Of a DNA stretch of 64,000 bases, positions 1-64,000 are shown piece after piece; within the stretch, counting starts at the first letter, position 1; each line of letters opens with the position of its first letter. Source of the stretch: Promethearchaeota archaeon (GTDB lineage Archaea; Asgardarchaeota; Lokiarchaeia; Sigyniarchaeales; Promethearchaeaceae); assembly GCA_016933055.1 (NCBI GenBank), contig JAFGBS010000002.1:124001-188000 (forward strand), in the 5' to 3' direction. The translations under genes were made by a program, and so were the position numbers. The notes below the pieces were generated by a model that saw only the letters and a program-made list of their open reading frames with translations, did not search any database and was not told where the DNA came from.

Positions 1-1
1 A

Positions 2-352
2 AATGATGCGTTTTACATATCTACTGAGGAAGGAGATGATTCGTATTTGTATAAACTGATCCAACCTATGGAGAAAGCGGTGGAACATATGCAGAAAATA
101 ATTGTACGGGATACTGCGGTGGATGCATTATGTCATGGAGCTAATTTAGCAGCAAATGGAGTCTTAAAAATTCATGCAGATATTAAAAAAGGGGACCATG
201 TTGCTATCATGACTCAAAAAGGAGAATTAGTCGCATTTGGTGAGACTTTTCATTCAGCAATAAAAATTGCAAAGCTTAGTTCGGGCTTTGTGGCTAAGAT
301 AGAGAGAGTTGCAATGCCTCGAAGAACCTATCCACATTGGAAAACCACCTAA
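2..352 (+). CDS. cbf5: Cbf5/TruB-family tRNA/rRNA pseudouridine synthase, C-terminal PUA part (5' truncated by window edge)
   Basis: Frame is open to the left edge (NDAFYISTEEGDDSYLYKLIQPMEKAVEHMQKIIVRDTAVDALCHGANLAANGV...), the typical archaeal Cbf5 C-terminal/PUA pattern. Confidence 0.85.
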   Translation, partial: NDAFYISTEEGDDSYLYKLIQPMEKAVEHMQKIIVRDTAVDALCHGANLAANGVLKIHADIKKGDHVAIMTQKGELVAFGETFHSAIKIAKLSSGFVAKIERVAMPRRTYPHWKTT

Positions 353-367
353 AGAAGGATATTTGTT

Positions 368-994
368 ATGACGGATCCTGACCATTATTTTTCTAGTAAT
401 CCTGACTCTCCCGAGAATTTGCGAAAAATCAAAGGAATTTGCCGTAATCGTGAGTTTGAATTTTATTCAGCAGCAGGGGTGTTTAGTGCAAATAAAATCG
501 ATACAGGTACCTCAGTATTATTGAAAAATTTGAACATTCCAGACGAAGGAGTGATATTAGATATGGGTTGTGGAATAGGAGTGGTAGGGGTAGTGCTTGG
601 GGTACTGTACCCTAATTTGGAAATCCATTTTCTTGATATTAATGCCCGTGCAACCTTACTTGCAAAAAAAAATGCACAATTCTATGATTTGAAAGCATAC
701 AGTACTTTTACCGGGGATATTATGCAAATTCTTAAAGAAAACCACCGATTTTATGACGGAATTTACTTCAATCCCCCAATTCGTTTAGGAAAAAAGGTCT
801 ACCTTAACCAGATTTTGAATGCAATAAGCTTTCTAAAAGTAAAAGGAGTAATGGATATTGTTATAAAGAAGAAATTAGGTGCGGAGAGTGTATATAACTA
901 TCTTGAAAACAACCTAGAGAGCCAGTTCCAAATTGTTTTATTAGGAAAAAATTCGGGGTATTGGGTTTTTGAGATTCAAAGGATAGAAGATTAG
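368..994 (+). CDS. Class I SAM-dependent methyltransferase (small/RsmC-like MTS domain)
   Basis: DMGCGIGVVGVVLGVLYP (motif I) and FNPPIRLGKK (NPP[FY]-like motif IV). Confidence 0.8.
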   Translation: MTDPDHYFSSNPDSPENLRKIKGICRNREFEFYSAAGVFSANKIDTGTSVLLKNLNIPDEGVILDMGCGIGVVGVVLGVLYPNLEIHFLDINARATLLAKKNAQFYDLKAYSTFTGDIMQILKENHRFYDGIYFNPPIRLGKKVYLNQILNAISFLKVKGVMDIVIKKKLGAESVYNYLENNLESQFQIVLLGKNSGYWVFEIQRIED

Positions 995-1189
995 CTCAAT
1001 ACTATTAATTATTACTATAAAATATAGATGATATAAAGAAAAACTAAATTAATCTAATGAGCCGTCTGTTATAATTTTATTTTGGCGATTTATTCTTTGG
1101 AGAATCGTAAAATTTTTTTTACATGCATTTTTAGAGAAATTGTTTAGTTAACTTGTTCAAGTAACTTTGCTCTTTTTGGTGGAAAAAAT

Positions 1190-1456
1190 TTGGTAAAAGA
1201 AAAACCTAAAGTTGATATCCTTCTTCATGAAATAACTCCCAAGCACAAAATACTTACAAAGGAAGAAACGGAAGAATTATTGAAGAAATATTCAATAAAA
1301 CTGCTCAATTTACCTCGAATTTTCTCTGATGACCCTGTTGTTGAGATGATTGGCGCTCGTTATGGGGATGTGATCAAGATTATACGAAAATCTGACACAA
1401 CAGTGAAGGAAGTAGAATCCTACCGATTCGTAATGAAAGGAAAGAGGGTAAGATAA
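1190..1456 (+). CDS. rpo5: DNA-directed RNA polymerase subunit H (Rpo5)
   Basis: 88 aa, HEITPKHKILTKEETEELLKKY...LPRIFSDDPVVEMIGARYGDVIKIIRKS; overlaps the rpoB start. Confidence 0.93.
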   Translation: MVKEKPKVDILLHEITPKHKILTKEETEELLKKYSIKLLNLPRIFSDDPVVEMIGARYGDVIKIIRKSDTTVKEVESYRFVMKGKRVR

Positions 1457-4400
1457 TGTCAATTACAATTGATAAACAAGATACATGGAACCTTCTAAAA
1501 GCATTCTTTAAAGAAAAAGGATTAGTAAGACAGCATCTGGATAGCTTTAATGATTTTATTGAAAATCAGATGCAAGAGATCGTAGATGATTCAGGACAAA
1601 TCATTCCTGAAATTCCAGGTTACAAAATACGGTTTGGTCAAATAAGCGTTGATACACCTATTATTCGGGAAGCAGATGGTGCAAAGAAAGAAATTACTCC
1701 TATGGAAGCTAGAATCCGAGAATTAAGTTATTCAGCAAATATCTATTTGGATATGACTCCGGTTACTATTGATGAGCGTATTCAACGAGAAATTGATAAT
1801 GAGCCTATAAAAATGTACATCGGGAAGCTTCCTATCATGCTGAAATCGGTTCGATGCCCCCTAGCAAATAATTCTGAGATTGAACTTATTAAAAAAGGCG
1901 AAGATTTCTTAGATCCCGGAGGATACTTCATTATCAATGGCACCGAACGGGTACTCGTAACTCAAGAAGACCTTGCTCCTAATCGTATAATGGTGGAAGA
2001 AACCAGTAAAAGTGCTTCTGCAACCCATATCGCTAAAGTATTTTCCACAACTCAGGGATTTCGTGCCCCAGTAACTATCGAACGTCGTAAAGATGGAAGC
2101 ATAAAAGTTCAGATCCCCACTGTGCCAGGAAGAATTCCCATTGCGATCTTAATGCGTGCATTAGGATTGGATTCTGATAAAAAAATTTTCGAATCCATTT
2201 CTGATGACCCTGCTATTCGAAAGGAACTCATCCCTGTGGTAGATATTGCATCATCTTTGCAATCGCGAGACAAGGAAGAGAGTCAGAGAAAAGCAATTGA
2301 TTATTTAGGTAAACGAGTTGCATATACTCAACCTACAGAGTTCCGTATAAAAAGAGCACTGCAAGTCCTCGATCGCTACTTGCTTCCTCATATTGGAAAT
2401 GAAAAAGAAGATCGAATCAAGAAAGCTTATTATCTCGGTCAAATGACTCAAAAAGTATTAGAGTTAGTATTAGGAAAGCGCCGTGCTGATGATAAAGATC
2501 ATTATACGAATAAACGTCTTAAACTCGCAGGAGATTTATTTACTCAGCTTTTCCGTGTGGCTTTTGTTAGTTTGTGTCGGGATATTAAATATCAATTAGA
2601 ACGGACCAACACCCGAGGACGTAAACCGAATATCAAAACCGCTGTTCGAGCGGATGTGATCTCCGAGCGGATTCGACATGCTCTGGCTACGGGAAATTGG
2701 GTAGGAGGAAAGGCAGGTGTATCTCAATTACTGGATAGAACTAATTATATTTCTACTCTAAGCCATTTACGTCGTATTATTTCTCCATTAAGCAGAAGTC
2801 AACCCCATTTTGAAGCGCGTGATCTTCATCCGACCCAATGGGGAAAGATCTGTCCTGCTGAAACTCCCGAAGGACCAAATTGTGGTTTGGTAAAGAATCT
2901 TAGCCTGACTGCTATTATTTCGGTGAGTTGGAACGAAAAATATATGGAGCAAATCCTGATAGACCTTGGAGTGATTCCAATTGAGGAAATTGCCGAATAT
3001 ACAAGTAAAGATGTCAAGATATTCTTGAACGGAAAACTGGTTGGAATCCATCAAGATATCGAGAGTTTAGTTGAAAACGTCAGGATGCGACGGAGACGTG
3101 CTGAGATCAATAATACCGTAAACATAGCATATTATCATGCATCTAGAGAGATCCAAATAAATTGTGATGCAGGAAGAGCTCGAAGACCTCTCTATGTAGT
3201 GAAGGATGGAGAAGTACTCATCTCAAAAGATGATTTTAACAAAATCCGTACAAGTGAATATACATGGTCGGATCTCACTAAGAAAGGCTTAATCGAGTAT
3301 TTGGATGCAGAGGAGGAAGAAAATGCATTGATTGCCTTGGATGCAACCCAATTAACTACCGAGCACACACACATGGAAATATCTCCTACTACAATATTAG
3401 GGATTACTGCTTCTCTTATCCCATTTCCAGAACATAATCAAAGTCCTCGAAATACATACGAAGCGGGCATGGCTAAACAAGCACTAGGGATTTATGCAGC
3501 TAATTTTCATTTACGGTTAGATACTCGTGGCCACATCCTCCATTATCCCCAAGTACCTATTGTTCAAACAACGCCGATGGATATCATCGGATTTGGGAAA
3601 CGACCAGCTGGTCAGAATTTTGTGATCGGCGTAATGACCTATCAAGGATTCAATATTGAAGATGCTCTTATTATTAATAAAGCATCAATTGAGCGTGGAT
3701 TAGCCCGTAGCACATTTTTCCGGACTTATGAAGGAGAAGAACGGAAATACCCCGGAGGAGAAGTCGACCGATTCCAAAAACCAGATAAAACCGTTCGTGG
3801 GTATGCAAATGATGACGATTATCGCTTCCTCTCGGAAGATGGGATCATTGAACCGGAAAAAGAAGTAGAAGGTGGAAATGTCTTAATAGGGCGAACATCT
3901 CCACCTCGATTTATCAAATCGTATGACCAATTTGGAGTAGACCAACCCACTCGGAGAGAAACCAGTATCCCTATCCGTCATAGCGAACAAGGGACAGTAG
4001 ATACAATCATTATTACAGAAACTATAGATGGAAACAAACTCGCAAAAATAAAAGTCAGAGACTTGCGAATACCAGAAATCGGAGATAAATTTGCATCCCG
4101 ACATGGGCAAAAAGGTGTGATTGGGAGAATCCCCGCCCAAGAGGATATGCCCTTCACTAAAGACGGAATCTCACCAGATCTACTTATCAACCCGCATGCT
4201 ATGCCTTCCCGTATGACGTTAGGACAAATGTTTGAGGGAATTAGTGGTAAAATTGCATGTTCCTTTGGACAAATTCAAGATGCAACAGCATTTGAGTGGC
4301 AGGATATTGCTCAATTACAAGAAAAATTAATAGAGGCCGGATTTGCCTACTCTGGTCGACATGCATTATATAATGGAGTCAACGGGCGAAAATATGACGT

Positions 4401-4818
4401 AGGTATTTATCTAGGAGTTGTATATTATCAAAAATTGCATCACTTAGTTGCAGATAAGATCCATGCAAGAGCTCGTGGACCCGTTCAGATTTTAACCCGC
4501 CAGCCTACCGAAGGTCGTGCCCGTGAAGGTGGACTTCGATTCGGAGAAATGGAACGGGATTGTTTAATCGGACATGGTGCCACTATTCTGTTAAAGGAAC
4601 GGTTATTGGATGAATCTGACAAGACTACAATTTTTGTGTGCGAAAAATGTGGACTTTTAGCAATTCATGACAGAAATAAGGATAAATTCTTATGTCCCGT
4701 TTGTGGGGATAAAGTTATGATCTCTCCAGTTACTTGTAGTTATGCATTTAAACTGCTTTTACAAGAGATGATGTCCCTAGGTATTGCACCACGGCTTATA
4801 TTAAGAGAAAAATCATAA
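1456..4818 (+). CDS. rpo2: DNA-directed RNA polymerase subunit B (Rpo2), unsplit B''+B'
   Basis: 1120 aa with PAETPEGPNCGLVKNLSL, GFNIEDALIINKAS, GDKFASRHGQKGVIG, and C-terminal zinc motif CEKCGLLAIHDRNKDKFLCPVCGD. Confidence 0.98.
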   Translation: MSITIDKQDTWNLLKAFFKEKGLVRQHLDSFNDFIENQMQEIVDDSGQIIPEIPGYKIRFGQISVDTPIIREADGAKKEITPMEARIRELSYSANIYLDMTPVTIDERIQREIDNEPIKMYIGKLPIMLKSVRCPLANNSEIELIKKGEDFLDPGGYFIINGTERVLVTQEDLAPNRIMVEETSKSASATHIAKVFSTTQGFRAPVTIERRKDGSIKVQIPTVPGRIPIAILMRALGLDSDKKIFESISDDPAIRKELIPVVDIASSLQSRDKEESQRKAIDYLGKRVAYTQPTEFRIKRALQVLDRYLLPHIGNEKEDRIKKAYYLGQMTQKVLELVLGKRRADDKDHYTNKRLKLAGDLFTQLFRVAFVSLCRDIKYQLERTNTRGRKPNIKTAVRADVISERIRHALATGNWVGGKAGVSQLLDRTNYISTLSHLRRIISPLSRSQPHFEARDLHPTQWGKICPAETPEGPNCGLVKNLSLTAIISVSWNEKYMEQILIDLGVIPIEEIAEYTSKDVKIFLNGKLVGIHQDIESLVENVRMRRRRAEINNTVNIAYYHASREIQINCDAGRARRPLYVVKDGEVLISKDDFNKIRTSEYTWSDLTKKGLIEYLDAEEEENALIALDATQLTTEHTHMEISPTTILGITASLIPFPEHNQSPRNTYEAGMAKQALGIYAANFHLRLDTRGHILHYPQVPIVQTTPMDIIGFGKRPAGQNFVIGVMTYQGFNIEDALIINKASIERGLARSTFFRTYEGEERKYPGGEVDRFQKPDKTVRGYANDDDYRFLSEDGIIEPEKEVEGGNVLIGRTSPPRFIKSYDQFGVDQPTRRETSIPIRHSEQGTVDTIIITETIDGNKLAKIKVRDLRIPEIGDKFASRHGQKGVIGRIPAQEDMPFTKDGISPDLLINPHAMPSRMTLGQMFEGISGKIACSFGQIQDATAFEWQDIAQLQEKLIEAGFAYSGRHALYNGVNGRKYDVGIYLGVVYYQKLHHLVADKIHARARGPVQILTRQPTEGRAREGGLRFGEMERDCLIGHGATILLKERLLDESDKTTIFVCEKCGLLAIHDRNKDKFLCPVCGDKVMISPVTCSYAFKLLLQEMMSLGIAPRLILREKS

Positions 4819-4852
4819 TTTTTCTACTCCCCTTTTTTTATGTATACTATTC

Positions 4853-5656
4853 ATGAAGAAGAAAGAACTGCGAAATTTTAAAAAACTAACTACAAGCACA
4901 ATCAAATCTGAATTCGAGAATTTGGATTTTACGATATTCTTAGTTCAACCACAAGGTCCTATCAATATAGGCCTAATTGCTCGTGTAATGAAGAACTTTG
5001 GGGTTCAGAATCTACTTATTTTTCATCCGGAATGTAAAATCAGTTCTGTTGCAAGAAAATTTTCGATGCACGGCTTGGATCTACTCCAAAAGGCACGGAT
5101 TATTAATGATAATTCTCAAAACAAAAGTGATCGTCTTAAGTCATTAAAGAACATATTTGATGAGTTTGACTATGTTATTGGAACATCGAGTAAAAAAACT
5201 CGATATGGAAATGTGAAACGAACAACCTATTACGTGAATGAATTAGATTTTACATTATTCAAATCTTCTCACGGAAAAATTGCGGTGGTGTTTGGAAGAG
5301 AAGACAAAGGTTTGTTTAATGCAGAATTGAAATTATGCGATTTTGTGATTAAAATTCCTGTAACAGATGATTATCCGGCTCTGAATTTATCACATGCTGT
5401 TACAATAACTTTATCTCAATTTTTTTTAAAAACAAGAATAGTACAAAAAGGAGATATCATCACTTCCACTCGATCCAATCGAGAATTCCTCTATAGAGAG
5501 GTCGAAAAAATATTGAATACGTTAAATTATGAAAAAAATGCTAAGGATGATGTGATTCAAGCTTTAAAAAACATATTAGGGCGTTCATTCTCGTCTCTAA
5601 AAGAAGTTAACCTGCTAATTTCATTATTTTCCGCAATAAATAAAAAAAAAAAATAA
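4853..5656 (+). CDS. SpoU-family RNA 2'-O-methyltransferase (TrmJ-like)
   Basis: FLVQPQGPINIGLIARVMKNFGVQNL; VVFGREDKGLFNAEL; IPVTDDYPALNLSHAVTI (SpoU motifs 1-3). Confidence 0.88.
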   Translation: MKKKELRNFKKLTTSTIKSEFENLDFTIFLVQPQGPINIGLIARVMKNFGVQNLLIFHPECKISSVARKFSMHGLDLLQKARIINDNSQNKSDRLKSLKNIFDEFDYVIGTSSKKTRYGNVKRTTYYVNELDFTLFKSSHGKIAVVFGREDKGLFNAELKLCDFVIKIPVTDDYPALNLSHAVTITLSQFFLKTRIVQKGDIITSTRSNREFLYREVEKILNTLNYEKNAKDDVIQALKNILGRSFSSLKEVNLLISLFSAINKKKK

Positions 5657-5663
5657 AAGGGGA

Positions 5664-6137
5664 TTACCAAGGCATACCTAACGCAGAATTTAGGAACGAG
5701 TATAGATTTGGAATTAATGTATACATTAAGAAAAGCAAGAATAACGAAATCAACGCTATCCAAACAGCATTTCCCCATGTTTCATTAATGAAGAATTTTA
5801 CTAACACCATGAATATTAAAAATTGAATAACAGCTACTAAAGTGAATAAATAATTCCCACCAGTTCCTAATACTGAGGGCCATTGGCTTGCAGGCCAGCC
5901 CACAATGGTATCCAACCAAGTTAGTACATATCCAACTGCTCCACCAATGATAGGTAACAGCAAAATGGTTACAAGTGCTAGTATAAAAATCATAATGATT
6001 TTATCTTTTGCCTTGGTTTTAGATGCAATCCATCGAGTTGCTAACCATATAAATAATCCGAGTAACATGGTGGCAACTACTAACCAAAGAATAAAAAATA
6101 AAATATCTTGTGTAGTTTGTAAGATCATGTTCATCAT
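5664..6137 (-). CDS. Small multi-pass membrane protein, unknown function
   Basis: 157 aa with about 4 hydrophobic segments; the antisense 5905..6144 ORF has no family-like features. Confidence 0.65.
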   Translation of the reverse strand: MMNMILQTTQDILFFILWLVVATMLLGLFIWLATRWIASKTKAKDKIIMIFILALVTILLLPIIGGAVGYVLTWLDTIVGWPASQWPSVLGTGGNYLFTLVAVIQFLIFMVLVKFFINETWGNAVWIALISLFLLFLMYTLIPNLYSFLNSALGMPW

Positions 6138-6216
6138 CTCGTAACAGACAGAATCTGTACTTAATTATCAGTAGCAAAAAATTTAAAGCTTAATTAATCA
6201 TTAGAGTGAAAAATTC

Positions 6217-6435
6217 TTAAGACCTAGCAATCAAAAACATATGAATACTAAATCCAATGCATAACGATGCTACCAATATCATGATAACAGAAAACGGGAT
6301 CGAGACATCTCGACCAAATTCTGTATAGATCACCAAAGCAATTGCGGCAAGCACACCAAACACAATCAGAATCCACGCAAAAACTAGAATCATAAGTTTT
6401 GCTTTACATGCAACCTTAAAACTTTTTTGATACAA
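6217..6435 (-). CDS. Small two-TM membrane protein
   Basis: 72 aa with two hydrophobic helices. Confidence 0.55.
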   Translation of the reverse strand: MYQKSFKVACKAKLMILVFAWILIVFGVLAAIALVIYTEFGRDVSIPFSVIMILVASLCIGFSIHMFLIARS

Positions 6436-6622
6436 AACACAAGCTTTCGTTAAGAATTAAGGCAAATTTTGACAACCATAACTTATAATAAATACAGTAT
6501 ATTCGTTATACCTACGAACAACTGAGAAATGGTGATAAAAAATACACTTTCTTAAAGATCTGATTGAAAATCCCCAAGATGAAAATCCCGTTGAAAATGT
6601 ACCTCATATTCACCGACGATTT

Positions 6623-7465
6623 GTGCGGTATTCCAAAGGAGTGTTTGATGGACCAATGATACGATTAAAGTTCTCAAAAAGTAAGATAGTTATTGGTTCC
6701 TCATTTGAATACGAGGATATATTAACAATTATTTTACTAAAGGAGTTACCTGATTCCTTTGATGCAGAATTTGCAGTTTCAGGTAAGATTATCAGCGGAT
6801 CTGATTTTACACCCACTATGAAGAACTTAGGATTGGACTTAGGAGCAACCCAGAAAAAAGATAAAGAAACAAATAAAGTACAAAATTATGTATGTAATAT
6901 TAATTCCAAATCACCAGTTTGGGTCACAAAAGATACAATGATCCAACTTATGAACAAACTACATACCAATTGCTATCTTTTACTGGATTTTAAGATATAT
7001 CTTTGTTCTGAATGTGCATCAAATATGGTATTAGATCGCACAAAAAAATTATATCGATGTGCATCATGCGGTATAGAACAGAAAAAGCCAAAGGTTGAGT
7101 ACAGTATTACCACAAAATCAAGTCCACCACGCCCTACTACGAAACAGAAAGGGGTTCCTAAATCAGAAAAACAAAAATTAGCATCCAAAATTAAATTTTG
7201 TCAAGCAACTATGCCCAACACGGATTCCGCTAAAAAATTACTCTTAAATGAAATCACCTCTGATTTTTTGGATGAAATTCCATCCAATTTTAAGCAAATT
7301 GAACTGGTTAATAACTATCATATCAATAACCTAGTATTTCCGCCTAAAGAATTGCGAAAAAATTCAAAACTATTCCGCAAAATGACGATCCGAGAAGGAA
7401 GTTTGGAAAGAATTCTAGATGTTGATGGAAACTGTTTTGAGACTGTTATCCAGTTCAAGATATAG
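6623..7465 (+). CDS. Hypothetical protein with central zinc ribbon (CSECASNM..LYRCASCG)
   Basis: 280 aa; CxxC...CxxC. The same frame stays open upstream to about 6539 with coding-like sequence (ENPQDENPVENVPHIHRRF) but without ATG, so the annotated GTG start may be too short. Confidence 0.7.
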   Translation: MRYSKGVFDGPMIRLKFSKSKIVIGSSFEYEDILTIILLKELPDSFDAEFAVSGKIISGSDFTPTMKNLGLDLGATQKKDKETNKVQNYVCNINSKSPVWVTKDTMIQLMNKLHTNCYLLLDFKIYLCSECASNMVLDRTKKLYRCASCGIEQKKPKVEYSITTKSSPPRPTTKQKGVPKSEKQKLASKIKFCQATMPNTDSAKKLLLNEITSDFLDEIPSNFKQIELVNNYHINNLVFPPKELRKNSKLFRKMTIREGSLERILDVDGNCFETVIQFKI

Positions 7466-7547
7466 ATATTTTAATTCCATTTTTTTCTTTTTTCCATCAA
7501 TTTAGAACAAAATCGAAATGATATTTAATCTTGCATCATAGTTTTAT

Positions 7548-8129
7548 ATGATGCATGAGGACAACCTTGATCATCGCGAAGAAGGGAATACTGGAGTTTT
7601 TCGACCAAAAAAACAATTAGACTGTACGCTTTTTGAAATACTTTCTGAGATAGGCGGAGAGATCTGCGTTAAAGTTGCAGAAGAATTATATAATATTAAT
7701 AAATCAGAGATTACTGACGAAGAACTCGCCGAAATCTGCGATATTAACAAGAACGTTGTGAGAAAAATTCTCTATATACTGTACGAAAATAAGCTCAGTG
7801 ATTATCGAAAAGAGAAAGAGAAGAAGAAAAACTGGTGGATCTATTATTGGCGGGACAACTTCGATAATGTACGTTCTTTTATCAAACTTAAACAGGAACA
7901 GGTGATTCAGAAACTCACTCTTCGTATGGAATATGAGGATAATAATGTATTTCATCGCTGTGAAAATGAAGAATGCCGTTATCTAGCACCATTTGAGGAG
8001 GCGATGGAATTAGATTTCCGGTGTCCTAAGTGTGATTCGAGTTTAAATCATTTCGAAAATGGAAATGTAAAAGAATTTTTGCGGGAGCAAATTGCGTTCC
8101 TTCGTGAAAACATCAAGCATTGCATTTAA
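7548..8129 (+). CDS. tfe: Transcription factor E alpha (TFE/TFIIE-alpha)
   Basis: N-terminal winged helix (EITDEELAEICDINKNVVRKILYILYENKLSDYRKEK) and zinc ribbon FHRCENEECRYLAPFEEAMELDFRCPKCDSSL. Confidence 0.92.
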   Translation: MMHEDNLDHREEGNTGVFRPKKQLDCTLFEILSEIGGEICVKVAEELYNINKSEITDEELAEICDINKNVVRKILYILYENKLSDYRKEKEKKKNWWIYYWRDNFDNVRSFIKLKQEQVIQKLTLRMEYEDNNVFHRCENEECRYLAPFEEAMELDFRCPKCDSSLNHFENGNVKEFLREQIAFLRENIKHCI

Positions 8130-8176
8130 TTATTAATTTTTGAGTACGTAAAAATATGGGATTTTAAAAAAAATTT

Positions 8177-8245
8177 TTAAAATTTACGGTGTTCTCGGAT
8201 TTTCTTCTCAAACTCTTGGATTTTTTCCATCATATAATCGTTCAT
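8177..8245 (-). CDS. Candidate 22-aa microprotein MNDYMMEKIQEFEKKIREHRKF
   Basis: ATG preceded on the minus strand by GGAGGT (plus strand 'acctcca', 8254-8260) at SD spacing; TAA stop followed by an A/T-rich run. Not in the ORF track because of size. Confidence 0.45.
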   Translation of the reverse strand: MNDYMMEKIQEFEKKIREHRKF

Positions 8246-8531
8246 GTTTTTTTACCTCCATGTGGGTTTTTAATGGTATGATTATATAGATCCAATTTTT
8301 ATATTTAAAGAAATTTGAGTCATCTAGGAGATTGACTAATCTAGATGGTTATTTCGGAGAACGACTTGATATAAGAAAATAATCTTTTTGGAGATCCCTT
8401 TAGCTATATGGTTGATCAAATAAGTAAATTGATCCATGAAAAACATCAAAACATTATGCAAATACATAAAAAGATCGTATAGCTAGTAAAAATTAATCTT
8501 ACGATTGTTTCAAGGTAAGGTGCTAATTATA

Positions 8532-9503
8532 ATGATAAAATCTACAGAATATCGTGTATCCGATCTTGTGATAGATGATGAATACGGTATTATAGATTCA
8601 AAAGCTACGGTGGAAGAAGCAGCCAGAAAGATGAAAGAATTAAATGTTCCTGATCTGGTGGTTCTGAATAATGAAGAAAAAGTTCTAGGTGTGATTGCAG
8701 ATTTCGATATTGTACGAGAGGTGATCGCGTCCGGAAGAGATCCCAAAACGGAGAAAGTGTTAGATACAATGTATACCATATCACCTGTTTCACTTGAAAC
8801 TACTGTAACCGAAGCATTTGAGCGAATGCGTGACTTGCATGTAGCTGTGGTTCCTGTAGTAGAAAAGGATAAGCTTATCGGAGTTTGCACCATCCAAGAT
8901 TGCTGGAGTTTTATTCCAGGTGAACGTCCCGACGATGTAGGAATCATTGCAGTGAAGAATCCAAAACAAGCTGAATTTTGGTTTGCTAGTGGATGCGCAA
9001 TTCTTGCACTTGTGTTGGGAATCATGCTTCCTATGGCTGGAATAACGGGGTATTTCACAGCAAATGCTGCTTCTTTATATGGAATTCCGGATATACGATT
9101 AGGAAACTATTTATTTTCCATGTTTCGTGCGGAAGGAGCCGGATTATTGACCGAATTGATTTTGAAGAGCGGTGGAATATGGGTACTTGTGGTGATTTGC
9201 AGCTACTTATTATTGATAGTGGGAATGGTAGGTATTTTTTCACTAGTATATGTCAGTTACTCTGATGCAAGATTTGTGAAGACCCATATGGTATTTCGAA
9301 CCATATTGCCATTTGTGACAATTGGATTAATTGCTTTAGAATGGATATTATATCTCATTGCATTCGGTGCATCCTCTACAGGCTTTCAGATTAGCCTAAA
9401 CATCCCAGGATTAATATTTTCCATAATTTCAATCGGATTGATTCTCGCTGCATTAGCAAGAGATTGGGTATTTAGAGAACAAGTGAAGGAGATGAAAGAA
9501 TAA
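8532..9503 (+). CDS. Tandem CBS-domain protein with C-terminal membrane region
   Basis: Two CBS repeats (DLVVLNNEEKVLGVIADFDIVREV; VAVVPVVEKDKLIGVCTIQDCW) followed by 4 TM segments; ATG at 8532 is preferred over the 8505 TTG. Confidence 0.8.
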   Translation: MIKSTEYRVSDLVIDDEYGIIDSKATVEEAARKMKELNVPDLVVLNNEEKVLGVIADFDIVREVIASGRDPKTEKVLDTMYTISPVSLETTVTEAFERMRDLHVAVVPVVEKDKLIGVCTIQDCWSFIPGERPDDVGIIAVKNPKQAEFWFASGCAILALVLGIMLPMAGITGYFTANAASLYGIPDIRLGNYLFSMFRAEGAGLLTELILKSGGIWVLVVICSYLLLIVGMVGIFSLVYVSYSDARFVKTHMVFRTILPFVTIGLIALEWILYLIAFGASSTGFQISLNIPGLIFSIISIGLILAALARDWVFREQVKEMKE

Positions 9504-10988
9504 ATGCCAAGGGGAGGGGGAGGAGGATTCCGTGGTGGAGGTTTCTCCGGTGGTGGATTTTCAGGTGGATTTAGTGGCGGAGGATTTCGAGGTTCTGCAG
9601 GAAGTTTCCGAGTAGGGACTGTTCGTTCTAATGGAAGACCGTTCGGACGAACAGGGGCTACTCGAACAGTATCACATCCGACTAGTGGACCTTACCGTCA
9701 TACATATTACCGTCCTGCAGGACGGTATTGGGGTTGGTATGGCGGGTATTATCGCCCTTGGTATTGGAGATGGTGGTACAGACCGTTTTGGTGGGCAGGA
9801 TATTACTATAGACCTTGGTTTTATACGCCTGCGTATATTGGAGGTGGACTCATCTTATTAATCGTACTTCCTTTGATTCTTCTACCTCTATTTGGAGTTG
9901 CGATGTATTTTCCTTTCTCCGGAGGAATAAGTAGCGATGGAACCGTGACTTACCGTTCAACCGAAACACTCAGTTTTAATGAGTATTGGTATGAGTATGA
10001 AGATATGAAAACTGGTAATACTATAACTTATTCGTTCCAATCGTCTCCAGGAGTGATATCGTGGGCAATATCAGACGAATCTTTCGAGGAATTACCCACA
10101 ACCACCAGAAACGGGCAGTTTCTCGATAGGGTTATCGTGCCTGGAAATGAAGGATATGAGTACATACTTCTGTTTTTACGTCCAGGTTCCAGAATCGATT
10201 ATGAATTCAATGCTTCAGATCCTATTGAATTTTTCATTGCAGACACACAAGATATGATAACGTGGAACAATTATGGAACTCCGGTATTTTACCGACATCT
10301 AGTTGATGTGACATCCGGAACGGGGATTCTTAATATAAACACTGCTCAGGATTATTATGTCGTATGGTATAATGATGGGAGTTCTGCCATTGATGTGGAT
10401 GTGAATATTGAATATTTAGAAACCGGAGTACCTGATCTCACAGCAGCAGATAAATATGGAATTGCTACCGATTTTGCTTCCGGAGATTTTACCGTAACCA
10501 GTGATGGACGATGGTATTTCTTTGTGTATTTTGATCCCATGCATTCTCCTGAGGAAACCCAAGAAATAACTTTCGATGTTCAATTTCAAATCGGAAAAGA
10601 GGGAAATCTACTTGCATGGGAACGAGCACGACCATGGTTAATCTTTTTTGGGATTGTGGCAGGAGTGGTTATAATATTCGCAGTTTTTAATCGGAGAAAA
10701 CAAAAAGAGTTCAAAACGACCAAAAGTGACGCACCAGGAATTAGTAATGAGTCGGGTAGAGATGCGGTAGAAGTAAAAACAGACAGTAGAACAACCGTGC
10801 CATGTCCTCGATGTGGTAGTTCCATGAAGTCCACAGATATTTATTGCCAGAAATGTGGAGAAAAAAGAGAAGGGAGGCGTGCTGGTACTGAGACTATCAC
10901 ATCTCGACAAGAGATTTGTGAATATTGTGGTGCAAAACTACTCCTTAATGCAAAATTTTGCACTTTTTGTGGTTCTAGTATAAAATAA
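9504..10988 (+). CDS. Gly-rich (RGG/FSGGG-type) plus aromatic-rich membrane protein with C-terminal double zinc ribbon
   Basis: GGGGGFRGGGFSGGGFSGGFSGGGF; YWGWYGGYYRPWYWRWWYRPFWWAGYYYRPWFY; two TMs; CPRCGSSMKSTDIYCQKCGEK and CEYCGAKLLLNAKFCTFCGSS. Abuts the CBS gene. Confidence 0.75.
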   Translation: MPRGGGGGFRGGGFSGGGFSGGFSGGGFRGSAGSFRVGTVRSNGRPFGRTGATRTVSHPTSGPYRHTYYRPAGRYWGWYGGYYRPWYWRWWYRPFWWAGYYYRPWFYTPAYIGGGLILLIVLPLILLPLFGVAMYFPFSGGISSDGTVTYRSTETLSFNEYWYEYEDMKTGNTITYSFQSSPGVISWAISDESFEELPTTTRNGQFLDRVIVPGNEGYEYILLFLRPGSRIDYEFNASDPIEFFIADTQDMITWNNYGTPVFYRHLVDVTSGTGILNINTAQDYYVVWYNDGSSAIDVDVNIEYLETGVPDLTAADKYGIATDFASGDFTVTSDGRWYFFVYFDPMHSPEETQEITFDVQFQIGKEGNLLAWERARPWLIFFGIVAGVVIIFAVFNRRKQKEFKTTKSDAPGISNESGRDAVEVKTDSRTTVPCPRCGSSMKSTDIYCQKCGEKREGRRAGTETITSRQEICEYCGAKLLLNAKFCTFCGSSIK

Positions 10989-11088
10989 TCCATTTTTTTC
11001 TTTTTTACAGTCAATGTAAAAGCCTAGAGATAAATTGTGAAATTAAGAAGACGATTACACTTGTAATTTGGATAAAAAAAAGAATTAA

Positions 11089-11928
11089 TTAGTCTTTTCT
11101 AGATAGGGATGATTTTTTAAACCATGGAATAAGACGATTGGTTTCTCGGCGGTACTGCTGATAATCAACATTTTCTTGGAATCGTTTATCCAGCAGAGGT
11201 ATACCAGACAGAAACATTAACGAGACCCAAATCGCAATTGGACTGATTAAACCGATTACTTCGTAAGGAGAAGGCGTTATTAATCCCAAAACAAAAAATC
11301 CACACCACTGAACGATTTGTCCAAAGTAATTGGGATGCATTGAGTATTTCCATAACCCTGTCCGCAATATTTTCCCTTGATTAGTTGGATTGATCTTGAA
11401 TTTCCACATTTGAAGATCTGCCACAAGTTCTAATGAAAATCCCCCGACCCAGATTATCCCTCCAATGAGATAGAACAAACCATCTCCTTGCCATCCGCTG
11501 GAGACCGTGTAGTTAATTGCATAAACGGGAAATCCAATAATCATTACTGCGATCGCTTGTGGTAAATATAAAAACAGAAATCCTTTCCATGATGCAGATT
11601 TTCCGAAGTGATCTCGGTATTCTTTGAACCGTCGGGTTTCCCCAGTTTCTTCATCTTTTCCATAGTTTCGCAAGAAATGTATTACCGCTAATCGGACACC
11701 CGTGACTAAAATCAAAAATGTAGCAATGAGTTTCTGTCCGATAAATAAATTACCACGAAATATTCCTATTAATATTGCTGCAACCGGAAATCCTATTCCA
11801 TATGCAATGTTTACTGAATTATATCTCTTTTTGAGATATGCATAAAGGTATAATCCCCCAAAAAGTGCTAATATTATAAGAAAAGTAAACAAGTATGCTA
11901 ACCAAAATGATAAGACCATTATTACCAA
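11089..11928 (-). CDS. DUF1295/steroid 5-alpha-reductase-like membrane protein
   Basis: C-terminal GLWKYSMHPNYFGQIVQWCGFF pattern typical of DUF1295/ICMT-like enzymes; multiple TMs. Confidence 0.85.
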   Translation of the reverse strand: MVIMVLSFWLAYLFTFLIILALFGGLYLYAYLKKRYNSVNIAYGIGFPVAAILIGIFRGNLFIGQKLIATFLILVTGVRLAVIHFLRNYGKDEETGETRRFKEYRDHFGKSASWKGFLFLYLPQAIAVMIIGFPVYAINYTVSSGWQGDGLFYLIGGIIWVGGFSLELVADLQMWKFKINPTNQGKILRTGLWKYSMHPNYFGQIVQWCGFFVLGLITPSPYEVIGLISPIAIWVSLMFLSGIPLLDKRFQENVDYQQYRRETNRLIPWFKKSSLSRKD

Positions 11929-12136
11929 CTATTACACAATTAATTACCTAACATATTGTCGGTCCCTATTTAAATCAAACTATGCATTCCGTTTCTTACA
12001 AGGGGAAGTATCAAAGATATTTGTAATATTATTATAGCTAGGGTTTTTAAGAGACAAAAAACTTCGAATTTTAAATAGATAGACAAGGAATTATAACGAA
12101 ATCAATGAATAATCAAACGTTCTGAAGGGAAATTAA

Positions 12137-12457
12137 TTGAATATTGAAACAACGTGCACCGAATTAGAATATTACGAGGAAATCATTCGTTATTATGAAG
12201 ATTCATTATCTTCTGCAAACCAAACTGAAATTGAAGAATGGATGGGTTCGAAATACATCAGCATTTTAGATGATCTGAAAAGTAAACGACCCATTTCTGA
12301 CGCACCCATAGAGGATGTGGCAAAAAATGCCATATTACTGATTTTAAATTTATTCAAAACCAAACAGACAAATTATAGTTCCGTAACGTGGAATTGTTTA
12401 TCTAAACAAGAGCGTAAATTGGTCAAAGAAGCACTATTTCATGTCCTAGAATGCTAA
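12137..12457 (+). CDS. Hypothetical protein
   Basis: 106 aa, TTG start after a purine-rich stretch; no recognised family. Confidence 0.5.
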   Translation: MNIETTCTELEYYEEIIRYYEDSLSSANQTEIEEWMGSKYISILDDLKSKRPISDAPIEDVAKNAILLILNLFKTKQTNYSSVTWNCLSKQERKLVKEALFHVLEC

Positions 12458-12613
12458 TTTTTCTTCTTTGTTCGTGAAACTTCCATTTTACGGCTCAAGA
12501 TATCTCTTTAGATGGTACATAGGTACTATCTACATAATCAGTCTGAAAAACTCAAGAGAGATTTAGAGTAATAAAGAATAAAGAAAAAAAGCGTTTTCCA
12601 AGGTAATATCATC

Positions 12614-13882
12614 CTAAGATAATTCTAACTCGATAGATTTTGTTTCTTTGATAAAAATTAGAATTAACGGTATATTGATTAGGAGAACAAGACTTACAAT
12701 AAAAAATGAGGGGCCTAAAGTAACTTTAGTAATCAACCAAGAATTCAGAAATCCCCCTAAAATCGTGCCCAGAGCCGTCAATACCGAACGAATAGCTGTA
12801 CCGGTACCTCGAATATCAGTAGGAAGAATTTCGATAGAAATTAATCGGTTTACGACCCCTAAACTCCAATAAGTTAGAGAGGCAAGAGAAGCGCCTATTA
12901 AAAGAGCAATAAATGCGTAACTCGAGGTAGCTCCAAACACGGATAATGCAATAGACGCAGGAAGGAGAATCGAATAAATAATGAACATAGGTTTTCGACC
13001 AATTGTGTCCGAGAGAATGCCTGTTAAAAGATATCCGATAATTGCTGCCACTCCCATGGCAGTTATGACCCAATTTACTTGTTCTCCCGTAATATGATCG
13101 GATATGAATGCTTCCCCCAATTGTATGAATGTATAATTTAATCCCTGAAGGAATGACATAACCAAGATAGGTAGGAATGCAGTACGATATTTCCTTCCAA
13201 AGGGTTTGATGAATTTTCGTAGATTTTCTTTGGGGGTTGCTTTTTGAGTTTGGGTTTTCTTTAATTCATCAAATTTACGAGTTTCTTTGATCCAAATGAC
13301 GAGAAAAGAAATAGGGATAGCTAAAAAGGCAAAATACGTCATTCCTTGCCAATTGGTTGAGGTGTCTTCCGGAAGGAAAATACTCCGAAAAGTAGGCACT
13401 AAAAGGGCACCAATTACACCAAACACCAATATTAAGTTTAAGTTCAACCCCCGACGTTCCTTTCTACATTCCTCTGAAATATAGATCGTCCAAATATCCG
13501 AACTAAAGAAGATATACAGAAAGAATAAGGAAATACCATACTGAATGATAGATTGGGAAAAAAATATGACTAATGATGCAACACCCATGCCGAACATGGT
13601 AATGAACAAGAAAATGCGCCTGCCGAACACATCCGCAAGAACTTGATTGATAACCACAAATAACATGCCAATACTAGCTAATGCGACTACTAATGCCATC
13701 GTAGAATCTGCTTGAATTGGACTGAGATGACTTAAAAATTCCGCTTGAACCTTAGATACAATCACGTTGGGATATTGTGTTGTATAGGTATCAAAAATTT
13801 CCATAAAGCAAAGAAAGATGAAAAGAAACAGTAAATATCCTTTAGAACGCTGAGTTTCATTAGGTTGTTCTATGGATTCCAT
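12614..13882 (-). CDS. MFS transporter
   Basis: About 12 TMs; ADVFGRRIFLF and GILSDTIGRKPMF (MFS loop motifs). Confidence 0.88.
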   Translation of the reverse strand: MESIEQPNETQRSKGYLLFLFIFLCFMEIFDTYTTQYPNVIVSKVQAEFLSHLSPIQADSTMALVVALASIGMLFVVINQVLADVFGRRIFLFITMFGMGVASLVIFFSQSIIQYGISLFFLYIFFSSDIWTIYISEECRKERRGLNLNLILVFGVIGALLVPTFRSIFLPEDTSTNWQGMTYFAFLAIPISFLVIWIKETRKFDELKKTQTQKATPKENLRKFIKPFGRKYRTAFLPILVMSFLQGLNYTFIQLGEAFISDHITGEQVNWVITAMGVAAIIGYLLTGILSDTIGRKPMFIIYSILLPASIALSVFGATSSYAFIALLIGASLASLTYWSLGVVNRLISIEILPTDIRGTGTAIRSVLTALGTILGGFLNSWLITKVTLGPSFFIVSLVLLINIPLILIFIKETKSIELELS

Positions 13883-13913
13883 GACATTGAGTTAGTGTTA
13901 GAAATATAAAAAA

Positions 13914-14243
13914 CTATAATAATTTTTTACGGATTGCATCTAATGTTTGTTTTTGCATGGGATATTTCTCAAATGGTTCTACTAATTTTTCACAGGGATA
14001 GTAGGAACACTCAGCACATGTTATAAAATTTCTTTCTCTAGCACAAAGTCTAATTGTACATTTCTGACAAAAAAAAGGTAATTTTCCTTCTTCGGTATTA
14101 CACATATTGCAATATAATTCATTGATATCCAGATTCCATCGTTCTGCTGTTTTTTTTCGTAAATCTTCATCATTATTTCTTGTTGCAACATAAATTGGAC
14201 ATTTAGCACAATCTAATCCGCAATAAACTATATTCTCTTCCAT
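13914..14243 (-). CDS. DUF3795-like Cys-rich protein
   Basis: YCGLDCAKCPIYVATRNND...CNMCNTEEGKLPFFCQKCTIRLCARER...TCAECSYYPCEKL. Confidence 0.8.
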   Translation of the reverse strand: MEENIVYCGLDCAKCPIYVATRNNDEDLRKKTAERWNLDINELYCNMCNTEEGKLPFFCQKCTIRLCARERNFITCAECSYYPCEKLVEPFEKYPMQKQTLDAIRKKLL

Positions 14244-14278
14244 ATCCAGATCTAAAGGGAGTGTTGAATATAAAATAC

Positions 14279-15013
14279 TTAGGTTGTATGAAGAAGAAAC
14301 ATCGCGAGTTTATGAAACAAGGACATACCTTCCGCACCTAACCAGTATCTTAACGTAATATCCAGTGCAATACAAAAACTGGTGAATAAAGCAGTGGACC
14401 AAATAGCTTTCAATCCATATTGATAGAAGGGAATAAGGTGTTTGCGTTTTTGATCCGGTTGTAGTTGAGTTTGGATTGAAGAGAGAGAACTCACTTGGAA
14501 AACTGTTACCCAAATAAACGCTATGATCATAATCATTCCCAGATATATACCTAGATTATAAATTTTCCAAGTTCTACGAAAAGTGGTCAGATTTACAATA
14601 ATTAAAATCACTAGAAGGGGAATCTGAAATAGATTGTTTCTCATCAAGTTGATCCTATTGAAGAACCTGAGCTTTCCAAATCCTCTTTTTTGCAACTGGT
14701 ATTTTAAAGAAAACCCGGGAATCAAAGATAAGGTCAATAAACTTGCTAAAAATGCTAAGATTACTAAGATTACCCAGATCAATGCAGCAGGAAAGATTTT
14801 ATCAGCAATTTGAATTATAGCGAATCGAGCAAGAAATGAAAATAGTAAAGTTCCATTCAGTAAAGGAAATAGAAAAGATAATCCTACATATATCTTTTGA
14901 AGGGAATTTTTCTTTTCCTTAAATCGGGAAACTAATTCAATAAAAAAACGATGAGGAGCTATAATCCATAAATAAAATAATTCGTACCTTTTTGTTGATC
15001 TATTAGTTTCCAT
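14279..15013 (-). CDS. Multi-pass membrane protein, possibly Yip1-like
   Basis: 244 aa with five or more hydrophobic segments; ends one base before the heparinase-like gene. Confidence 0.6.
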   Translation of the reverse strand: METNRSTKRYELFYLWIIAPHRFFIELVSRFKEKKNSLQKIYVGLSFLFPLLNGTLLFSFLARFAIIQIADKIFPAALIWVILVILAFLASLLTLSLIPGFSLKYQLQKRGFGKLRFFNRINLMRNNLFQIPLLVILIIVNLTTFRRTWKIYNLGIYLGMIMIIAFIWVTVFQVSSLSSIQTQLQPDQKRKHLIPFYQYGLKAIWSTALFTSFCIALDITLRYWLGAEGMSLFHKLAMFLLHTT

Positions 15014-17506
15014 TTAGAATTCTCCTCCTAAAATGAACCGACTGAGACTTAATGCATTGTTCCGTACCCAAAACAAACCAGAAGGCACTGGTCTATTGCC
15101 TATATAGATATAAGGATTTATACTATCGATATGTATAGTGATAGCATCTAAACCAGTATCTTCTGCAAAAAGAAATGAATTTTCTTGTTTTTCAAAGAGA
15201 GTATTTCCATCTACTACCAACCTATCGAGCTTTCCAGCAAGCATCTGAGTTAAAGCATGAGTGGAATTGAAGTGTAACACCACCTGCTGACCATGAAATT
15301 GGTAATGGGAACCCCTATACTCAAAATAGAGACTTTCTTCTGTAGGATTCATCAGTGAAATGTGAAGATCCTCTCCTTGAGTTGTTGTTACAGAAAATAC
15401 ATTCCCTATCGCATTTCCTAGTGGTTCGATTGGATAAGTATGATCTCGATAGCTGAAGGGAATTCTGGTAACATTAATGTAAGGTTGATTGGCAGAAGGA
15501 TATAAAACCGTGAACCACGAAAATTTTCCATTTATTGAACCTTGGTAACGTAAAGTTGTCGCTTCTTCCCAATATCCCGTTTCAGTTCGATCTGCTCGGA
15601 TCCCGAAAGGTTGCTTGTATTGTTCTAGAGTTCCATTTTGTATTATATCCATGGAATTCCAAGGTCCAAATCCATATATCCCGATATTTCCATTCTCAAA
15701 ATCCGTGCGGATATTAAAATTATTATTGTTTCCAAATTCGGGAATGATTTCTGAGTAGGAATTTAATTTTGTTAAATTTGCATAGGGAAGGTGCCATAGC
15801 ATGGTTAGATCTACCTCCCTTCCATGCCAAAAATCGGACACTACCCAATAACGATTCAGATCCGAACTATTTGATGCGCTTTCCAAGAGATCAGAATCGA
15901 ATGTACCCCTAAAGTTACATAAAGTCACTTCTCGATCCCAAATATATCGACAGTCTTTTGTGCTAGCCCTTGCCACACTTCCAAGAAGTCCCGCTGTCCA
16001 TTGAGTAGCATAAGGAATTGCACGGGATTGAGGATTGTTATTAAACAATACTACGTTATGGGAGTAGGATTGTCGAAAATAATTGGAATAGAGATCATTA
16101 GTATAAGAAGAGACACCAGGATCCAATATCAACCGTCTTCCATAACCGTATAACTGTAAATTTCCAAAGTCTTGGTGCTGATGATAATGCTCTCCATATG
16201 ATCCTCCATCAAAATATGTAAAGAGGGCATCAGTGTCATTCCATGCAGTACGGGATAAGAATACTCCAATATCATTGAAATATACACTGAGATTAGGAGG
16301 AAATATTCCTATTGGTTCTCCTTCTGAATCAAAATAAGAAAATTCAAGATTGAGTGGAAAGAGTTGAGTGCCTTGCCCAATATAATATTTCATAAATCTC
16401 ATGTGAGAATCTCCAAAGGTTGTTCCATAGTGGTCAGGCATCGTGTTATGCAATAGAAATAGATAGGATTTTTGGATAGAATCTTTTAATTCAACATTAC
16501 TGGTCAGATGCTCATATTGATCGGCGATATATAAACAATCCCGTACGTCAGAAACGGCAATCATATGATATCGGAATGCATGTTCGCGAGAAGCCCCATC
16601 GGGATAAAAACTATTTTTTACCGCTCTAGATAAGGTATTCCATACTTCTTGTTCCCAATCCCGTGTTGGGGTGAAAAAATCCAAGTAGCCACAAATGGTT
16701 AATAATCCTTTCGATTCAGTAAATGCCCAATTATATTGGGTTTTATGAAAATCGGCGATATATCTACCATGATCAGCAATAAATCTGAGGAATAAGAAAC
16801 AAAATTCAGATGTAAAATAAGTTGAATTTTTTAGAACATCCCCCAATCCATATAAATTCTGTACTCGATACGCGGAATCCAAAGTTCTCCAAGTGTAGGA
16901 TGAACCAACGGGTTCCTTTTGGATGAAATCAGTGATCAAATCGATACATTCTCGAGCATAGAGTTCCGCAATTATAGTATTACCAATCGCTATATTCCCA
17001 ATATAGGCTCTCGCAAAATCTTGAATCCAACTCCATCTGGAAAATTGCCAGATCCATTCATCGTCTTGAGGATAGGGATTTTTATGCCAATTTGTATTGG
17101 GCATTTGCCTACCATTTACTAGAATCGTGTCGGAATCGGGATAATTTGCAATCTGCAAGGTTTTACCGTGTAGATTAAAAATTCGTTCCATTGCGAGATT
17201 GGAACGGTTCATCTCCTCAGTAAGGTTATAACTCTGGATTCGATACAGTGGGTCAGGAGGGCGATTTCTGAAATAATATAATAGGGTGCTTTTTGCTATG
17301 GACAGATCTCCCTCATCAGCAGTACGCTTGGCGATAGCTAAAGTGGAATTTGTTTCATCTAAGAGTGAAAAGAATAGGGACTCAGAATATGAAGAAGGTT
17401 CTTGCTGAAGATTGGGATAGATTGCCAAATAGACCAATGGCCCCACAATTAAAACTACATTCAAAACACCGAAGATAATTCCTCTCCAGCGCTTAGAAAT
17501 CTTCAT
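15014..17506 (-). CDS. Heparinase II/III-like polysaccharide lyase, membrane-anchored
   Basis: N-terminal TM anchor; AFTESKGLLTICGYLDFF; SYGEHYHQHQDFGNLQLYGYGRRLILDPGVSSY...SHNVVLFNNN, typical of heparinase II/III. Confidence 0.82.
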   Translation of the reverse strand: MKISKRWRGIIFGVLNVVLIVGPLVYLAIYPNLQQEPSSYSESLFFSLLDETNSTLAIAKRTADEGDLSIAKSTLLYYFRNRPPDPLYRIQSYNLTEEMNRSNLAMERIFNLHGKTLQIANYPDSDTILVNGRQMPNTNWHKNPYPQDDEWIWQFSRWSWIQDFARAYIGNIAIGNTIIAELYARECIDLITDFIQKEPVGSSYTWRTLDSAYRVQNLYGLGDVLKNSTYFTSEFCFLFLRFIADHGRYIADFHKTQYNWAFTESKGLLTICGYLDFFTPTRDWEQEVWNTLSRAVKNSFYPDGASREHAFRYHMIAVSDVRDCLYIADQYEHLTSNVELKDSIQKSYLFLLHNTMPDHYGTTFGDSHMRFMKYYIGQGTQLFPLNLEFSYFDSEGEPIGIFPPNLSVYFNDIGVFLSRTAWNDTDALFTYFDGGSYGEHYHQHQDFGNLQLYGYGRRLILDPGVSSYTNDLYSNYFRQSYSHNVVLFNNNPQSRAIPYATQWTAGLLGSVARASTKDCRYIWDREVTLCNFRGTFDSDLLESASNSSDLNRYWVVSDFWHGREVDLTMLWHLPYANLTKLNSYSEIIPEFGNNNNFNIRTDFENGNIGIYGFGPWNSMDIIQNGTLEQYKQPFGIRADRTETGYWEEATTLRYQGSINGKFSWFTVLYPSANQPYINVTRIPFSYRDHTYPIEPLGNAIGNVFSVTTTQGEDLHISLMNPTEESLYFEYRGSHYQFHGQQVVLHFNSTHALTQMLAGKLDRLVVDGNTLFEKQENSFLFAEDTGLDAITIHIDSINPYIYIGNRPVPSGLFWVRNNALSLSRFILGGEF

Positions 17507-17575
17507 TATAACCCTATTTATGTCGTCAAGGATTAAAGGTTTTAGGATTGAAAGAAATGGAAAAAAGGAGGGTTA

Positions 17576-18874
17576 TTACGATTGGGGATCTGCAGTTGGT
17601 ACAATAGAATCTAGTGAATACTTCTCTTCAAGAGATGATTGCGTTAATACAACAGAAAACCAATATAATGGAATAAGGCTTAGTTCTACGATTATAGAGA
17701 TAATAAAAGGATACTTCCTCCCAATTAGTTCCCAAGCAAGCCCTCCCAAAATTGGACCTATCACCGCTCCAGCATTAGAAAAAAAGGAGCTTAAACCAAA
17801 GATTTTCCCACGATGTTTTTTAGATATTCGGCTTAGATAGTTCTGAATAATTAATCCCCCCGTGGTAGCGATCGCCATATCGAATACGAGGATGATCGCA
17901 AATATCACAATATTTTGTGAGCCCAAATAGATCAATGCCCAGGTTAGAAAAGCACCTAAAGAAGCTGTAATAAGAATGGTAATCTTGGGTTGCATTTTAT
18001 CCACTAATTTTCCTAACCGTGGTGCCAAAATTAGGTTCAAAATACCCGCAGGTACCCATGCTAATGCCGCTTTCATAGTATCTACATCAAATACTTCAAG
18101 AAGATATTTTATAATAAATGGTTTGGAAATCGACCCGTTTGTGGAGGAAAGTAGTAACACAAAAAATAAAAACCCAATTCCGAAAGTGACCCAAAACGCG
18201 GTAGACTTTTTATCTTTGGAATTCTGAAATTCTGATTCAGGAATGGTAATTACTAGATTTTCATCTATAAATTTATGAAATAACAATCCTCCTGTGATAT
18301 TTGCTATTCCAAAAATTACTAAAGGAAGAAAGATGAGTAAAGGAAAATCAGGATAAATATCGCCAATATAGCTAGAATAAGTTAAACCGATAGAAGAGCC
18401 TACCATAATACTAATTCCCAACCAATAATCACGTTGTCCATAAGCGTTAGAACGATGGTCTTTATGAGATTTACTCCCTATCAAAGAATTAAACGGTACC
18501 CAAAAGAAAGAGACCATGAAACCTATTGTGAATGTGCCTACTACGAATAAGGGATAAGAACCTAAAAAAACCGCAATATAGAGGACAATATAAGCAAACC
18601 CCCTACCTACACTTCCAACTAAAATCAATTTCTTTTTGGATACCCGATCTGAGACGAATCCAGCTATAGGAGAACTTGCCATATAGCCAACGGTTTGCAT
18701 CGAGAAAATAAGTCCTAATTTTGTTGCCGGTATCATAAATACCACATCTGCAAGAACAGGGATCATGAATTCCAAATAAAAAAATGCCAGTCCAATAAAC
18801 AGCAGAAGTCTTACCATCCGATGAAAATCGGAAGTAAATTTGGTCAGGGATTCTCTTTCTTCCATGGGGATCAA
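17576..18874 (-). CDS. MFS transporter
   Basis: About 12 TMs, GFVSDRVSKKKLILVG; resembles the MFS at 48045-49322. Confidence 0.87.
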   Translation of the reverse strand: MIPMEERESLTKFTSDFHRMVRLLLFIGLAFFYLEFMIPVLADVVFMIPATKLGLIFSMQTVGYMASSPIAGFVSDRVSKKKLILVGSVGRGFAYIVLYIAVFLGSYPLFVVGTFTIGFMVSFFWVPFNSLIGSKSHKDHRSNAYGQRDYWLGISIMVGSSIGLTYSSYIGDIYPDFPLLIFLPLVIFGIANITGGLLFHKFIDENLVITIPESEFQNSKDKKSTAFWVTFGIGFLFFVLLLSSTNGSISKPFIIKYLLEVFDVDTMKAALAWVPAGILNLILAPRLGKLVDKMQPKITILITASLGAFLTWALIYLGSQNIVIFAIILVFDMAIATTGGLIIQNYLSRISKKHRGKIFGLSSFFSNAGAVIGPILGGLAWELIGRKYPFIISIIVELSLIPLYWFSVVLTQSSLEEKYSLDSIVPTADPQS

Positions 18875-18978
18875 CTTAATTCTCTAAATCTCCCTTGATT
18901 TTATGCCTTTTAAATGCTTTATATGGCATTTCTGTCCCTCTTTTGTTTAGTTTTAATAGATATTAGTAAATAAAAAAT

Positions 18979-19284
18979 ATGGTTATTCCATCTTTTGAAA
19001 GATCCCTTGATTTGCTAATCGATAACCAATTTGAGCTTTCGGAGGAAGAAGTGGATCAACTCTACCAAATTCTCTCCCAAGATCCAGAAATCATCAAAAA
19101 TTTGAATGCTTTGACTCGGAATATAGATATTAATACACTAGAAATGCCGCTTCTTAAAAAAACCTTGAAAGAAGTGGCTCAATCACAAGAAGATTGTCTT
19201 AATTCCGTATATGAAGAAATTACTAAAGATGAACGGATTATGGCATTCATCCAAAAAATCATTTTAGACCGATTATTGGATTAG
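18979..19284 (+). CDS. Hypothetical acidic protein
   Basis: 101 aa ATG ORF, no recognised family. Confidence 0.5.
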   Translation: MVIPSFERSLDLLIDNQFELSEEEVDQLYQILSQDPEIIKNLNALTRNIDINTLEMPLLKKTLKEVAQSQEDCLNSVYEEITKDERIMAFIQKIILDRLLD

Positions 19285-19410
19285 CAAATACATAAAATCG
19301 AGCATGATTTGGTACAACTGTAGCTGGATTTATAGTGGAAATTGAGGAGGATTTAATCCTGCAATGAAAATTTCTCTCCGATCCAGCTACCCATAATTTG
19401 TGTTTAATTG

Positions 19411-20193
19411 TTAGTTGGGTTGAGCACTTCCACAAATTGGGCAAATCCCCCAATCTGATTTGATTTTACTTTTACAATTCGGGCAAATTTTAAGATTGGA
19501 ATCTCGTTGTACTTGGTCTAAAGGTGTAAAAATAACCCCTGAAGTTTTATTTGAAGATATTTGATTTGAAGAAGAAATATCTTTTGGTTGTGGCCTAGGA
19601 GGGACGGGGGGTATATCTAATTCCAGGTTATTTTCGCTTGGTATATTTGGAGAAGACTGCTGAGTTGGACCCGTATAAAGAGGCGGATTTGTGGATGGCT
19701 TTGTTGCAGGAGGTAGTTCTTCAGGAATTTCAGATTCTACATTTTCGGAAACATGATAATAATAATAATTTTGATTATTATCCTCGGTAAATTCCATATT
19801 ATTCTCATCTATTCCTTTAAGATAATAAACGATTGTAGAATTGATGGGTACATTCAAAATTTCTGCTGCAAAATAATCCCCCTCACGAAGCATATCCATT
19901 TGGAACCATGAGATCCCGTTGTCTGCGGAAAAAAAAAGGGTTAATTTCGAAATTCTTACATCATCTTCAGTTAGTTGGGCAATGATTTTTATGGTTTTTT
20001 CTTTCTCCAGTTTAGGTGGCGGGGTTACTTCAGTTTCTGTAGGAGTAGCACTGGATTCCCTAACTGAAATGCCTCCCTCCCCTTTCCAGTCCGACTTGCA
20101 TTTGGGACACACGGTAAACCAATTTGGGTATTCAAAACCGCAATTTGGGCATTTCCGGGTCCAATATCGAGTAGTTTTGATTTTTTTCGCCAT
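19411..20193 (-). CDS. Double zinc-ribbon protein with Pro-rich linker and beta-sandwich-like domain
   Basis: N-term KCPNCGFEYPNWFTVCPKCKSDW, C-term CPNCKSKIKSDWGICPICGSAQPN; central ISKLTLFFSADNGISWFQMDM... region. Confidence 0.7.
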   Translation of the reverse strand: MAKKIKTTRYWTRKCPNCGFEYPNWFTVCPKCKSDWKGEGGISVRESSATPTETEVTPPPKLEKEKTIKIIAQLTEDDVRISKLTLFFSADNGISWFQMDMLREGDYFAAEILNVPINSTIVYYLKGIDENNMEFTEDNNQNYYYYHVSENVESEIPEELPPATKPSTNPPLYTGPTQQSSPNIPSENNLELDIPPVPPRPQPKDISSSNQISSNKTSGVIFTPLDQVQRDSNLKICPNCKSKIKSDWGICPICGSAQPN

Positions 20194-20286
20194 ATACGAT
20201 CTTCTCTCCTAGTGATCTACGGTTCGGTATATTTTATTTTTGTGGGTTCTTCGCCAGTTAACCTTCACAAGTAATATAGGTCCAAA

Positions 20287-22458
20287 GTGCTAATAAAACT
20301 CCTCATTAGAGACTTGAAAGAATTTCTGATAGTAAATAACGTAGGAGTAGAAAACTTTTATTTTTATACTATTGAAAAAGATAATGAAGCGGAGCACACG
20401 ATAATGAATTATCTGCTAAATCGGAAATCAGCCTATAAGGTAGATTTGAATAATGAGGGAATCAAAGAAGGATGGTGGGTTCCCTCGTGGATAGAAGAGC
20501 ATAAATCTACTCTTGATAATATTGAACTACCCAACTGTTGGAATATTGTTCCATCCTTACGAAAATTTGAGGGAATTGTATGGTTTTTCATCGAATTTGA
20601 CACGATTCCTGGATTTTCCGATATTCCTAATAGTTCTAGACTCTATGATCTTTATTTACATTTCAAAGGCATTAATTATCATTGTAATTTATGGTTAAAC
20701 GGGGTAGAGCTGGGTTCTCATGATTATGGATTTCTTCCATTTGAATTTAAAGTAATTCCAGATACACTAGGGGAAACAAACTACATTGCTGTTCGAGTAG
20801 AAAACTTTAGAAAAAACAACCGTATTCCATGTAAATCTTTTGATTGGTATAATTACGGGGGAATTTATCGAGATTTTGAAATCCAAATAAAAGAGAAGTA
20901 TCGAATTGAATGGATGGGAGTCAGCACTCATATTGATTCTGATCTAAATGCAAAATTGCGGGTGAAATTAAGAATTGTCGATAATCGCGAAGATATTACC
21001 GCCGTGGAAGAAATGATGCATCATATCACCTGGAATCTCTATTATATTGGAGACCTATCCACTATAGCTCGTAAAGAAAGATCAGACGCTATCGATCGTG
21101 AGAAAGAATCGTCCTTAGCATTGGAGTTCGAAGAATTTATATCAGAAGAACAAGATATTATCGACGATTATCTGCGCGAATCAGGACCTAAACCTATATT
21201 AGAACATCAGGAAATATCCGATGGAATTCCTCAAGTTCCAGAGGTTTTAATAAAGTCGGGAGAGCACCGTTTTGTAGGAAAAAGAAAGGATGAATTCACG
21301 TTTAATTTGGAATCACCGAAATTATGGTTTCCCGATCATCCAGAACTATATAAATTTGAAGTGCATCTAGTGGGTGCGAAAAACCGAAAAAGTATTCGGT
21401 TTGGCATCCGGCAAATAGAATCAACCCGAAAAGGTCTATTTCTTAATAAGCAACGAATCAAACTCTTTGGTGTAAGTTTACATGAAGAACAAATCCCTTA
21501 TTATCGAACTATACCATATGATATTCGAAAACGGGATATACGAGAAATCAAAGCTTTAGGTTTCAATGCATTACGTACTGCCCATTACCCGCATGATGAA
21601 TCGTTAATTGAGTTTGCAGATATTGAAGGTCTCCTAATTTTAGAAGAAATTCCCGTCTATTGGGGAGTTGCATTTGATGATCCCACTGTATTCAAAACGG
21701 CATTACATATGATGCGAACTCTGATTTATCGAGATTATAACCATCCTAGTGTAATTATGTGGAGTTGTGGCAACGAAATTCCGGTTTCCAATCTCTCTTG
21801 CGCTCGATTTATTAAGAATCTCATGATTTATGCTCGTTCGTTGGACCCGAACCGGTTGATTTCCTATGTTAGTATGACGATGTTTACTGATCGTGTGAGA
21901 AGAAAGTCGGATATTAATTGCATTAACACATATTTTGGATGGTATTATTTATCTCATCGTATCGTTGGATTTTTAATGGATACAATTCGATACACAAACT
22001 CTAAAAAACCTTGGATTTTAACGGAATTTGGAGCAGGAGCTAAATCAGGATTCTATAAACCACTACGAAAGGCATTTAAATTTTCTGAAGAATATCAAGC
22101 GTCCGTGATCTCTCATCATATTAAAACTATGAATTCTAGAGACTATATGGCAGGATGGTTTATTTGGATCTATCGGGATTTTAAAAGTCATATGCGTTTA
22201 AATCCTTATCAATCTGGCTATAATCGTAAGGGAATCGTGGATGAGCATAATAAACAAAAATTAATTGCGAAAATTATGCCAAAAATCATACGAACACATT
22301 TCCCCATAATCCGAAATCACAACCTGATTGCTGCAATATTCCTAGGTATAATTTACCCCGTTGCTCGATTAGTTGGGGTGATCGTTGATATCCTCCACCC
22401 CCAGCTAAGTGTGAAAGATGCTGACAATTATTACGTTACCGCACCCGAAAAGGTTTAG
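20287..22458 (+). CDS. Glycoside hydrolase family 2 (beta-glucuronidase/galactosidase-like)
   Basis: LPNCWNI...; GIRQIESTRKGLFLNKQRIKLFGVSLHEE; LGFNALRTAHYPHDE; DYNHPSVIMWSCGNE (acid/base); PWILTEFGAGA (nucleophile). Confidence 0.9.
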   Translation: MLIKLLIRDLKEFLIVNNVGVENFYFYTIEKDNEAEHTIMNYLLNRKSAYKVDLNNEGIKEGWWVPSWIEEHKSTLDNIELPNCWNIVPSLRKFEGIVWFFIEFDTIPGFSDIPNSSRLYDLYLHFKGINYHCNLWLNGVELGSHDYGFLPFEFKVIPDTLGETNYIAVRVENFRKNNRIPCKSFDWYNYGGIYRDFEIQIKEKYRIEWMGVSTHIDSDLNAKLRVKLRIVDNREDITAVEEMMHHITWNLYYIGDLSTIARKERSDAIDREKESSLALEFEEFISEEQDIIDDYLRESGPKPILEHQEISDGIPQVPEVLIKSGEHRFVGKRKDEFTFNLESPKLWFPDHPELYKFEVHLVGAKNRKSIRFGIRQIESTRKGLFLNKQRIKLFGVSLHEEQIPYYRTIPYDIRKRDIREIKALGFNALRTAHYPHDESLIEFADIEGLLILEEIPVYWGVAFDDPTVFKTALHMMRTLIYRDYNHPSVIMWSCGNEIPVSNLSCARFIKNLMIYARSLDPNRLISYVSMTMFTDRVRRKSDINCINTYFGWYYLSHRIVGFLMDTIRYTNSKKPWILTEFGAGAKSGFYKPLRKAFKFSEEYQASVISHHIKTMNSRDYMAGWFIWIYRDFKSHMRLNPYQSGYNRKGIVDEHNKQKLIAKIMPKIIRTHFPIIRNHNLIAAIFLGIIYPVARLVGVIVDILHPQLSVKDADNYYVTAPEKV

Positions 22459-22528
22459 GTGAATTTCTCCTTCTTTTTTTATAGAGATTAGAATTTACCG
22501 TATGCAATTGAGTAATATATGAATTGGA

Positions 22529-23473
22529 GTGAAAGGAATGGCTGCTGCAGAGGATTTCCATATTGTATTCGATCAAATCCACAATAATTCCATAACGATT
22601 GAAACTAATGCTTATAATTCATTTATCCAGTATTTGTTTCAACAAAATATGCGAGTGGGTAAATTAACGGCTAGTTTGACAAATGAAACCTTAAAACCAT
22701 ATAAAATCCTCATTTTAGGAAATGCTCAAGATTCCACTTACTCCATCAATGAGATCTATGCAATTCTTGAATTTGTGCGAAAAGGAGGTTCTGTTGTTAT
22801 ATTCTCAGACGAGGGGGGGGATCTATCAAATCGCTCGAATTTTAACGAATTGACTATTAATTTTGGATTTAAAATTTTACCCAACATTATTTATGATCCC
22901 AGTAATTATGTGGATAAGATAGTTCGTCCTATCATTAATAATTTTTTACCTCATCCCGTCACCACGGACATCAACGCGATTGTATATTCCTCTGGATGTT
23001 CGTTTGAGATCATGGACGACGCAGAATTTGCCGATTATCGGGATGTATCCATAAAACCTATTGCTTTTACTTCCCCTAGTGCAAAGATGAAAAAATTTGA
23101 AAATCAGAAATGGATCGAAAAACCTGCCACCAATTCCATAGTTGCGGTTGCGGGAAGATATTTTGAAGGGCGAGTCATAGCTTTGGGAACTCCTTCTCTT
23201 CTTTCCTCTCTTAGCAATAATTATGGATTTAAAGCCAGGGATAATTTGAAATTTATGCAAAATATTATTGAGTGGTGCTTATCACCCGTAGAAGAATCCT
23301 TTACAATAACTCAAATATTGGGAGATCGAGTAGAAGTACTCATTCAAATTGAAAAAGAGCTGTTTCAATGGACAATGGAACTCGTTGCCCAGAACCAATG
23401 GGGAGATTTATCCAATATCATCAATCAAAGTTTAAAATCATTTCAAAAAAGTATACGGAAATCCAAATTTTAA
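22529..23473 (+). CDS. GldG/IFT52 (GIFT-domain)-like protein
   Basis: NEIYAILEFVRKGGSVVIFSDEGGD, GRYFEGRVIALGTPSLLSS; pattern seen in DUF4350/GldG/GIFT-type proteins. Confidence 0.6.
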   Translation: MKGMAAAEDFHIVFDQIHNNSITIETNAYNSFIQYLFQQNMRVGKLTASLTNETLKPYKILILGNAQDSTYSINEIYAILEFVRKGGSVVIFSDEGGDLSNRSNFNELTINFGFKILPNIIYDPSNYVDKIVRPIINNFLPHPVTTDINAIVYSSGCSFEIMDDAEFADYRDVSIKPIAFTSPSAKMKKFENQKWIEKPATNSIVAVAGRYFEGRVIALGTPSLLSSLSNNYGFKARDNLKFMQNIIEWCLSPVEESFTITQILGDRVEVLIQIEKELFQWTMELVAQNQWGDLSNIINQSLKSFQKSIRKSKF

Positions 23474-24303
23474 ATAAGTTCTTCAATATGTTTCTCAATA
23501 AAGTGAAAAACCCCTCCTTCCGTATTTGCAGGAACGATATAGTCAGCATATTTCTTAATTTCATCCGGGGCATTCTCTACCACAACTATAGTTCCATCTT
23601 TGACCAATTGAAACATCCCAACATCATTATAATTATCCCCAAACACTACAGTATTCTCAAGACTGTATCCTTTCTTTCGGACCAATGATTCTACCATAAT
23701 CTCTTTACGCGCTTGTTTGGGGTTGTATTCTAACCAATAAGTTCCCCGTAAGAAAGCGTCCTCAAAGAATAGTATATGTGTGTGGGATTGGATTTCGGAA
23801 TTCTTCAAAGATTGGGAATACATCTCACTCAAACATTCTATAGTATTCATGAATTGGATACTAATTACTGGTTCGTTTAGAAATTTTTCATATTCCGTAA
23901 GGTCTAATCTTCGTATCTCATGCGGATCCCACCAGTCCCCTTTAATAAATCTCGGATAATTGCATGTTTCATCATACGATGCAAATACCATCGTCTTCAA
24001 TCCAAATGATTCAGCAAGTGTGTGAATGTGGTTCACAGTTTCGGATGGAATGGTGAGATATTCAATAACTGATCCAGAGGGAAAATCAGCCATAATAGCC
24101 CCGTTCGTTAATACAATTGGATTCTGTATATGAGTATTGTAAAGGGCGATTTTTGTGTTTTCAAAATCTCTTCCCGTAGCAATAGTAAAATCAATTCCCT
24201 TCTTTAATAGCCGGTTCAATTTGTCGGAGAGGTTCTGGGACAACTGAAGAACGGAATCTAGTAAGGTGCCATCAAGATCTGAAATAAGTAGTTTTTTAGG
24301 CAA
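23470..24303 (-). CDS. HAD superfamily Cof-type hydrolase
   Basis: LLISDLDGTLLDS; TIATGRDF; VVFGDNYNDVGMFQL. Confidence 0.92.
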   Translation of the reverse strand: MPKKLLISDLDGTLLDSVLQLSQNLSDKLNRLLKKGIDFTIATGRDFENTKIALYNTHIQNPIVLTNGAIMADFPSGSVIEYLTIPSETVNHIHTLAESFGLKTMVFASYDETCNYPRFIKGDWWDPHEIRRLDLTEYEKFLNEPVISIQFMNTIECLSEMYSQSLKNSEIQSHTHILFFEDAFLRGTYWLEYNPKQARKEIMVESLVRKKGYSLENTVVFGDNYNDVGMFQLVKDGTIVVVENAPDEIKKYADYIVPANTEGGVFHFIEKHIEELI

Positions 24304-24461
24304 TCTCTCACCTACTGTGGATTTCTTAACCTAATGACCACATCTATAAAAAGAAAATGATAAAGCAGATTAAAAATTAAAGTTAAATAATCCGATTTAT
24401 ATGATTGATATGACATAGACAACAGTAATCGGAAAAAAACAGTTGTAGACTGTAGTAAAGA

Positions 24462-25898
24462 ATGGTAGAAATGAGCGAAGAGTACAATTACTTATTCAAA
24501 AACATCGTTGTTGGTGATGGAGGATGTGGAAAAACTGCAATTGTCGTTAGATTTTCACAAGGATATTTCCTCGAACAATATAAATTAACTATTGGAGTCG
24601 AATTTGCAGTTAAAACTATCATCATAAAAGACGGAATTAAAGTAAAACTTCAAATCTGGGATACCGGTGGGCAAGAACGTTTCCAGTATGTTCGACCTTT
24701 ATACTATCGTGGAGCCATGGGAGCAATATTACTATTTGATCTCACCAACCGTGAAACCTTTGATCATATCCCAAAATGGATTGAAGAAGTGAAGAATAAT
24801 GCAGGAGAAATTCCGATGCTTCTTGTTGGAAACAAATCAGATTTAATAAACGAACGCTCTGTATCCCGAGAAGAAGCCGAATCTTTTGCACGAGAATTTC
24901 AATTATACTACATTGAAAGCTCTGCTAAGGATGGTACCGGTGTAGGGGATGTATTTGCTATTCTATCTTGTTTAATGGTTGGTACCCCCGTTCCTGATGA
25001 ATATTTACAAGGTACCATTTTAACTGATAAAACGGGAAAAATCATGGGAAAACCAGCTCCAACTCCAGCTCCAACTCCAGCTCCAACTCCAGCTCCAACT
25101 CCAGCATTCAAAATGACTGAACCAGAACCAATGGAATTCGTAAAAATTCCGACTCCTCATCCAAAGCAAGACTTAGATATACCTACCGTACCGCAAAAGA
25201 CAGAGGAATGGAATGTTCCTCCCAAGCCAATAAGTCAACCTAAACCCACAGCTCAAGAAATCTCTACCTCAATGGATGAGATTGAAGCATCTATACCACC
25301 TGTTCCAAAGAAAACAACATCTATGGACTCTGGACCGATTGTTTTTGATACATCCCTCACCTCCAAACCCAGCGAAAAGGTTTCTGCTCCTCCTCCGATG
25401 GTCTTCCAACCAAAACCAGAGGAATCAGAGACCATACCTGAGAAAACCCCATGGAAACCAAGTCCGAGAATATTTCCGAATGCGAAACCCGCCTCTGCGC
25501 CTAGTAGTTTTAAAGCAAAACCCACAACTACTATAGAGAAAAGTCCCTTTACGGGAGAAACTGGTTTAGAACAAGTATCAAGTACAAAAGCTATTGATAA
25601 CCTACTAGGAGCGCTTTCTTCAAAACCATCATCCCCAACTACTACTACACCGTTATTTGGTGGTTCAACATCATTCAAGAAAACCTCGAAACCATCGATG
25701 TTTATCCCCGAAGTTAAAGTAGAACCAAAAGAAGAGGAGAACGTCAAAGAAGAGGAACAAGCAATGAAGAAAAAGGAACGAAAACTAAGGGGAAAGAAGA
25801 AACAAAAAAGTAGTATAGTGATTTGTAGCACTTGCGGGGCTATTTTAAGTGCAAGCTATAAATTCTGTAACAAATGCGGGTCACCTGTAAACAAATAA
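24462..25898 (+). CDS. Rab-like small GTPase with long Pro/Thr-rich tail and C-terminal zinc ribbon
   Basis: G1 GDGGCGKTAIV, G2 TIGVEF, G3 WDTGGQERF, G4 GNKSD, G5 SSAKD; APTPAPTPAPTPAPT linker; CSTCGAILSASYKFCNKCGSP. Confidence 0.93.
   Translation: MVEMSEEYNYLFKNIVVGDGGCGKTAIVVRFSQGYFLEQYKLTIGVEFAVKTIIIKDGIKVKLQIWDTGGQERFQYVRPLYYRGAMGAILLFDLTNRETFDHIPKWIEEVKNNAGEIPMLLVGNKSDLINERSVSREEAESFAREFQLYYIESSAKDGTGVGDVFAILSCLMVGTPVPDEYLQGTILTDKTGKIMGKPAPTPAPTPAPTPAPTPAFKMTEPEPMEFVKIPTPHPKQDLDIPTVPQKTEEWNVPPKPISQPKPTAQEISTSMDEIEASIPPVPKKTTSMDSGPIVFDTSLTSKPSEKVSAPPPMVFQPKPEESETIPEKTPWKPSPRIFPNAKPASAPSSFKAKPTTTIEKSPFTGETGLEQVSSTKAIDNLLGALSSKPSSPTTTTPLFGGSTSFKKTSKPSMFIPEVKVEPKEEENVKEEEQAMKKKERKLRGKKKQKSSIVICSTCGAILSASYKFCNKCGSPVNK
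25053..25100 (+). repeat. Four perfect tandem copies of a 12-bp unit (ccagctccaact) encoding PAPT in the Rab-like gene
   Basis: Read directly; a partial fifth copy (ccagc) follows. Confidence 0.95.
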
Positions 25899-26112
25899 TA
25901 AAATATTTTGTATTCAATTTTTTCAATTCTTGTTTTTTTTTTGAGGTAATAACAATATTATTGCTACTACAACTAATATAATAGGTAAATTTAGAAAAAG
26001 GGATGAATCACGATCCCCTAATTACGTATATCTATAATAAAATTTTAAAATGCGATCTAAACAAAAACAGTAAAAACATGACACCCCATGATAGGGAGGG
26101 GATGAATTTTAG

Positions 26113-26198
26113 AGCAGGGAGAGGGAATTGAACCCCCGAGGGACGGGCTGGCCACCATCAGTCTGCAGGCCCGCGCACTACCACTATGCGACCCCTGC
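26113..26198 (-). tRNA. tRNA-Cys (GCA) with 13-nt intron (26150..26162), CCA not encoded
   Basis: On the minus strand: acceptor GCAGGGG/TCCCTGC with U73; D-arm GCAT-AGTGGTA-GTGC; anticodon stem CGGGC/GCCCG; spliced loop CTGCAGA; T-arm GGGGG-TTCAATT-CCCTC. Intron ACTGATGGTGGCC lies at the canonical 37/38 position. Confidence 0.9.
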
Positions 26199-26370
26199 GT
26201 AATTGGTTTTAGTAGTTGAGAAGTATGAATGCTACGTAATAATTTTTACGAATTCATTGAATTTTAAAAGAGTTACTTCATCGGGACAAACTGTAAACTC
26301 AGAAAAAGATCATCTATAAATCTTCACTTGACCAATAAAGTGGTAGCGTGTATTTTTAGAAGATGATAAA

Positions 26371-27957
26371 ATGAGTCAAGAAAAAAAATATATTCTAGCC
26401 TTAGATCATGGAACCTCCGGAATGAAAACAGCTGTTATCTCTACAAAAGGGGATATTGTCGGATTTGACGTGGAGGAATATGGTCTGTATCATTATGAAC
26501 AGGGATGTGCGGAGCAGAAACCGCAGGATTGGTGGAATGCAGTAGAAACTACAGTTCATCATTTAATTGATAAAAATTTGGTACCAGTTGAGGATATAAT
26601 AGCTGTAGTTTCCAGCAATCAAATGAGTGGAACTGTCCCCATTGCAAAAGATGGAGAAACATTATATAACTGCTTAACCTGGATGGATACCAGAGGAGCT
26701 CCTATGGTTGAAAAAATGATTCGGGGGCTGATCAAGGTCTCTGGATATGGACTACGGCATTTAGCGGCATGGTTACCAAAAACTGCTGGAATCCCCGCGT
26801 TAAGCGGAAAAGATTGTCTTGCTCATATGTTATGGTTTAAACAGAAAAAACCCGAACTTTATGCTAAAACATGGAAATTCTTGGATACAAAGGATTATAT
26901 CAATTTTAAACTGACGGGAAAGACCGTTTCCTCTTATGATATGGCACTACTCACGTGGATGTTAAATACTAAGGATCCCAATAATATTTTCTTAGATCCC
27001 TCGTTAATTCGTAAAACTAAAATCGATCGCGATAAGCTTCCCGAGGTCCAAGCTGCTACATATAACTTAGGTTCTATCCTCCCAGAAATAGCAGATTCGT
27101 TAGGTTTATCACGCAATACTCAAGTCATTTTGGGGGCGGGAGATATTGCATCCGCAGGTATAGGTTCAGGGGCTGTGTTGGATTATCAAGGACATATCTG
27201 TGTCGGTTCTTCTTCATGGGTGTATACTCACATCTCACAACGCACTTTAGATATTGATCATATGATCACCTCGTTACCGTGTGCTATTCCTTCAAGATAT
27301 ATGTTCTTTGGAGAACAAGAAGCCGCTGGTATTATTCTCACTTGGATGAGGGATAACGTACTATACCATAAAGATGAATTACTCGTGGAAGAACAAGTCC
27401 CTGATGTATATAAGATATTTGATAGGTTGGTTGCTGAAATCAATCCTTTAGACAATTCTATGATTTTCACCCCATGGCTGTTTGGAGAACGCGCTCCCGT
27501 GGAAGATCACACTATTCGGGGTTCACTAAATAACATTAGTTTGGAAGTAGACCGAAGACATATTTTACGTGCGATATTTGAGGGTGTTGCCTATAATGCG
27601 AAATGGTTGTTGGATGCAATGGAGGTGAAATTAAAACAGCGATTGGATCCTTTAGTGTTTATTGGAGGAGGTGCTACTTCCGCCGTATGGTCTCAAATTT
27701 TTGCGGATGTGTTAAATCATCGTGTGAAACGGGTTAAATATCCCAAAGAGTCGAATAGTCTCGGAGCAGCATTTATTGCGTCGGTTGCATTGGGTCAAAT
27801 GACATGGGAAGAAATACCACATATTGTACAATATGCAGAGACATATACTCCTCAAAAAGAATATTTAGACCATTATTCTACTCTATTTGAAGAATATAAA
27901 GGATTATACAAACGCAACGTTAAGATGTACAAAAGATTGAATAAATTCCATGAATAA
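26371..27957 (+). CDS. FGGY-family carbohydrate kinase (xylulokinase-like)
   Basis: ILALDHGTSGMKTAVIS; LTWMDTRGAPMVEKM; VFIGGGATSAVWSQIFADVLN. Confidence 0.9.
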   Translation: MSQEKKYILALDHGTSGMKTAVISTKGDIVGFDVEEYGLYHYEQGCAEQKPQDWWNAVETTVHHLIDKNLVPVEDIIAVVSSNQMSGTVPIAKDGETLYNCLTWMDTRGAPMVEKMIRGLIKVSGYGLRHLAAWLPKTAGIPALSGKDCLAHMLWFKQKKPELYAKTWKFLDTKDYINFKLTGKTVSSYDMALLTWMLNTKDPNNIFLDPSLIRKTKIDRDKLPEVQAATYNLGSILPEIADSLGLSRNTQVILGAGDIASAGIGSGAVLDYQGHICVGSSSWVYTHISQRTLDIDHMITSLPCAIPSRYMFFGEQEAAGIILTWMRDNVLYHKDELLVEEQVPDVYKIFDRLVAEINPLDNSMIFTPWLFGERAPVEDHTIRGSLNNISLEVDRRHILRAIFEGVAYNAKWLLDAMEVKLKQRLDPLVFIGGGATSAVWSQIFADVLNHRVKRVKYPKESNSLGAAFIASVALGQMTWEEIPHIVQYAETYTPQKEYLDHYSTLFEEYKGLYKRNVKMYKRLNKFHE

Positions 27958-27969
27958 TTTTCTTCTTTT

Positions 27970-28281
27970 TTATTTGAACCGATTTTTATCTCGTACTTGA
28001 TATTTCCTGAGGGATTGTTCAACAGCATTAGATATGGAAATGTTGTAGTAATTTGCAATGCAAATTATACTAAATAGTAAATCTCCCAACTCTTGCTCTA
28101 ATTTATTCAGAGGTTCCTCAGGTTTTTTCGTTTTAATATTCGATAAGTGGGATAATTCTCGCGAAACCTCCCCGAGTTCTTCCATAACGGCTGCGAGCAT
28201 TCCTAAAGGGGTCCAATATCCCCCAGTCTCTTGAATCCAAGAGTTCACTATTTTTTGTAGTTCATTAATACTGTCGTCCAT
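27970..28281 (-). CDS. MazG-like nucleotide pyrophosphohydrolase
   Basis: GYWTPLGMLAAVMEELGEVSRELSHL...LEQELGDLLFSIICIANYY (EExxE...ExxD pattern). Confidence 0.88.
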   Translation of the reverse strand: MDDSINELQKIVNSWIQETGGYWTPLGMLAAVMEELGEVSRELSHLSNIKTKKPEEPLNKLEQELGDLLFSIICIANYYNISISNAVEQSLRKYQVRDKNRFK

Positions 28282-28304
28282 AAGTGATAAACCTTTAACC
28301 CTAA

Positions 28305-30392
28305 TTATAATACTATACGCTTTCGGTCTTCAAATTCTTGTTGTTTTCCTTTATTCCATAATTCAAGAGGAGTATAATAATCGGTGATTTTTGAAATGCG
28401 TTTTAAATTATGCTGTTCTGAATCAGCAGGTAGCATTTTCTTGAAGTACCCACATTTTGGGCAAGAATAGAAATCATAATTGAAGGTGAAAGAATTTAAA
28501 TTCTGATTCAATAGACTAATTGTCTGATTTTTCAATAGATCCAAATTTTCATTTTTTGGTGAATTATCTAACCATATAGGTAAAGTACTATTATTCTGAA
28601 TAACCCTTGCACTCTGAGAATGGATTTGACTCTTTTGTTGTAAAGAAATATCCAACGAGTAATTTGCATGAGAGGAGGGCGTATAATATACTGCTTCCGT
28701 TTCTACATTCCCATTAACGATGGATTTAGCATTTATAGGAAAGTGGGTAAGATCTAAATAAGCAAATCGATAGCTTACAAATTCCGCTGGTTCTTCCCAG
28801 ACAGTAAAGAACTTGTTTTGAGTCCTACTATAATATTTCGCACGATCAACTAAAAATTTCAAGATTTTCAAGCCTAATTCCAAAGAACTCTTATCTTCAT
28901 GAAGATGGGAATTTGTATGAAAATACACCATCTCGTCTAATCCAATAAATCCGAACAACAATGCTTGGCGATTGAGATCTAACAATGGTTGATTATTCAC
29001 TAATTCATTACACAAGGGTAATCTGCCTTTCTGTAGGAGAGTACGGATAATTTTATACTTTAATTGTAATATGTCACGCGAAAGATCCATTTGTTGTTCT
29101 AGAATTTCGAAAATTTTAGTTTCATCTCCATTTGCCTTATAAGCAATTCTGGGAAGATTAATTGAAATACTCTGTAATGCTCCTACATTTACGTAAGATT
29201 GATGCCAATCGAACAGATTCGGGTTTTGTTCGTTCATTAAATAAGAAGATTTATGCTCATTCGAAAAAATCGAGCCAAGATATCCTTCCCGTAGCCAAGG
29301 ATTTAGACTATTTATAAAAATGGGGGTTCCCATGTTAGCGGCTTCGGTAAATAAATTAAGCGAAATATCAGGATTTTGAAGATCTTTAGGAGATAACAGT
29401 ACTTTATGTTTGGGAAATGCAAATAACCGATTTCTTGCATCGCCTTGAGTGTACACTTTAGATAAAGCATTGAAAAACAACCGATTCTCCTCCTCATAAT
29501 CCAAATAAGTCCCATGAATAATTCCTCCAGGACCGATAGCATCCACATCTTTCAGAAAATCAGGGATATGGGGACTACAGATGATGGACGATATTGGTAC
29601 ATAGGATCCTCGAGAAAAATATTGTTGATTTAATTCGAAGAGGAAAGTTTGAGCTAATTGTGCGATTTCTGATTGGGATAATTTACTCAAATAAGGAGAA
29701 AGAAAAGTGTTGAAGTAAAGATAATTTTGTTCTCCAGAAAATTCCGAATTCACAAAAGCTAACCATTTACACGCATGTAAGACTGCGACTGTGGCGTTTC
29801 TGGCGGGATTAGACATAGTAAAGGTTAAATACCCTGCTGGGGGAATTCCATGTTTTAAGATCATCCGTAAATCCCAAGATTGGGAAAAAGGTCTCATGTC
29901 AAAATACCGTAACGAATGAATATGAATATCTCCTGATAAATGACTCCTAGCTTGATCAGTTGAAAGCAATTTCAACAAAGCATATTCAGATGCAAGCTGA
30001 CCTGCTGCCCATCGATGAATATTCTCAGGTGCACTATACTCGACAGAACGTGGATTATAATTCGTGTGGAGAAGAACTTCATAATCCGCTATAGGCATCC
30101 CAATACGGGTATATTTTTTTCGAGCTTCTTCGAAATTCAATTCACTGAGAACAGAACACACTAATTCTCGGATATGAGGACCAGATAAAAATCGAATCCC
30201 AGAGGCAATTATCCTCCTTACTACCAGTTCAGTTACTTTTTTTGCATCTTCTGCAGGGAGTTCAGCTTCTTTGATAATAGAAGCCAGTATGTTTTTAGGA
30301 TTAAACTTTTGAACATCCCCAGTACTCATAAATACTTCAGGGAGGAGTTTGTGGATATATTCGGAATTTTCCTTGTGTTCGCGATCTGACAT
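28305..30392 (-). CDS. NrdD-family (anaerobic ribonucleotide reductase-like) protein with ATP-cone; apparently degenerate active site
   Basis: ATP-cone-like N-terminus; GDIHIHSLRYFDMRPFSQSWDLR; NLPRIAYKANGDE; C-term CPKCGYF...KITDYYTPLELWNKGKQQEFEDRKR. The track ORF starts at 30533; ATG at 30392 (MSDREH) is also plausible. Confidence 0.85.
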   Translation of the reverse strand: MSDREHKENSEYIHKLLPEVFMSTGDVQKFNPKNILASIIKEAELPAEDAKKVTELVVRRIIASGIRFLSGPHIRELVCSVLSELNFEEARKKYTRIGMPIADYEVLLHTNYNPRSVEYSAPENIHRWAAGQLASEYALLKLLSTDQARSHLSGDIHIHSLRYFDMRPFSQSWDLRMILKHGIPPAGYLTFTMSNPARNATVAVLHACKWLAFVNSEFSGEQNYLYFNTFLSPYLSKLSQSEIAQLAQTFLFELNQQYFSRGSYVPISSIICSPHIPDFLKDVDAIGPGGIIHGTYLDYEEENRLFFNALSKVYTQGDARNRLFAFPKHKVLLSPKDLQNPDISLNLFTEAANMGTPIFINSLNPWLREGYLGSIFSNEHKSSYLMNEQNPNLFDWHQSYVNVGALQSISINLPRIAYKANGDETKIFEILEQQMDLSRDILQLKYKIIRTLLQKGRLPLCNELVNNQPLLDLNRQALLFGFIGLDEMVYFHTNSHLHEDKSSLELGLKILKFLVDRAKYYSRTQNKFFTVWEEPAEFVSYRFAYLDLTHFPINAKSIVNGNVETEAVYYTPSSHANYSLDISLQQKSQIHSQSARVIQNNSTLPIWLDNSPKNENLDLLKNQTISLLNQNLNSFTFNYDFYSCPKCGYFKKMLPADSEQHNLKRISKITDYYTPLELWNKGKQQEFEDRKRIVL

Positions 30393-30547
30393 TTTAGTAG
30401 AGAACTCTTTGTTTGTTTTACATGAAAATAGAAATATGTCGGTGATTGTGGAGGATAATTGATTATCCAATCCTTCACCATCAGCAAAGCTACTTACCGA
30501 CACAAGATTAAAAATCTTATGTGAGATAATCAATATCGGATTAATAT

Positions 30548-31879
30548 CTAAACAGTGTCTAGAATTTTTTTCACAGAATTAACCACGGAGGAAATCATAA
30601 TTTCTGTTTGAGTTTCATCCCGCATGTTTCTTAAAGTGACTTGTTTTGATTCTAATTCTCGCTTTCCCAAAATAAGACAAATAGGGACTCCTAAAGAACT
30701 AGCTAATCCAAGGGAGTCCCGAATGTTACGATCCCAAGAGAAATCGCATTTTATATTTGCATTTCTCAACAGACTCATAAGAGGAATCATTTTCTCTACC
30801 GCTATTTTTACCGGGATAAGTAAAACATCGATAGAGGATTCATTTTGTTTAATTTTCGGATATTTTTCAGGATTTTGTAAAATCTCCGTTAATATTACAT
30901 CCACTCCTACGGAAATACCTACGGCGGGATAATCTTTACCTCTATCGATAAATTTACCGATAATTTTATCATACCGCCCTCCTGCAGCAATTGAACTGGT
31001 AATAGTGGAATTTTTAAAAAAAACTTCAAAAATCGGCCCCGTATAAATTTCCAAACCGCGAGCAAGATCGGGTCTAAATTTTACCTTTTTAGCGATTTTC
31101 ATGTCCTTACAAAAGGATAAAATCGTTCTTACTTCTGTAATCCCTTCGAGTGCAAGAGGATGGATTAAATTTTCTTCAAAAAATTGAATTTTTTTTTGAT
31201 TCGTACCTTTAACGTTTATTTTTTTGAAGATTTCCTCACAAGTAGTAACGCCAATACCTTTATTCCCCAATTCGTCTTGAACTCCCTTAATTCCTATTTT
31301 TTTTAATTTATCAATCGATAAGACGATTTGAGATGCCAGTTCCTCTGAAGTGATTCCAAGTTCTCTAAGTATCCCAAATAAAAGCTTTCTGCTATTTAAT
31401 TCAATATAGATGTCAAATCCTAATTTATCTGCCGCACCGGCTGCAATTGCAAGGCATTCCGCATCATAAATCAAGGAATTGGAACCTATGACATCCGCAT
31501 CTAACTGAAAAAATTCCCGATATCGACCAGCTTTTGTGGGACCGTCTCGAAATACTTTGCCAAATTCATAGCGTTTGAAAGGTAAAATAAGTTGGGGGTT
31601 CATTCCTACATATCGACTCAAGGGGACCGTTAGATCGTATCGTAATGCAAGATTTCGTTTCCCATTGTCTTGAAACGTATACATCTCCTTTAGAATTTCC
31701 GATCCTCCTGCATATTTGGATGCAAGAATTTCCTGAAATTCTATTATTGGAGTTTCTATAGGGTTGTATCCGAATTTCTCAAATTCTTCTGTAAATGCGC
31801 GTACTATAAAATTTTGGATCAATTTTTCTTTTACGTTAAGATCCCTTGTTCCTTTCAGATTACGAAGATCTTGAGACAT
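30548..31879 (-). CDS. hisS: Histidyl-tRNA synthetase
   Basis: LKGTRDL; RYDLTVPLSRYV; FQLDADVIGS; GLEIYTGPIFEV; AAGGRYDKIIG. Confidence 0.96.
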   Translation of the reverse strand: MSQDLRNLKGTRDLNVKEKLIQNFIVRAFTEEFEKFGYNPIETPIIEFQEILASKYAGGSEILKEMYTFQDNGKRNLALRYDLTVPLSRYVGMNPQLILPFKRYEFGKVFRDGPTKAGRYREFFQLDADVIGSNSLIYDAECLAIAAGAADKLGFDIYIELNSRKLLFGILRELGITSEELASQIVLSIDKLKKIGIKGVQDELGNKGIGVTTCEEIFKKINVKGTNQKKIQFFEENLIHPLALEGITEVRTILSFCKDMKIAKKVKFRPDLARGLEIYTGPIFEVFFKNSTITSSIAAGGRYDKIIGKFIDRGKDYPAVGISVGVDVILTEILQNPEKYPKIKQNESSIDVLLIPVKIAVEKMIPLMSLLRNANIKCDFSWDRNIRDSLGLASSLGVPICLILGKRELESKQVTLRNMRDETQTEIMISSVVNSVKKILDTV

Positions 31880-31889
31880 TCCTACCCCA

Positions 31890-32231
31890 TTAATTCCATT
31901 GATAGGCAGATAATACGAGCACGGCGATAACCCCTACAATAATAAGTGATATCAAATAGGAAAGAAAGAGTTTTCGTCTCCGTTCAGGATTTAATTGAAT
32001 TTGATACCCTAGACCAAAACTTAATCCACCACCAATCACCGATAGGAGTCCGATGAGTAATGTATAATCGGATAACGCTCCAAATAATCCGTTACTCGTA
32101 GCAAGGCTTTTAATTATCACAAATAATACATCAATGATCAGCAATCCCACAAAAAACCATGATTGGAATTGTATCATTTTTAAAAACCGGTCTGGTTCTT
32201 CCTTGGGGATCTTCGGACTTTTTGTTGCCAT
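31890..32231 (-). CDS. Small membrane protein (about 3 TMs)
   Basis: 113 aa hydrophobic ORF between hisS and nac. Confidence 0.65.
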   Translation of the reverse strand: MATKSPKIPKEEPDRFLKMIQFQSWFFVGLLIIDVLFVIIKSLATSNGLFGALSDYTLLIGLLSVIGGGLSFGLGYQIQLNPERRRKLFLSYLISLIIVGVIAVLVLSAYQWN

Positions 32232-32246
32232 AATTTTTCACTTTAA

Positions 32247-32735
32247 CTATTTAGATTTTAAGAATAATATCGCTCGAGCAAGGTCTCCATCTGATTCCTT
32301 CAAGGCATGTTCTGCTTCTTTTTCTGATACACCTGCTTGAGCTGCTACGATCGCAATATCTTCAGATCGAATTTCTCCGCTGCTCACGACTTCCAACTCT
32401 TCTTCAAGTTCTTCATATGCTTCGGATTCTTCATCATCGTACTCATTGTCTCCATAGGAAGAGAGCTCTTGTTCTACAGGTTCTCCGAGGATTTGGTGAA
32501 TCGTCATTCCTTGTTGGGTCAGTTGCATAACTTGCGGATTTTCAATCACAATTTCTTTATCGGGGCATTGGATAATTACCCGTGTTGCTTCAATTTCATT
32601 CACATTATCTATGCCTTGTTTTTGTAACTGCCTACGCATCGCTCGAGAAGCGGAAGATGCAGATTTGGTTGAAGGTTTCACTTTCTGCATTTTTTCTTTT
32701 TTTTTTTCAAGGAGTTCTTTTGGCAATTTTGGCAT
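32247..32735 (-). CDS. nac: Nascent polypeptide-associated complex protein (archaeal NAC-alpha)
   Basis: NVNEIEATRVIIQCPDKEIVIENPQV (NAC domain) and C-terminal UBA VSEKEAEHALKESDGDLARAILFL. Confidence 0.93.
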   Translation of the reverse strand: MPKLPKELLEKKKEKMQKVKPSTKSASSASRAMRRQLQKQGIDNVNEIEATRVIIQCPDKEIVIENPQVMQLTQQGMTIHQILGEPVEQELSSYGDNEYDDEESEAYEELEEELEVVSSGEIRSEDIAIVAAQAGVSEKEAEHALKESDGDLARAILFLKSK

Positions 32736-32816
32736 GAATGATCAGGTTTATTGTTTAATATGAAGCGTGTTGTATGCAAAGAAAATATTAAGTCCCATTA
32801 AATTGTTTTGGTAGGT

Positions 32817-33332
32817 TTATGTGATTTTTGGAATTCCTTTTCGCACATTAACTGCTTGACCGACAGATAAACCAACATAGGTAGGGGGTACATTCAATTT
32901 TCCTATAGCGATCAGTTGATCGTACTCATTGACAATTAAAACCTCGCTACCAATTCGTAAAGTTTCGTCAATTCCCACTATATGTTGAGCGAAAACTGAT
33001 TTCCCTTCTCGAATGAATTCTTCCACTTCTGTTTGAATGATTACTCGATGATGTGGAGAGGTTGTATGGGTATGCAAAAGGCGTGCGCCCTCAATGGAAA
33101 GCGAGAATAATCCGACAGTGGGTTTGTAGGAGAAAATTCGTTCTGAATCCAAATAGATATATTTAATATTTCCCGTGTTACGGGAAAAATCAATATCAAT
33201 TCGTGATTCCGTTAAAATTCCATTAAATATATCCGTTCCAAATTGAAAATGAAGAATTGAAAGGATTTTCTTGAGAATTCTGGATTTGGATTTATTAATG
33301 TCGAGATCAAGCCGGTCTGTTGGAAGAGGCAT
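32817..33332 (-). CDS. PUA-domain protein (COG1370-like)
   Basis: C-terminal PUA pattern HRVIIQTEVEEFIREGKSVFAQHIVGIDETLRIGSEVLIVNEYDQLIAIGKL. Confidence 0.82.
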   Translation of the reverse strand: MPLPTDRLDLDINKSKSRILKKILSILHFQFGTDIFNGILTESRIDIDFSRNTGNIKYIYLDSERIFSYKPTVGLFSLSIEGARLLHTHTTSPHHRVIIQTEVEEFIREGKSVFAQHIVGIDETLRIGSEVLIVNEYDQLIAIGKLNVPPTYVGLSVGQAVNVRKGIPKIT

Positions 33333-33362
33333 AATAGGTCACTAATTAATTGTCATGATTTT

Positions 33363-33719
33363 TCAAATTGGTTTATATTCCGGTCGATAAGGATAAAATA
33401 CTTCAATCAGACGTGTTTCCTCCAAAACTTTCGCACCATGTCTCTCATCTGCTTCAAAGACATAACTATCTCCCGTAGAAGCGATGAATTCCCTATTAAA
33501 ATCATCTGAAAGGAATTTTATTTTTCCTGAGATAATAAACCCAATTTGTACATTGGGGTGATTATGGAGGGGGATTTCTGCATTTTTTTTTAAGTGGAAT
33601 ACGCACAACATGGTTTCGGAATTATATGCAAGAGTCTGTCTATATATACCCGGTAAAGCTTCAAAAGGAGGAATATCTTTCAAGTTCACGGGATTGTTAG
33701 TTTTAGTTTTTTCAGTCAT
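33363..33719 (-). CDS. Cupin-domain protein
   Basis: AEIPLHNHPNVQIGFIISGKIKF...GDSYVFEADERHGAKVLEETRLIEVF. Confidence 0.88.
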   Translation of the reverse strand: MTEKTKTNNPVNLKDIPPFEALPGIYRQTLAYNSETMLCVFHLKKNAEIPLHNHPNVQIGFIISGKIKFLSDDFNREFIASTGDSYVFEADERHGAKVLEETRLIEVFYPYRPEYKPI

Positions 33720-33770
33720 GTATTATGTGTTACTCATGGTAGTAAAAAAAGAATGGGGATAAGAAATCGT

Positions 33771-34979
33771 TTAGGAATACAGATTCTTGGGTACTTGTTT
33801 TTTCGATAATACCTTCTCTAAAGCTACTTCAAAATCTTCCATGCTGATAATGGTCTTTTTTGCTCGAATAGCAATCATTCCCGCCTCAATACAAATCGCA
33901 TTAATCTCGGCTCCAGTTGCATTCTCCGTTTTTTGCACAAGTTGTTTGAAGTTCACATTTTTCTCTAATTTGAGGTTTTTTGAGTGAATTTTAAAGATCT
34001 GTAAACGGTCTTCTTCTTTAGGTAGAGGAAATTTGATGATCCGATCAAATCTGCCCGGTCTTAGTAAAGCAGGATCTAGAATATCAAAGCGGTTGGTTGC
34101 TGCAATGATTCTGACATCACCACGATCGTCAAAACCATCTAGTTCCGAAAGCAATTGCATTAATGTTCTTTGTACTTCTCTATCTCCCGAGGTAGCAACC
34201 TGTAATCTTTGACTACCAATGGCATCTAATTCATCAATAAAAATAATTGACGGGGCTTTTTTCCGTGCAAGTTGGAAAATTTCCCGAACCATTCGTGCAC
34301 CCTCACCAATGAATTTCTGAACCAGTTCCGAACCTATAATTCGGATGAATCTGGCTTTTGTTTCATGAGCAACCGCTTTAGCTGTCAGTGTTTTTCCTGT
34401 ACCCGGTTCGCCATATAGTAAAACTCCTTTGGGGGGTTTAACTCCCACACTTTCAAATAATTCAGGATATAACAGGGGTAATTCTACAGTTTCTTTTACT
34501 TCCGTAATTTGTTCCTCTAATCCCCCAATATCATTATAGGATACATCCGGAAGGGTATCGATTAATTCCATGCCTTGAACGAGAGGATCCATGCTTTCTG
34601 GCATGATTTCCATCACAGCAAAATTTCTTTGATTCAAAGCAACCCGCATACCCGGTTCTAATTCTTTAGTGGTGATTTTACGGGATACGTTTACAATGAA
34701 TTGTGGACCCGTGCTACTTTTAACAACCACTCGATCATCTTCAAGTATATCAGTAACCGTAGCTCCTATTAAAGGCGGTTGTCGTAATCTATCTAATTCA
34801 TTTCGCAGGGTGTGCAGTTCTTTATCAAGACGCAATCGTTCGGTTTCTAAAAGCTGCTTCTCTGTTTCTAATGACCTTAACCTACGTTCTAAGTGTCGAG
34901 TATACGTTATGAGATAATTATCATTCGCACGTTTCTCATCATCTTCAGAATCGTCTTGGTTTTTTTTTAGTGTGCTCAT
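33771..34979 (-). CDS. pan: Proteasome-activating nucleotidase (PAN/Rpt-like AAA ATPase)
   Basis: Coiled-coil N-term, YNDIGGLEEQITEVKETVELPLLYPELFESVGVKPPKGVLLYGEPGTGKT, AATNRFDILDPALLRPGRFDR. ATG at 34979 is preferred over 35024. Confidence 0.93.
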   Translation of the reverse strand: MSTLKKNQDDSEDDEKRANDNYLITYTRHLERRLRSLETEKQLLETERLRLDKELHTLRNELDRLRQPPLIGATVTDILEDDRVVVKSSTGPQFIVNVSRKITTKELEPGMRVALNQRNFAVMEIMPESMDPLVQGMELIDTLPDVSYNDIGGLEEQITEVKETVELPLLYPELFESVGVKPPKGVLLYGEPGTGKTLTAKAVAHETKARFIRIIGSELVQKFIGEGARMVREIFQLARKKAPSIIFIDELDAIGSQRLQVATSGDREVQRTLMQLLSELDGFDDRGDVRIIAATNRFDILDPALLRPGRFDRIIKFPLPKEEDRLQIFKIHSKNLKLEKNVNFKQLVQKTENATGAEINAICIEAGMIAIRAKKTIISMEDFEVALEKVLSKKQVPKNLYS

Positions 34980-35244
34980 TTTTCTACCATCAAAAGGGGT
35001 TAATGTATGCAGTCCTAATATCATTATGATAAGTTTTTATCTTTTATGTCTAGTTTCTTGCAAGGTTTTTGGAAATTTTTTAACAATAGTATCTCTACTT
35101 TGAAAAAGAAATTGTGCCTATTTATCTTTTGGGCTATAGTTTAAAATAAAAATGGAATTCTGCACGAGTATATTTTTATGTGTCCCGAAAATTACTTAAA
35201 AAATCGACTCTTTATTTCAATCATCTAAAAGGTGCAGTTTTAAA

Positions 35245-35793
35245 ATGTACACATGTGAACTATGTGGTGAGTTAACTGACCGGAAAATATTTCGAACCAT
35301 TGAAGGGGTAAAAATGTTGGTATGCCAAAATTGCAGCATGCTGGGAGAAAAGCCAAAATCGGAACAAAAACCCACACAAGTGCATAGAAAAACCCCTTCT
35401 TATTACTTAGATCAACCGCAATTTATACCACGTTCTACTACCAAGCCCGTTAAGAAAAATAAAGTCCCCCCACAAAGATCTAAAAATATACCAATTGATC
35501 GGTTGCAGTTAGTAGATAATTATCGAAATATCTTGAAAAAAATACGAAAGGATAATGACTTGGATCAGAATAAATTTGCAAATAGCGTGGGTATAACTCT
35601 TGCAAGTTATCGACATATTGAATCAGGTAAGTTAGATTTAACCATTCAAGAAGCGAAACGAATCGAGAAAAAATTTGACGTGAACCTCACAGAATTAATT
35701 TCGGACTTTGAAGAAGACACATATGACCAATATTTACATGGAAAATCCTCTCGAGCGACTCTCGGAGATGTCTATGTCAAACGGAAGAAATAA
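35245..35793 (+). CDS. Multiprotein bridging factor 1 (MBF1) homologue
   Basis: N-terminal zinc ribbon (CELCGELTD...MLVCQNCSML) plus HTH (IRKDNDLDQNKFANSVGITLASYRHIESGKLDLTIQEAKRIEK). Confidence 0.9.
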   Translation: MYTCELCGELTDRKIFRTIEGVKMLVCQNCSMLGEKPKSEQKPTQVHRKTPSYYLDQPQFIPRSTTKPVKKNKVPPQRSKNIPIDRLQLVDNYRNILKKIRKDNDLDQNKFANSVGITLASYRHIESGKLDLTIQEAKRIEKKFDVNLTELISDFEEDTYDQYLHGKSSRATLGDVYVKRKK

Positions 35794-36994
35794 GATCGCC
35801 ATCGTGCTGCATGCACGTCACCCTACACTTCCCATATATGATAAAGAGGAATTTGAGGGATTAGCGAAAGCAGCGGGATATACAATCATAAAATGGTATT
35901 CTCAAAATTTGAAAAAAATCAACTCCAAATATCTTATCGGTGTTGGAAAACTAGAAGAGATAGTTCAGAACCAATCTGGAGATTTCGAAGGCCATCGGGA
36001 TGACTTTGCAACTCGAATAGAAAAGCGAAGAGAGGAAGACTTTGTTTATTTATTTTTGAACAGATTAAAACCTAATCAAATACGGAACTTGTCTGCCGTA
36101 TTGAAGACCAAAGTCATTGATCGGGATTTGTTGATCTTGGAAATATTCGAGGCTCATGCCACTACTCGTGAGGCAAACATCCAAATTAAGCTTGCACGGT
36201 TATTTTTAGAATCGACCCGAAAACAAAAAGAATTGTCGGATAAATTAGTAACTGAACGGCAAGGGCGGGATTTCATGGGCAAAGGATATGGTGCTTTTGA
36301 AGCTTATCGACGTTCTTTCAAAGAACAAAGAAAAAATTTGGTGAATGAATTAGAAGTGATACGTAAACAACGTGATCTTCGTAGAAATGCCCGTAGAGAT
36401 GTATATAATGTGTCAATTGTGGGGTATACCAATGCAGGGAAGACAACTCTATTAAATACGATGAAAGGGGCGGAATTAGATACTAAAGATAGCCCGTTTA
36501 CTACTGTTTCGAGTGTAACCCGAAATCTTACAGTGAACGGAGAAGAATTGACGATTTCGGATAGTGTTGGATTCGTTTATGACATTCCTCACGAAATTAT
36601 TGAAGCATTTTTGTCTACTTTAGAGGAAGTGGCTTTTGCAGATTGTATAATTCTCACACTGGATATATCTGATGCATTAGAAGAGATTTTCCAAAAATTA
36701 CAAACCACTTTTCAAGTACTAGTCAAAATTGGTGCATACAATATTCCTGTAGTGTATTTTATGAATAAAGTAGATAAACTTGATACGGAAACCTTCACGA
36801 GAAAACAAGCACAACTTTTGGAAATTATTCCAGAGGATTCAGTAATGTTTTTTGGATCCGCTTTAGAGGAGGAAACTGCCGAACAATTATGTCAAAAACT
36901 CTATGAGATTAAGAACTCTCTTACACCCTCAACACGAGTATTATCCCAAGAGTCCTTAAGTGCTATGGTTGAAAGAATTAAAGTTCTACTTTAA
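35768..36994 (+). CDS. hflX: HflX-family GTPase
   Basis: IKWYSQNLKKINSKYLIGVGKLEEI; GYTNAGKTTLLN; DSVGFVYDIPHEIIEAFLSTLEEV; MNKVDKL. Start overlaps the mbf1 3' end. Confidence 0.93.
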   Translation: MSMSNGRNKIAIVLHARHPTLPIYDKEEFEGLAKAAGYTIIKWYSQNLKKINSKYLIGVGKLEEIVQNQSGDFEGHRDDFATRIEKRREEDFVYLFLNRLKPNQIRNLSAVLKTKVIDRDLLILEIFEAHATTREANIQIKLARLFLESTRKQKELSDKLVTERQGRDFMGKGYGAFEAYRRSFKEQRKNLVNELEVIRKQRDLRRNARRDVYNVSIVGYTNAGKTTLLNTMKGAELDTKDSPFTTVSSVTRNLTVNGEELTISDSVGFVYDIPHEIIEAFLSTLEEVAFADCIILTLDISDALEEIFQKLQTTFQVLVKIGAYNIPVVYFMNKVDKLDTETFTRKQAQLLEIIPEDSVMFFGSALEEETAEQLCQKLYEIKNSLTPSTRVLSQESLSAMVERIKVLL

Positions 36995-37060
36995 ATGACC
37001 ATTGATTACTTTGTCATTTGAGATTCTGAATGCATAGTTTATAAAAAAAAAAATACAGTT

Positions 37061-37519
37061 TTATGCATTTACTCGCGAATATTGCCGAGCAAGACGTTTT
37101 ACATTCACTTTTCGCTTCAAGGGTGGCACATTCTGGTGATTTCTAAGAATGGTGTATAGTAAATAAAATCCGAGCGCCTCTACACCGATTACAATACAGT
37201 TTATCCAAAAATATGACATAGCAAGGCCAACCAGGGCACCAATCAAGGTGAGAACTGTCAAAAATACCACAGCACCTGGACCATCTCGTTTAACTTCTAA
37301 GTTTAAATACTCTAATATGATTGTTTCTAATCCTAAATAGATACGGTTAGCTATTAATGCCATAAAGAAAGCCCATCCGACCATAACTGCGGATGAAACT
37401 CCCAGCATGACAAAAGGATAATAAATAAGTGTAAAAGCAATTGTACCCACTGTAACATGCCCAATTGCTATTAAATCTAATACAGCCATTTCTTTTTGTA
37501 CAGTCACGGATGATGACAA
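37061..37519 (-). CDS. Membrane protein (about 4 TMs)
   Basis: 152 aa with TM segments and a basic C-terminus. Confidence 0.6.
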   Translation of the reverse strand: MSSSVTVQKEMAVLDLIAIGHVTVGTIAFTLIYYPFVMLGVSSAVMVGWAFFMALIANRIYLGLETIILEYLNLEVKRDGPGAVVFLTVLTLIGALVGLAMSYFWINCIVIGVEALGFYLLYTILRNHQNVPPLKRKVNVKRLARQYSRVNA

Positions 37520-37588
37520 TTTTTTCCCTCCTATCGGGTAATATGAAATGGATAGATATAGGCTTTTTAGACTCCATATGTTAGTAAT

Positions 37589-37876
37589 TCATAATGGAAT
37601 GGTCCATACATGCTTCTTTTTTCGTTTTCTCCCTTTTTTAACAAATATTAATGTAGGTTTATTCAAATTGGATAAAACTGACTTCGTGGAATACAGATCT
37701 GATATATCTTGCTCTATGAAGTGATTTTCATCATCTTCGATTTCGATGAGGATTTCGGAATCATGTTTCTTACTATGATCCTGTTCCATTGGGTTGTCTA
37801 TTTGGCTCTCTTTCATGTAGGTGGGGGAACTGTTGTTTCGGAAAGATTTTTTCTTTTTTGTAACCAAATGACTCAT
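37589..37876 (-). CDS. Hypothetical small protein
   Basis: 95 aa, basic ends and acidic middle; purine-rich sequence upstream of ATG. Confidence 0.4.
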   Translation of the reverse strand: MSHLVTKKKKSFRNNSSPTYMKESQIDNPMEQDHSKKHDSEILIEIEDDENHFIEQDISDLYSTKSVLSNLNKPTLIFVKKGRKRKKKHVWTIPL

Positions 37877-38149
37877 ATTCCGTCTTTTTCTCCATTATAG
37901 AGGTATTTGAGCTATGTAAGAATTTTGATATAGCTCTATCCATTTTCTAATAAATATAGTTAGAGTGGCAATATAAATCCATCCTTATTGTTTTTTATGT
38001 TTTTTCCCGAAACTCTCCAAAATTTAGAGCTTTATATAGAATATTAGGGAAATTATTGTTTGTATAGGAACTTATCTAACTAATAAAGAATATATCATAA
38101 TATTGATAGACCTTTATCAAAAAATAAAAATAAAAGCATCCAACTCTTA

Positions 38150-39052
38150 TTGATACACGTGTCCCTAGAAAAATCCCGAAGATTAAAACGAAAGGACGAG
38201 AAAGACAAAGAGATAAAACACCTCAATTGGCTGCAACAGAGAATTTTAGAATTATTGTGGGAACAAAGAGGGTTATACGGTCAAGAAATTGCCGATATCT
38301 TGTCATATAAACATGTCGATGAGGAAAAAATACGTTCTGGACAACTCTACCCTGCTTTACGAAGGCTCGAAAAAGTGGGACTGGTTAAATCTGAAGAGAA
38401 AAAAATCGAAAACATTAAACATGTGATTTACTCCATTACCAAATTGGGAGAAATTGAAATTCAAAAGCAATTCGCCATATTTTTTCATTTAATGGAGGTT
38501 AGCATTGGGAAAAAATTAACACAAATCCTTGAAAACCTTAATCAGAATTTAGATTTTTCCGATAAATTATGTGTGGATTTATCTAATCGTTTACTCGATC
38601 CAGTTACACTCAAATTAGCGGAATTTGTAAAACCCGATGGAAGATATATTATTCGCAAGGATAGTTATTTTGATGCAGACCTTTCAGAACTTCTAAAGAA
38701 AAGGATTATTACATTCAACCATCAACACGTTATTTCTGTAAAAGATCGAGATAAAATTACTAGTCGTAATGTGGATATCGCAATTGCTGTATTCACTCTT
38801 CACGAAGATGATTCTAATTGGATTTTACCGAAGATGAAAGAAATACTCCGAAACGACGGGTATGGGGTGATTATTGATTTAGTTGGTTTAGAGGATCATA
38901 TTATTGAGAAAATCGTATGTGAAAACTTATCCAACCATCAGAGGATAGGGATTGATGTGGAGGAAATGAAAGAGCAGCTGTCACGACATGGGTTTAATAT
39001 CATAAACGAGACTACTATAAACGGGATAATAACCCTAATCTTTCAAAATTAA
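38150..39052 (+). CDS. PadR-like winged-helix regulator with a C-terminal methyltransferase-like domain
   Basis: LLWEQRGLYGQEIADIL...SGQLYPALRRLEKVGLVKSE; C-terminal VDIAIAVFTLHEDD..ILRNDGYGVIIDL resembles a methyltransferase C-half without a clear SAM motif I. Confidence 0.7.
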   Translation: MIHVSLEKSRRLKRKDEKDKEIKHLNWLQQRILELLWEQRGLYGQEIADILSYKHVDEEKIRSGQLYPALRRLEKVGLVKSEEKKIENIKHVIYSITKLGEIEIQKQFAIFFHLMEVSIGKKLTQILENLNQNLDFSDKLCVDLSNRLLDPVTLKLAEFVKPDGRYIIRKDSYFDADLSELLKKRIITFNHQHVISVKDRDKITSRNVDIAIAVFTLHEDDSNWILPKMKEILRNDGYGVIIDLVGLEDHIIEKIVCENLSNHQRIGIDVEEMKEQLSRHGFNIINETTINGIITLIFQN

Positions 39053-39068
39053 GACTAGAAGATCTGCA

Positions 39069-39623
39069 TTGTATAAAAACGAGAAAGTTTTTCATATGTC
39101 AGTTAAGTTTCGAATAGCAACTATTGAAGACATTTATGCAATCTCATCTGTTCATGTTAAGAGTTGGCAATCTACTTATCTGGATATTTTTCCCGCAGAA
39201 CAATTGAATGCGGTTTCGATCGAACAAGTTGCAGATAACTGGACCAAAATAATTAAGATCCAAAACAAGAAATCCATTGTCTATGTTGCGGATGATTCTG
39301 TGGCTGGAATTGTTGGATTCCTAAAGGGCGGAAAACCTGAGGATTTGTCTTCATATGATTGTGAGATCAGTGCCATTTATATCCTGCGTGAATTCCAACG
39401 AAAAGGTATAGGGCGTCAATTAGTACGAAAAGCTATAGAATATTTCATCTCACAACAATGGAAAACTATGATTGTGTGGACTTTGATAAATAACCCCTAT
39501 CGAAGGTTCTATGATCTGTTAGGGGGAGAACCTCGAGAAACTAAAAACTATAAAAAATGGAATACAAATCATGAATTGATCGGATACACGTGGGAGAACA
39601 TACAAGAAATATTGGTTTCCTAA
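39069..39623 (+). CDS. GNAT acetyltransferase
   Basis: VHVKSWQSTYLDIFP; IYILREFQRKGIGRQLVRKAIEYF. Confidence 0.9.
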   Translation: MYKNEKVFHMSVKFRIATIEDIYAISSVHVKSWQSTYLDIFPAEQLNAVSIEQVADNWTKIIKIQNKKSIVYVADDSVAGIVGFLKGGKPEDLSSYDCEISAIYILREFQRKGIGRQLVRKAIEYFISQQWKTMIVWTLINNPYRRFYDLLGGEPRETKNYKKWNTNHELIGYTWENIQEILVS

Positions 39624-39713
39624 TAATTCTAAAAAATCACGCAAATACTTTTTAAAATCCATGGTATAAACGAATTACAAGAACTTATTTTCCAATCTGA
39701 TTTTGATCCTTAT

Positions 39714-40304
39714 ATGTTTCACAATATTTCCCAAAAAATTCTGTCCCGCATGACCTATTTAGAAGGTTTAGATACTCTTGAACGGGAAAATGGAACTGCT
39801 CGTGAAAAGCGATTGCGACAAATTGTACCGGAAACGGGTAAATTTATTACACTATTAGCAAGAATTGCTCCCACTGGTCGACTTATCGAAATCGGCACTA
39901 GTGCAGCATATTCGACATTGTGGTTGTCTTTAGCAGCAAAAGAACGGGGACAAAAAATCGAGACATTTGAAAACAATATTGAAAAATATAATCTTGCATT
40001 AGAAACAGTAAAAGTGACCGAGACACAGGAACATATTGATATTAATTTTGCAAACGCTTTGGAAATCATGTCTACATTCCGAGATATCGCATTCTGTTTT
40101 TTGGATGCTGAAAAATGGGATTATAATGAATACTATAAATCGTTAATCCCCCACTTGGTAAGTGGAGGTATACTCGCTGTAGATAATGTAATCAGCCATT
40201 ATGAAGAAGCGAGACCTATGTTGAATAGAGCACTTCAAGACCCTCTAGTGGATAGCGTTATAATTCCCATCGGAAGGGGTATTCTTATGAGCCGAAAAAT
40301 ATGA
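39714..40304 (+). CDS. SAM-dependent O-methyltransferase (COMT-like)
   Basis: LIEIGTSAAYSTLWLSLAA; FLDAEKWDYNEYY; GGILAVDNVISH. Confidence 0.85.
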   Translation: MFHNISQKILSRMTYLEGLDTLERENGTAREKRLRQIVPETGKFITLLARIAPTGRLIEIGTSAAYSTLWLSLAAKERGQKIETFENNIEKYNLALETVKVTETQEHIDINFANALEIMSTFRDIAFCFLDAEKWDYNEYYKSLIPHLVSGGILAVDNVISHYEEARPMLNRALQDPLVDSVIIPIGRGILMSRKI

Positions 40305-40411
40305 TTTGATGGTTATTTCCTACATTTTTCTCAAATGTTCACTATTCAACAGCTGATACTTTTAGGATTCCGTTGCTTTGATAATAACTATAGATCTATA
40401 GGAGCTATAAA

Positions 40412-41068
40412 ATGTCACAAAAAGTTAATGCTAATGGATTACGATGGATGATTTGGACTATTATCATCATCATCATTATTACCATTGGGCTTGCATGGGT
40501 TTTTTACTCTTTGAGAGAACCCTATGAATTTTTCCAGGAAACCATCTCCATGTTAGGAGGACTACATACTGAAAATGGATATAACAATTTTCCATCTTAT
40601 GCAATTTTTACATTCGGGTTTTTGTCAGTGTCCGTGTTGGCTTTGGTTACGGGAATTGTCTACATAACAAATTACGTAGATTTTAATTATGCGATCTTTA
40701 AAGGCGTGTTAATGATTTTTATCGCTGTTGGTACATTCGGAACAGCTATAATGTATGATTTATTTCGATTAATCCATGGAATCGGTGCATTTGTGTTTAT
40801 CACCGCATTTGGGATATTTAATTTCGTCTGTCAAGTACTGCGTTTCGTTAGGAAACATGCAGAGAAACCAACGACACGAAAATGGGATTACTATGTCGAT
40901 TTTATCATGGTTATTATATTATTTATTACAATTGCAGCCCATTTCATGTTCACAGGAATGTACGAGTTTTTGGACATGTTCTCACGAATCTATGTCGCAA
41001 GCTCACAGAAGGTTTTACTTATTGTAATTATCATTACCGTGTTTTTCCTCGACCGAGACGATATGTAG
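40412..41068 (+). CDS. DUF998-like membrane protein, copy 1
   Basis: Paralogue of the next gene (RWMIWTIIIIIIITIGLAW.. FFQETIS; LLIVIIITVFFLDRDDM). Confidence 0.7.
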   Translation: MSQKVNANGLRWMIWTIIIIIIITIGLAWVFYSLREPYEFFQETISMLGGLHTENGYNNFPSYAIFTFGFLSVSVLALVTGIVYITNYVDFNYAIFKGVLMIFIAVGTFGTAIMYDLFRLIHGIGAFVFITAFGIFNFVCQVLRFVRKHAEKPTTRKWDYYVDFIMVIILFITIAAHFMFTGMYEFLDMFSRIYVASSQKVLLIVIIITVFFLDRDDM

Positions 41069-41148
41069 GTAGTCCTTTTTTTTCTATCTTGTGTATTTTC
41101 AGTCGAGTAGTAACTATTTTATAGGTCTTTAATCAATACACACTTATA

Positions 41149-41838
41149 ATGTCTTCAAATCATCCTTGGATCACTTCAAGAGGTATGCGATGGGTATTTT
41201 GGAGCCTAGTTTTTTTGCTCCTTCTGACTATTGGTTTATGCATAGCCTTTTATCCCGAACCATATCAATTTTTTAAACAAACTATCAGTTCTCTGGGGGA
41301 AATTACTAGTTGGCCCAGCGGTCTTCCGAATCCCATTTCACAATGGATTTTTACAATAGGATTTTCTCTGTTAGGAATTGGGACGTTATTTATGATGATA
41401 GGCTATATTAATGTTAAAGGATTTTATTGTCCCAGTCTTAAAGTTCTATTTTTATTCGTGTTTTTCTTTGGAACGGTTGGAACAGCTTTCCCTTCAGATC
41501 ATCCCAATCCCACTTTTCGAATGTATCATTTTATTGGTGCAGCCTTGTTTGTTACGGGTTTTGGATTATTCAACTTTATCGCACAATTGCTTCGATTTAT
41601 TCGAAAGCACGTACCAAAACCAGCCGATAAAAAACTAAAGATAGATTATTATATTGATCTAATTTTCGTGATTTTGGTGTTCGTTGCGATAGTTTGGTAT
41701 CTATTATCTGGTTTATTCGAAATGTTAGGTATTATAACACCATGGGTAGTACTGATATTCAATTTATATGTCTCTCAAAAAATATTGCTCATTGTGGGAT
41801 GTATTGCAGCATTTCTTCTTGATCTGGATGATATGTAA
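41149..41838 (+). CDS. DUF998-like membrane protein, copy 2
   Basis: Same architecture and ends as copy 1 (FFKQTISSLGE; ILLIVGCIAAFLLDLDDM). Confidence 0.7.
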   Translation: MSSNHPWITSRGMRWVFWSLVFLLLLTIGLCIAFYPEPYQFFKQTISSLGEITSWPSGLPNPISQWIFTIGFSLLGIGTLFMMIGYINVKGFYCPSLKVLFLFVFFFGTVGTAFPSDHPNPTFRMYHFIGAALFVTGFGLFNFIAQLLRFIRKHVPKPADKKLKIDYYIDLIFVILVFVAIVWYLLSGLFEMLGIITPWVVLIFNLYVSQKILLIVGCIAAFLLDLDDM

Positions 41839-41906
41839 TCCAATCAATTTTTCTCGTTCATTCAAGTTACTTAGGTAAAAGGACTAATACTGTTATGGAA
41901 ATATAG

Positions 41907-42914
41907 GTGTTTATTATGGAAAATGGAAATCCTCCTATCATAACCAAAGATTTTGAAATGTATGAACCAGTTCTAATTCGTAATCCATGGTTAGGTGTCA
42001 TATTAGTGATGGTGTTTTATTTTCTCTTCCAACTCATACCTCAAGTTATTTTAGGATTAGTAGTTCAACCAATCTTTTTTGTTCTATACCCTTATGTTCC
42101 ACGAATTATTGAGTTTATATCTTTAGGGATTTTGTTATTGGTACTGATTCCTTTTGTATTTCGAATTCCGAACAATAATCAATCGTATGTGGAATACATG
42201 AAGGATATTAAAGTATCCACTACGAACGTCAAAGCGATTTTTGTGGGATTGATCACCATAGCGGTTGTATTTGTTTTAGGCTATGGTGCAGTATATCTGA
42301 GTGCAGTATTGTCAAAAATATATCTTGTCGAATGGAGAGGGTATAGTGAATTAATACCTATTGAACCTAAAGTGAATTGGGATCCGACTTATTTATTGGA
42401 TCCTTATGCATCCATGAATATATATTACGCTTTAACTCCAGGTATTATGGAAGAACTGGCATTTCGGGGAATTATACTTAGTTTATTATTAAAAAAATAT
42501 AAAACCAAAACTGCTGTGGTGATAGATGGAGTACTATTTGGATTATATCACCTTTTGAATCTTTTATTTCCGACTATATACTATCTTTCTGGTGTAGAGG
42601 GTTGGACGCGCACGCTATACTTTGCAACCGTTCAGAGTGTAGCATTCCAAGTTGTATATGCCACTAGTTTAGGAATAGCATGGGCTTTGCTTTTTGTGAA
42701 ATCCAATAGCATTATTTCATGCATTCTCGGGCATTATCTAATTGATGCATTGGGAAATTTAGTGTTAATCCCGACGATAGCTTACTCATGGATATATTTT
42801 ATTTCCATTACAATATTGGGAATAGGTATTCTTCCAGCAATAATCGATATCCTTATAATCAATGTGTTTTATCGGAAAAAAGCTACTTCCCAATATCCAA
42901 CTTATTCGATTTAG
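41907..42914 (+). CDS. CPBP/CAAX-family intramembrane metalloprotease
   Basis: PGIMEELAFRGIILSLL (EExxxR), FGLYHLLN, CILGHYLIDALGN. Confidence 0.87.
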   Translation: MFIMENGNPPIITKDFEMYEPVLIRNPWLGVILVMVFYFLFQLIPQVILGLVVQPIFFVLYPYVPRIIEFISLGILLLVLIPFVFRIPNNNQSYVEYMKDIKVSTTNVKAIFVGLITIAVVFVLGYGAVYLSAVLSKIYLVEWRGYSELIPIEPKVNWDPTYLLDPYASMNIYYALTPGIMEELAFRGIILSLLLKKYKTKTAVVIDGVLFGLYHLLNLLFPTIYYLSGVEGWTRTLYFATVQSVAFQVVYATSLGIAWALLFVKSNSIISCILGHYLIDALGNLVLIPTIAYSWIYFISITILGIGILPAIIDILIINVFYRKKATSQYPTYSI

Positions 42915-42955
42915 CTATTTTTTTTCTAATTTTATTCCCTTTGACGAAAGTACCC

Positions 42956-43957
42956 TTAATTCTTTTTTATTCCTTGCAATCGTTCCAATTTTTCTATTCT
43001 GGAAGAAAATGGCTGTAGGTTCACCAAAATATCAGGGTAGGGTCGAAAATAAGTTTGGGAGTGTAAATATTCTTCCTCAAAGCGTATGATCCAATTACGA
43101 ATAATATGCAAGCATACACTTAATGGAAAGACCCCGTGACGAAAAGCTTCAATCTCCTCAATAAAGAATTGTTTTTCTTCGCTTCCGATTTTTTCTTTGA
43201 AATAGCCTAGTGCATGATAGAGTACATTTATGTTTTGGGTATACCGTGGCATATTGGATAAGGTTTTCAGAAGTAAGATTTCGTAATCCGCATAAATTTC
43301 TTCTATAGATTGCTTATCTTGGTTTGCAACTAATCGACCCATTAATCGCATTAAGTTTTGATCATATGCCATCAGCTGAAATTTATGTCTAGAATGATAA
43401 TCTATGAGATTTTGAATCGTCTTATCAGATTTGATCTCCCGAAATGCAGCTATAGTATAGATTTGCGTGATAAAATGTTCCCAAATTGCGGGATTTTCTA
43501 GACGATACTCATCAACAATCGGATACTCACCAAATGTATCTATTAGAATCCCTCCAAAGACGCCTGCAGATTTATCTCGGACATCTGCTTTATGAGAACC
43601 ACTATAAAGTTTTACTCCATCATATCCACAAGAAGGACTTTTGCCCTTCAGAATAAATCCGTCAATTTCGGGGAATTCAGATAACAAATTCTTTGAATAT
43701 TCAATCATTTTTTCAGTATAATCATTTTCGGTTGCAGGTTGGACTAGACGAATGGTTTTATCTATTTCCACAAGGCGAAGAGAGTCTCGAGGAACGCCCA
43801 ATCCAATCTCTTTCTCGGGGCAGTTAGTAACAAATTCGCACACTGATTTTAACCGATCTACTTTTTCACTACTGATAATTCCCGCGTTCCATCTGCAATA
43901 GTCAAAAGTAATGCAACGGGAGCAGAATAATTGCGGAGTCGGAAAACTATTACTCAT
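42956..43957 (-). CDS. DUF523-DUF1722 fusion protein
   Basis: CPEKEIGLGVPRDSLRLVE, LKGKSPSCGYDGVKLY, C-terminal DUF1722-like region. Confidence 0.87.
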   Translation of the reverse strand: MSNSFPTPQLFCSRCITFDYCRWNAGIISSEKVDRLKSVCEFVTNCPEKEIGLGVPRDSLRLVEIDKTIRLVQPATENDYTEKMIEYSKNLLSEFPEIDGFILKGKSPSCGYDGVKLYSGSHKADVRDKSAGVFGGILIDTFGEYPIVDEYRLENPAIWEHFITQIYTIAAFREIKSDKTIQNLIDYHSRHKFQLMAYDQNLMRLMGRLVANQDKQSIEEIYADYEILLLKTLSNMPRYTQNINVLYHALGYFKEKIGSEEKQFFIEEIEAFRHGVFPLSVCLHIIRNWIIRFEEEYLHSQTYFRPYPDILVNLQPFSSRIEKLERLQGIKKN

Positions 43958-44249
43958 ATTTCTTACATATACCTACCATGAAAAATAAAGCGACGGTTGT
44001 CAGAAATAAGTACCAATAATGATTCTTCGACAAAATGTTGCGAATTATATTTTTCAGTTACCATCTTATAGTGATAGTATTATGATTTTACTTTTTGCGG
44101 TTTCGGTTAGTTTTTCCCATGCAATGTTCATGCTTTCAAGAGATCCAAAACCCATTTCTAAATTTTCATTTTGGACATATTTTGATAAGAATTAATAGTC
44201 ATTTTATAGACCATATAAATTTTGAATAAATCTGTGGCATAAACTCAAA

Positions 44250-44669
44250 CTATGAAGGAGTAGTAAAGTTATTTCTTTTCATTTCTAGATCATGATGGAG
44301 TTTATCACATCTTCGGTACCATAGTTTTACATATTCCTCATGGGGAACAATTCTGGGTAATAAATCTAAGACAGTATGTATTCCCTCATCTAAACACCAT
44401 TGAACACATACTTCATAGGCTTCCCAGTCCAATTCTTCATATTCCCAATAAACTGGTATGGTTTTTTTGTCAAGCAGGTATAAAGCAAGAGCACGTGTGT
44501 GACCATCAACGAATATTGTTTTCCCATGTAGATTTTTAATTGGAATCGGCTCCTCCAGCATAGGTTTCATAGAATCTAGCCTATTTTGAATTTTTTGCAG
44601 TTTTTGTTCACTAATATATAATTGACTAGGTTGAATCTTGACTGTCTGTATTGGAAAAATCTCTACCAT
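44250..44669 (-). CDS. ParB/sulfiredoxin-like domain protein
   Basis: PIPIKNLHGKTIFVDGHTRALALYLL. Confidence 0.7.
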   Translation of the reverse strand: MVEIFPIQTVKIQPSQLYISEQKLQKIQNRLDSMKPMLEEPIPIKNLHGKTIFVDGHTRALALYLLDKKTIPVYWEYEELDWEAYEVCVQWCLDEGIHTVLDLLPRIVPHEEYVKLWYRRCDKLHHDLEMKRNNFTTPS

Positions 44670-44771
44670 ATATGATAATAAGGAATTCTTTATTCATTAG
44701 ATTTATTGCATAAAAAATATTGTTAAGAAAAAATTTAATAGTATTAATTTGCTTTAACTGAATGATGTCTG

Positions 44772-45212
44772 ATGAATGATCAAGAAGATCAAAATTTACT
44801 GCGAGAAAAAATTGGAAAAAGAGGAAAGCGATTTATAATTGCAGGACTCTTTGTCCTTGTCGGTGGTATAGTTCTTTTTATTGTTGGAATTAGTGTTAAT
44901 GATTTTAACCTATCGCCAGCATTAGCAGTTCCTGGAGGATTTATGACGGTGATAGGGTTTGGTATAGCAGCTGTGGGTTTACAATTTCTCTTTGCATCGA
45001 AAACTGGGAAAATTACGAAATTTTTTGCTACAGAAACGGCTCCCGCAATGAAAACCACTTCAGAAGCAGTAACGGATGGTTTTGCTTCCGGTTTAAAAAA
45101 ACATGGAATGGGGATTGGTGAGAAAGAAGTCATAAAAGTGAAATGTCGAAATTGCGGCTATTTAGAGACGGAAGACGCCGAATTCTGCAGTAAATGCGGA
45201 CAACCCATGTAG
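44772..45212 (+). CDS. Two-TM protein with C-terminal zinc ribbon
   Basis: Two TM helices; CRNCGYLETEDAEFCSKCGQPM. Confidence 0.75.
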   Translation: MNDQEDQNLLREKIGKRGKRFIIAGLFVLVGGIVLFIVGISVNDFNLSPALAVPGGFMTVIGFGIAAVGLQFLFASKTGKITKFFATETAPAMKTTSEAVTDGFASGLKKHGMGIGEKEVIKVKCRNCGYLETEDAEFCSKCGQPM

Positions 45213-45244
45213 ATTAATTATTAATTTTGATTTTTTTATTTATC

Positions 45245-46768
45245 TTATGTACCAGCAAGACGTTTTGGGAGTCTGGATTGGGCTTTCAAGCATTCTTGCA
45301 ATAATTGCGTGACCATCTGAAATCGTAATTCTTTATATTTCTCCTCATTCCATAAATTGTGCAGCTCCCAGGGATCCTTTTTTCGATTGAATAAATCTCC
45401 ATATCCAGGATGCCCCTCATACATCGTGAGTTTGTGATCTTTTGTTATGAGATGTCGTAATCTCACATATAGTCTCCCTACTTCTTCATCATTTTCGATT
45501 AATACACTGTTACGCGGATCAATGGAGGGGTCTGTTGGGTTTTCCAATACAGCAGTCATATCTATTCCTTGCATATCAGGACGTTTTCGTCTATTAATAC
45601 CGAGGAGATTTAATATTGTGATGGGATAATCCACTTGGGCAATCAATGCATTGGTTTTTGCTGGCTGTAAATCAGGTATCCGCCATATCATGGGAATATG
45701 AAATACACCCATACCGTGACTCGGTCCTTTGAAAAGCATACCGTGTTCCCCCATTAAATCTCCGTGGTCTGAAGTATAAATCGTGATGGTATTGTGATGA
45801 TACCCCAATCGATTTACTGCGTTTAGGATCTCTCCAATATGGTAGTCCATTAACGAAAGAATTCCATAAGTATAAGCAATGAATTTTTTCGTTTCTTTTT
45901 CCGTGGATTCCCTTAGCATAGCTCCAGGCATTACATTAATATACTGTCCCAAATATCGATGATCGCGTAAATTCTCGATGTTGTGGAAATTCGGTGGAAG
46001 TTCCATATCTTTTTGTTTATACATCGTTCGATATTTTCCAGGAGGCCAAACAGGTTGATGGGGATCGGGAAATCCGCAATGAAGATAGAATGGTTTATCC
46101 CCATACTCTCCATTTGCATGACGTTCCAGAAATGCGATGGTTCGCTCAGCTACATAAGCGCTCGAATATAGTTCTACAGGGATTTCATGGTCTGTAAATA
46201 CGGAAAAAAAGTTCCCCATATCCTTCCAGCGTTCTCTCATGTTCTCTGCGAGATGGGGAGCTCGGTTTTCGAGCCAGTCAAGGTAATGACCACATAAAGT
46301 CGCGCCGTGTCCTAAGCATGTCTCCACTTCTTGATAGCCGTAATAAGGGAGAGGGAAATTTTCTCGGACGGGCATCCCTATCGGATCAAATACCCATCCA
46401 TTGAAAGATTCAGCAGATGGAAACCCTGCAAACCAGGGGGCAACATTATATTGATGATGTAATTTCCCAATTGCAGCGGTTTGATACCCCTCTTTTACAA
46501 GGATTTCAGTCAACGTAGGAATCTTTTCTGAAAGGATCATGCCATTACTGCGCACTCCATGCACATTGGGATAAAGACCAGTTAACAATGATGCCCTGCT
46601 AGGCATACACATGGGGGAGTTACAGAAGGCTTCTGAGAAATGAATGCCTTCTTGTGAGAATTTATCTAGATAGGGGGTTTGAATCACTGAATTGCCCGAA
46701 CATCCCATGTGATCATAACGATGTTGGTCTGAGATAATGAAAAGAACGTTTTTTTTATCAGTTACCAT
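45245..46768 (-). CDS. Type I (formylglycine-dependent) sulfatase
   Basis: NVLFIISDQHRYDHMGC; CMPSRASLLTGLYPNVHGV (CxPSR); TIYTSDHGDLMGEHGML. Confidence 0.93.
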   Translation of the reverse strand: MVTDKKNVLFIISDQHRYDHMGCSGNSVIQTPYLDKFSQEGIHFSEAFCNSPMCMPSRASLLTGLYPNVHGVRSNGMILSEKIPTLTEILVKEGYQTAAIGKLHHQYNVAPWFAGFPSAESFNGWVFDPIGMPVRENFPLPYYGYQEVETCLGHGATLCGHYLDWLENRAPHLAENMRERWKDMGNFFSVFTDHEIPVELYSSAYVAERTIAFLERHANGEYGDKPFYLHCGFPDPHQPVWPPGKYRTMYKQKDMELPPNFHNIENLRDHRYLGQYINVMPGAMLRESTEKETKKFIAYTYGILSLMDYHIGEILNAVNRLGYHHNTITIYTSDHGDLMGEHGMLFKGPSHGMGVFHIPMIWRIPDLQPAKTNALIAQVDYPITILNLLGINRRKRPDMQGIDMTAVLENPTDPSIDPRNSVLIENDEEVGRLYVRLRHLITKDHKLTMYEGHPGYGDLFNRKKDPWELHNLWNEEKYKELRFQMVTQLLQECLKAQSRLPKRLAGT

Positions 46769-46991
46769 CGCATGAAGGTCAATTTATTGTAATTTAAATT
46801 CATTGTCTAAAAAATGGACAAAACTAGAATATATGAGAAAAAATTACAAGATCGTAAGATTTTCCCGGAGTGATCAGAATACTCACTGATCAGATTTATC
46901 CATTTACTTAACTCTTAAGGAATTAATAGAAACTGATATTGTAAAATGGAAATATCCTACAAGGAAGGAAAAATTTATTATTTTCCCCGAG

Positions 46992-47981
46992 TTAAGACAG
47001 GATTTTGGATAAAAATTCTACTACTCTCTGGAATGCTTGATCACTTTCAGGAATATACTCATACAAATTATGGAACACGTGGATCATGTCCTTCCATTTT
47101 TTAAACTGAATATTTACTCCCGCTTTCTGTGCATTCTCGACGAGTCGTGCAGAATCATCTAATAAAATCTCAAGTTCCCCCGCATCCAGTAATAGAGGAG
47201 GAAGTCCACGAAAATTCCCGTATAAGGGAGATATATACGGATCTTGGGGAGAATGATTTGCGTAATAGGCGGCTGCTAATAGGCGTAAATCTTGTTCGCG
47301 TATGTCGGGATCACTTTGTTTATTCGAGAATAAAGAAGGTCCTGTAAAAGTGAGATCAGTCCAAGGAGAAAATAATATAGTCCCTGCTGGAAGGTTTTTG
47401 TCTTCGTCTCGAAGCTTTAGTAATAGAGCAAGCGCAAGACCTCCTCCAGCCGAACTTCCTGCAATTATGATGGTCTTTGGATCGATATCCATTTGGTCCA
47501 GTAGATAGTTATATACAAACACTGCATCTTCCAAGGCGGCTGGATAGGGATGTTCTGGAGCATGAGAATAATTAACGCTCAAAATCTTTTTTTTAATGAT
47601 GGTACTTAAGCGAGTAGGAGTTTTCCACCTGGCGTCAAGGGAGCCAAATACATAACCACCTCCGTGAAAATATAAAATCAAGCCAGTTTCATCCGCTTTT
47701 TTAGGTAGAATCCATTCTACAAGTATGGATCCAATGGTTTCGCGCTGAAAGTTTACATTAGAAGGGCGAGGAGTTAAATTTTGCATATAATCGTCCACAA
47801 ACCGATGGGCTTTTACGACAAATAAGGAATCCTCTTGTGTTTGGAACTTTTGGAGCACCTGGTCTAGAGGAATCTTTTCTTGTTCTGCAAATAGCTTTAA
47901 TCCATTATTGAACTGGGAATCTTTTACTTTTAGGGCTTTAGCGAGATCCGCACGTAAATGAGAATAATCTGGTTGTTCCAT
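46992..47981 (-). CDS. Alpha/beta hydrolase (HSL-like esterase/lipase)
   Basis: LYFHGGGYVFGSLD (HGGG), IAGSSAGGGLAL (GxSxG). Confidence 0.92.
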   Translation of the reverse strand: MEQPDYSHLRADLAKALKVKDSQFNNGLKLFAEQEKIPLDQVLQKFQTQEDSLFVVKAHRFVDDYMQNLTPRPSNVNFQRETIGSILVEWILPKKADETGLILYFHGGGYVFGSLDARWKTPTRLSTIIKKKILSVNYSHAPEHPYPAALEDAVFVYNYLLDQMDIDPKTIIIAGSSAGGGLALALLLKLRDEDKNLPAGTILFSPWTDLTFTGPSLFSNKQSDPDIREQDLRLLAAAYYANHSPQDPYISPLYGNFRGLPPLLLDAGELEILLDDSARLVENAQKAGVNIQFKKWKDMIHVFHNLYEYIPESDQAFQRVVEFLSKILS

Positions 47982-48044
47982 AATATATCCTCCATTGTAT
48001 ATTAATGGTTAAAGGGATGAAGTGTTTAATAAAATGGTGGATTT

Positions 48045-49322
48045 CTACTCAATTCTTTCATCCATATTTTTTCTTAATTTTTTAAGTGCTAAGAGAAATA
48101 GGGGTATAAGAGAAAGTTCTAAAGCAATAGATAATATAAAAGGTGCTTTGGGGCTGAAAATGTCCCATAACCATCCTCCAATCACCGGTCCAATCAACCA
48201 CCCACCTTGGTTCATGAGTTCTATCAGTCCGAATATGCGACCACGATGGCTAAGGCTAATTCTGCTAAAAAGATTCTGAGCGAGTAATTGCCCCGCTGTA
48301 GCCAATATGAAATCCATCAACAATAAGATCAAGAAGAGCCATGTTAAACTGGTAGTAATGATAATTCCAGTCACAATTGCTCCAATCAGACTCACTACGA
48401 CAAATCCTATTACACCTACTTTATCTGCAATTACTCCTAATTTTGGGGCGGCAATTAAACTAAAAATTCTAGAACTATAAAGCGCAATCATCACATAGAT
48501 AGTGCTCAGTTCCAAATTCTCATACATGTATACTTGTAAAAAAGGTTGTGTAGTATGTTCATTCATTGAAGAAAATAACACAGTCATAGAAAGAAAGATT
48601 AAACCTAGAATGATGATCCAATTCCGAGAGTTTGTGGATGGTGAAGATAGTGGTTTTTTTCCTATGGAACTATCAGCAAGAACGTCCTCTTCTTGATATT
48701 TTATGGTTTCATCGACTTTTCTCATAAATTGCCATCCCGCAAATACATTGATAAGAGCAAAAATGATCATGGGAGAATATTGAATCCATGGATTTTCCCC
48801 AAAGATGTAGAATCCTAATGCAAACAGTGCAAACGAGATAATAGCACCAGCAAGTGAACCGTACCCAATCATTCCGAACCTTTTACCATATGCTTCAGAC
48901 CTATAATATTTGGAAGATTTCTCTGCGACTAATGTATTAAAAGGGGGCCAGAAAAACCCAACGAGAAGCCCTTGGATGAAAATCCCTACTCCAAATGCAA
49001 TAACTGACTGGAAGATAATAGAGAAATAGAATATCGTATAGCTAACGGTTCGACCAAAGGAACCGATCATTACTAATATTTTCTTGGAGGCTTTATCTGT
49101 CAAATATCCGACCAGAGGAGTCACAATCAACCGTCCGAAGGGTTGCATTGCAATTAAAACCCCAATAATCGATGCACTGACTTTAAAATACTCGCTCGTT
49201 ACATAAGGAATTACAAAACCGAAGAACATAAACCCGAAGCTATTCCAGAATATAATACGGATCATTTGTGAGAAATCTTTGGTAGTGTGAGAATTAGGTC
49301 GAATTTGGGTCACTAAGATCAA
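48045..49322 (-). CDS. MFS transporter
   Basis: About 12 TMs; GYLTDKASKKILVMIGSFGRTVSY. Confidence 0.87.
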   Translation of the reverse strand: MILVTQIRPNSHTTKDFSQMIRIIFWNSFGFMFFGFVIPYVTSEYFKVSASIIGVLIAMQPFGRLIVTPLVGYLTDKASKKILVMIGSFGRTVSYTIFYFSIIFQSVIAFGVGIFIQGLLVGFFWPPFNTLVAEKSSKYYRSEAYGKRFGMIGYGSLAGAIISFALFALGFYIFGENPWIQYSPMIIFALINVFAGWQFMRKVDETIKYQEEDVLADSSIGKKPLSSPSTNSRNWIIILGLIFLSMTVLFSSMNEHTTQPFLQVYMYENLELSTIYVMIALYSSRIFSLIAAPKLGVIADKVGVIGFVVVSLIGAIVTGIIITTSLTWLFLILLLMDFILATAGQLLAQNLFSRISLSHRGRIFGLIELMNQGGWLIGPVIGGWLWDIFSPKAPFILSIALELSLIPLFLLALKKLRKNMDERIE

Positions 49323-49437
49323 ATTAGTCTTTGGTGGAATACTAATAACATTTCGCCCTTAGATGGGTAGAAATTTGACCAGAGAGATATTGCATTATTG
49401 TTGATAGATTCAAATACCTTCCAAGGTTATTAGAGTC

Positions 49438-50074
49438 ATGTCTTTGGGAATCTCTTCTGTAGCGGAATTTAACACTGTTATCACCATGCTTGGATTTCTG
49501 TGTGCTTCTGTTCAAGCGGCTACAGGTACTTACGCAGCTTATTATAAGGGTAAAATCTCTCTTTTGCGCACAAATGATGCCTTAAATCGGTCATCGTGCT
49601 TTTGGTGGATTTGCAACCGTACTATACTTCATCGGTTTGTTTCAAGGCCTTACAGGATTTATTGGGGGTCTTCTGCAAATGGAGGGGTCCCCTCCATTCG
49701 AACCAGATAGGGTGTCATTCAATTTGCACGTCTGGATTAGTTTTCCAATTATGGTGATAATAATATGGAAGACAGTTATTTCGTACTTTGCTAAAAAAAA
49801 GGTGTTTAAACAAGGTAAAATCGTCGGGATGGTAACATTTATTGCATGGCTCATAACATGGATCACTTCATGTATTGCATTTTATGTGAATGTAGAAGGA
49901 AATCCGTGGGCGATTCCGGGATTGACCCACGAGCCACCAGGTATTCTGCTACCTGCAACTTATTGGGGTCTAATTATACAAATTTTAATCCCATTTATCA
50001 TTGCAATATTAGTCACTCGACCAATATTATGGAAAGCACAAAAAATTGAACTGGAAAAACAGAAAAAAGGTTAA
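49438..50074 (+). pseudogene. Multi-pass membrane protein split by a +1 frameshift near 49586-49592
   Basis: N-part MSLGISSVAEFNTVITMLGFLCASVQAATGTYAAYYKGKISLLRTNDALNR (frame of 49438) continues as HRAFGGFATVLYFIGLFQGLTGFIGG... in the frame of 49637; stop TAA (49583-49585) lies just upstream in the second frame. Confidence 0.7.
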
Positions 50075-50107
50075 ATAGGAAATTTTGATGGACCATCGAG
50101 GGTAAGA

Positions 50108-50521
50108 ATGATATTTCAAGGAACCATACAAAAGGGCTTCGGGACGGGAGCCTTTTATGTACAACTACCACATTATTTTCAAGGTTTCACTGATCTTTTG
50201 GGAGCGCCTCCCTATCCTGGTACATTAAACGTTCTATTTTCAGAAAAAGATAATGAAGAATTGAATCGAATTTTGAGCTTTATCTCACCATCAGTGATTT
50301 CTGGAAAACAAGATGCTAATCTGGGGGACTGGTGTATTGAATGTTATCCGTGTGAAATTTGGAAAAAAAATCCAAAGAAAAGCGTTAGAGGGCTGATCCT
50401 GCGATTTAGTCGTCCAGATCATGAAGAAGAGGTAATAGAATTGGTATCTGCCCACTTTTTACGGGAGAAATTTACTTTAGAGGATGGGGATTTAATAAAA
50501 TTCCTACCGATAAGGGTATAA
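50108..50521 (+). CDS. ribK: Archaeal CTP-dependent riboflavin kinase (DUF120)
   Basis: GTIQKGFGTGAFYVQLPHYFQGFTDLLGAPPYPGTLNVLF. Confidence 0.9.
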   Translation: MIFQGTIQKGFGTGAFYVQLPHYFQGFTDLLGAPPYPGTLNVLFSEKDNEELNRILSFISPSVISGKQDANLGDWCIECYPCEIWKKNPKKSVRGLILRFSRPDHEEEVIELVSAHFLREKFTLEDGDLIKFLPIRV

Positions 50522-50542
50522 TCTGCGGGTATTTTATAGGAG

Positions 50543-51085
50543 ATGATGATTAAGATGGTTTTTCAGAACGCGTCCCTCTCCGATATCGATGAAATTTGCC
50601 AGATCAATCACCGACTTCTCCGAATGAATGTTTCTGATAAAAATAGAGGATTTTTATTAGGAGAACGCTCTAAGTCCGAAATAATGAATTCTCTTGGCAA
50701 CTATTACGTCATTAAAGAAGAAAATCAAGTTCTTGGATATCTGGAAATCGATTTTAAGATAGAAAGGAAGAATTTTAGAACTGGAATATGGGAAAATGTC
50801 CAAATCCAAGATAAGATCCTAGAAAAGATGCGTCAAAAGAAATATATTTATTTGGTTCAAATTGCGGTAAAAAAACAAAGAATGGGTATTGGTCGACAAT
50901 TAATTCATGGAATTTTAAAAAAATTCGAAGGATTTCTCATGATTTCATTCGTGGTAAGTAAACCCTATTACAACGAAGCTTCTTGTGAATTTTTTGAAAA
51001 GCTTGGATTCATTAGAGGGGGATGTTTTTCACTGCAGTCAAAATTTGGAATATTGGGTTATGAACGATTCTGTTACGTAAAATAA
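50543..51085 (+). CDS. GNAT acetyltransferase
   Basis: YLVQIAVKKQRMGIGRQLIHGIL; YNEASCEFFEKLGFI. Confidence 0.85.
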   Translation: MMIKMVFQNASLSDIDEICQINHRLLRMNVSDKNRGFLLGERSKSEIMNSLGNYYVIKEENQVLGYLEIDFKIERKNFRTGIWENVQIQDKILEKMRQKKYIYLVQIAVKKQRMGIGRQLIHGILKKFEGFLMISFVVSKPYYNEASCEFFEKLGFIRGGCFSLQSKFGILGYERFCYVK

Positions 51086-51218
51086 ATCTTTCTCTTCACC
51101 TTGATCAACTTTTTTAGACTAATTTATTCCATACTTGGAATGTTCTCCTCATATTTAAAAGCGATTTAAAGAATTACTGTTCGGAATATTTTTATAGAAC
51201 TTTCAACCGACAATTTTT

Positions 51219-52655
51219 ATGAAAAGAATTACAAGTATGGATTTTTGGAGAGGCATTTGTATAATTATCGCTACTATGTTCCACTTCTTGTTTGTATCAT
51301 GGGAGAAATTCAAAAATAATGGTGCAGAAATTTTAGCTGGAGATAATTACGTATTAATTGCTCTAGCAGTTGTAATGTTCGTATTTATCCACTGGAGAGG
51401 ATTATTTCTTCTAATTTCAGCAGTAGTGAATTTTTACCAATTGGAAACCGCTGCAAAGAAGTATGATTCCAATATGGGGGTAATTTTTGCTAAACAAATT
51501 ATCACGGGGATTGTTTTGATAATCATTGGGAAAATATGGGCTTTTGCCTTTCCCTATTGGGGATTTATTGAATTGTGGTCTAGGGATCCAAGTTCCACGT
51601 TTTGGGGGGGGACCATCACTCTGGCGTTTTATTTAAAAGACCACTGGGCTTTTGTGTTCATCATCGAAGCGATTGATTCCATCGGTCTAATGATGATTAT
51701 TACATCATTTTTCTTTGTCTTGTTTCATTACTTCCGTGGAAAATATGCATGGTTGGTTAAAGTTGTATTCTTAAATGTAATAGGTTACACGATTATTTTT
51801 GTTAGTCCCCTGATTATCCAATGGGCTAGCAATATTCATTACGGAGATAGTTTAATTGATACTTTTCGGCACATCAATGGAGTTCGAATTGAGGGAGGGG
51901 GATTCGGATTTTGGGAATTATTACGACATACGGTAATCATATGGATTGGAGGGAGGGAAGCTCCTCTATTTCCGATGCTCGGATCATATTTTGTGGGGGC
52001 TTCTTTTGGATATATTATCACTCAAGAAAACCCGAAACGAACTCAATTACGGTGGATGCTTATCCCTAGTGCAATCGCTGTAATAGTAGGGGTTGTCGAC
52101 TTGTTTTTCTTTTATGAGTATGCAGGATTGACAGGAATTGATGCTATGTTTGCGAATATTGGATTCCATGTTCACCCGCGCTGGTTTGCAATGATATCGA
52201 TAGGATTACAAGCACCAATCATTCTCGCTTCTCTTGCGATTATTGAATTTAATCCAAAGTTGAATCAGGAAAGGTGGTTGAAATATACTCGGTGGATACG
52301 CAGATTTGGAGTATTTACCCTAACACTGTATTTTCTCGGAGTGTTCGATTTTCTAGTCCGCTGGGTAATACGAAAAATTGTGCATGCAATAAATCCCTCC
52401 TCTACAGTAGATTTCATTACCCGTTATGGACTGGCAGATGGGTGGACTTTTGCCATCTTAGGAATTCTGATGGGATTATGGGCTATTGGTATATTTGTCT
52501 GGGATAAAGTGGGTAAGGGATACTTATCCGTGGATTTTTTTGTAAATTTACTGCGTATTCCTAAAAAAGGACGAAAAAGAGATTGGAAAGATCCAATGAA
52601 TCTACAAGGTATATTATACGATGTGCAGATGGTTACTTTTTGGAAAAAACCTTGA
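51219..52655 (+). CDS. Multi-pass membrane protein (DUF1624/acyltransferase-like)
   Basis: KRITSMDFWRGICIIIATMFHF N-term; about 9-10 TMs. Confidence 0.65.
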   Translation: MKRITSMDFWRGICIIIATMFHFLFVSWEKFKNNGAEILAGDNYVLIALAVVMFVFIHWRGLFLLISAVVNFYQLETAAKKYDSNMGVIFAKQIITGIVLIIIGKIWAFAFPYWGFIELWSRDPSSTFWGGTITLAFYLKDHWAFVFIIEAIDSIGLMMIITSFFFVLFHYFRGKYAWLVKVVFLNVIGYTIIFVSPLIIQWASNIHYGDSLIDTFRHINGVRIEGGGFGFWELLRHTVIIWIGGREAPLFPMLGSYFVGASFGYIITQENPKRTQLRWMLIPSAIAVIVGVVDLFFFYEYAGLTGIDAMFANIGFHVHPRWFAMISIGLQAPIILASLAIIEFNPKLNQERWLKYTRWIRRFGVFTLTLYFLGVFDFLVRWVIRKIVHAINPSSTVDFITRYGLADGWTFAILGILMGLWAIGIFVWDKVGKGYLSVDFFVNLLRIPKKGRKRDWKDPMNLQGILYDVQMVTFWKKP

Positions 52656-52722
52656 GATCAATTGCATAAGATCCCAATAAGAGATATTAGGACCTTTGCA
52701 ATACTTACATTATAATGGGGGT

Positions 52723-53247
52723 GTGAACACAATAACCAGCAGTTATAAAGTTAAAGTGTTGTTATGTGGTCCTGCGGGATCGGGGAAGGAAAAACTCATA
52801 AATCGTTTTGTAAAGTCAAGGTTTCAAACTGATTACAAACTCACGGTTGGTGTTGACATTCTGACGAAAGATGTGGAATTACCAAATGATCAAATTTGTA
52901 CTCTTAGCATATGGGATATTGGTAATCAGGAACGATTCTCATTTGTACGATCCACCTTCTATAAGGGTGCTGCTGGGGCAATATTAGTGTTTGATTCAAG
53001 CTGTGCTAAAACATACGATGAAATCAAACAATGGAGAGCAGAGGTGAAAAAGTTTGCGGGAGATATTCCATTCGTACTAGTTGGAAATCACTTGGAACGA
53101 TTACCAGACGAAGGAGGGGGAATAGATCGTAATAAATGCAAGGAGTATGCAGAAAATCAAGGATCTATCTATATTGAAACTTCCGAGATTGATAGTTTCA
53201 ATATTGATGAAGTTTTTACTGCACTAGCAAAGCGAATCGTGGGGTAA
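52723..53247 (+). CDS. Rab-like small GTPase homologue with degenerate nucleotide-binding motifs
   Basis: GPAGSGKEKLI (G1), LTVGVDI, WDIGNQERFSFVRSTFYKGAAGAILVFD (G3 region), VGNHLER (G4 position), IETSEID (G5 position). GTG at 52723 seems likelier than the TTG at 52696. Confidence 0.85.
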   Translation: MNTITSSYKVKVLLCGPAGSGKEKLINRFVKSRFQTDYKLTVGVDILTKDVELPNDQICTLSIWDIGNQERFSFVRSTFYKGAAGAILVFDSSCAKTYDEIKQWRAEVKKFAGDIPFVLVGNHLERLPDEGGGIDRNKCKEYAENQGSIYIETSEIDSFNIDEVFTALAKRIVG

Positions 53248-53352
53248 ATATATAGATCAAATCTACAGATAAAAAGAAGAAACTGGCTTATTTTAGATCA
53301 GGTTGATATACATCCAGAAGTTTCTGAACCTATTTATGACTCAAATTATCTA

Positions 53353-53967
53353 TTACCTGAAGTTTTTTTCTTCTTTTTCCTCGATTCGATTAATATAATC
53401 AATTATCTTCTGGAAAGTTCCTCTCTTTTTTGGATTTTTATTAATCGACTCAATAATTACCTTCTTAAAAAATCCATAGAATTTATCGGGAAAATCTGGG
53501 TATTCCTCTAATAATTCGTTGATGTTTAACTCTTCTTCATCAAACAGATGAATTTGTTTTTTATCGGGGTACCCCGGAACATCCACTTCATCTCGCTTGA
53601 ATTTAACAATATTTCTTTCTCGGGTTAGATAAATATCGACCCCAAAATAGCGTACAATATGATCTTTAGGAACATTGTCCATGTCATTAAACCGAAATTC
53701 TGCTTTAGTTTCCAGTTCTTCTGGAGTATATGGTTGTTTTTGTTGATAAATCAGAATTCCTGGTTCCTCATAATAATCTGTAATGAGTTGAATATTACCC
53801 CTTGAATTAATTTCATATGACAAATCCGTCACGATTTTTCCATCTAGAAATCGAATAATGTTAGAGATATGATCAATTGTTTCCTCAATTTGCTCCAAAG
53901 TTGTTTCTTCATATTCCTCAAGTTCTTCTTCCGTCTCTTCTAGTAATTTATTAAATTCCTCATTCAT
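53353..53967 (-). CDS. Hypothetical acidic protein
   Basis: 204 aa; purine-rich (ggagaga) sequence upstream of the ATG on the minus strand; no family recognised. Confidence 0.55.
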   Translation of the reverse strand: MNEEFNKLLEETEEELEEYEETTLEQIEETIDHISNIIRFLDGKIVTDLSYEINSRGNIQLITDYYEEPGILIYQQKQPYTPEELETKAEFRFNDMDNVPKDHIVRYFGVDIYLTRERNIVKFKRDEVDVPGYPDKKQIHLFDEEELNINELLEEYPDFPDKFYGFFKKVIIESINKNPKKRGTFQKIIDYINRIEEKEEKNFR

Positions 53968-54142
53968 TTTAGTTTCTCTCCTTAGGGTTATGACGTGGTG
54001 TCGAGACCCATACTTACATAATGTCTATACCCTTTTTTAAATGTATGTGTTAATTTCCAAATTTTACTTCAATACGATTTTGGGTGAGCTGACATAACCT
54101 TTAATGATATGAAATCCCTAAAAATGAGTATCCAAGTACAAA

Positions 54143-55216
54143 ATGATCAATATGGAAGAAACACAACCTAATATCCAGTACACAATCCATCCTCCCCAAC
54201 TTGTTGCTTTTTTAAGAAAAAGTCTTAAAAAACGCGCTGAAGTGCTCATAGAACTTCAAAAATTATCGGATGCCATTCCTAAGGATTATGTTCGCGGGAG
54301 TCCATTTTGTATTTTCTATTTTGTGACCAATATAGGAGATGGGTTTGATGTAGAAATAGGAATACCTATTATGGAACAATTCCCCTCAGAATTCGTGAAG
54401 TTCCGAATCCTTCCAAAATTAGAAACGTTCTCTATTAGGCATAAGGGAAATTTGGAATCAATTGGTCAAACATATGAAACGGTTTTCACATATGCATATC
54501 AATTCGGTTTTCCTTCCCAAGAGTTTTCTCGAGAAATCTACTTAGATATCGAAGAAGAAGAAAAAGTTGAAATAGAAGTACAGTTCATCATCCATTCTTG
54601 GAATTCATTGCTTGCAAACCACATGGTTCGAGTTCTGGGTGAAAAAATGCAAGGAAAAATTATGAGAGGGTATCAAAGATTCGAAATTGAAACACCATTG
54701 CAGGAGAAATTTGAGTGGTTAGTAAGAATGTTGGAGAAACTTGAGGAAGTGACAAATGAATCCCAACGGTTTGAAATTCTTTCTGGTTGTGCACATTTCT
54801 TTCCAAAAGAGTTAATTACGGAATTTAAAACAGTATTCGATAATGCACGTAATAGTAGTACCAACTTAATCGATGCAGTGGATAAGACTCTGGAATATAT
54901 GAAAATTAATCCAGGAGGAGGATCAGTTCCGATTCGCAAAGGCACCAGGTTGTACACCACAAAAAATCCACGAGATCCGAAAGCTTTTCAAGATGCAAAA
55001 ACTCGTATAGAGCGAATGAAAGCATATTGCTATTGTCCAATTATTCGAAATAATTTGGATCAAAAAATACCTCCTTTTTTTTGTAATTGTGGAGCAGGAT
55101 GGCCAAAACAAATATGGGAGGGAATATTTGATCACCCTCTGCGAATTGAGGTGATAAAAAGTCTCACTAAAGGAGATGACGAGTGTGAGTTTTGCATTTA
55201 TCTCCCTGATGAATGA
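54143..55216 (+). CDS. GyrI/AraC-effector-binding-like domain fused to a Cys-rich C-terminal domain
   Basis: N-terminal GFDVEIGIPIMEQFPSEFVKFRILPKLETFSIRHKGNLESIGQTYETVFTYA; C-terminal CYCPIIRNN...FCNCGAGWPKQIWEGIF. Confidence 0.65.
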   Translation: MINMEETQPNIQYTIHPPQLVAFLRKSLKKRAEVLIELQKLSDAIPKDYVRGSPFCIFYFVTNIGDGFDVEIGIPIMEQFPSEFVKFRILPKLETFSIRHKGNLESIGQTYETVFTYAYQFGFPSQEFSREIYLDIEEEEKVEIEVQFIIHSWNSLLANHMVRVLGEKMQGKIMRGYQRFEIETPLQEKFEWLVRMLEKLEEVTNESQRFEILSGCAHFFPKELITEFKTVFDNARNSSTNLIDAVDKTLEYMKINPGGGSVPIRKGTRLYTTKNPRDPKAFQDAKTRIERMKAYCYCPIIRNNLDQKIPPFFCNCGAGWPKQIWEGIFDHPLRIEVIKSLTKGDDECEFCIYLPDE

Positions 55217-55230
55217 GCTTATTACCAATC

Positions 55231-56799
55231 TTATTCCGAATATCGAATATATTCATATATGAAGTCATTATGACGATATCCATGAAGTAAATGGGAATGA
55301 CTCCGTCTTCCGATTCGAATAAATCCCGCTTTTTCCAAGATTTTCCATGATGCAGTATTTTCTTCAGTAGCAGTCGCCTCTAAACGATAAAATTGGAATT
55401 TTTGCACTGCTATAGAAACCAATGCTTGAACAATCTCAGCTCCAAATCCTTTTCCAGCATATTTTGAATTTCCGATAAGATAAGATATTTCTGCTGTCTG
55501 ATTCCATAAAGTAGTATCATATATTGCCCCATAACCGATAGGAATGTGCGCGGATCGTTCATAGATCATCAATGCAATGCCGGAGATCGCTGAATTAGCG
55601 GGGTGCAACAAAAAATCTTTCACAAGCTGGTCTTTTGAAGTATACCCTTCGGGTTCCACCATATATTGGTTAATATGTGGATTATTGAACCAAGTATACA
55701 TAAGGTCTAAATGAGAATAGGTAATTGGGTAGAAGTCCAATCGAGAAGATTGAAAAAATGGAGAATTCGACTCTTTGTTATCCTTTTGATTCAATAGTTC
55801 CATATTGTACCGCTTTAGAGCTGAATTTAGAATCTTATGGATAAGATCCACGTAGGTCCATCCCATAGTTTTTGCAGACCTTACATATCCACTATCTATA
55901 TTGATACCAGGATTAGGATTTACCTCTAAGACATAGATCTCAGAACCACTTAATCGAAAATCCACTCGTGCGTAATCCCGACAACCTGTTATTTCATAGG
56001 CTTTTTTTGCGATATTGTTTATTTGTTCCGAAATTTTCGGTTCCAGATCTGCAGGGCACTTTCCATTTGTATGGGTAAACTTAAACGAATCCTCAATCCA
56101 TTTACTTTCATAGTCCACTATATGCGGAATAGACGAATCAAAATCAAAAAGAATTTCTGAAGCAGGGAGAGCTACAATATCAGAACCATTACCATAAAGA
56201 GCGATATTAATTTCTCTTCCATCAATATATTCTTCCACCAACGCAGGTTGTTTATATTGCTCTAAAATACGCAGAATTTGTCGATTTAACTGTGAGGAAT
56301 TATATACCACCGATTCCTCTGTTATACCAATACTTGCGTCTTCATGAAGAGGCTTAACGATTAATGGAAAAGATAATTCATCAACCAAGGATTCTGCTAT
56401 TGTATTAAATACTTGGAATCGAGGTGTTGGAATCCCATTTACCATCAAGAATTGTTTGGTACGGGCTTTATCAAGGCATAATCCAAGTGTGATATGGTCT
56501 GATCCCGTATAAGGAATGTGAAATAAGTCCAGAATCGCCGGAACTAAAGATTCAGCAGCCACATTCCCGCCAATTCCCTCACATAAGTTAAATATAACAT
56601 CAAAACGTGCTTCTGCAATATCAGAAAGAGTATCAGGGCTAATTCTTACTGGAATAACTTCGTGATGTGAGGAAAGTGCCGTATAAATATGATCTACTGT
56701 AGATACAATTTCATTATCCGCAATTTTATCTAGCTCAATTCCTCGCTCCAGTGTATCCACAAAATTATATATAAGTCCAATCTTCATCCAATATATCAC
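55231..56799 (-). CDS. D-Ala-D-Ala ligase-like ATP-grasp fused to C-terminal GNAT (RimJ/RimL-type) domain
   Basis: FNLCEGIGGN..IPYTGSDHITLGLCLDKARTKQFL, FPLIVKPLHEDASIGI, YVLEVNPNPGINIDSGYV; C-term KYAGKGFGAEIVQALV..ENTASWKILEKAGFIRIG. Confidence 0.88.
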   Translation of the reverse strand: MIYWMKIGLIYNFVDTLERGIELDKIADNEIVSTVDHIYTALSSHHEVIPVRISPDTLSDIAEARFDVIFNLCEGIGGNVAAESLVPAILDLFHIPYTGSDHITLGLCLDKARTKQFLMVNGIPTPRFQVFNTIAESLVDELSFPLIVKPLHEDASIGITEESVVYNSSQLNRQILRILEQYKQPALVEEYIDGREINIALYGNGSDIVALPASEILFDFDSSIPHIVDYESKWIEDSFKFTHTNGKCPADLEPKISEQINNIAKKAYEITGCRDYARVDFRLSGSEIYVLEVNPNPGINIDSGYVRSAKTMGWTYVDLIHKILNSALKRYNMELLNQKDNKESNSPFFQSSRLDFYPITYSHLDLMYTWFNNPHINQYMVEPEGYTSKDQLVKDFLLHPANSAISGIALMIYERSAHIPIGYGAIYDTTLWNQTAEISYLIGNSKYAGKGFGAEIVQALVSIAVQKFQFYRLEATATEENTASWKILEKAGFIRIGRRSHSHLLHGYRHNDFIYEYIRYSE

Positions 56800-56831
56800 C
56801 TGTATTTACCCAGAAATTTTAGAGAATCATC

Positions 56832-57965
56832 TTATTGCACCAGATTATAGCGTTTCAAGGCAGAATATAAGATCATTTTGATCATCTGTGAATACGACAA
56901 TCCAGCAACTTCACAGGCGTATGGAAAACGGGAATGGAACTCAGGATTAGGGTTTAATCCGGGCAAAGCATTGATTTCTAGTACATTTGGCACTCCTCGC
57001 TTACTAAGGCGGATATCCATTCGACACAAGTCTACACAATCCAATGCTTTATATGTCTTCAAAGCAATTCGCTCGATTTCTTGTCGTAATTTTTCAGAAA
57101 TGTTTGCAGGACAGGTTAATGGTGTGGCTCCTTGACCAGGGACATCATAGGTCCATTTAGATTCATAGGAATCGATTTTCGCATATCCAGGTGGAAGATG
57201 GTTAAAATTTACCTCAATAATCGGAAGAACTAGGGGAGGATCATTCCCCAAGATGCCTACGGTAAATTCCTTTCCCGGAAGAAATTCTTCCACTAGAACA
57301 GGAGCCCCAAATTCTTGGAATACCCAGTGTGTTTGTGCTCGTAATTCATCCAGAGAATGCACAACAGATCTATTGGTGATGCCAGCACTGGAACCTTGCG
57401 CGTCTGGTTTGATAATAAGTGGAAATTTCATCAAGGGTCCTAATAAGTCACTTGGGGCTCGAAACACTTGATATCGGGGAGTAGGAATATGATAAAATCC
57501 TAAAATCTCCTTAGTTCGACTTTTACTCAACGTAAGCGCTTGGGTTAATACACCCGATCCCGTATAGGGAATGCCCAGCATCTCTAATATAGCTGGTATG
57601 TGGGATTCTCGAGACTCCCCACGAATACCTTCTGCAATATTAAAAACAAAATCCACGGAACGTGTTTTTAATGCCTCAATAAAATCGCAATTTACCGGTA
57701 GTAATTCCACTTCGAATCCCCACGAATTTAATGCACTTTGAATGGCTTCAATGGTTTCCGCCTCATCATATTCCAATGCGACACTATTACTTAATGGAGT
57801 AGATACATCAGGACGGGCATTATATGCAAATCCGATGCAGTTGATGCCAAGTGGCTTCTGAAAAACAGACTCGGTTTTACTTGTAAAAATTGAGGTAGAA
57901 TGCGGTACGTGCACAGTTTTGGAATAGGTTGTGCGCGATGGGGATTGTAATGCATCAAAAGACAT
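56832..57965 (-). CDS. D-Ala-D-Ala ligase-like ATP-grasp protein
   Basis: FNIAEGIRGESRESHIPAILEMLGIPYTGSGVLTQALTLSKSRTKEIL, FPLIIKPDAQGSSAGI, NVLEINALPGLNPNPEFHS. Confidence 0.88.
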   Translation of the reverse strand: MSFDALQSPSRTTYSKTVHVPHSTSIFTSKTESVFQKPLGINCIGFAYNARPDVSTPLSNSVALEYDEAETIEAIQSALNSWGFEVELLPVNCDFIEALKTRSVDFVFNIAEGIRGESRESHIPAILEMLGIPYTGSGVLTQALTLSKSRTKEILGFYHIPTPRYQVFRAPSDLLGPLMKFPLIIKPDAQGSSAGITNRSVVHSLDELRAQTHWVFQEFGAPVLVEEFLPGKEFTVGILGNDPPLVLPIIEVNFNHLPPGYAKIDSYESKWTYDVPGQGATPLTCPANISEKLRQEIERIALKTYKALDCVDLCRMDIRLSKRGVPNVLEINALPGLNPNPEFHSRFPYACEVAGLSYSQMIKMILYSALKRYNLVQ

Positions 57966-58439
57966 CGTGTCTTAACAATCCCTCTTCAGGTAATACGGTA
58001 CCTGACTTTGTATATGGTTATTAGGAGGTTTCATCCTATTATAGTCCTCTAGAGTACAAGGGGAGACTTTGCTTAAATACGTTTCTCATCCCCTTACTGT
58101 GCCAAAACCTAAAGTGGGTTAATTTCCCCAAAGGGAATAAAGAGTGCATTTTGTTTCTAAACAGAACTAAAATCCCAAATATGTTTTCTATGAGTGACTA
58201 CTGAAAATATGAGAATCAATCTATCACTAAATCGTAGGTATTGCATTTAATTTCCATATGGATTGGATAAAAGAATTGATTATTTTTTTCTCTTGTATGT
58301 AGAGCTTGTATAGAGGCATTTCTTATAGATTTTTGTTCAACTCTGTATTTGGGAGATAATTAGTGAAGATTTTAGAAGACTAAAATATTTCTCTCTAATA
58401 ACCATTGGATTCATTTATTGTATTGGGATATGGAAAAGA

Positions 58440-58516
58440 GGGTTATAACCCAAAAATCAAAGTGTTTATATAAGAATGATCATTAGGGATATTGGGTTAT
58501 AATTCAAAAATCAAGA
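58440..58516. promoter_or_regulatory. Pair of about 20-bp repeats (gggttataacccaaaaatcaa / gggttataattcaaaaatcaa) flanking a TATA-like tttatataa
   Basis: GGGTTATAACCC at 58440-58451 is a perfect palindrome; a near copy starts at 58494 just upstream of the 58527 ORF. Confidence 0.6.
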
Positions 58517-58526
58517 AAGTGATAAC

Positions 58527-58874
58527 ATGTATAGAAATCGAACTTATTGGTATGGTCCCGGATATGGGAGAGGAAGAGGTTTTGGTCTAGGTTTAGGGTT
58601 TGGTCGGGGAGCGGGAAGAGGTAGACGTTTCTACAGCCCAAATTGTGACTTTTACCCCGATAGACCTCGAGGATGGTGGGCAATGCCCCAATATCAAAAT
58701 ATGTCTCTTGGAAATCCCGTATATGGTACTCCCCCTCAAGATGCCGTTTGGGACAATGTGACTGGCGAACCTAAAAACATTGAAGCCATTGACTATGAAA
58801 TTTTATTAATTGAAAAGCAAATGGAAGAAATGAAAAAGGAAATCGAACAATTAAAATCTCTAAAAAAAAAATAA
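58527..58874 (+). CDS. DUF5320-like Gly/Arg-rich small protein with C-terminal coiled coil
   Basis: GPGYGRGRGFGLGLGFGRGAGRGRRF...EYEILLIEKQMEEMKKEIEQLKS-like C-term; next to a DUF134-like gene. Confidence 0.7.
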   Translation: MYRNRTYWYGPGYGRGRGFGLGLGFGRGAGRGRRFYSPNCDFYPDRPRGWWAMPQYQNMSLGNPVYGTPPQDAVWDNVTGEPKNIEAIDYEILLIEKQMEEMKKEIEQLKSLKKK

Positions 58875-58886
58875 ATAAATTATGAT

Positions 58887-58909
58887 AATGGAGTGATGAA
58901 CACTCCATT
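58887..58909 (+). terminator. Hairpin (9-bp stem AATGGAGTG-ATGAA-CACTCCATT) followed by T-rich tract
   Basis: Perfect inverted repeat followed by tttcagttttttt. Confidence 0.6.
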
Positions 58910-58944
58910 TTTCAGTTTTTTTCCCCATTTAGCATGGTGATAAC

Positions 58945-59358
58945 ATGTTTGAGAATGATAAATATCCCATAGATTACGATAGATTTACGAATTTTTTTAC
59001 ATCAAGCAATCGTGGAGGAGGGGGTCGAGGATATGGAGGGAATCAAGGAGGTGGAGGGGGGCGGAGAAGAAGAGGTCGGCCTGTCGTATCATATCCTGTC
59101 AATATATCGCGATCCATTGACACACATCAAGGTTTTTTGGAACTCACTACTTTTGAGATGAAACTTTTAGAACTCGCTGATATGGAACAAGCAGATGGAA
59201 GTACATTATCCCAAGAGGAAATTGCACAGCGGTTAGAAGTATCTCAAACAACTGTTTGGCGCTATTTGAAAGCTCTCCGGAAAAAAATTACTCAAGCAAT
59301 CATCAATCACAACGAGATTCATGTGAGAATCATCGATAAAGAAAAAAACACCTATTAG
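58945..59358 (+). CDS. DUF134-like HTH DNA-binding protein with Gly-rich N-terminus
   Basis: RRRRGRPVVSYP...TTFEMKLLELADMEQADGSTLSQEEIAQRLEVSQTTVWRYLKALRKKI. Confidence 0.8.
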   Translation: MFENDKYPIDYDRFTNFFTSSNRGGGGRGYGGNQGGGGGRRRRGRPVVSYPVNISRSIDTHQGFLELTTFEMKLLELADMEQADGSTLSQEEIAQRLEVSQTTVWRYLKALRKKITQAIINHNEIHVRIIDKEKNTY

Positions 59359-59631
59359 CAGTATCTATTGTTTTTTGTGGTGATGGTATACAATTTTTTC
59401 TACACCAAATGAGGGAAGTATGGGTGGATATAACTAGAAGCTCTTCGTATTCGTACTCGATCTATTCATTCTCATACTGGACTTTTCTCTAATTATTGAA
59501 CTCATAAAGGGCATTTATATATGAAATTTGCTATTAGTAATTTGAGGAACGTTAGGGATAGGAAATTTCATTAGCTAGACTTAGAAATTTTTTTCTGAAT
59601 AGATGGAAATCTCTCATGAGGTGAATAATAC

Positions 59632-59808
59632 ATGGTAGATTGGGCAGAAATTGCTCTACTTTGGTGGATACTTGGCAGAAAGAAAAAACCAAGATGTGAG
59701 CACTGCATCTGGTATGAAAATCGTATTCTTGGACGCAATCAATGGTGCCATTATCATAAATGCCGAAAATACCCATGGGAATTGTGCAAACACTACCAAC
59801 CTAGTTAA
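59632..59808 (+). CDS. 58-aa Cys/His-rich (putative zinc-binding) microprotein
   Basis: MVDWAEIALLWWILGRKKKPRCEHCIWYENRILGRNQWCHYHKCRKYPWELCKHYQPS; SD-like gaggtga upstream; CxxC..CxxxxC..C pattern. Below the track size cutoff. Confidence 0.75.
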   Translation: MVDWAEIALLWWILGRKKKPRCEHCIWYENRILGRNQWCHYHKCRKYPWELCKHYQPS

Positions 59809-59963
59809 GTTTTTTTTTATTCTTAATTCATTAGGTCTCAGATATTCCTAAGTAAATATTACGGCAAAATGGCTACTGATGCCTATAGAAATCGATGTAA
59901 AGGTTTCGAATAGCTTTATTATTATGCAAAATTCCTTTTTTGATCCGATATTTACTATAACCA

Positions 59964-60668
59964 ATGTCGTTTTGGCAAGTATTTACGATTACTTTTCTTA
60001 TTGGATTGGGAGGTGCTATGTCCCCCGGACCCTTACTAACCTATACGATAATAAAATCTCTGGAGGCAAAAAAGAAGGCATTTTTAGTAGGACTTTTTAT
60101 TAGTACCGGTCATACTTTAATTGAACTCTTATTAATTACGGTTCTTATGTTTGGATTAGGAGTAGTATTATCTTATCCGGTTGTATTGATTCTAATTGGA
60201 GTGGCGGGGGGCGCCATCTTGATGTTTTTCAGCTACCAAATCCTAAAGGATATTCGAAAAGGTACCTTAGACATGTCATTTTTGGAAACCGCTGAAGACT
60301 CCGCCGATGAGACCACTAAATCAATATCCAAGAATTCTAGAGGAAAATTATATGAAATTCATCCGATTATAGGAAGTATCCTGTTTCTCATGTCAAATCC
60401 CTATTGGTGGCTTTGGTGGGGAACTGCAGGGTTATCAATAATCGTAGAAAATTCAGTCAACTTTCAAAACATTTCTGCATTTATCGGACTGGTTGTCGGA
60501 AAAGAATTGGGTGTATTTCTCTGGTATACATTTATAGCGACAGCAGTAGGATTCTCCCGAAAATTTATGAGTAAGAAGTTATATGTCGGCATTTTACTCG
60601 GTTGTGCCTTGTTTATGCTGGGATATGGAATGTATCTACTTATTTCTCCGATTATTTCTTTTCTCTAA
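59964..60668 (+). CDS. LysE/RhtB-family transporter
   Basis: GLGGAMSPGPLLTYTIIKSLEAKKKAFLVGLFISTGHTLIELLL. Confidence 0.88.
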   Translation: MSFWQVFTITFLIGLGGAMSPGPLLTYTIIKSLEAKKKAFLVGLFISTGHTLIELLLITVLMFGLGVVLSYPVVLILIGVAGGAILMFFSYQILKDIRKGTLDMSFLETAEDSADETTKSISKNSRGKLYEIHPIIGSILFLMSNPYWWLWWGTAGLSIIVENSVNFQNISAFIGLVVGKELGVFLWYTFIATAVGFSRKFMSKKLYVGILLGCALFMLGYGMYLLISPIISFL

Positions 60669-60929
60669 ATTAAATTATTTCCATTCTAGAAATGATTTTC
60701 GCACATCTCATAAAATCAAGTAGTTAACAGGTATAGTTAGAATGTTAAAAATGGAAATTTGATTGTTGAAAGTGTTTAACAGCGTCAGAAATAAGACTAC
60801 GAAAAATGAGAAAAGATATTGTCAAGTAATGAGAGAGTGACTAATCAAGACCTATCCCTACTTTTTACAGCAGTTAGGCTGTTCTCTTTTATATTTTTGT
60901 TGACATAAACATATACTGCTTAAATATTG

Positions 60930-61095
60930 CATGATAGGGGGGAAAGTCGTGGATAAGTCCTGTGGATTCACTTAGAATTACCCCTTAGGGGTAATTGTAG
61001 GGGTGGGCACTCCTAAGGCTAAAAGACCCTACCTCAATTATTCTATGAGTAGGCTTTTTGCGTAATTCGTGGAATATGGGATAGGGGGTACAAAA
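60930..61095 (+). ncRNA. Structured RNA/leader candidate in a 0.5-kb ORF-free region upstream of the SDR gene
   Basis: Perfect 9-bp hairpin AATTACCCC-TTA-GGGGTAATT (60976-60996); GTAGGG (60997-61002) can pair CCCTAC (61027-61032), which can alternatively pair GAGTAGG (61047-61053) followed by TTTTT. Confidence 0.4.
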
Positions 61096-61238
61096 TTCAT
61101 TAATAATCTTTTAATTGTTTTACATCAAGAAAGGTGCAACTACGGAATTAAGTCAGAAGTCTTAGAACTTGCTTTCTCAGTGGAAAATCAATACAATTGA
61201 TAAAAATCCTTATTACTTTATTTTATGATAGAATTAGT

Positions 61239-62081
61239 ATGCGAATACCAGATTTAGAAGGTAAAGTAGCTATTATCACAGGGGCTGCGGGTGGAATTGG
61301 AAGGGAAATTGCCTGTTTATTTGATAAAGTGGGAATTAATTTAGTTTTGACAGACATCAAGGTCAATAGTTTACATGAGATGTCGGAAACTTTTACCAAT
61401 AAACCCCTAATCATCCCTTGTGACATCACTAAAAGAGATCAAGTACAACATCTCATTTCTCATACCTTGTCCCATTACCATATTATAGATATACTTATCA
61501 ACACAGTTGGAGTAATATTTCCAGCGCTTTTTGAGGATGCAGAATATGAGGATATTGAAAAACAGATTCGAATCAATTTGTTGGGAACAATTAATTGCAC
61601 GAAAGAAATTATACCAGTAATGAAAAAAGCAAGTAAGGGTAATATCGTAACCATATCCTCACTAGCTGGAATTGTACCTGAAACTTATAGCTCGATATAT
61701 ACTGCCACAAAGTTCGCATTAAGAGGATTGAATTTAACTCTAAACCTTGAACTAAATAAATTCAATATTGATCTTTCTACTATATTCCCCGATTCGGTGG
61801 ATACTCCTATGTTACACTATGAAGCAGAACACGGGGGATCTCCACTTACATTTCTTAACGTTCCCATTAAGCCCGAGAAAGTGGCAAAAACCGTTCTGAG
61901 AGCGATTCTTCGGCACAAGCCTGAAATAAGTATTCCTTCCATAACTGGGCTGGTATCAAAATTCATAATGTGTTTTCCTAAAGGGGTGATAAAAATATGG
62001 CCGAAATTAGAGAAAAAAGGAGAAAGAAAAAAACAAAAATTCCTCAATCAAATGCAATCCCCTCAAAGTGGCACACAGTGA
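61239..62081 (+). CDS. Short-chain dehydrogenase/reductase (SDR)
   Basis: GKVAIITGAAGGIGREIA (TGxxxGxG), TVGVI, SSLAGIVPETYSSIYTATKFAL (YxxxK). Confidence 0.93.
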   Translation: MRIPDLEGKVAIITGAAGGIGREIACLFDKVGINLVLTDIKVNSLHEMSETFTNKPLIIPCDITKRDQVQHLISHTLSHYHIIDILINTVGVIFPALFEDAEYEDIEKQIRINLLGTINCTKEIIPVMKKASKGNIVTISSLAGIVPETYSSIYTATKFALRGLNLTLNLELNKFNIDLSTIFPDSVDTPMLHYEAEHGGSPLTFLNVPIKPEKVAKTVLRAILRHKPEISIPSITGLVSKFIMCFPKGVIKIWPKLEKKGERKKQKFLNQMQSPQSGTQ

Positions 62082-62092
62082 GCCCGATCATA

Positions 62093-63244
62093 TTACTTGG
62101 GTATAAACGGAAAAGAAATCATACTTTGCATGCGAGAGGATTCATACGCAGCCATTACCGCTTCTAAAGCTGCTCTTCCATCATAAATAGTGGGAATCCA
62201 TTCTTTCGGAAAGCCTACATCCTCATTCGATCGGTCTAACACATGATTTATAAAACTTCTCACCTGGCGTGCATAGGAAAGATTCCATGGATCTTTCGAA
62301 CCTCTTATCATCATCCGAGTGGGGCGATCCGTGATTATGTTCGGGTATAAATACTTGTATACTTTCATAGGTTTTAGTTTAGGTTCAAAGGGAACATCAA
62401 ATAATAGTTTTCCTTTCAAACCGTGTATTCTTCCTTGTTCCTTTCCTGCATGTCTACCCACAAAGTTGTAAGAACGCTCAAATATTGCAGTTGTTCGACT
62501 CTCTTTAAAAGAAAACAATGCGGCCGTGTGATCCTCATATTGATTCGCTGCTTGGAATTTCCGTACTTGAGCAGATACGTTTTTTAATTCTCCAAACCAC
62601 CAACGCAATAAATCTATATAATGGGGACCGTGATCCAAGAAGTCCCCCCCTCCCGAACGTGGATCGGTCAGACGCCATGCTCCCAGTTCCTTCAAGATAT
62701 CTATCCCTAATTTCTTAAAGAATGTTAAACCCTTCTTAATCCATTTTGCATCCAGATCAGGTATGTAATGATACCAATACAGAGAAACATGCACGATCTC
62801 ACCGAGTGTTCCCTTCTCAAGGATTTCTTTAATTTTCTGAAATCCTGGATCAAATCGTTTTTGCGTAGCAGTTTGAAAAATAACACCGTTTCGTTCCACT
62901 GCCCGAATCATCTCATCAACGTTTTTCAATGATACAGCCAATGGTTTCTCACAGAGAATGTGTTTCCCATTATTTGCGGCCCTTATCACTTGATCCTTAT
63001 GAGCCCAATTGGGAGAACAAATACTTATTGCATCAATCTGGGGATCATCTATAAGTTCATTCGGATCTTGATATTGTTTAACGGGATGATAGAGATTGCT
63101 TACTTTTTTCAGATGATTCGAGTCGGGATCGGCTATTGCATACACTTCTGCTAGAGGAGATTTCGAATACCATGGCAAATGACCGTTTTTTGCCACAATA
63201 CCACAACCGATAACTCCTACTTTAAGTCGGGAATTAGTACTCAT
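62093..63244 (-). CDS. Gfo/Idh/MocA-family oxidoreductase
   Basis: KVGVIGCGIVAKNGHLPWY; AISICSPNWAHKDQVIRAANNGKHILCEKPLAVSL. Confidence 0.93.
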   Translation of the reverse strand: MSTNSRLKVGVIGCGIVAKNGHLPWYSKSPLAEVYAIADPDSNHLKKVSNLYHPVKQYQDPNELIDDPQIDAISICSPNWAHKDQVIRAANNGKHILCEKPLAVSLKNVDEMIRAVERNGVIFQTATQKRFDPGFQKIKEILEKGTLGEIVHVSLYWYHYIPDLDAKWIKKGLTFFKKLGIDILKELGAWRLTDPRSGGGDFLDHGPHYIDLLRWWFGELKNVSAQVRKFQAANQYEDHTAALFSFKESRTTAIFERSYNFVGRHAGKEQGRIHGLKGKLLFDVPFEPKLKPMKVYKYLYPNIITDRPTRMMIRGSKDPWNLSYARQVRSFINHVLDRSNEDVGFPKEWIPTIYDGRAALEAVMAAYESSRMQSMISFPFIPK

Positions 63245-63540
63245 ATACAAATATTTTTCGAGGAAAGCAGAAAAAAAGCTTTTCATGTATTTTAGTAAAA
63301 ATCTGCACCAAATGGTCGTATGAAGTAATTCTCAAGAATTTTCTCAATTATATTTTTCTAGATCAAATACCACAAGCGTAATATTCACACCTTTACTGTG
63401 AATTATTGTTAGATTACAGAGACTAGCTGATGCGGAGAAAACCCAATTTTTTTCTTTTTTGTTATGGTTTCATGATTAGGTATTGCGAATTCATGTATAT
63501 AGTGAATTTATTAACTTATACCATATAGTAAAGGATTGAA

Positions 63541-64000
63541 ATGAAGCAAGATCAAGAAATCGCACACGAATCAAAAATGATGCCCATCCAGAAAATTGCT
63601 GCAAAAATGGGTATCCCTGAATCGGAAATCGAATATTATGGAGAGTATAAAGCGAAAATCAAAATGGATTTTTGCTTGAAATGCGATGATAGACCGAATG
63701 GAAAACTAATTTTAGTCTCGGCTATTTCACCAACAAGTGCTGGTGAGGGAAAAACAACTACAACTATTGGACTAGTGGAAGCGTTATGCAAATTGGGTAA
63801 AAGAGCTGCTGGAGCTTTACGGCAACCCTCCTTGGGACCAGTTTTTGGGATTAAAGGAGGTGCAACTGGGGGAGGTCATGCTCAAGTGGTACCAGCTGAT
63901 GATATCAATTTACATTTCACTGGGGATTTTCATGCAATCACATCTGCTCACAATATGTTAACAGCATTACTGGATAATGCAATCTACCAACGTAAAATTG
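63541..64000 (+). CDS. fhs: Formate--tetrahydrofolate ligase, N-terminal part (3' truncated by window edge)
   Basis: [40 protein letters not shown]...[60 protein letters not shown]. Missing from the track because it has no stop. Confidence 0.95.

What the first reader, a model, noticed from the sequence alone, without database searches (positions are those of the whole stretch)
52723..53247. Pseudo-GTPase: Rab-like protein with broken G1, G4 and G5 motifs
It is clearly related to the 24462 Rab-like protein (QERFSFVRSTFYKGAAGAILVFD vs QERFQYVRPLYYRGAMGAILLFD). However, the P-loop Ser/Thr is Glu (GSGKEK), NKxD is NHLE, and the SAK motif is TSE. The fold is retained while GTP/Mg2+ binding is probably lost or altered, so it may be a regulatory decoy or effector partner of active Rab-like GTPases.
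Basis: partly seen in the sequence, partly recalled or inferred. Interest (0 to 1): 0.75.

Follow-up and report, generated by a model that had tools for sequence, protein, structure and literature searches.

The report
Archaeal Rab-like pseudo-GTPase with conserved surface
A Lokiarchaeon carries a copy of one of its Rab-like switch proteins in which the residues that hold GTP are broken but the face that touches partner proteins is untouched, and related archaea have made such copies several times, so it looks like a kept, working decoy rather than a dead gene.

Summary
The gene (52723-53247, +) encodes a Ras/Rab fold with G1 GPAGSGKE, G4 NHLE and G5 TSEI. Its closest active relative is not the 24462 protein (about 38% identical) but an intact paralogue elsewhere in the genome (G000:C22, 76%; GKT, DIGGQ, NKLD, TSAK). 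A sister species has the gene at the syntenic locus, also broken (GKR, NNLD, TSPK), and each genome has a third, also broken, locus. Against its active parent, synonymous sites are saturated, yet all 33 residues of switch I and interswitch are identical, so it is not a decaying pseudogene. In the order, 54 intact copies keep every G-motif residue; 21 pseudo copies in 17 genomes arose about 6-9 times. Losses fall on Ras-equivalent G15, S17, G60, K117, D119 and A146 (76 of 126 cells), while G10, K16, T35, D57, Q61 and N116 are nearly spared (6 of 126). Several hit positions match dominant-negative or fast-exchange Ras mutants. Best reading: a poorly nucleotide-bound mimic that occupies the parent's partners. 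Loss of nucleotide binding and the decoy role are inferred, not measured. No archaeal pseudo-GTPase turned up in the literature searched.

The parts
52723..53247 (+). pseudo-GTPase coding sequence (174 aa, GTG start as given; ATA at 52732 is the position homologous to the ATG of intact copies)
52717..52723 (+). SD-like GGGGGTG, 8 bases upstream of the ATA; the sister orthologue has GGGGAGTG before TTG
52768..52791 (+). G1/P-loop GPAGSGKE: Ras Ser17 position is Glu
52822..52920 (+). switch I and interswitch (FQTDYKLTVGVDILTKDVELPNDQICTLSIWDI): 33 of 33 residues identical to the intact paralogue, synonymous differences saturated (pS 0.98)
52924..52926 (+).
52927..52968 (+). switch II QERFSFVRSTFYKG, 13 of 14 residues as in the intact paralogue
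53086..53097 (+). G4 NHLE in place of NKLD
53179..53187 (+). G5 TSE in place of TSA

Best explanation
The gene makes a stand-alone Rab-like pseudo-GTPase, born by duplication of a conserved, intact Rab-like GTPase of this archaeal order (the copy usually next to RACo). SHOWN by sequence: four of the five G-motif regions are broken, the partner-facing switch I, interswitch and switch II surface is kept under strong purifying selection, and the same type of protein arose repeatedly from the same parent with losses at the same six positions. INFERRED: the protein holds guanine nucleotide weakly or not at all, stays in an empty or inactive form, and acts by occupying the parent's partner, most likely its exchange factor or another switch-binding regulator, so that it damps or tunes the active paralogue, as dominant-negative Ras mutants do. 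The partner and the direction of the effect are not known.
For: Motif losses and intact 76% paralogue in the same genome. Orthologue at the syntenic locus in AMARA_1 is also broken, and a third syntenic locus is broken in both species. L001 vs L002: pS 0.78 overall, 0.98 in the switch segment, where no residue differs; dN 0.17; zero switch changes has probability 3e-5 under even placement and was reached in 0 of 10,000 draws weighted by site variability (about 7 expected); pocket changes 6 against 1.9 expected, p 0.003. Across 21 pseudo copies the pocket diverges 0.45 against 0.12 in intact pairs of comparable divergence, switch I/interswitch 0.12 against 0.28 (the pocket figure is partly circular because pseudo copies were chosen by pocket lesions, the switch figure is not). 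Losses: 76/126 cells at G15, S17, G60, K117, D119, A146 against 6/126 at G10, K16, T35, D57, Q61, N116. Monophyly of all pseudo copies rejected (p-AU 3e-49), 9 changes on the full tree, 6 on a tree without the middle segment. RACo upstream in 28 of 44 intact loci, 0 of 18 pseudo loci, giving polarity. RabF/switch residues bind GEFs and other regulators (PMC4915359); S17N Ras sequesters upstream activators (PMC5293191) and binds GEFs without being activated, and G60A perturbs the GTP-induced change (PMC3036621).
Against: No nucleotide binding, expression or partner was measured. P-loop Lys16, Asp57 and Asn116 are kept, so weak or altered nucleotide binding is possible. Not all lineages keep the switch better than intact pairs do (L166, L003 and L075 do not; L160 not clearly). 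Two genomes with pseudo copies (G033, G070) show no intact copy at the cut-off used, which does not suit a decoy unless the MAGs are incomplete. No exchange factor for this GTPase is known in Asgard archaea and no conserved operon partner was found at the window locus. Some pseudo copies may be dying (in-frame TGA in L173; no standard start in L092), and this one may start at ATA.
Confidence: 0.5

Rival explanations
1. The protein still binds a nucleotide, with altered specificity or a locked state (Rnd- or septin-like): P-loop Lys and Asn116 hold a nucleotide, guanine selectivity (Asp119/Lys117) and Mg2+ (Ser17) are changed, and it works as a constitutive or differently gated switch.
For: Lys16 kept in 19/21, Asp57 in 21/21, Thr35 in 20/21, Asn116 in 20/21 pseudo copies. 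Septin class I pseudo-GTPases are argued to hold either nothing or another small molecule (PMC10731463); Rnd proteins bind but do not hydrolyse (PMC5593906).
Against: Charged or bulky residues (E, K, R, N, D) at Ser17 or E/D/gap at Gly15 recur and should block Mg2+ and phosphate; Gly60 loss should block the GTP switch. No common replacement residues point to a new ligand.
Confidence: 0.22
2. It is a structural subunit: the pseudo-GTPase forms a hetero-dimer or scaffold with the active paralogue or a larger protein, in the manner of septin or Rag pairs, rather than titrating a regulator.
For: Kept switch surfaces can be dimer faces; family members occur fused in tandem (L176, two degenerate G domains) and at the end of a 1615-aa leucine-rich-repeat protein (L175); one pseudo copy lies beside another GTPase gene (L179). 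Asgard Rag-like pairs are predicted hetero-dimers (PMC10933270).
Against: The window gene stands alone with no conserved immediate neighbour; intact and pseudo copies are unlinked; no roadblock or longin domain here.
Confidence: 0.2
3. It is a decaying duplicate without function.
For: Weak start codon (ATA or GTG); faster evolution than the parent; one relative has an in-frame stop (L173).
Against: Full-length frame kept while synonymous sites saturate in comparisons with the parent and with the orthologue; 33/33 switch residues identical; losses are not random over the pocket; syntenic pseudo orthologues kept in two and three species.
Confidence: 0.07
4. Sequencing or assembly artefact.
For: The data are a metagenome-assembled genome.
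Against: The independent MAG AMARA_1 has a syntenic broken orthologue and 15 further genomes hold pseudo copies.
Confidence: 0.01

Closest known systems
Intact Rab-like GTPase of the same family (G000:C22:51264-51776; AMARA_1 SDNX01000013.1), often downstream of RACo
   Same: 76% identity, identical switch I/interswitch, same fold and length
   Different: intact G1-G5 (GKT, DIGGQ, NKLD, TSAK)
Class (i) pseudo-GTPases of Stiegler and Boggon (p190RhoGAP pG1/pG2, CENP-M, fungal dynein LIC; PMC5593906)
   Same: GTPase fold lacking G motifs, expected not to bind nucleotide
   Different: the p190 ones are domains inside a larger protein; here a stand-alone Rab-like paralogue with kept switch surface, in an archaeon; binding not measured
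Entamoeba pseudoRabs EhRabX10 and EhRabX3 (PMC8514894)
   Same: Rab-type protein with several altered G motifs
   Different: EhRabX10 lacks the G2/switch I motif, which is fully kept here; eukaryotic
Septin pseudo-GTPases (PMC10731463)
   Same: repeated independent loss within one GTPase family, some with pocket substitutions
   Different: filament subunits; many still bind GTP; a different GTPase family
Thorarchaeota Rab (PDB 7EZB; PMC10933270)
   Same: Asgard Rab-like fold; among the top structural and sequence hits
   Different: binds and hydrolyses GTP

Membership tests
pseudo-GTPase (PMC5593906 definition) | GTPase fold | tested here: met
   Pfam Ras E 1e-35; AlphaFold model of modest confidence (pLDDT 71) matches Rab5/Rab7/Thor-Rab
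pseudo-GTPase (PMC5593906 definition) | lacks one or more G motifs | tested here: met
   G1 Ser17, G3 Gly60, G4 Lys117 and Asp119, G5 Ala146 positions all changed
pseudo-GTPase class (i) | no nucleotide binding | not testable with these tools
   needs purified protein
Rab-like family of Asgard archaea | RabF1-F5 and switch surface like Rabs | tested here: met
   VGVDI, TLSIW, RFSFV, FYKGA, LVFDSS read by eye (RabF5 least like the consensus); best PDB sequence hits are Rab11, Rab1, Rab7 and Thor-Rab
canonical Rab GTPase | intact nucleotide-binding motifs | tested here: not met
canonical eukaryotic Rab | C-terminal prenylated cysteines | tested here: not met
   ends ...AKRIVG, no C-terminal cysteine
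Rag-type heterodimer subunit | C-terminal roadblock domain and dimerisation | tested here: not met
   174 aa, G domain only; dimerisation itself not testable
decaying pseudogene | relaxed selection and frame disruption | tested here: not met
natural dominant-negative GTPase | tight non-productive binding of the exchange factor | not testable with these tools
   only the positions of the losses and the kept switch surface agree

The most novel reading that the evidence does not exclude
Lokiarchaea repeatedly evolve natural dominant-negative Rab-like proteins: duplicates of one active GTPase lose nucleotide affinity at the positions that make laboratory Ras dominant-negative or fast-exchanging, keep the regulator-binding face, and hold the exchange factor. 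This would mean that a regulated GEF-GTPase circuit with evolved inhibitors exists in the archaeal relatives of eukaryotes.
Probability: 0.3. Interest if true: 0.82.

Novelty: new variant of a known kind. Interest (0 to 1): 0.62.

Why it matters
Asgard archaea have dozens of Rab-like GTPases, but whether these work in regulated circuits with exchange factors and effectors is open. A paralogue that has dropped the nucleotide site while keeping every residue of switch I and interswitch says that this surface itself is worth keeping, that is, that partners exist. The protein is a natural bait to find them. It also warns that counts of Asgard GTPases include proteins that probably do not switch.

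Tried and rejected
Decay without function: rejected by saturated synonymous sites with the frame and switch kept. Artefact: rejected by a syntenic broken orthologue in an independent MAG. Single ancient pseudo lineage: rejected on the full tree (p-AU 3e-49); because gene conversion could mimic this (L070 carries a middle segment with dS 0.46 to its intact paralogue against 1.5 elsewhere), the tree was rebuilt without the middle segment, giving 6 instead of 9 changes (few columns, weak support). Gene conversion as the cause of the identical switch in the window gene: rejected, since its synonymous sites there are saturated (pS 0.98). An operon partner: the upstream membrane protein and the downstream gene are not shared with the sister locus. 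Structure prediction: fold confirmed only at modest confidence with the five sequences allowed; P-loop and switch loops below 50 pLDDT, so it says nothing on nucleotide. Literature: no paper with pseudoGTPase or pseudo-GTPase together with Asgard/archaea in the held library, which lacks most subscription papers.

Full report
Observation. The gene at 52723-53247 (+) translates to 174 aa and is a Ras-superfamily G domain (PF00071, E 1.1e-35). A further one is the G3 glycine, Asn in DIGN-QERF. Switch I (YKLTVGVD), Asp57 and Gln61 equivalents are normal. The codon homologous to the ATG of intact relatives is ATA (52732), preceded at a fitting distance by GGGGGTG; GTG 52723 is the nearest standard start. 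The sister orthologue has TTG there.

Source. The window is G000:C28:124001-188000 of a 3.76 Mb genome in 36 contigs; its congener in the set is Candidatus Lokiarchaeota AMARA_1, so this is a Lokiarchaeon.

Relatives in the same genome. The genome has dozens of Ras-family domains. The nearest is an intact Rab-like protein at C22:51264 (76%; GVGKTS, DIGGQE, NKLD, TSAK), then a third, also degenerate copy at C16:238541 (51%; GEKT, DIGSSS, NHME). The 24462 protein is only about 38% identical. Among the best 30 Ras-family matches read out from this genome (28 of them with a complete G1 region), these two are the only ones with a broken G1.

Orthologues. AMARA_1 has all three loci. The window locus is syntenic (MFS transporter, DUF120 protein, GNAT, then the GTPase, then the GyrI-like protein), as are the other two pairs. 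The AMARA_1 orthologue of the window gene reads GSGKRG, DIGGQE, NNLD, TSPK: G1, G4 and G5 are broken at the same positions by different residues. Thus loss began before or soon after the split and went further in the window species.

Selection. Between the window gene and the intact paralogue synonymous sites are saturated (pS 0.78; 0.98 in the switch segment), dN is 0.17, and the 33 residues from switch I to the start of switch II are all identical. With 40 differences over 166 sites, none in the 33 has probability 3e-5 under even placement, and did not occur in 10,000 draws weighted by how variable each site is among intact members (expected 7.2). Pocket changes are in excess (6 against 1.9, p 0.003). 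None of 182 intact pairs of the same background divergence had so few switch changes. So the protein is under purifying selection, strongest on the partner face.

Family across the order. A profile search of 79 genomes of the order found a match in 68 of them, normally one intact copy of this family per genome; four genomes of other orders of the class had none at a stricter cut-off. 54 intact copies keep all scored G-motif residues. 21 copies in 17 genomes have two or more lesions; 15 of these genomes also show an intact copy. Intact copies lie behind RACo in 28 of 44 loci with enough sequence, pseudo copies in 0 of 18, which fixes the direction: intact is ancestral, pseudo is the duplicate. 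The pseudo copies are not one clade (p-AU 3e-49; 9 changes on the tree; 6 when the middle segment prone to gene conversion is left out). One pseudo clade spans at least two genera (g7, g11), with syntenic members in G018, G063 and G070.

Which residues go. G15, S17, G60, K117, D119 and A146 (Ras numbers) are lost in 76 of 126 cells; G10, K16, T35, D57, Q61 and N116 in 6 of 126. The grouping into hit and spared positions was made after seeing the counts, and the sequences are related, so the Fisher value of 7e-23 overstates the case; but the pattern recurs in separate lineages. S17N Ras is the classical dominant negative, acting by sequestering upstream activators (PMC5293191) and binding GEFs without being activated; G60A perturbs the GTP-induced change (PMC3036621). 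That G15A and D119N are also dominant-negative, and K117N and A146T fast-exchange mutants, is from general knowledge. K16 and D57 mutants of Ras can be dominant-negative too (general knowledge) yet these residues are kept here, so the match is not complete. The kept face is the one that binds regulators in Rabs (PMC4915359).

Structure. AlphaFold2 with the five sequences allowed gives a Rab fold at modest confidence (pLDDT 71, pTM 0.74), closest to Rab7, Rab5 and Thorarchaeota Rab. P-loop and switches are of low confidence, so the model does not bear on nucleotide binding.

Mechanism. Shown: broken pocket, kept surface, selection, recurrence. Inferred: weak or absent nucleotide binding; action by occupying partners of the active paralogue, most likely its exchange factor. 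Rivals: altered nucleotide use; a structural subunit. Neither can be excluded by sequence. Limits: three lineages (L166, L003, L075) do not keep the switch better than intact pairs do, and two genomes lack a detected intact copy.

Comparison. By the published definition (fold present, one or more G motifs missing; PMC5593906) it is a pseudo-GTPase; class (i) membership needs a binding test. Known pseudoRabs are from Entamoeba, where EhRabX10 lacks the switch I motif (PMC8514894); septins show repeated losses (PMC10731463). The held library has no report of archaeal pseudo-GTPases. The pairing of a lost pocket with a fully kept partner face, arising repeatedly from one archaeal parent, is why it is called a new variant of a known kind.

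Noticed in passing
L174 about 1204-1233 (G022:C134) and L076 about 430-460 (G032:C9): The otherwise intact parent GTPase is interrupted in two genomes by inserts of about 30 bases with in-frame stop codons and a 6-bp hairpin, at two different positions. Candidates: mini-introns, translational bypass elements, or assembly artefacts.
   Followed up: partly
L063, L060, L069 and 3.5-kb loci of intact copies: The intact GTPase lies downstream of RACo (reductive activator of corrinoid proteins) on the same strand in 28 of 44 loci across the order, hinting at a functional link.
   Followed up: partly
L175:6447-11297 (G011:C186): 1615-aa leucine-rich-repeat protein with two Ras-domain matches; its C-terminal Ras domain is a degenerate member of this family (GASAVGSS, DIGSQ).
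   Followed up: no
L176:3927-5024 (G011:C65): Two degenerate G domains in tandem in one 364-aa protein.
   Followed up: no
L070 codons about 30-115 (G001:C66): Probable gene conversion tract from the intact paralogue into the pseudo copy, covering the switch region (dS 0.46 against 1.5 elsewhere).
   Followed up: partly
L179:5659-7069 (G052:C48): A pseudo copy lies just downstream of another, intact small GTPase gene on the same strand.
   Followed up: no
G000:C6:167871-168356 (L122) and G000:C17:38543-38899 (L020): Two further atypical Ras-family proteins in the same genome, of other families: one without a G4 motif, one with a broken P-loop (GGCVGRQRT).
   Followed up: no
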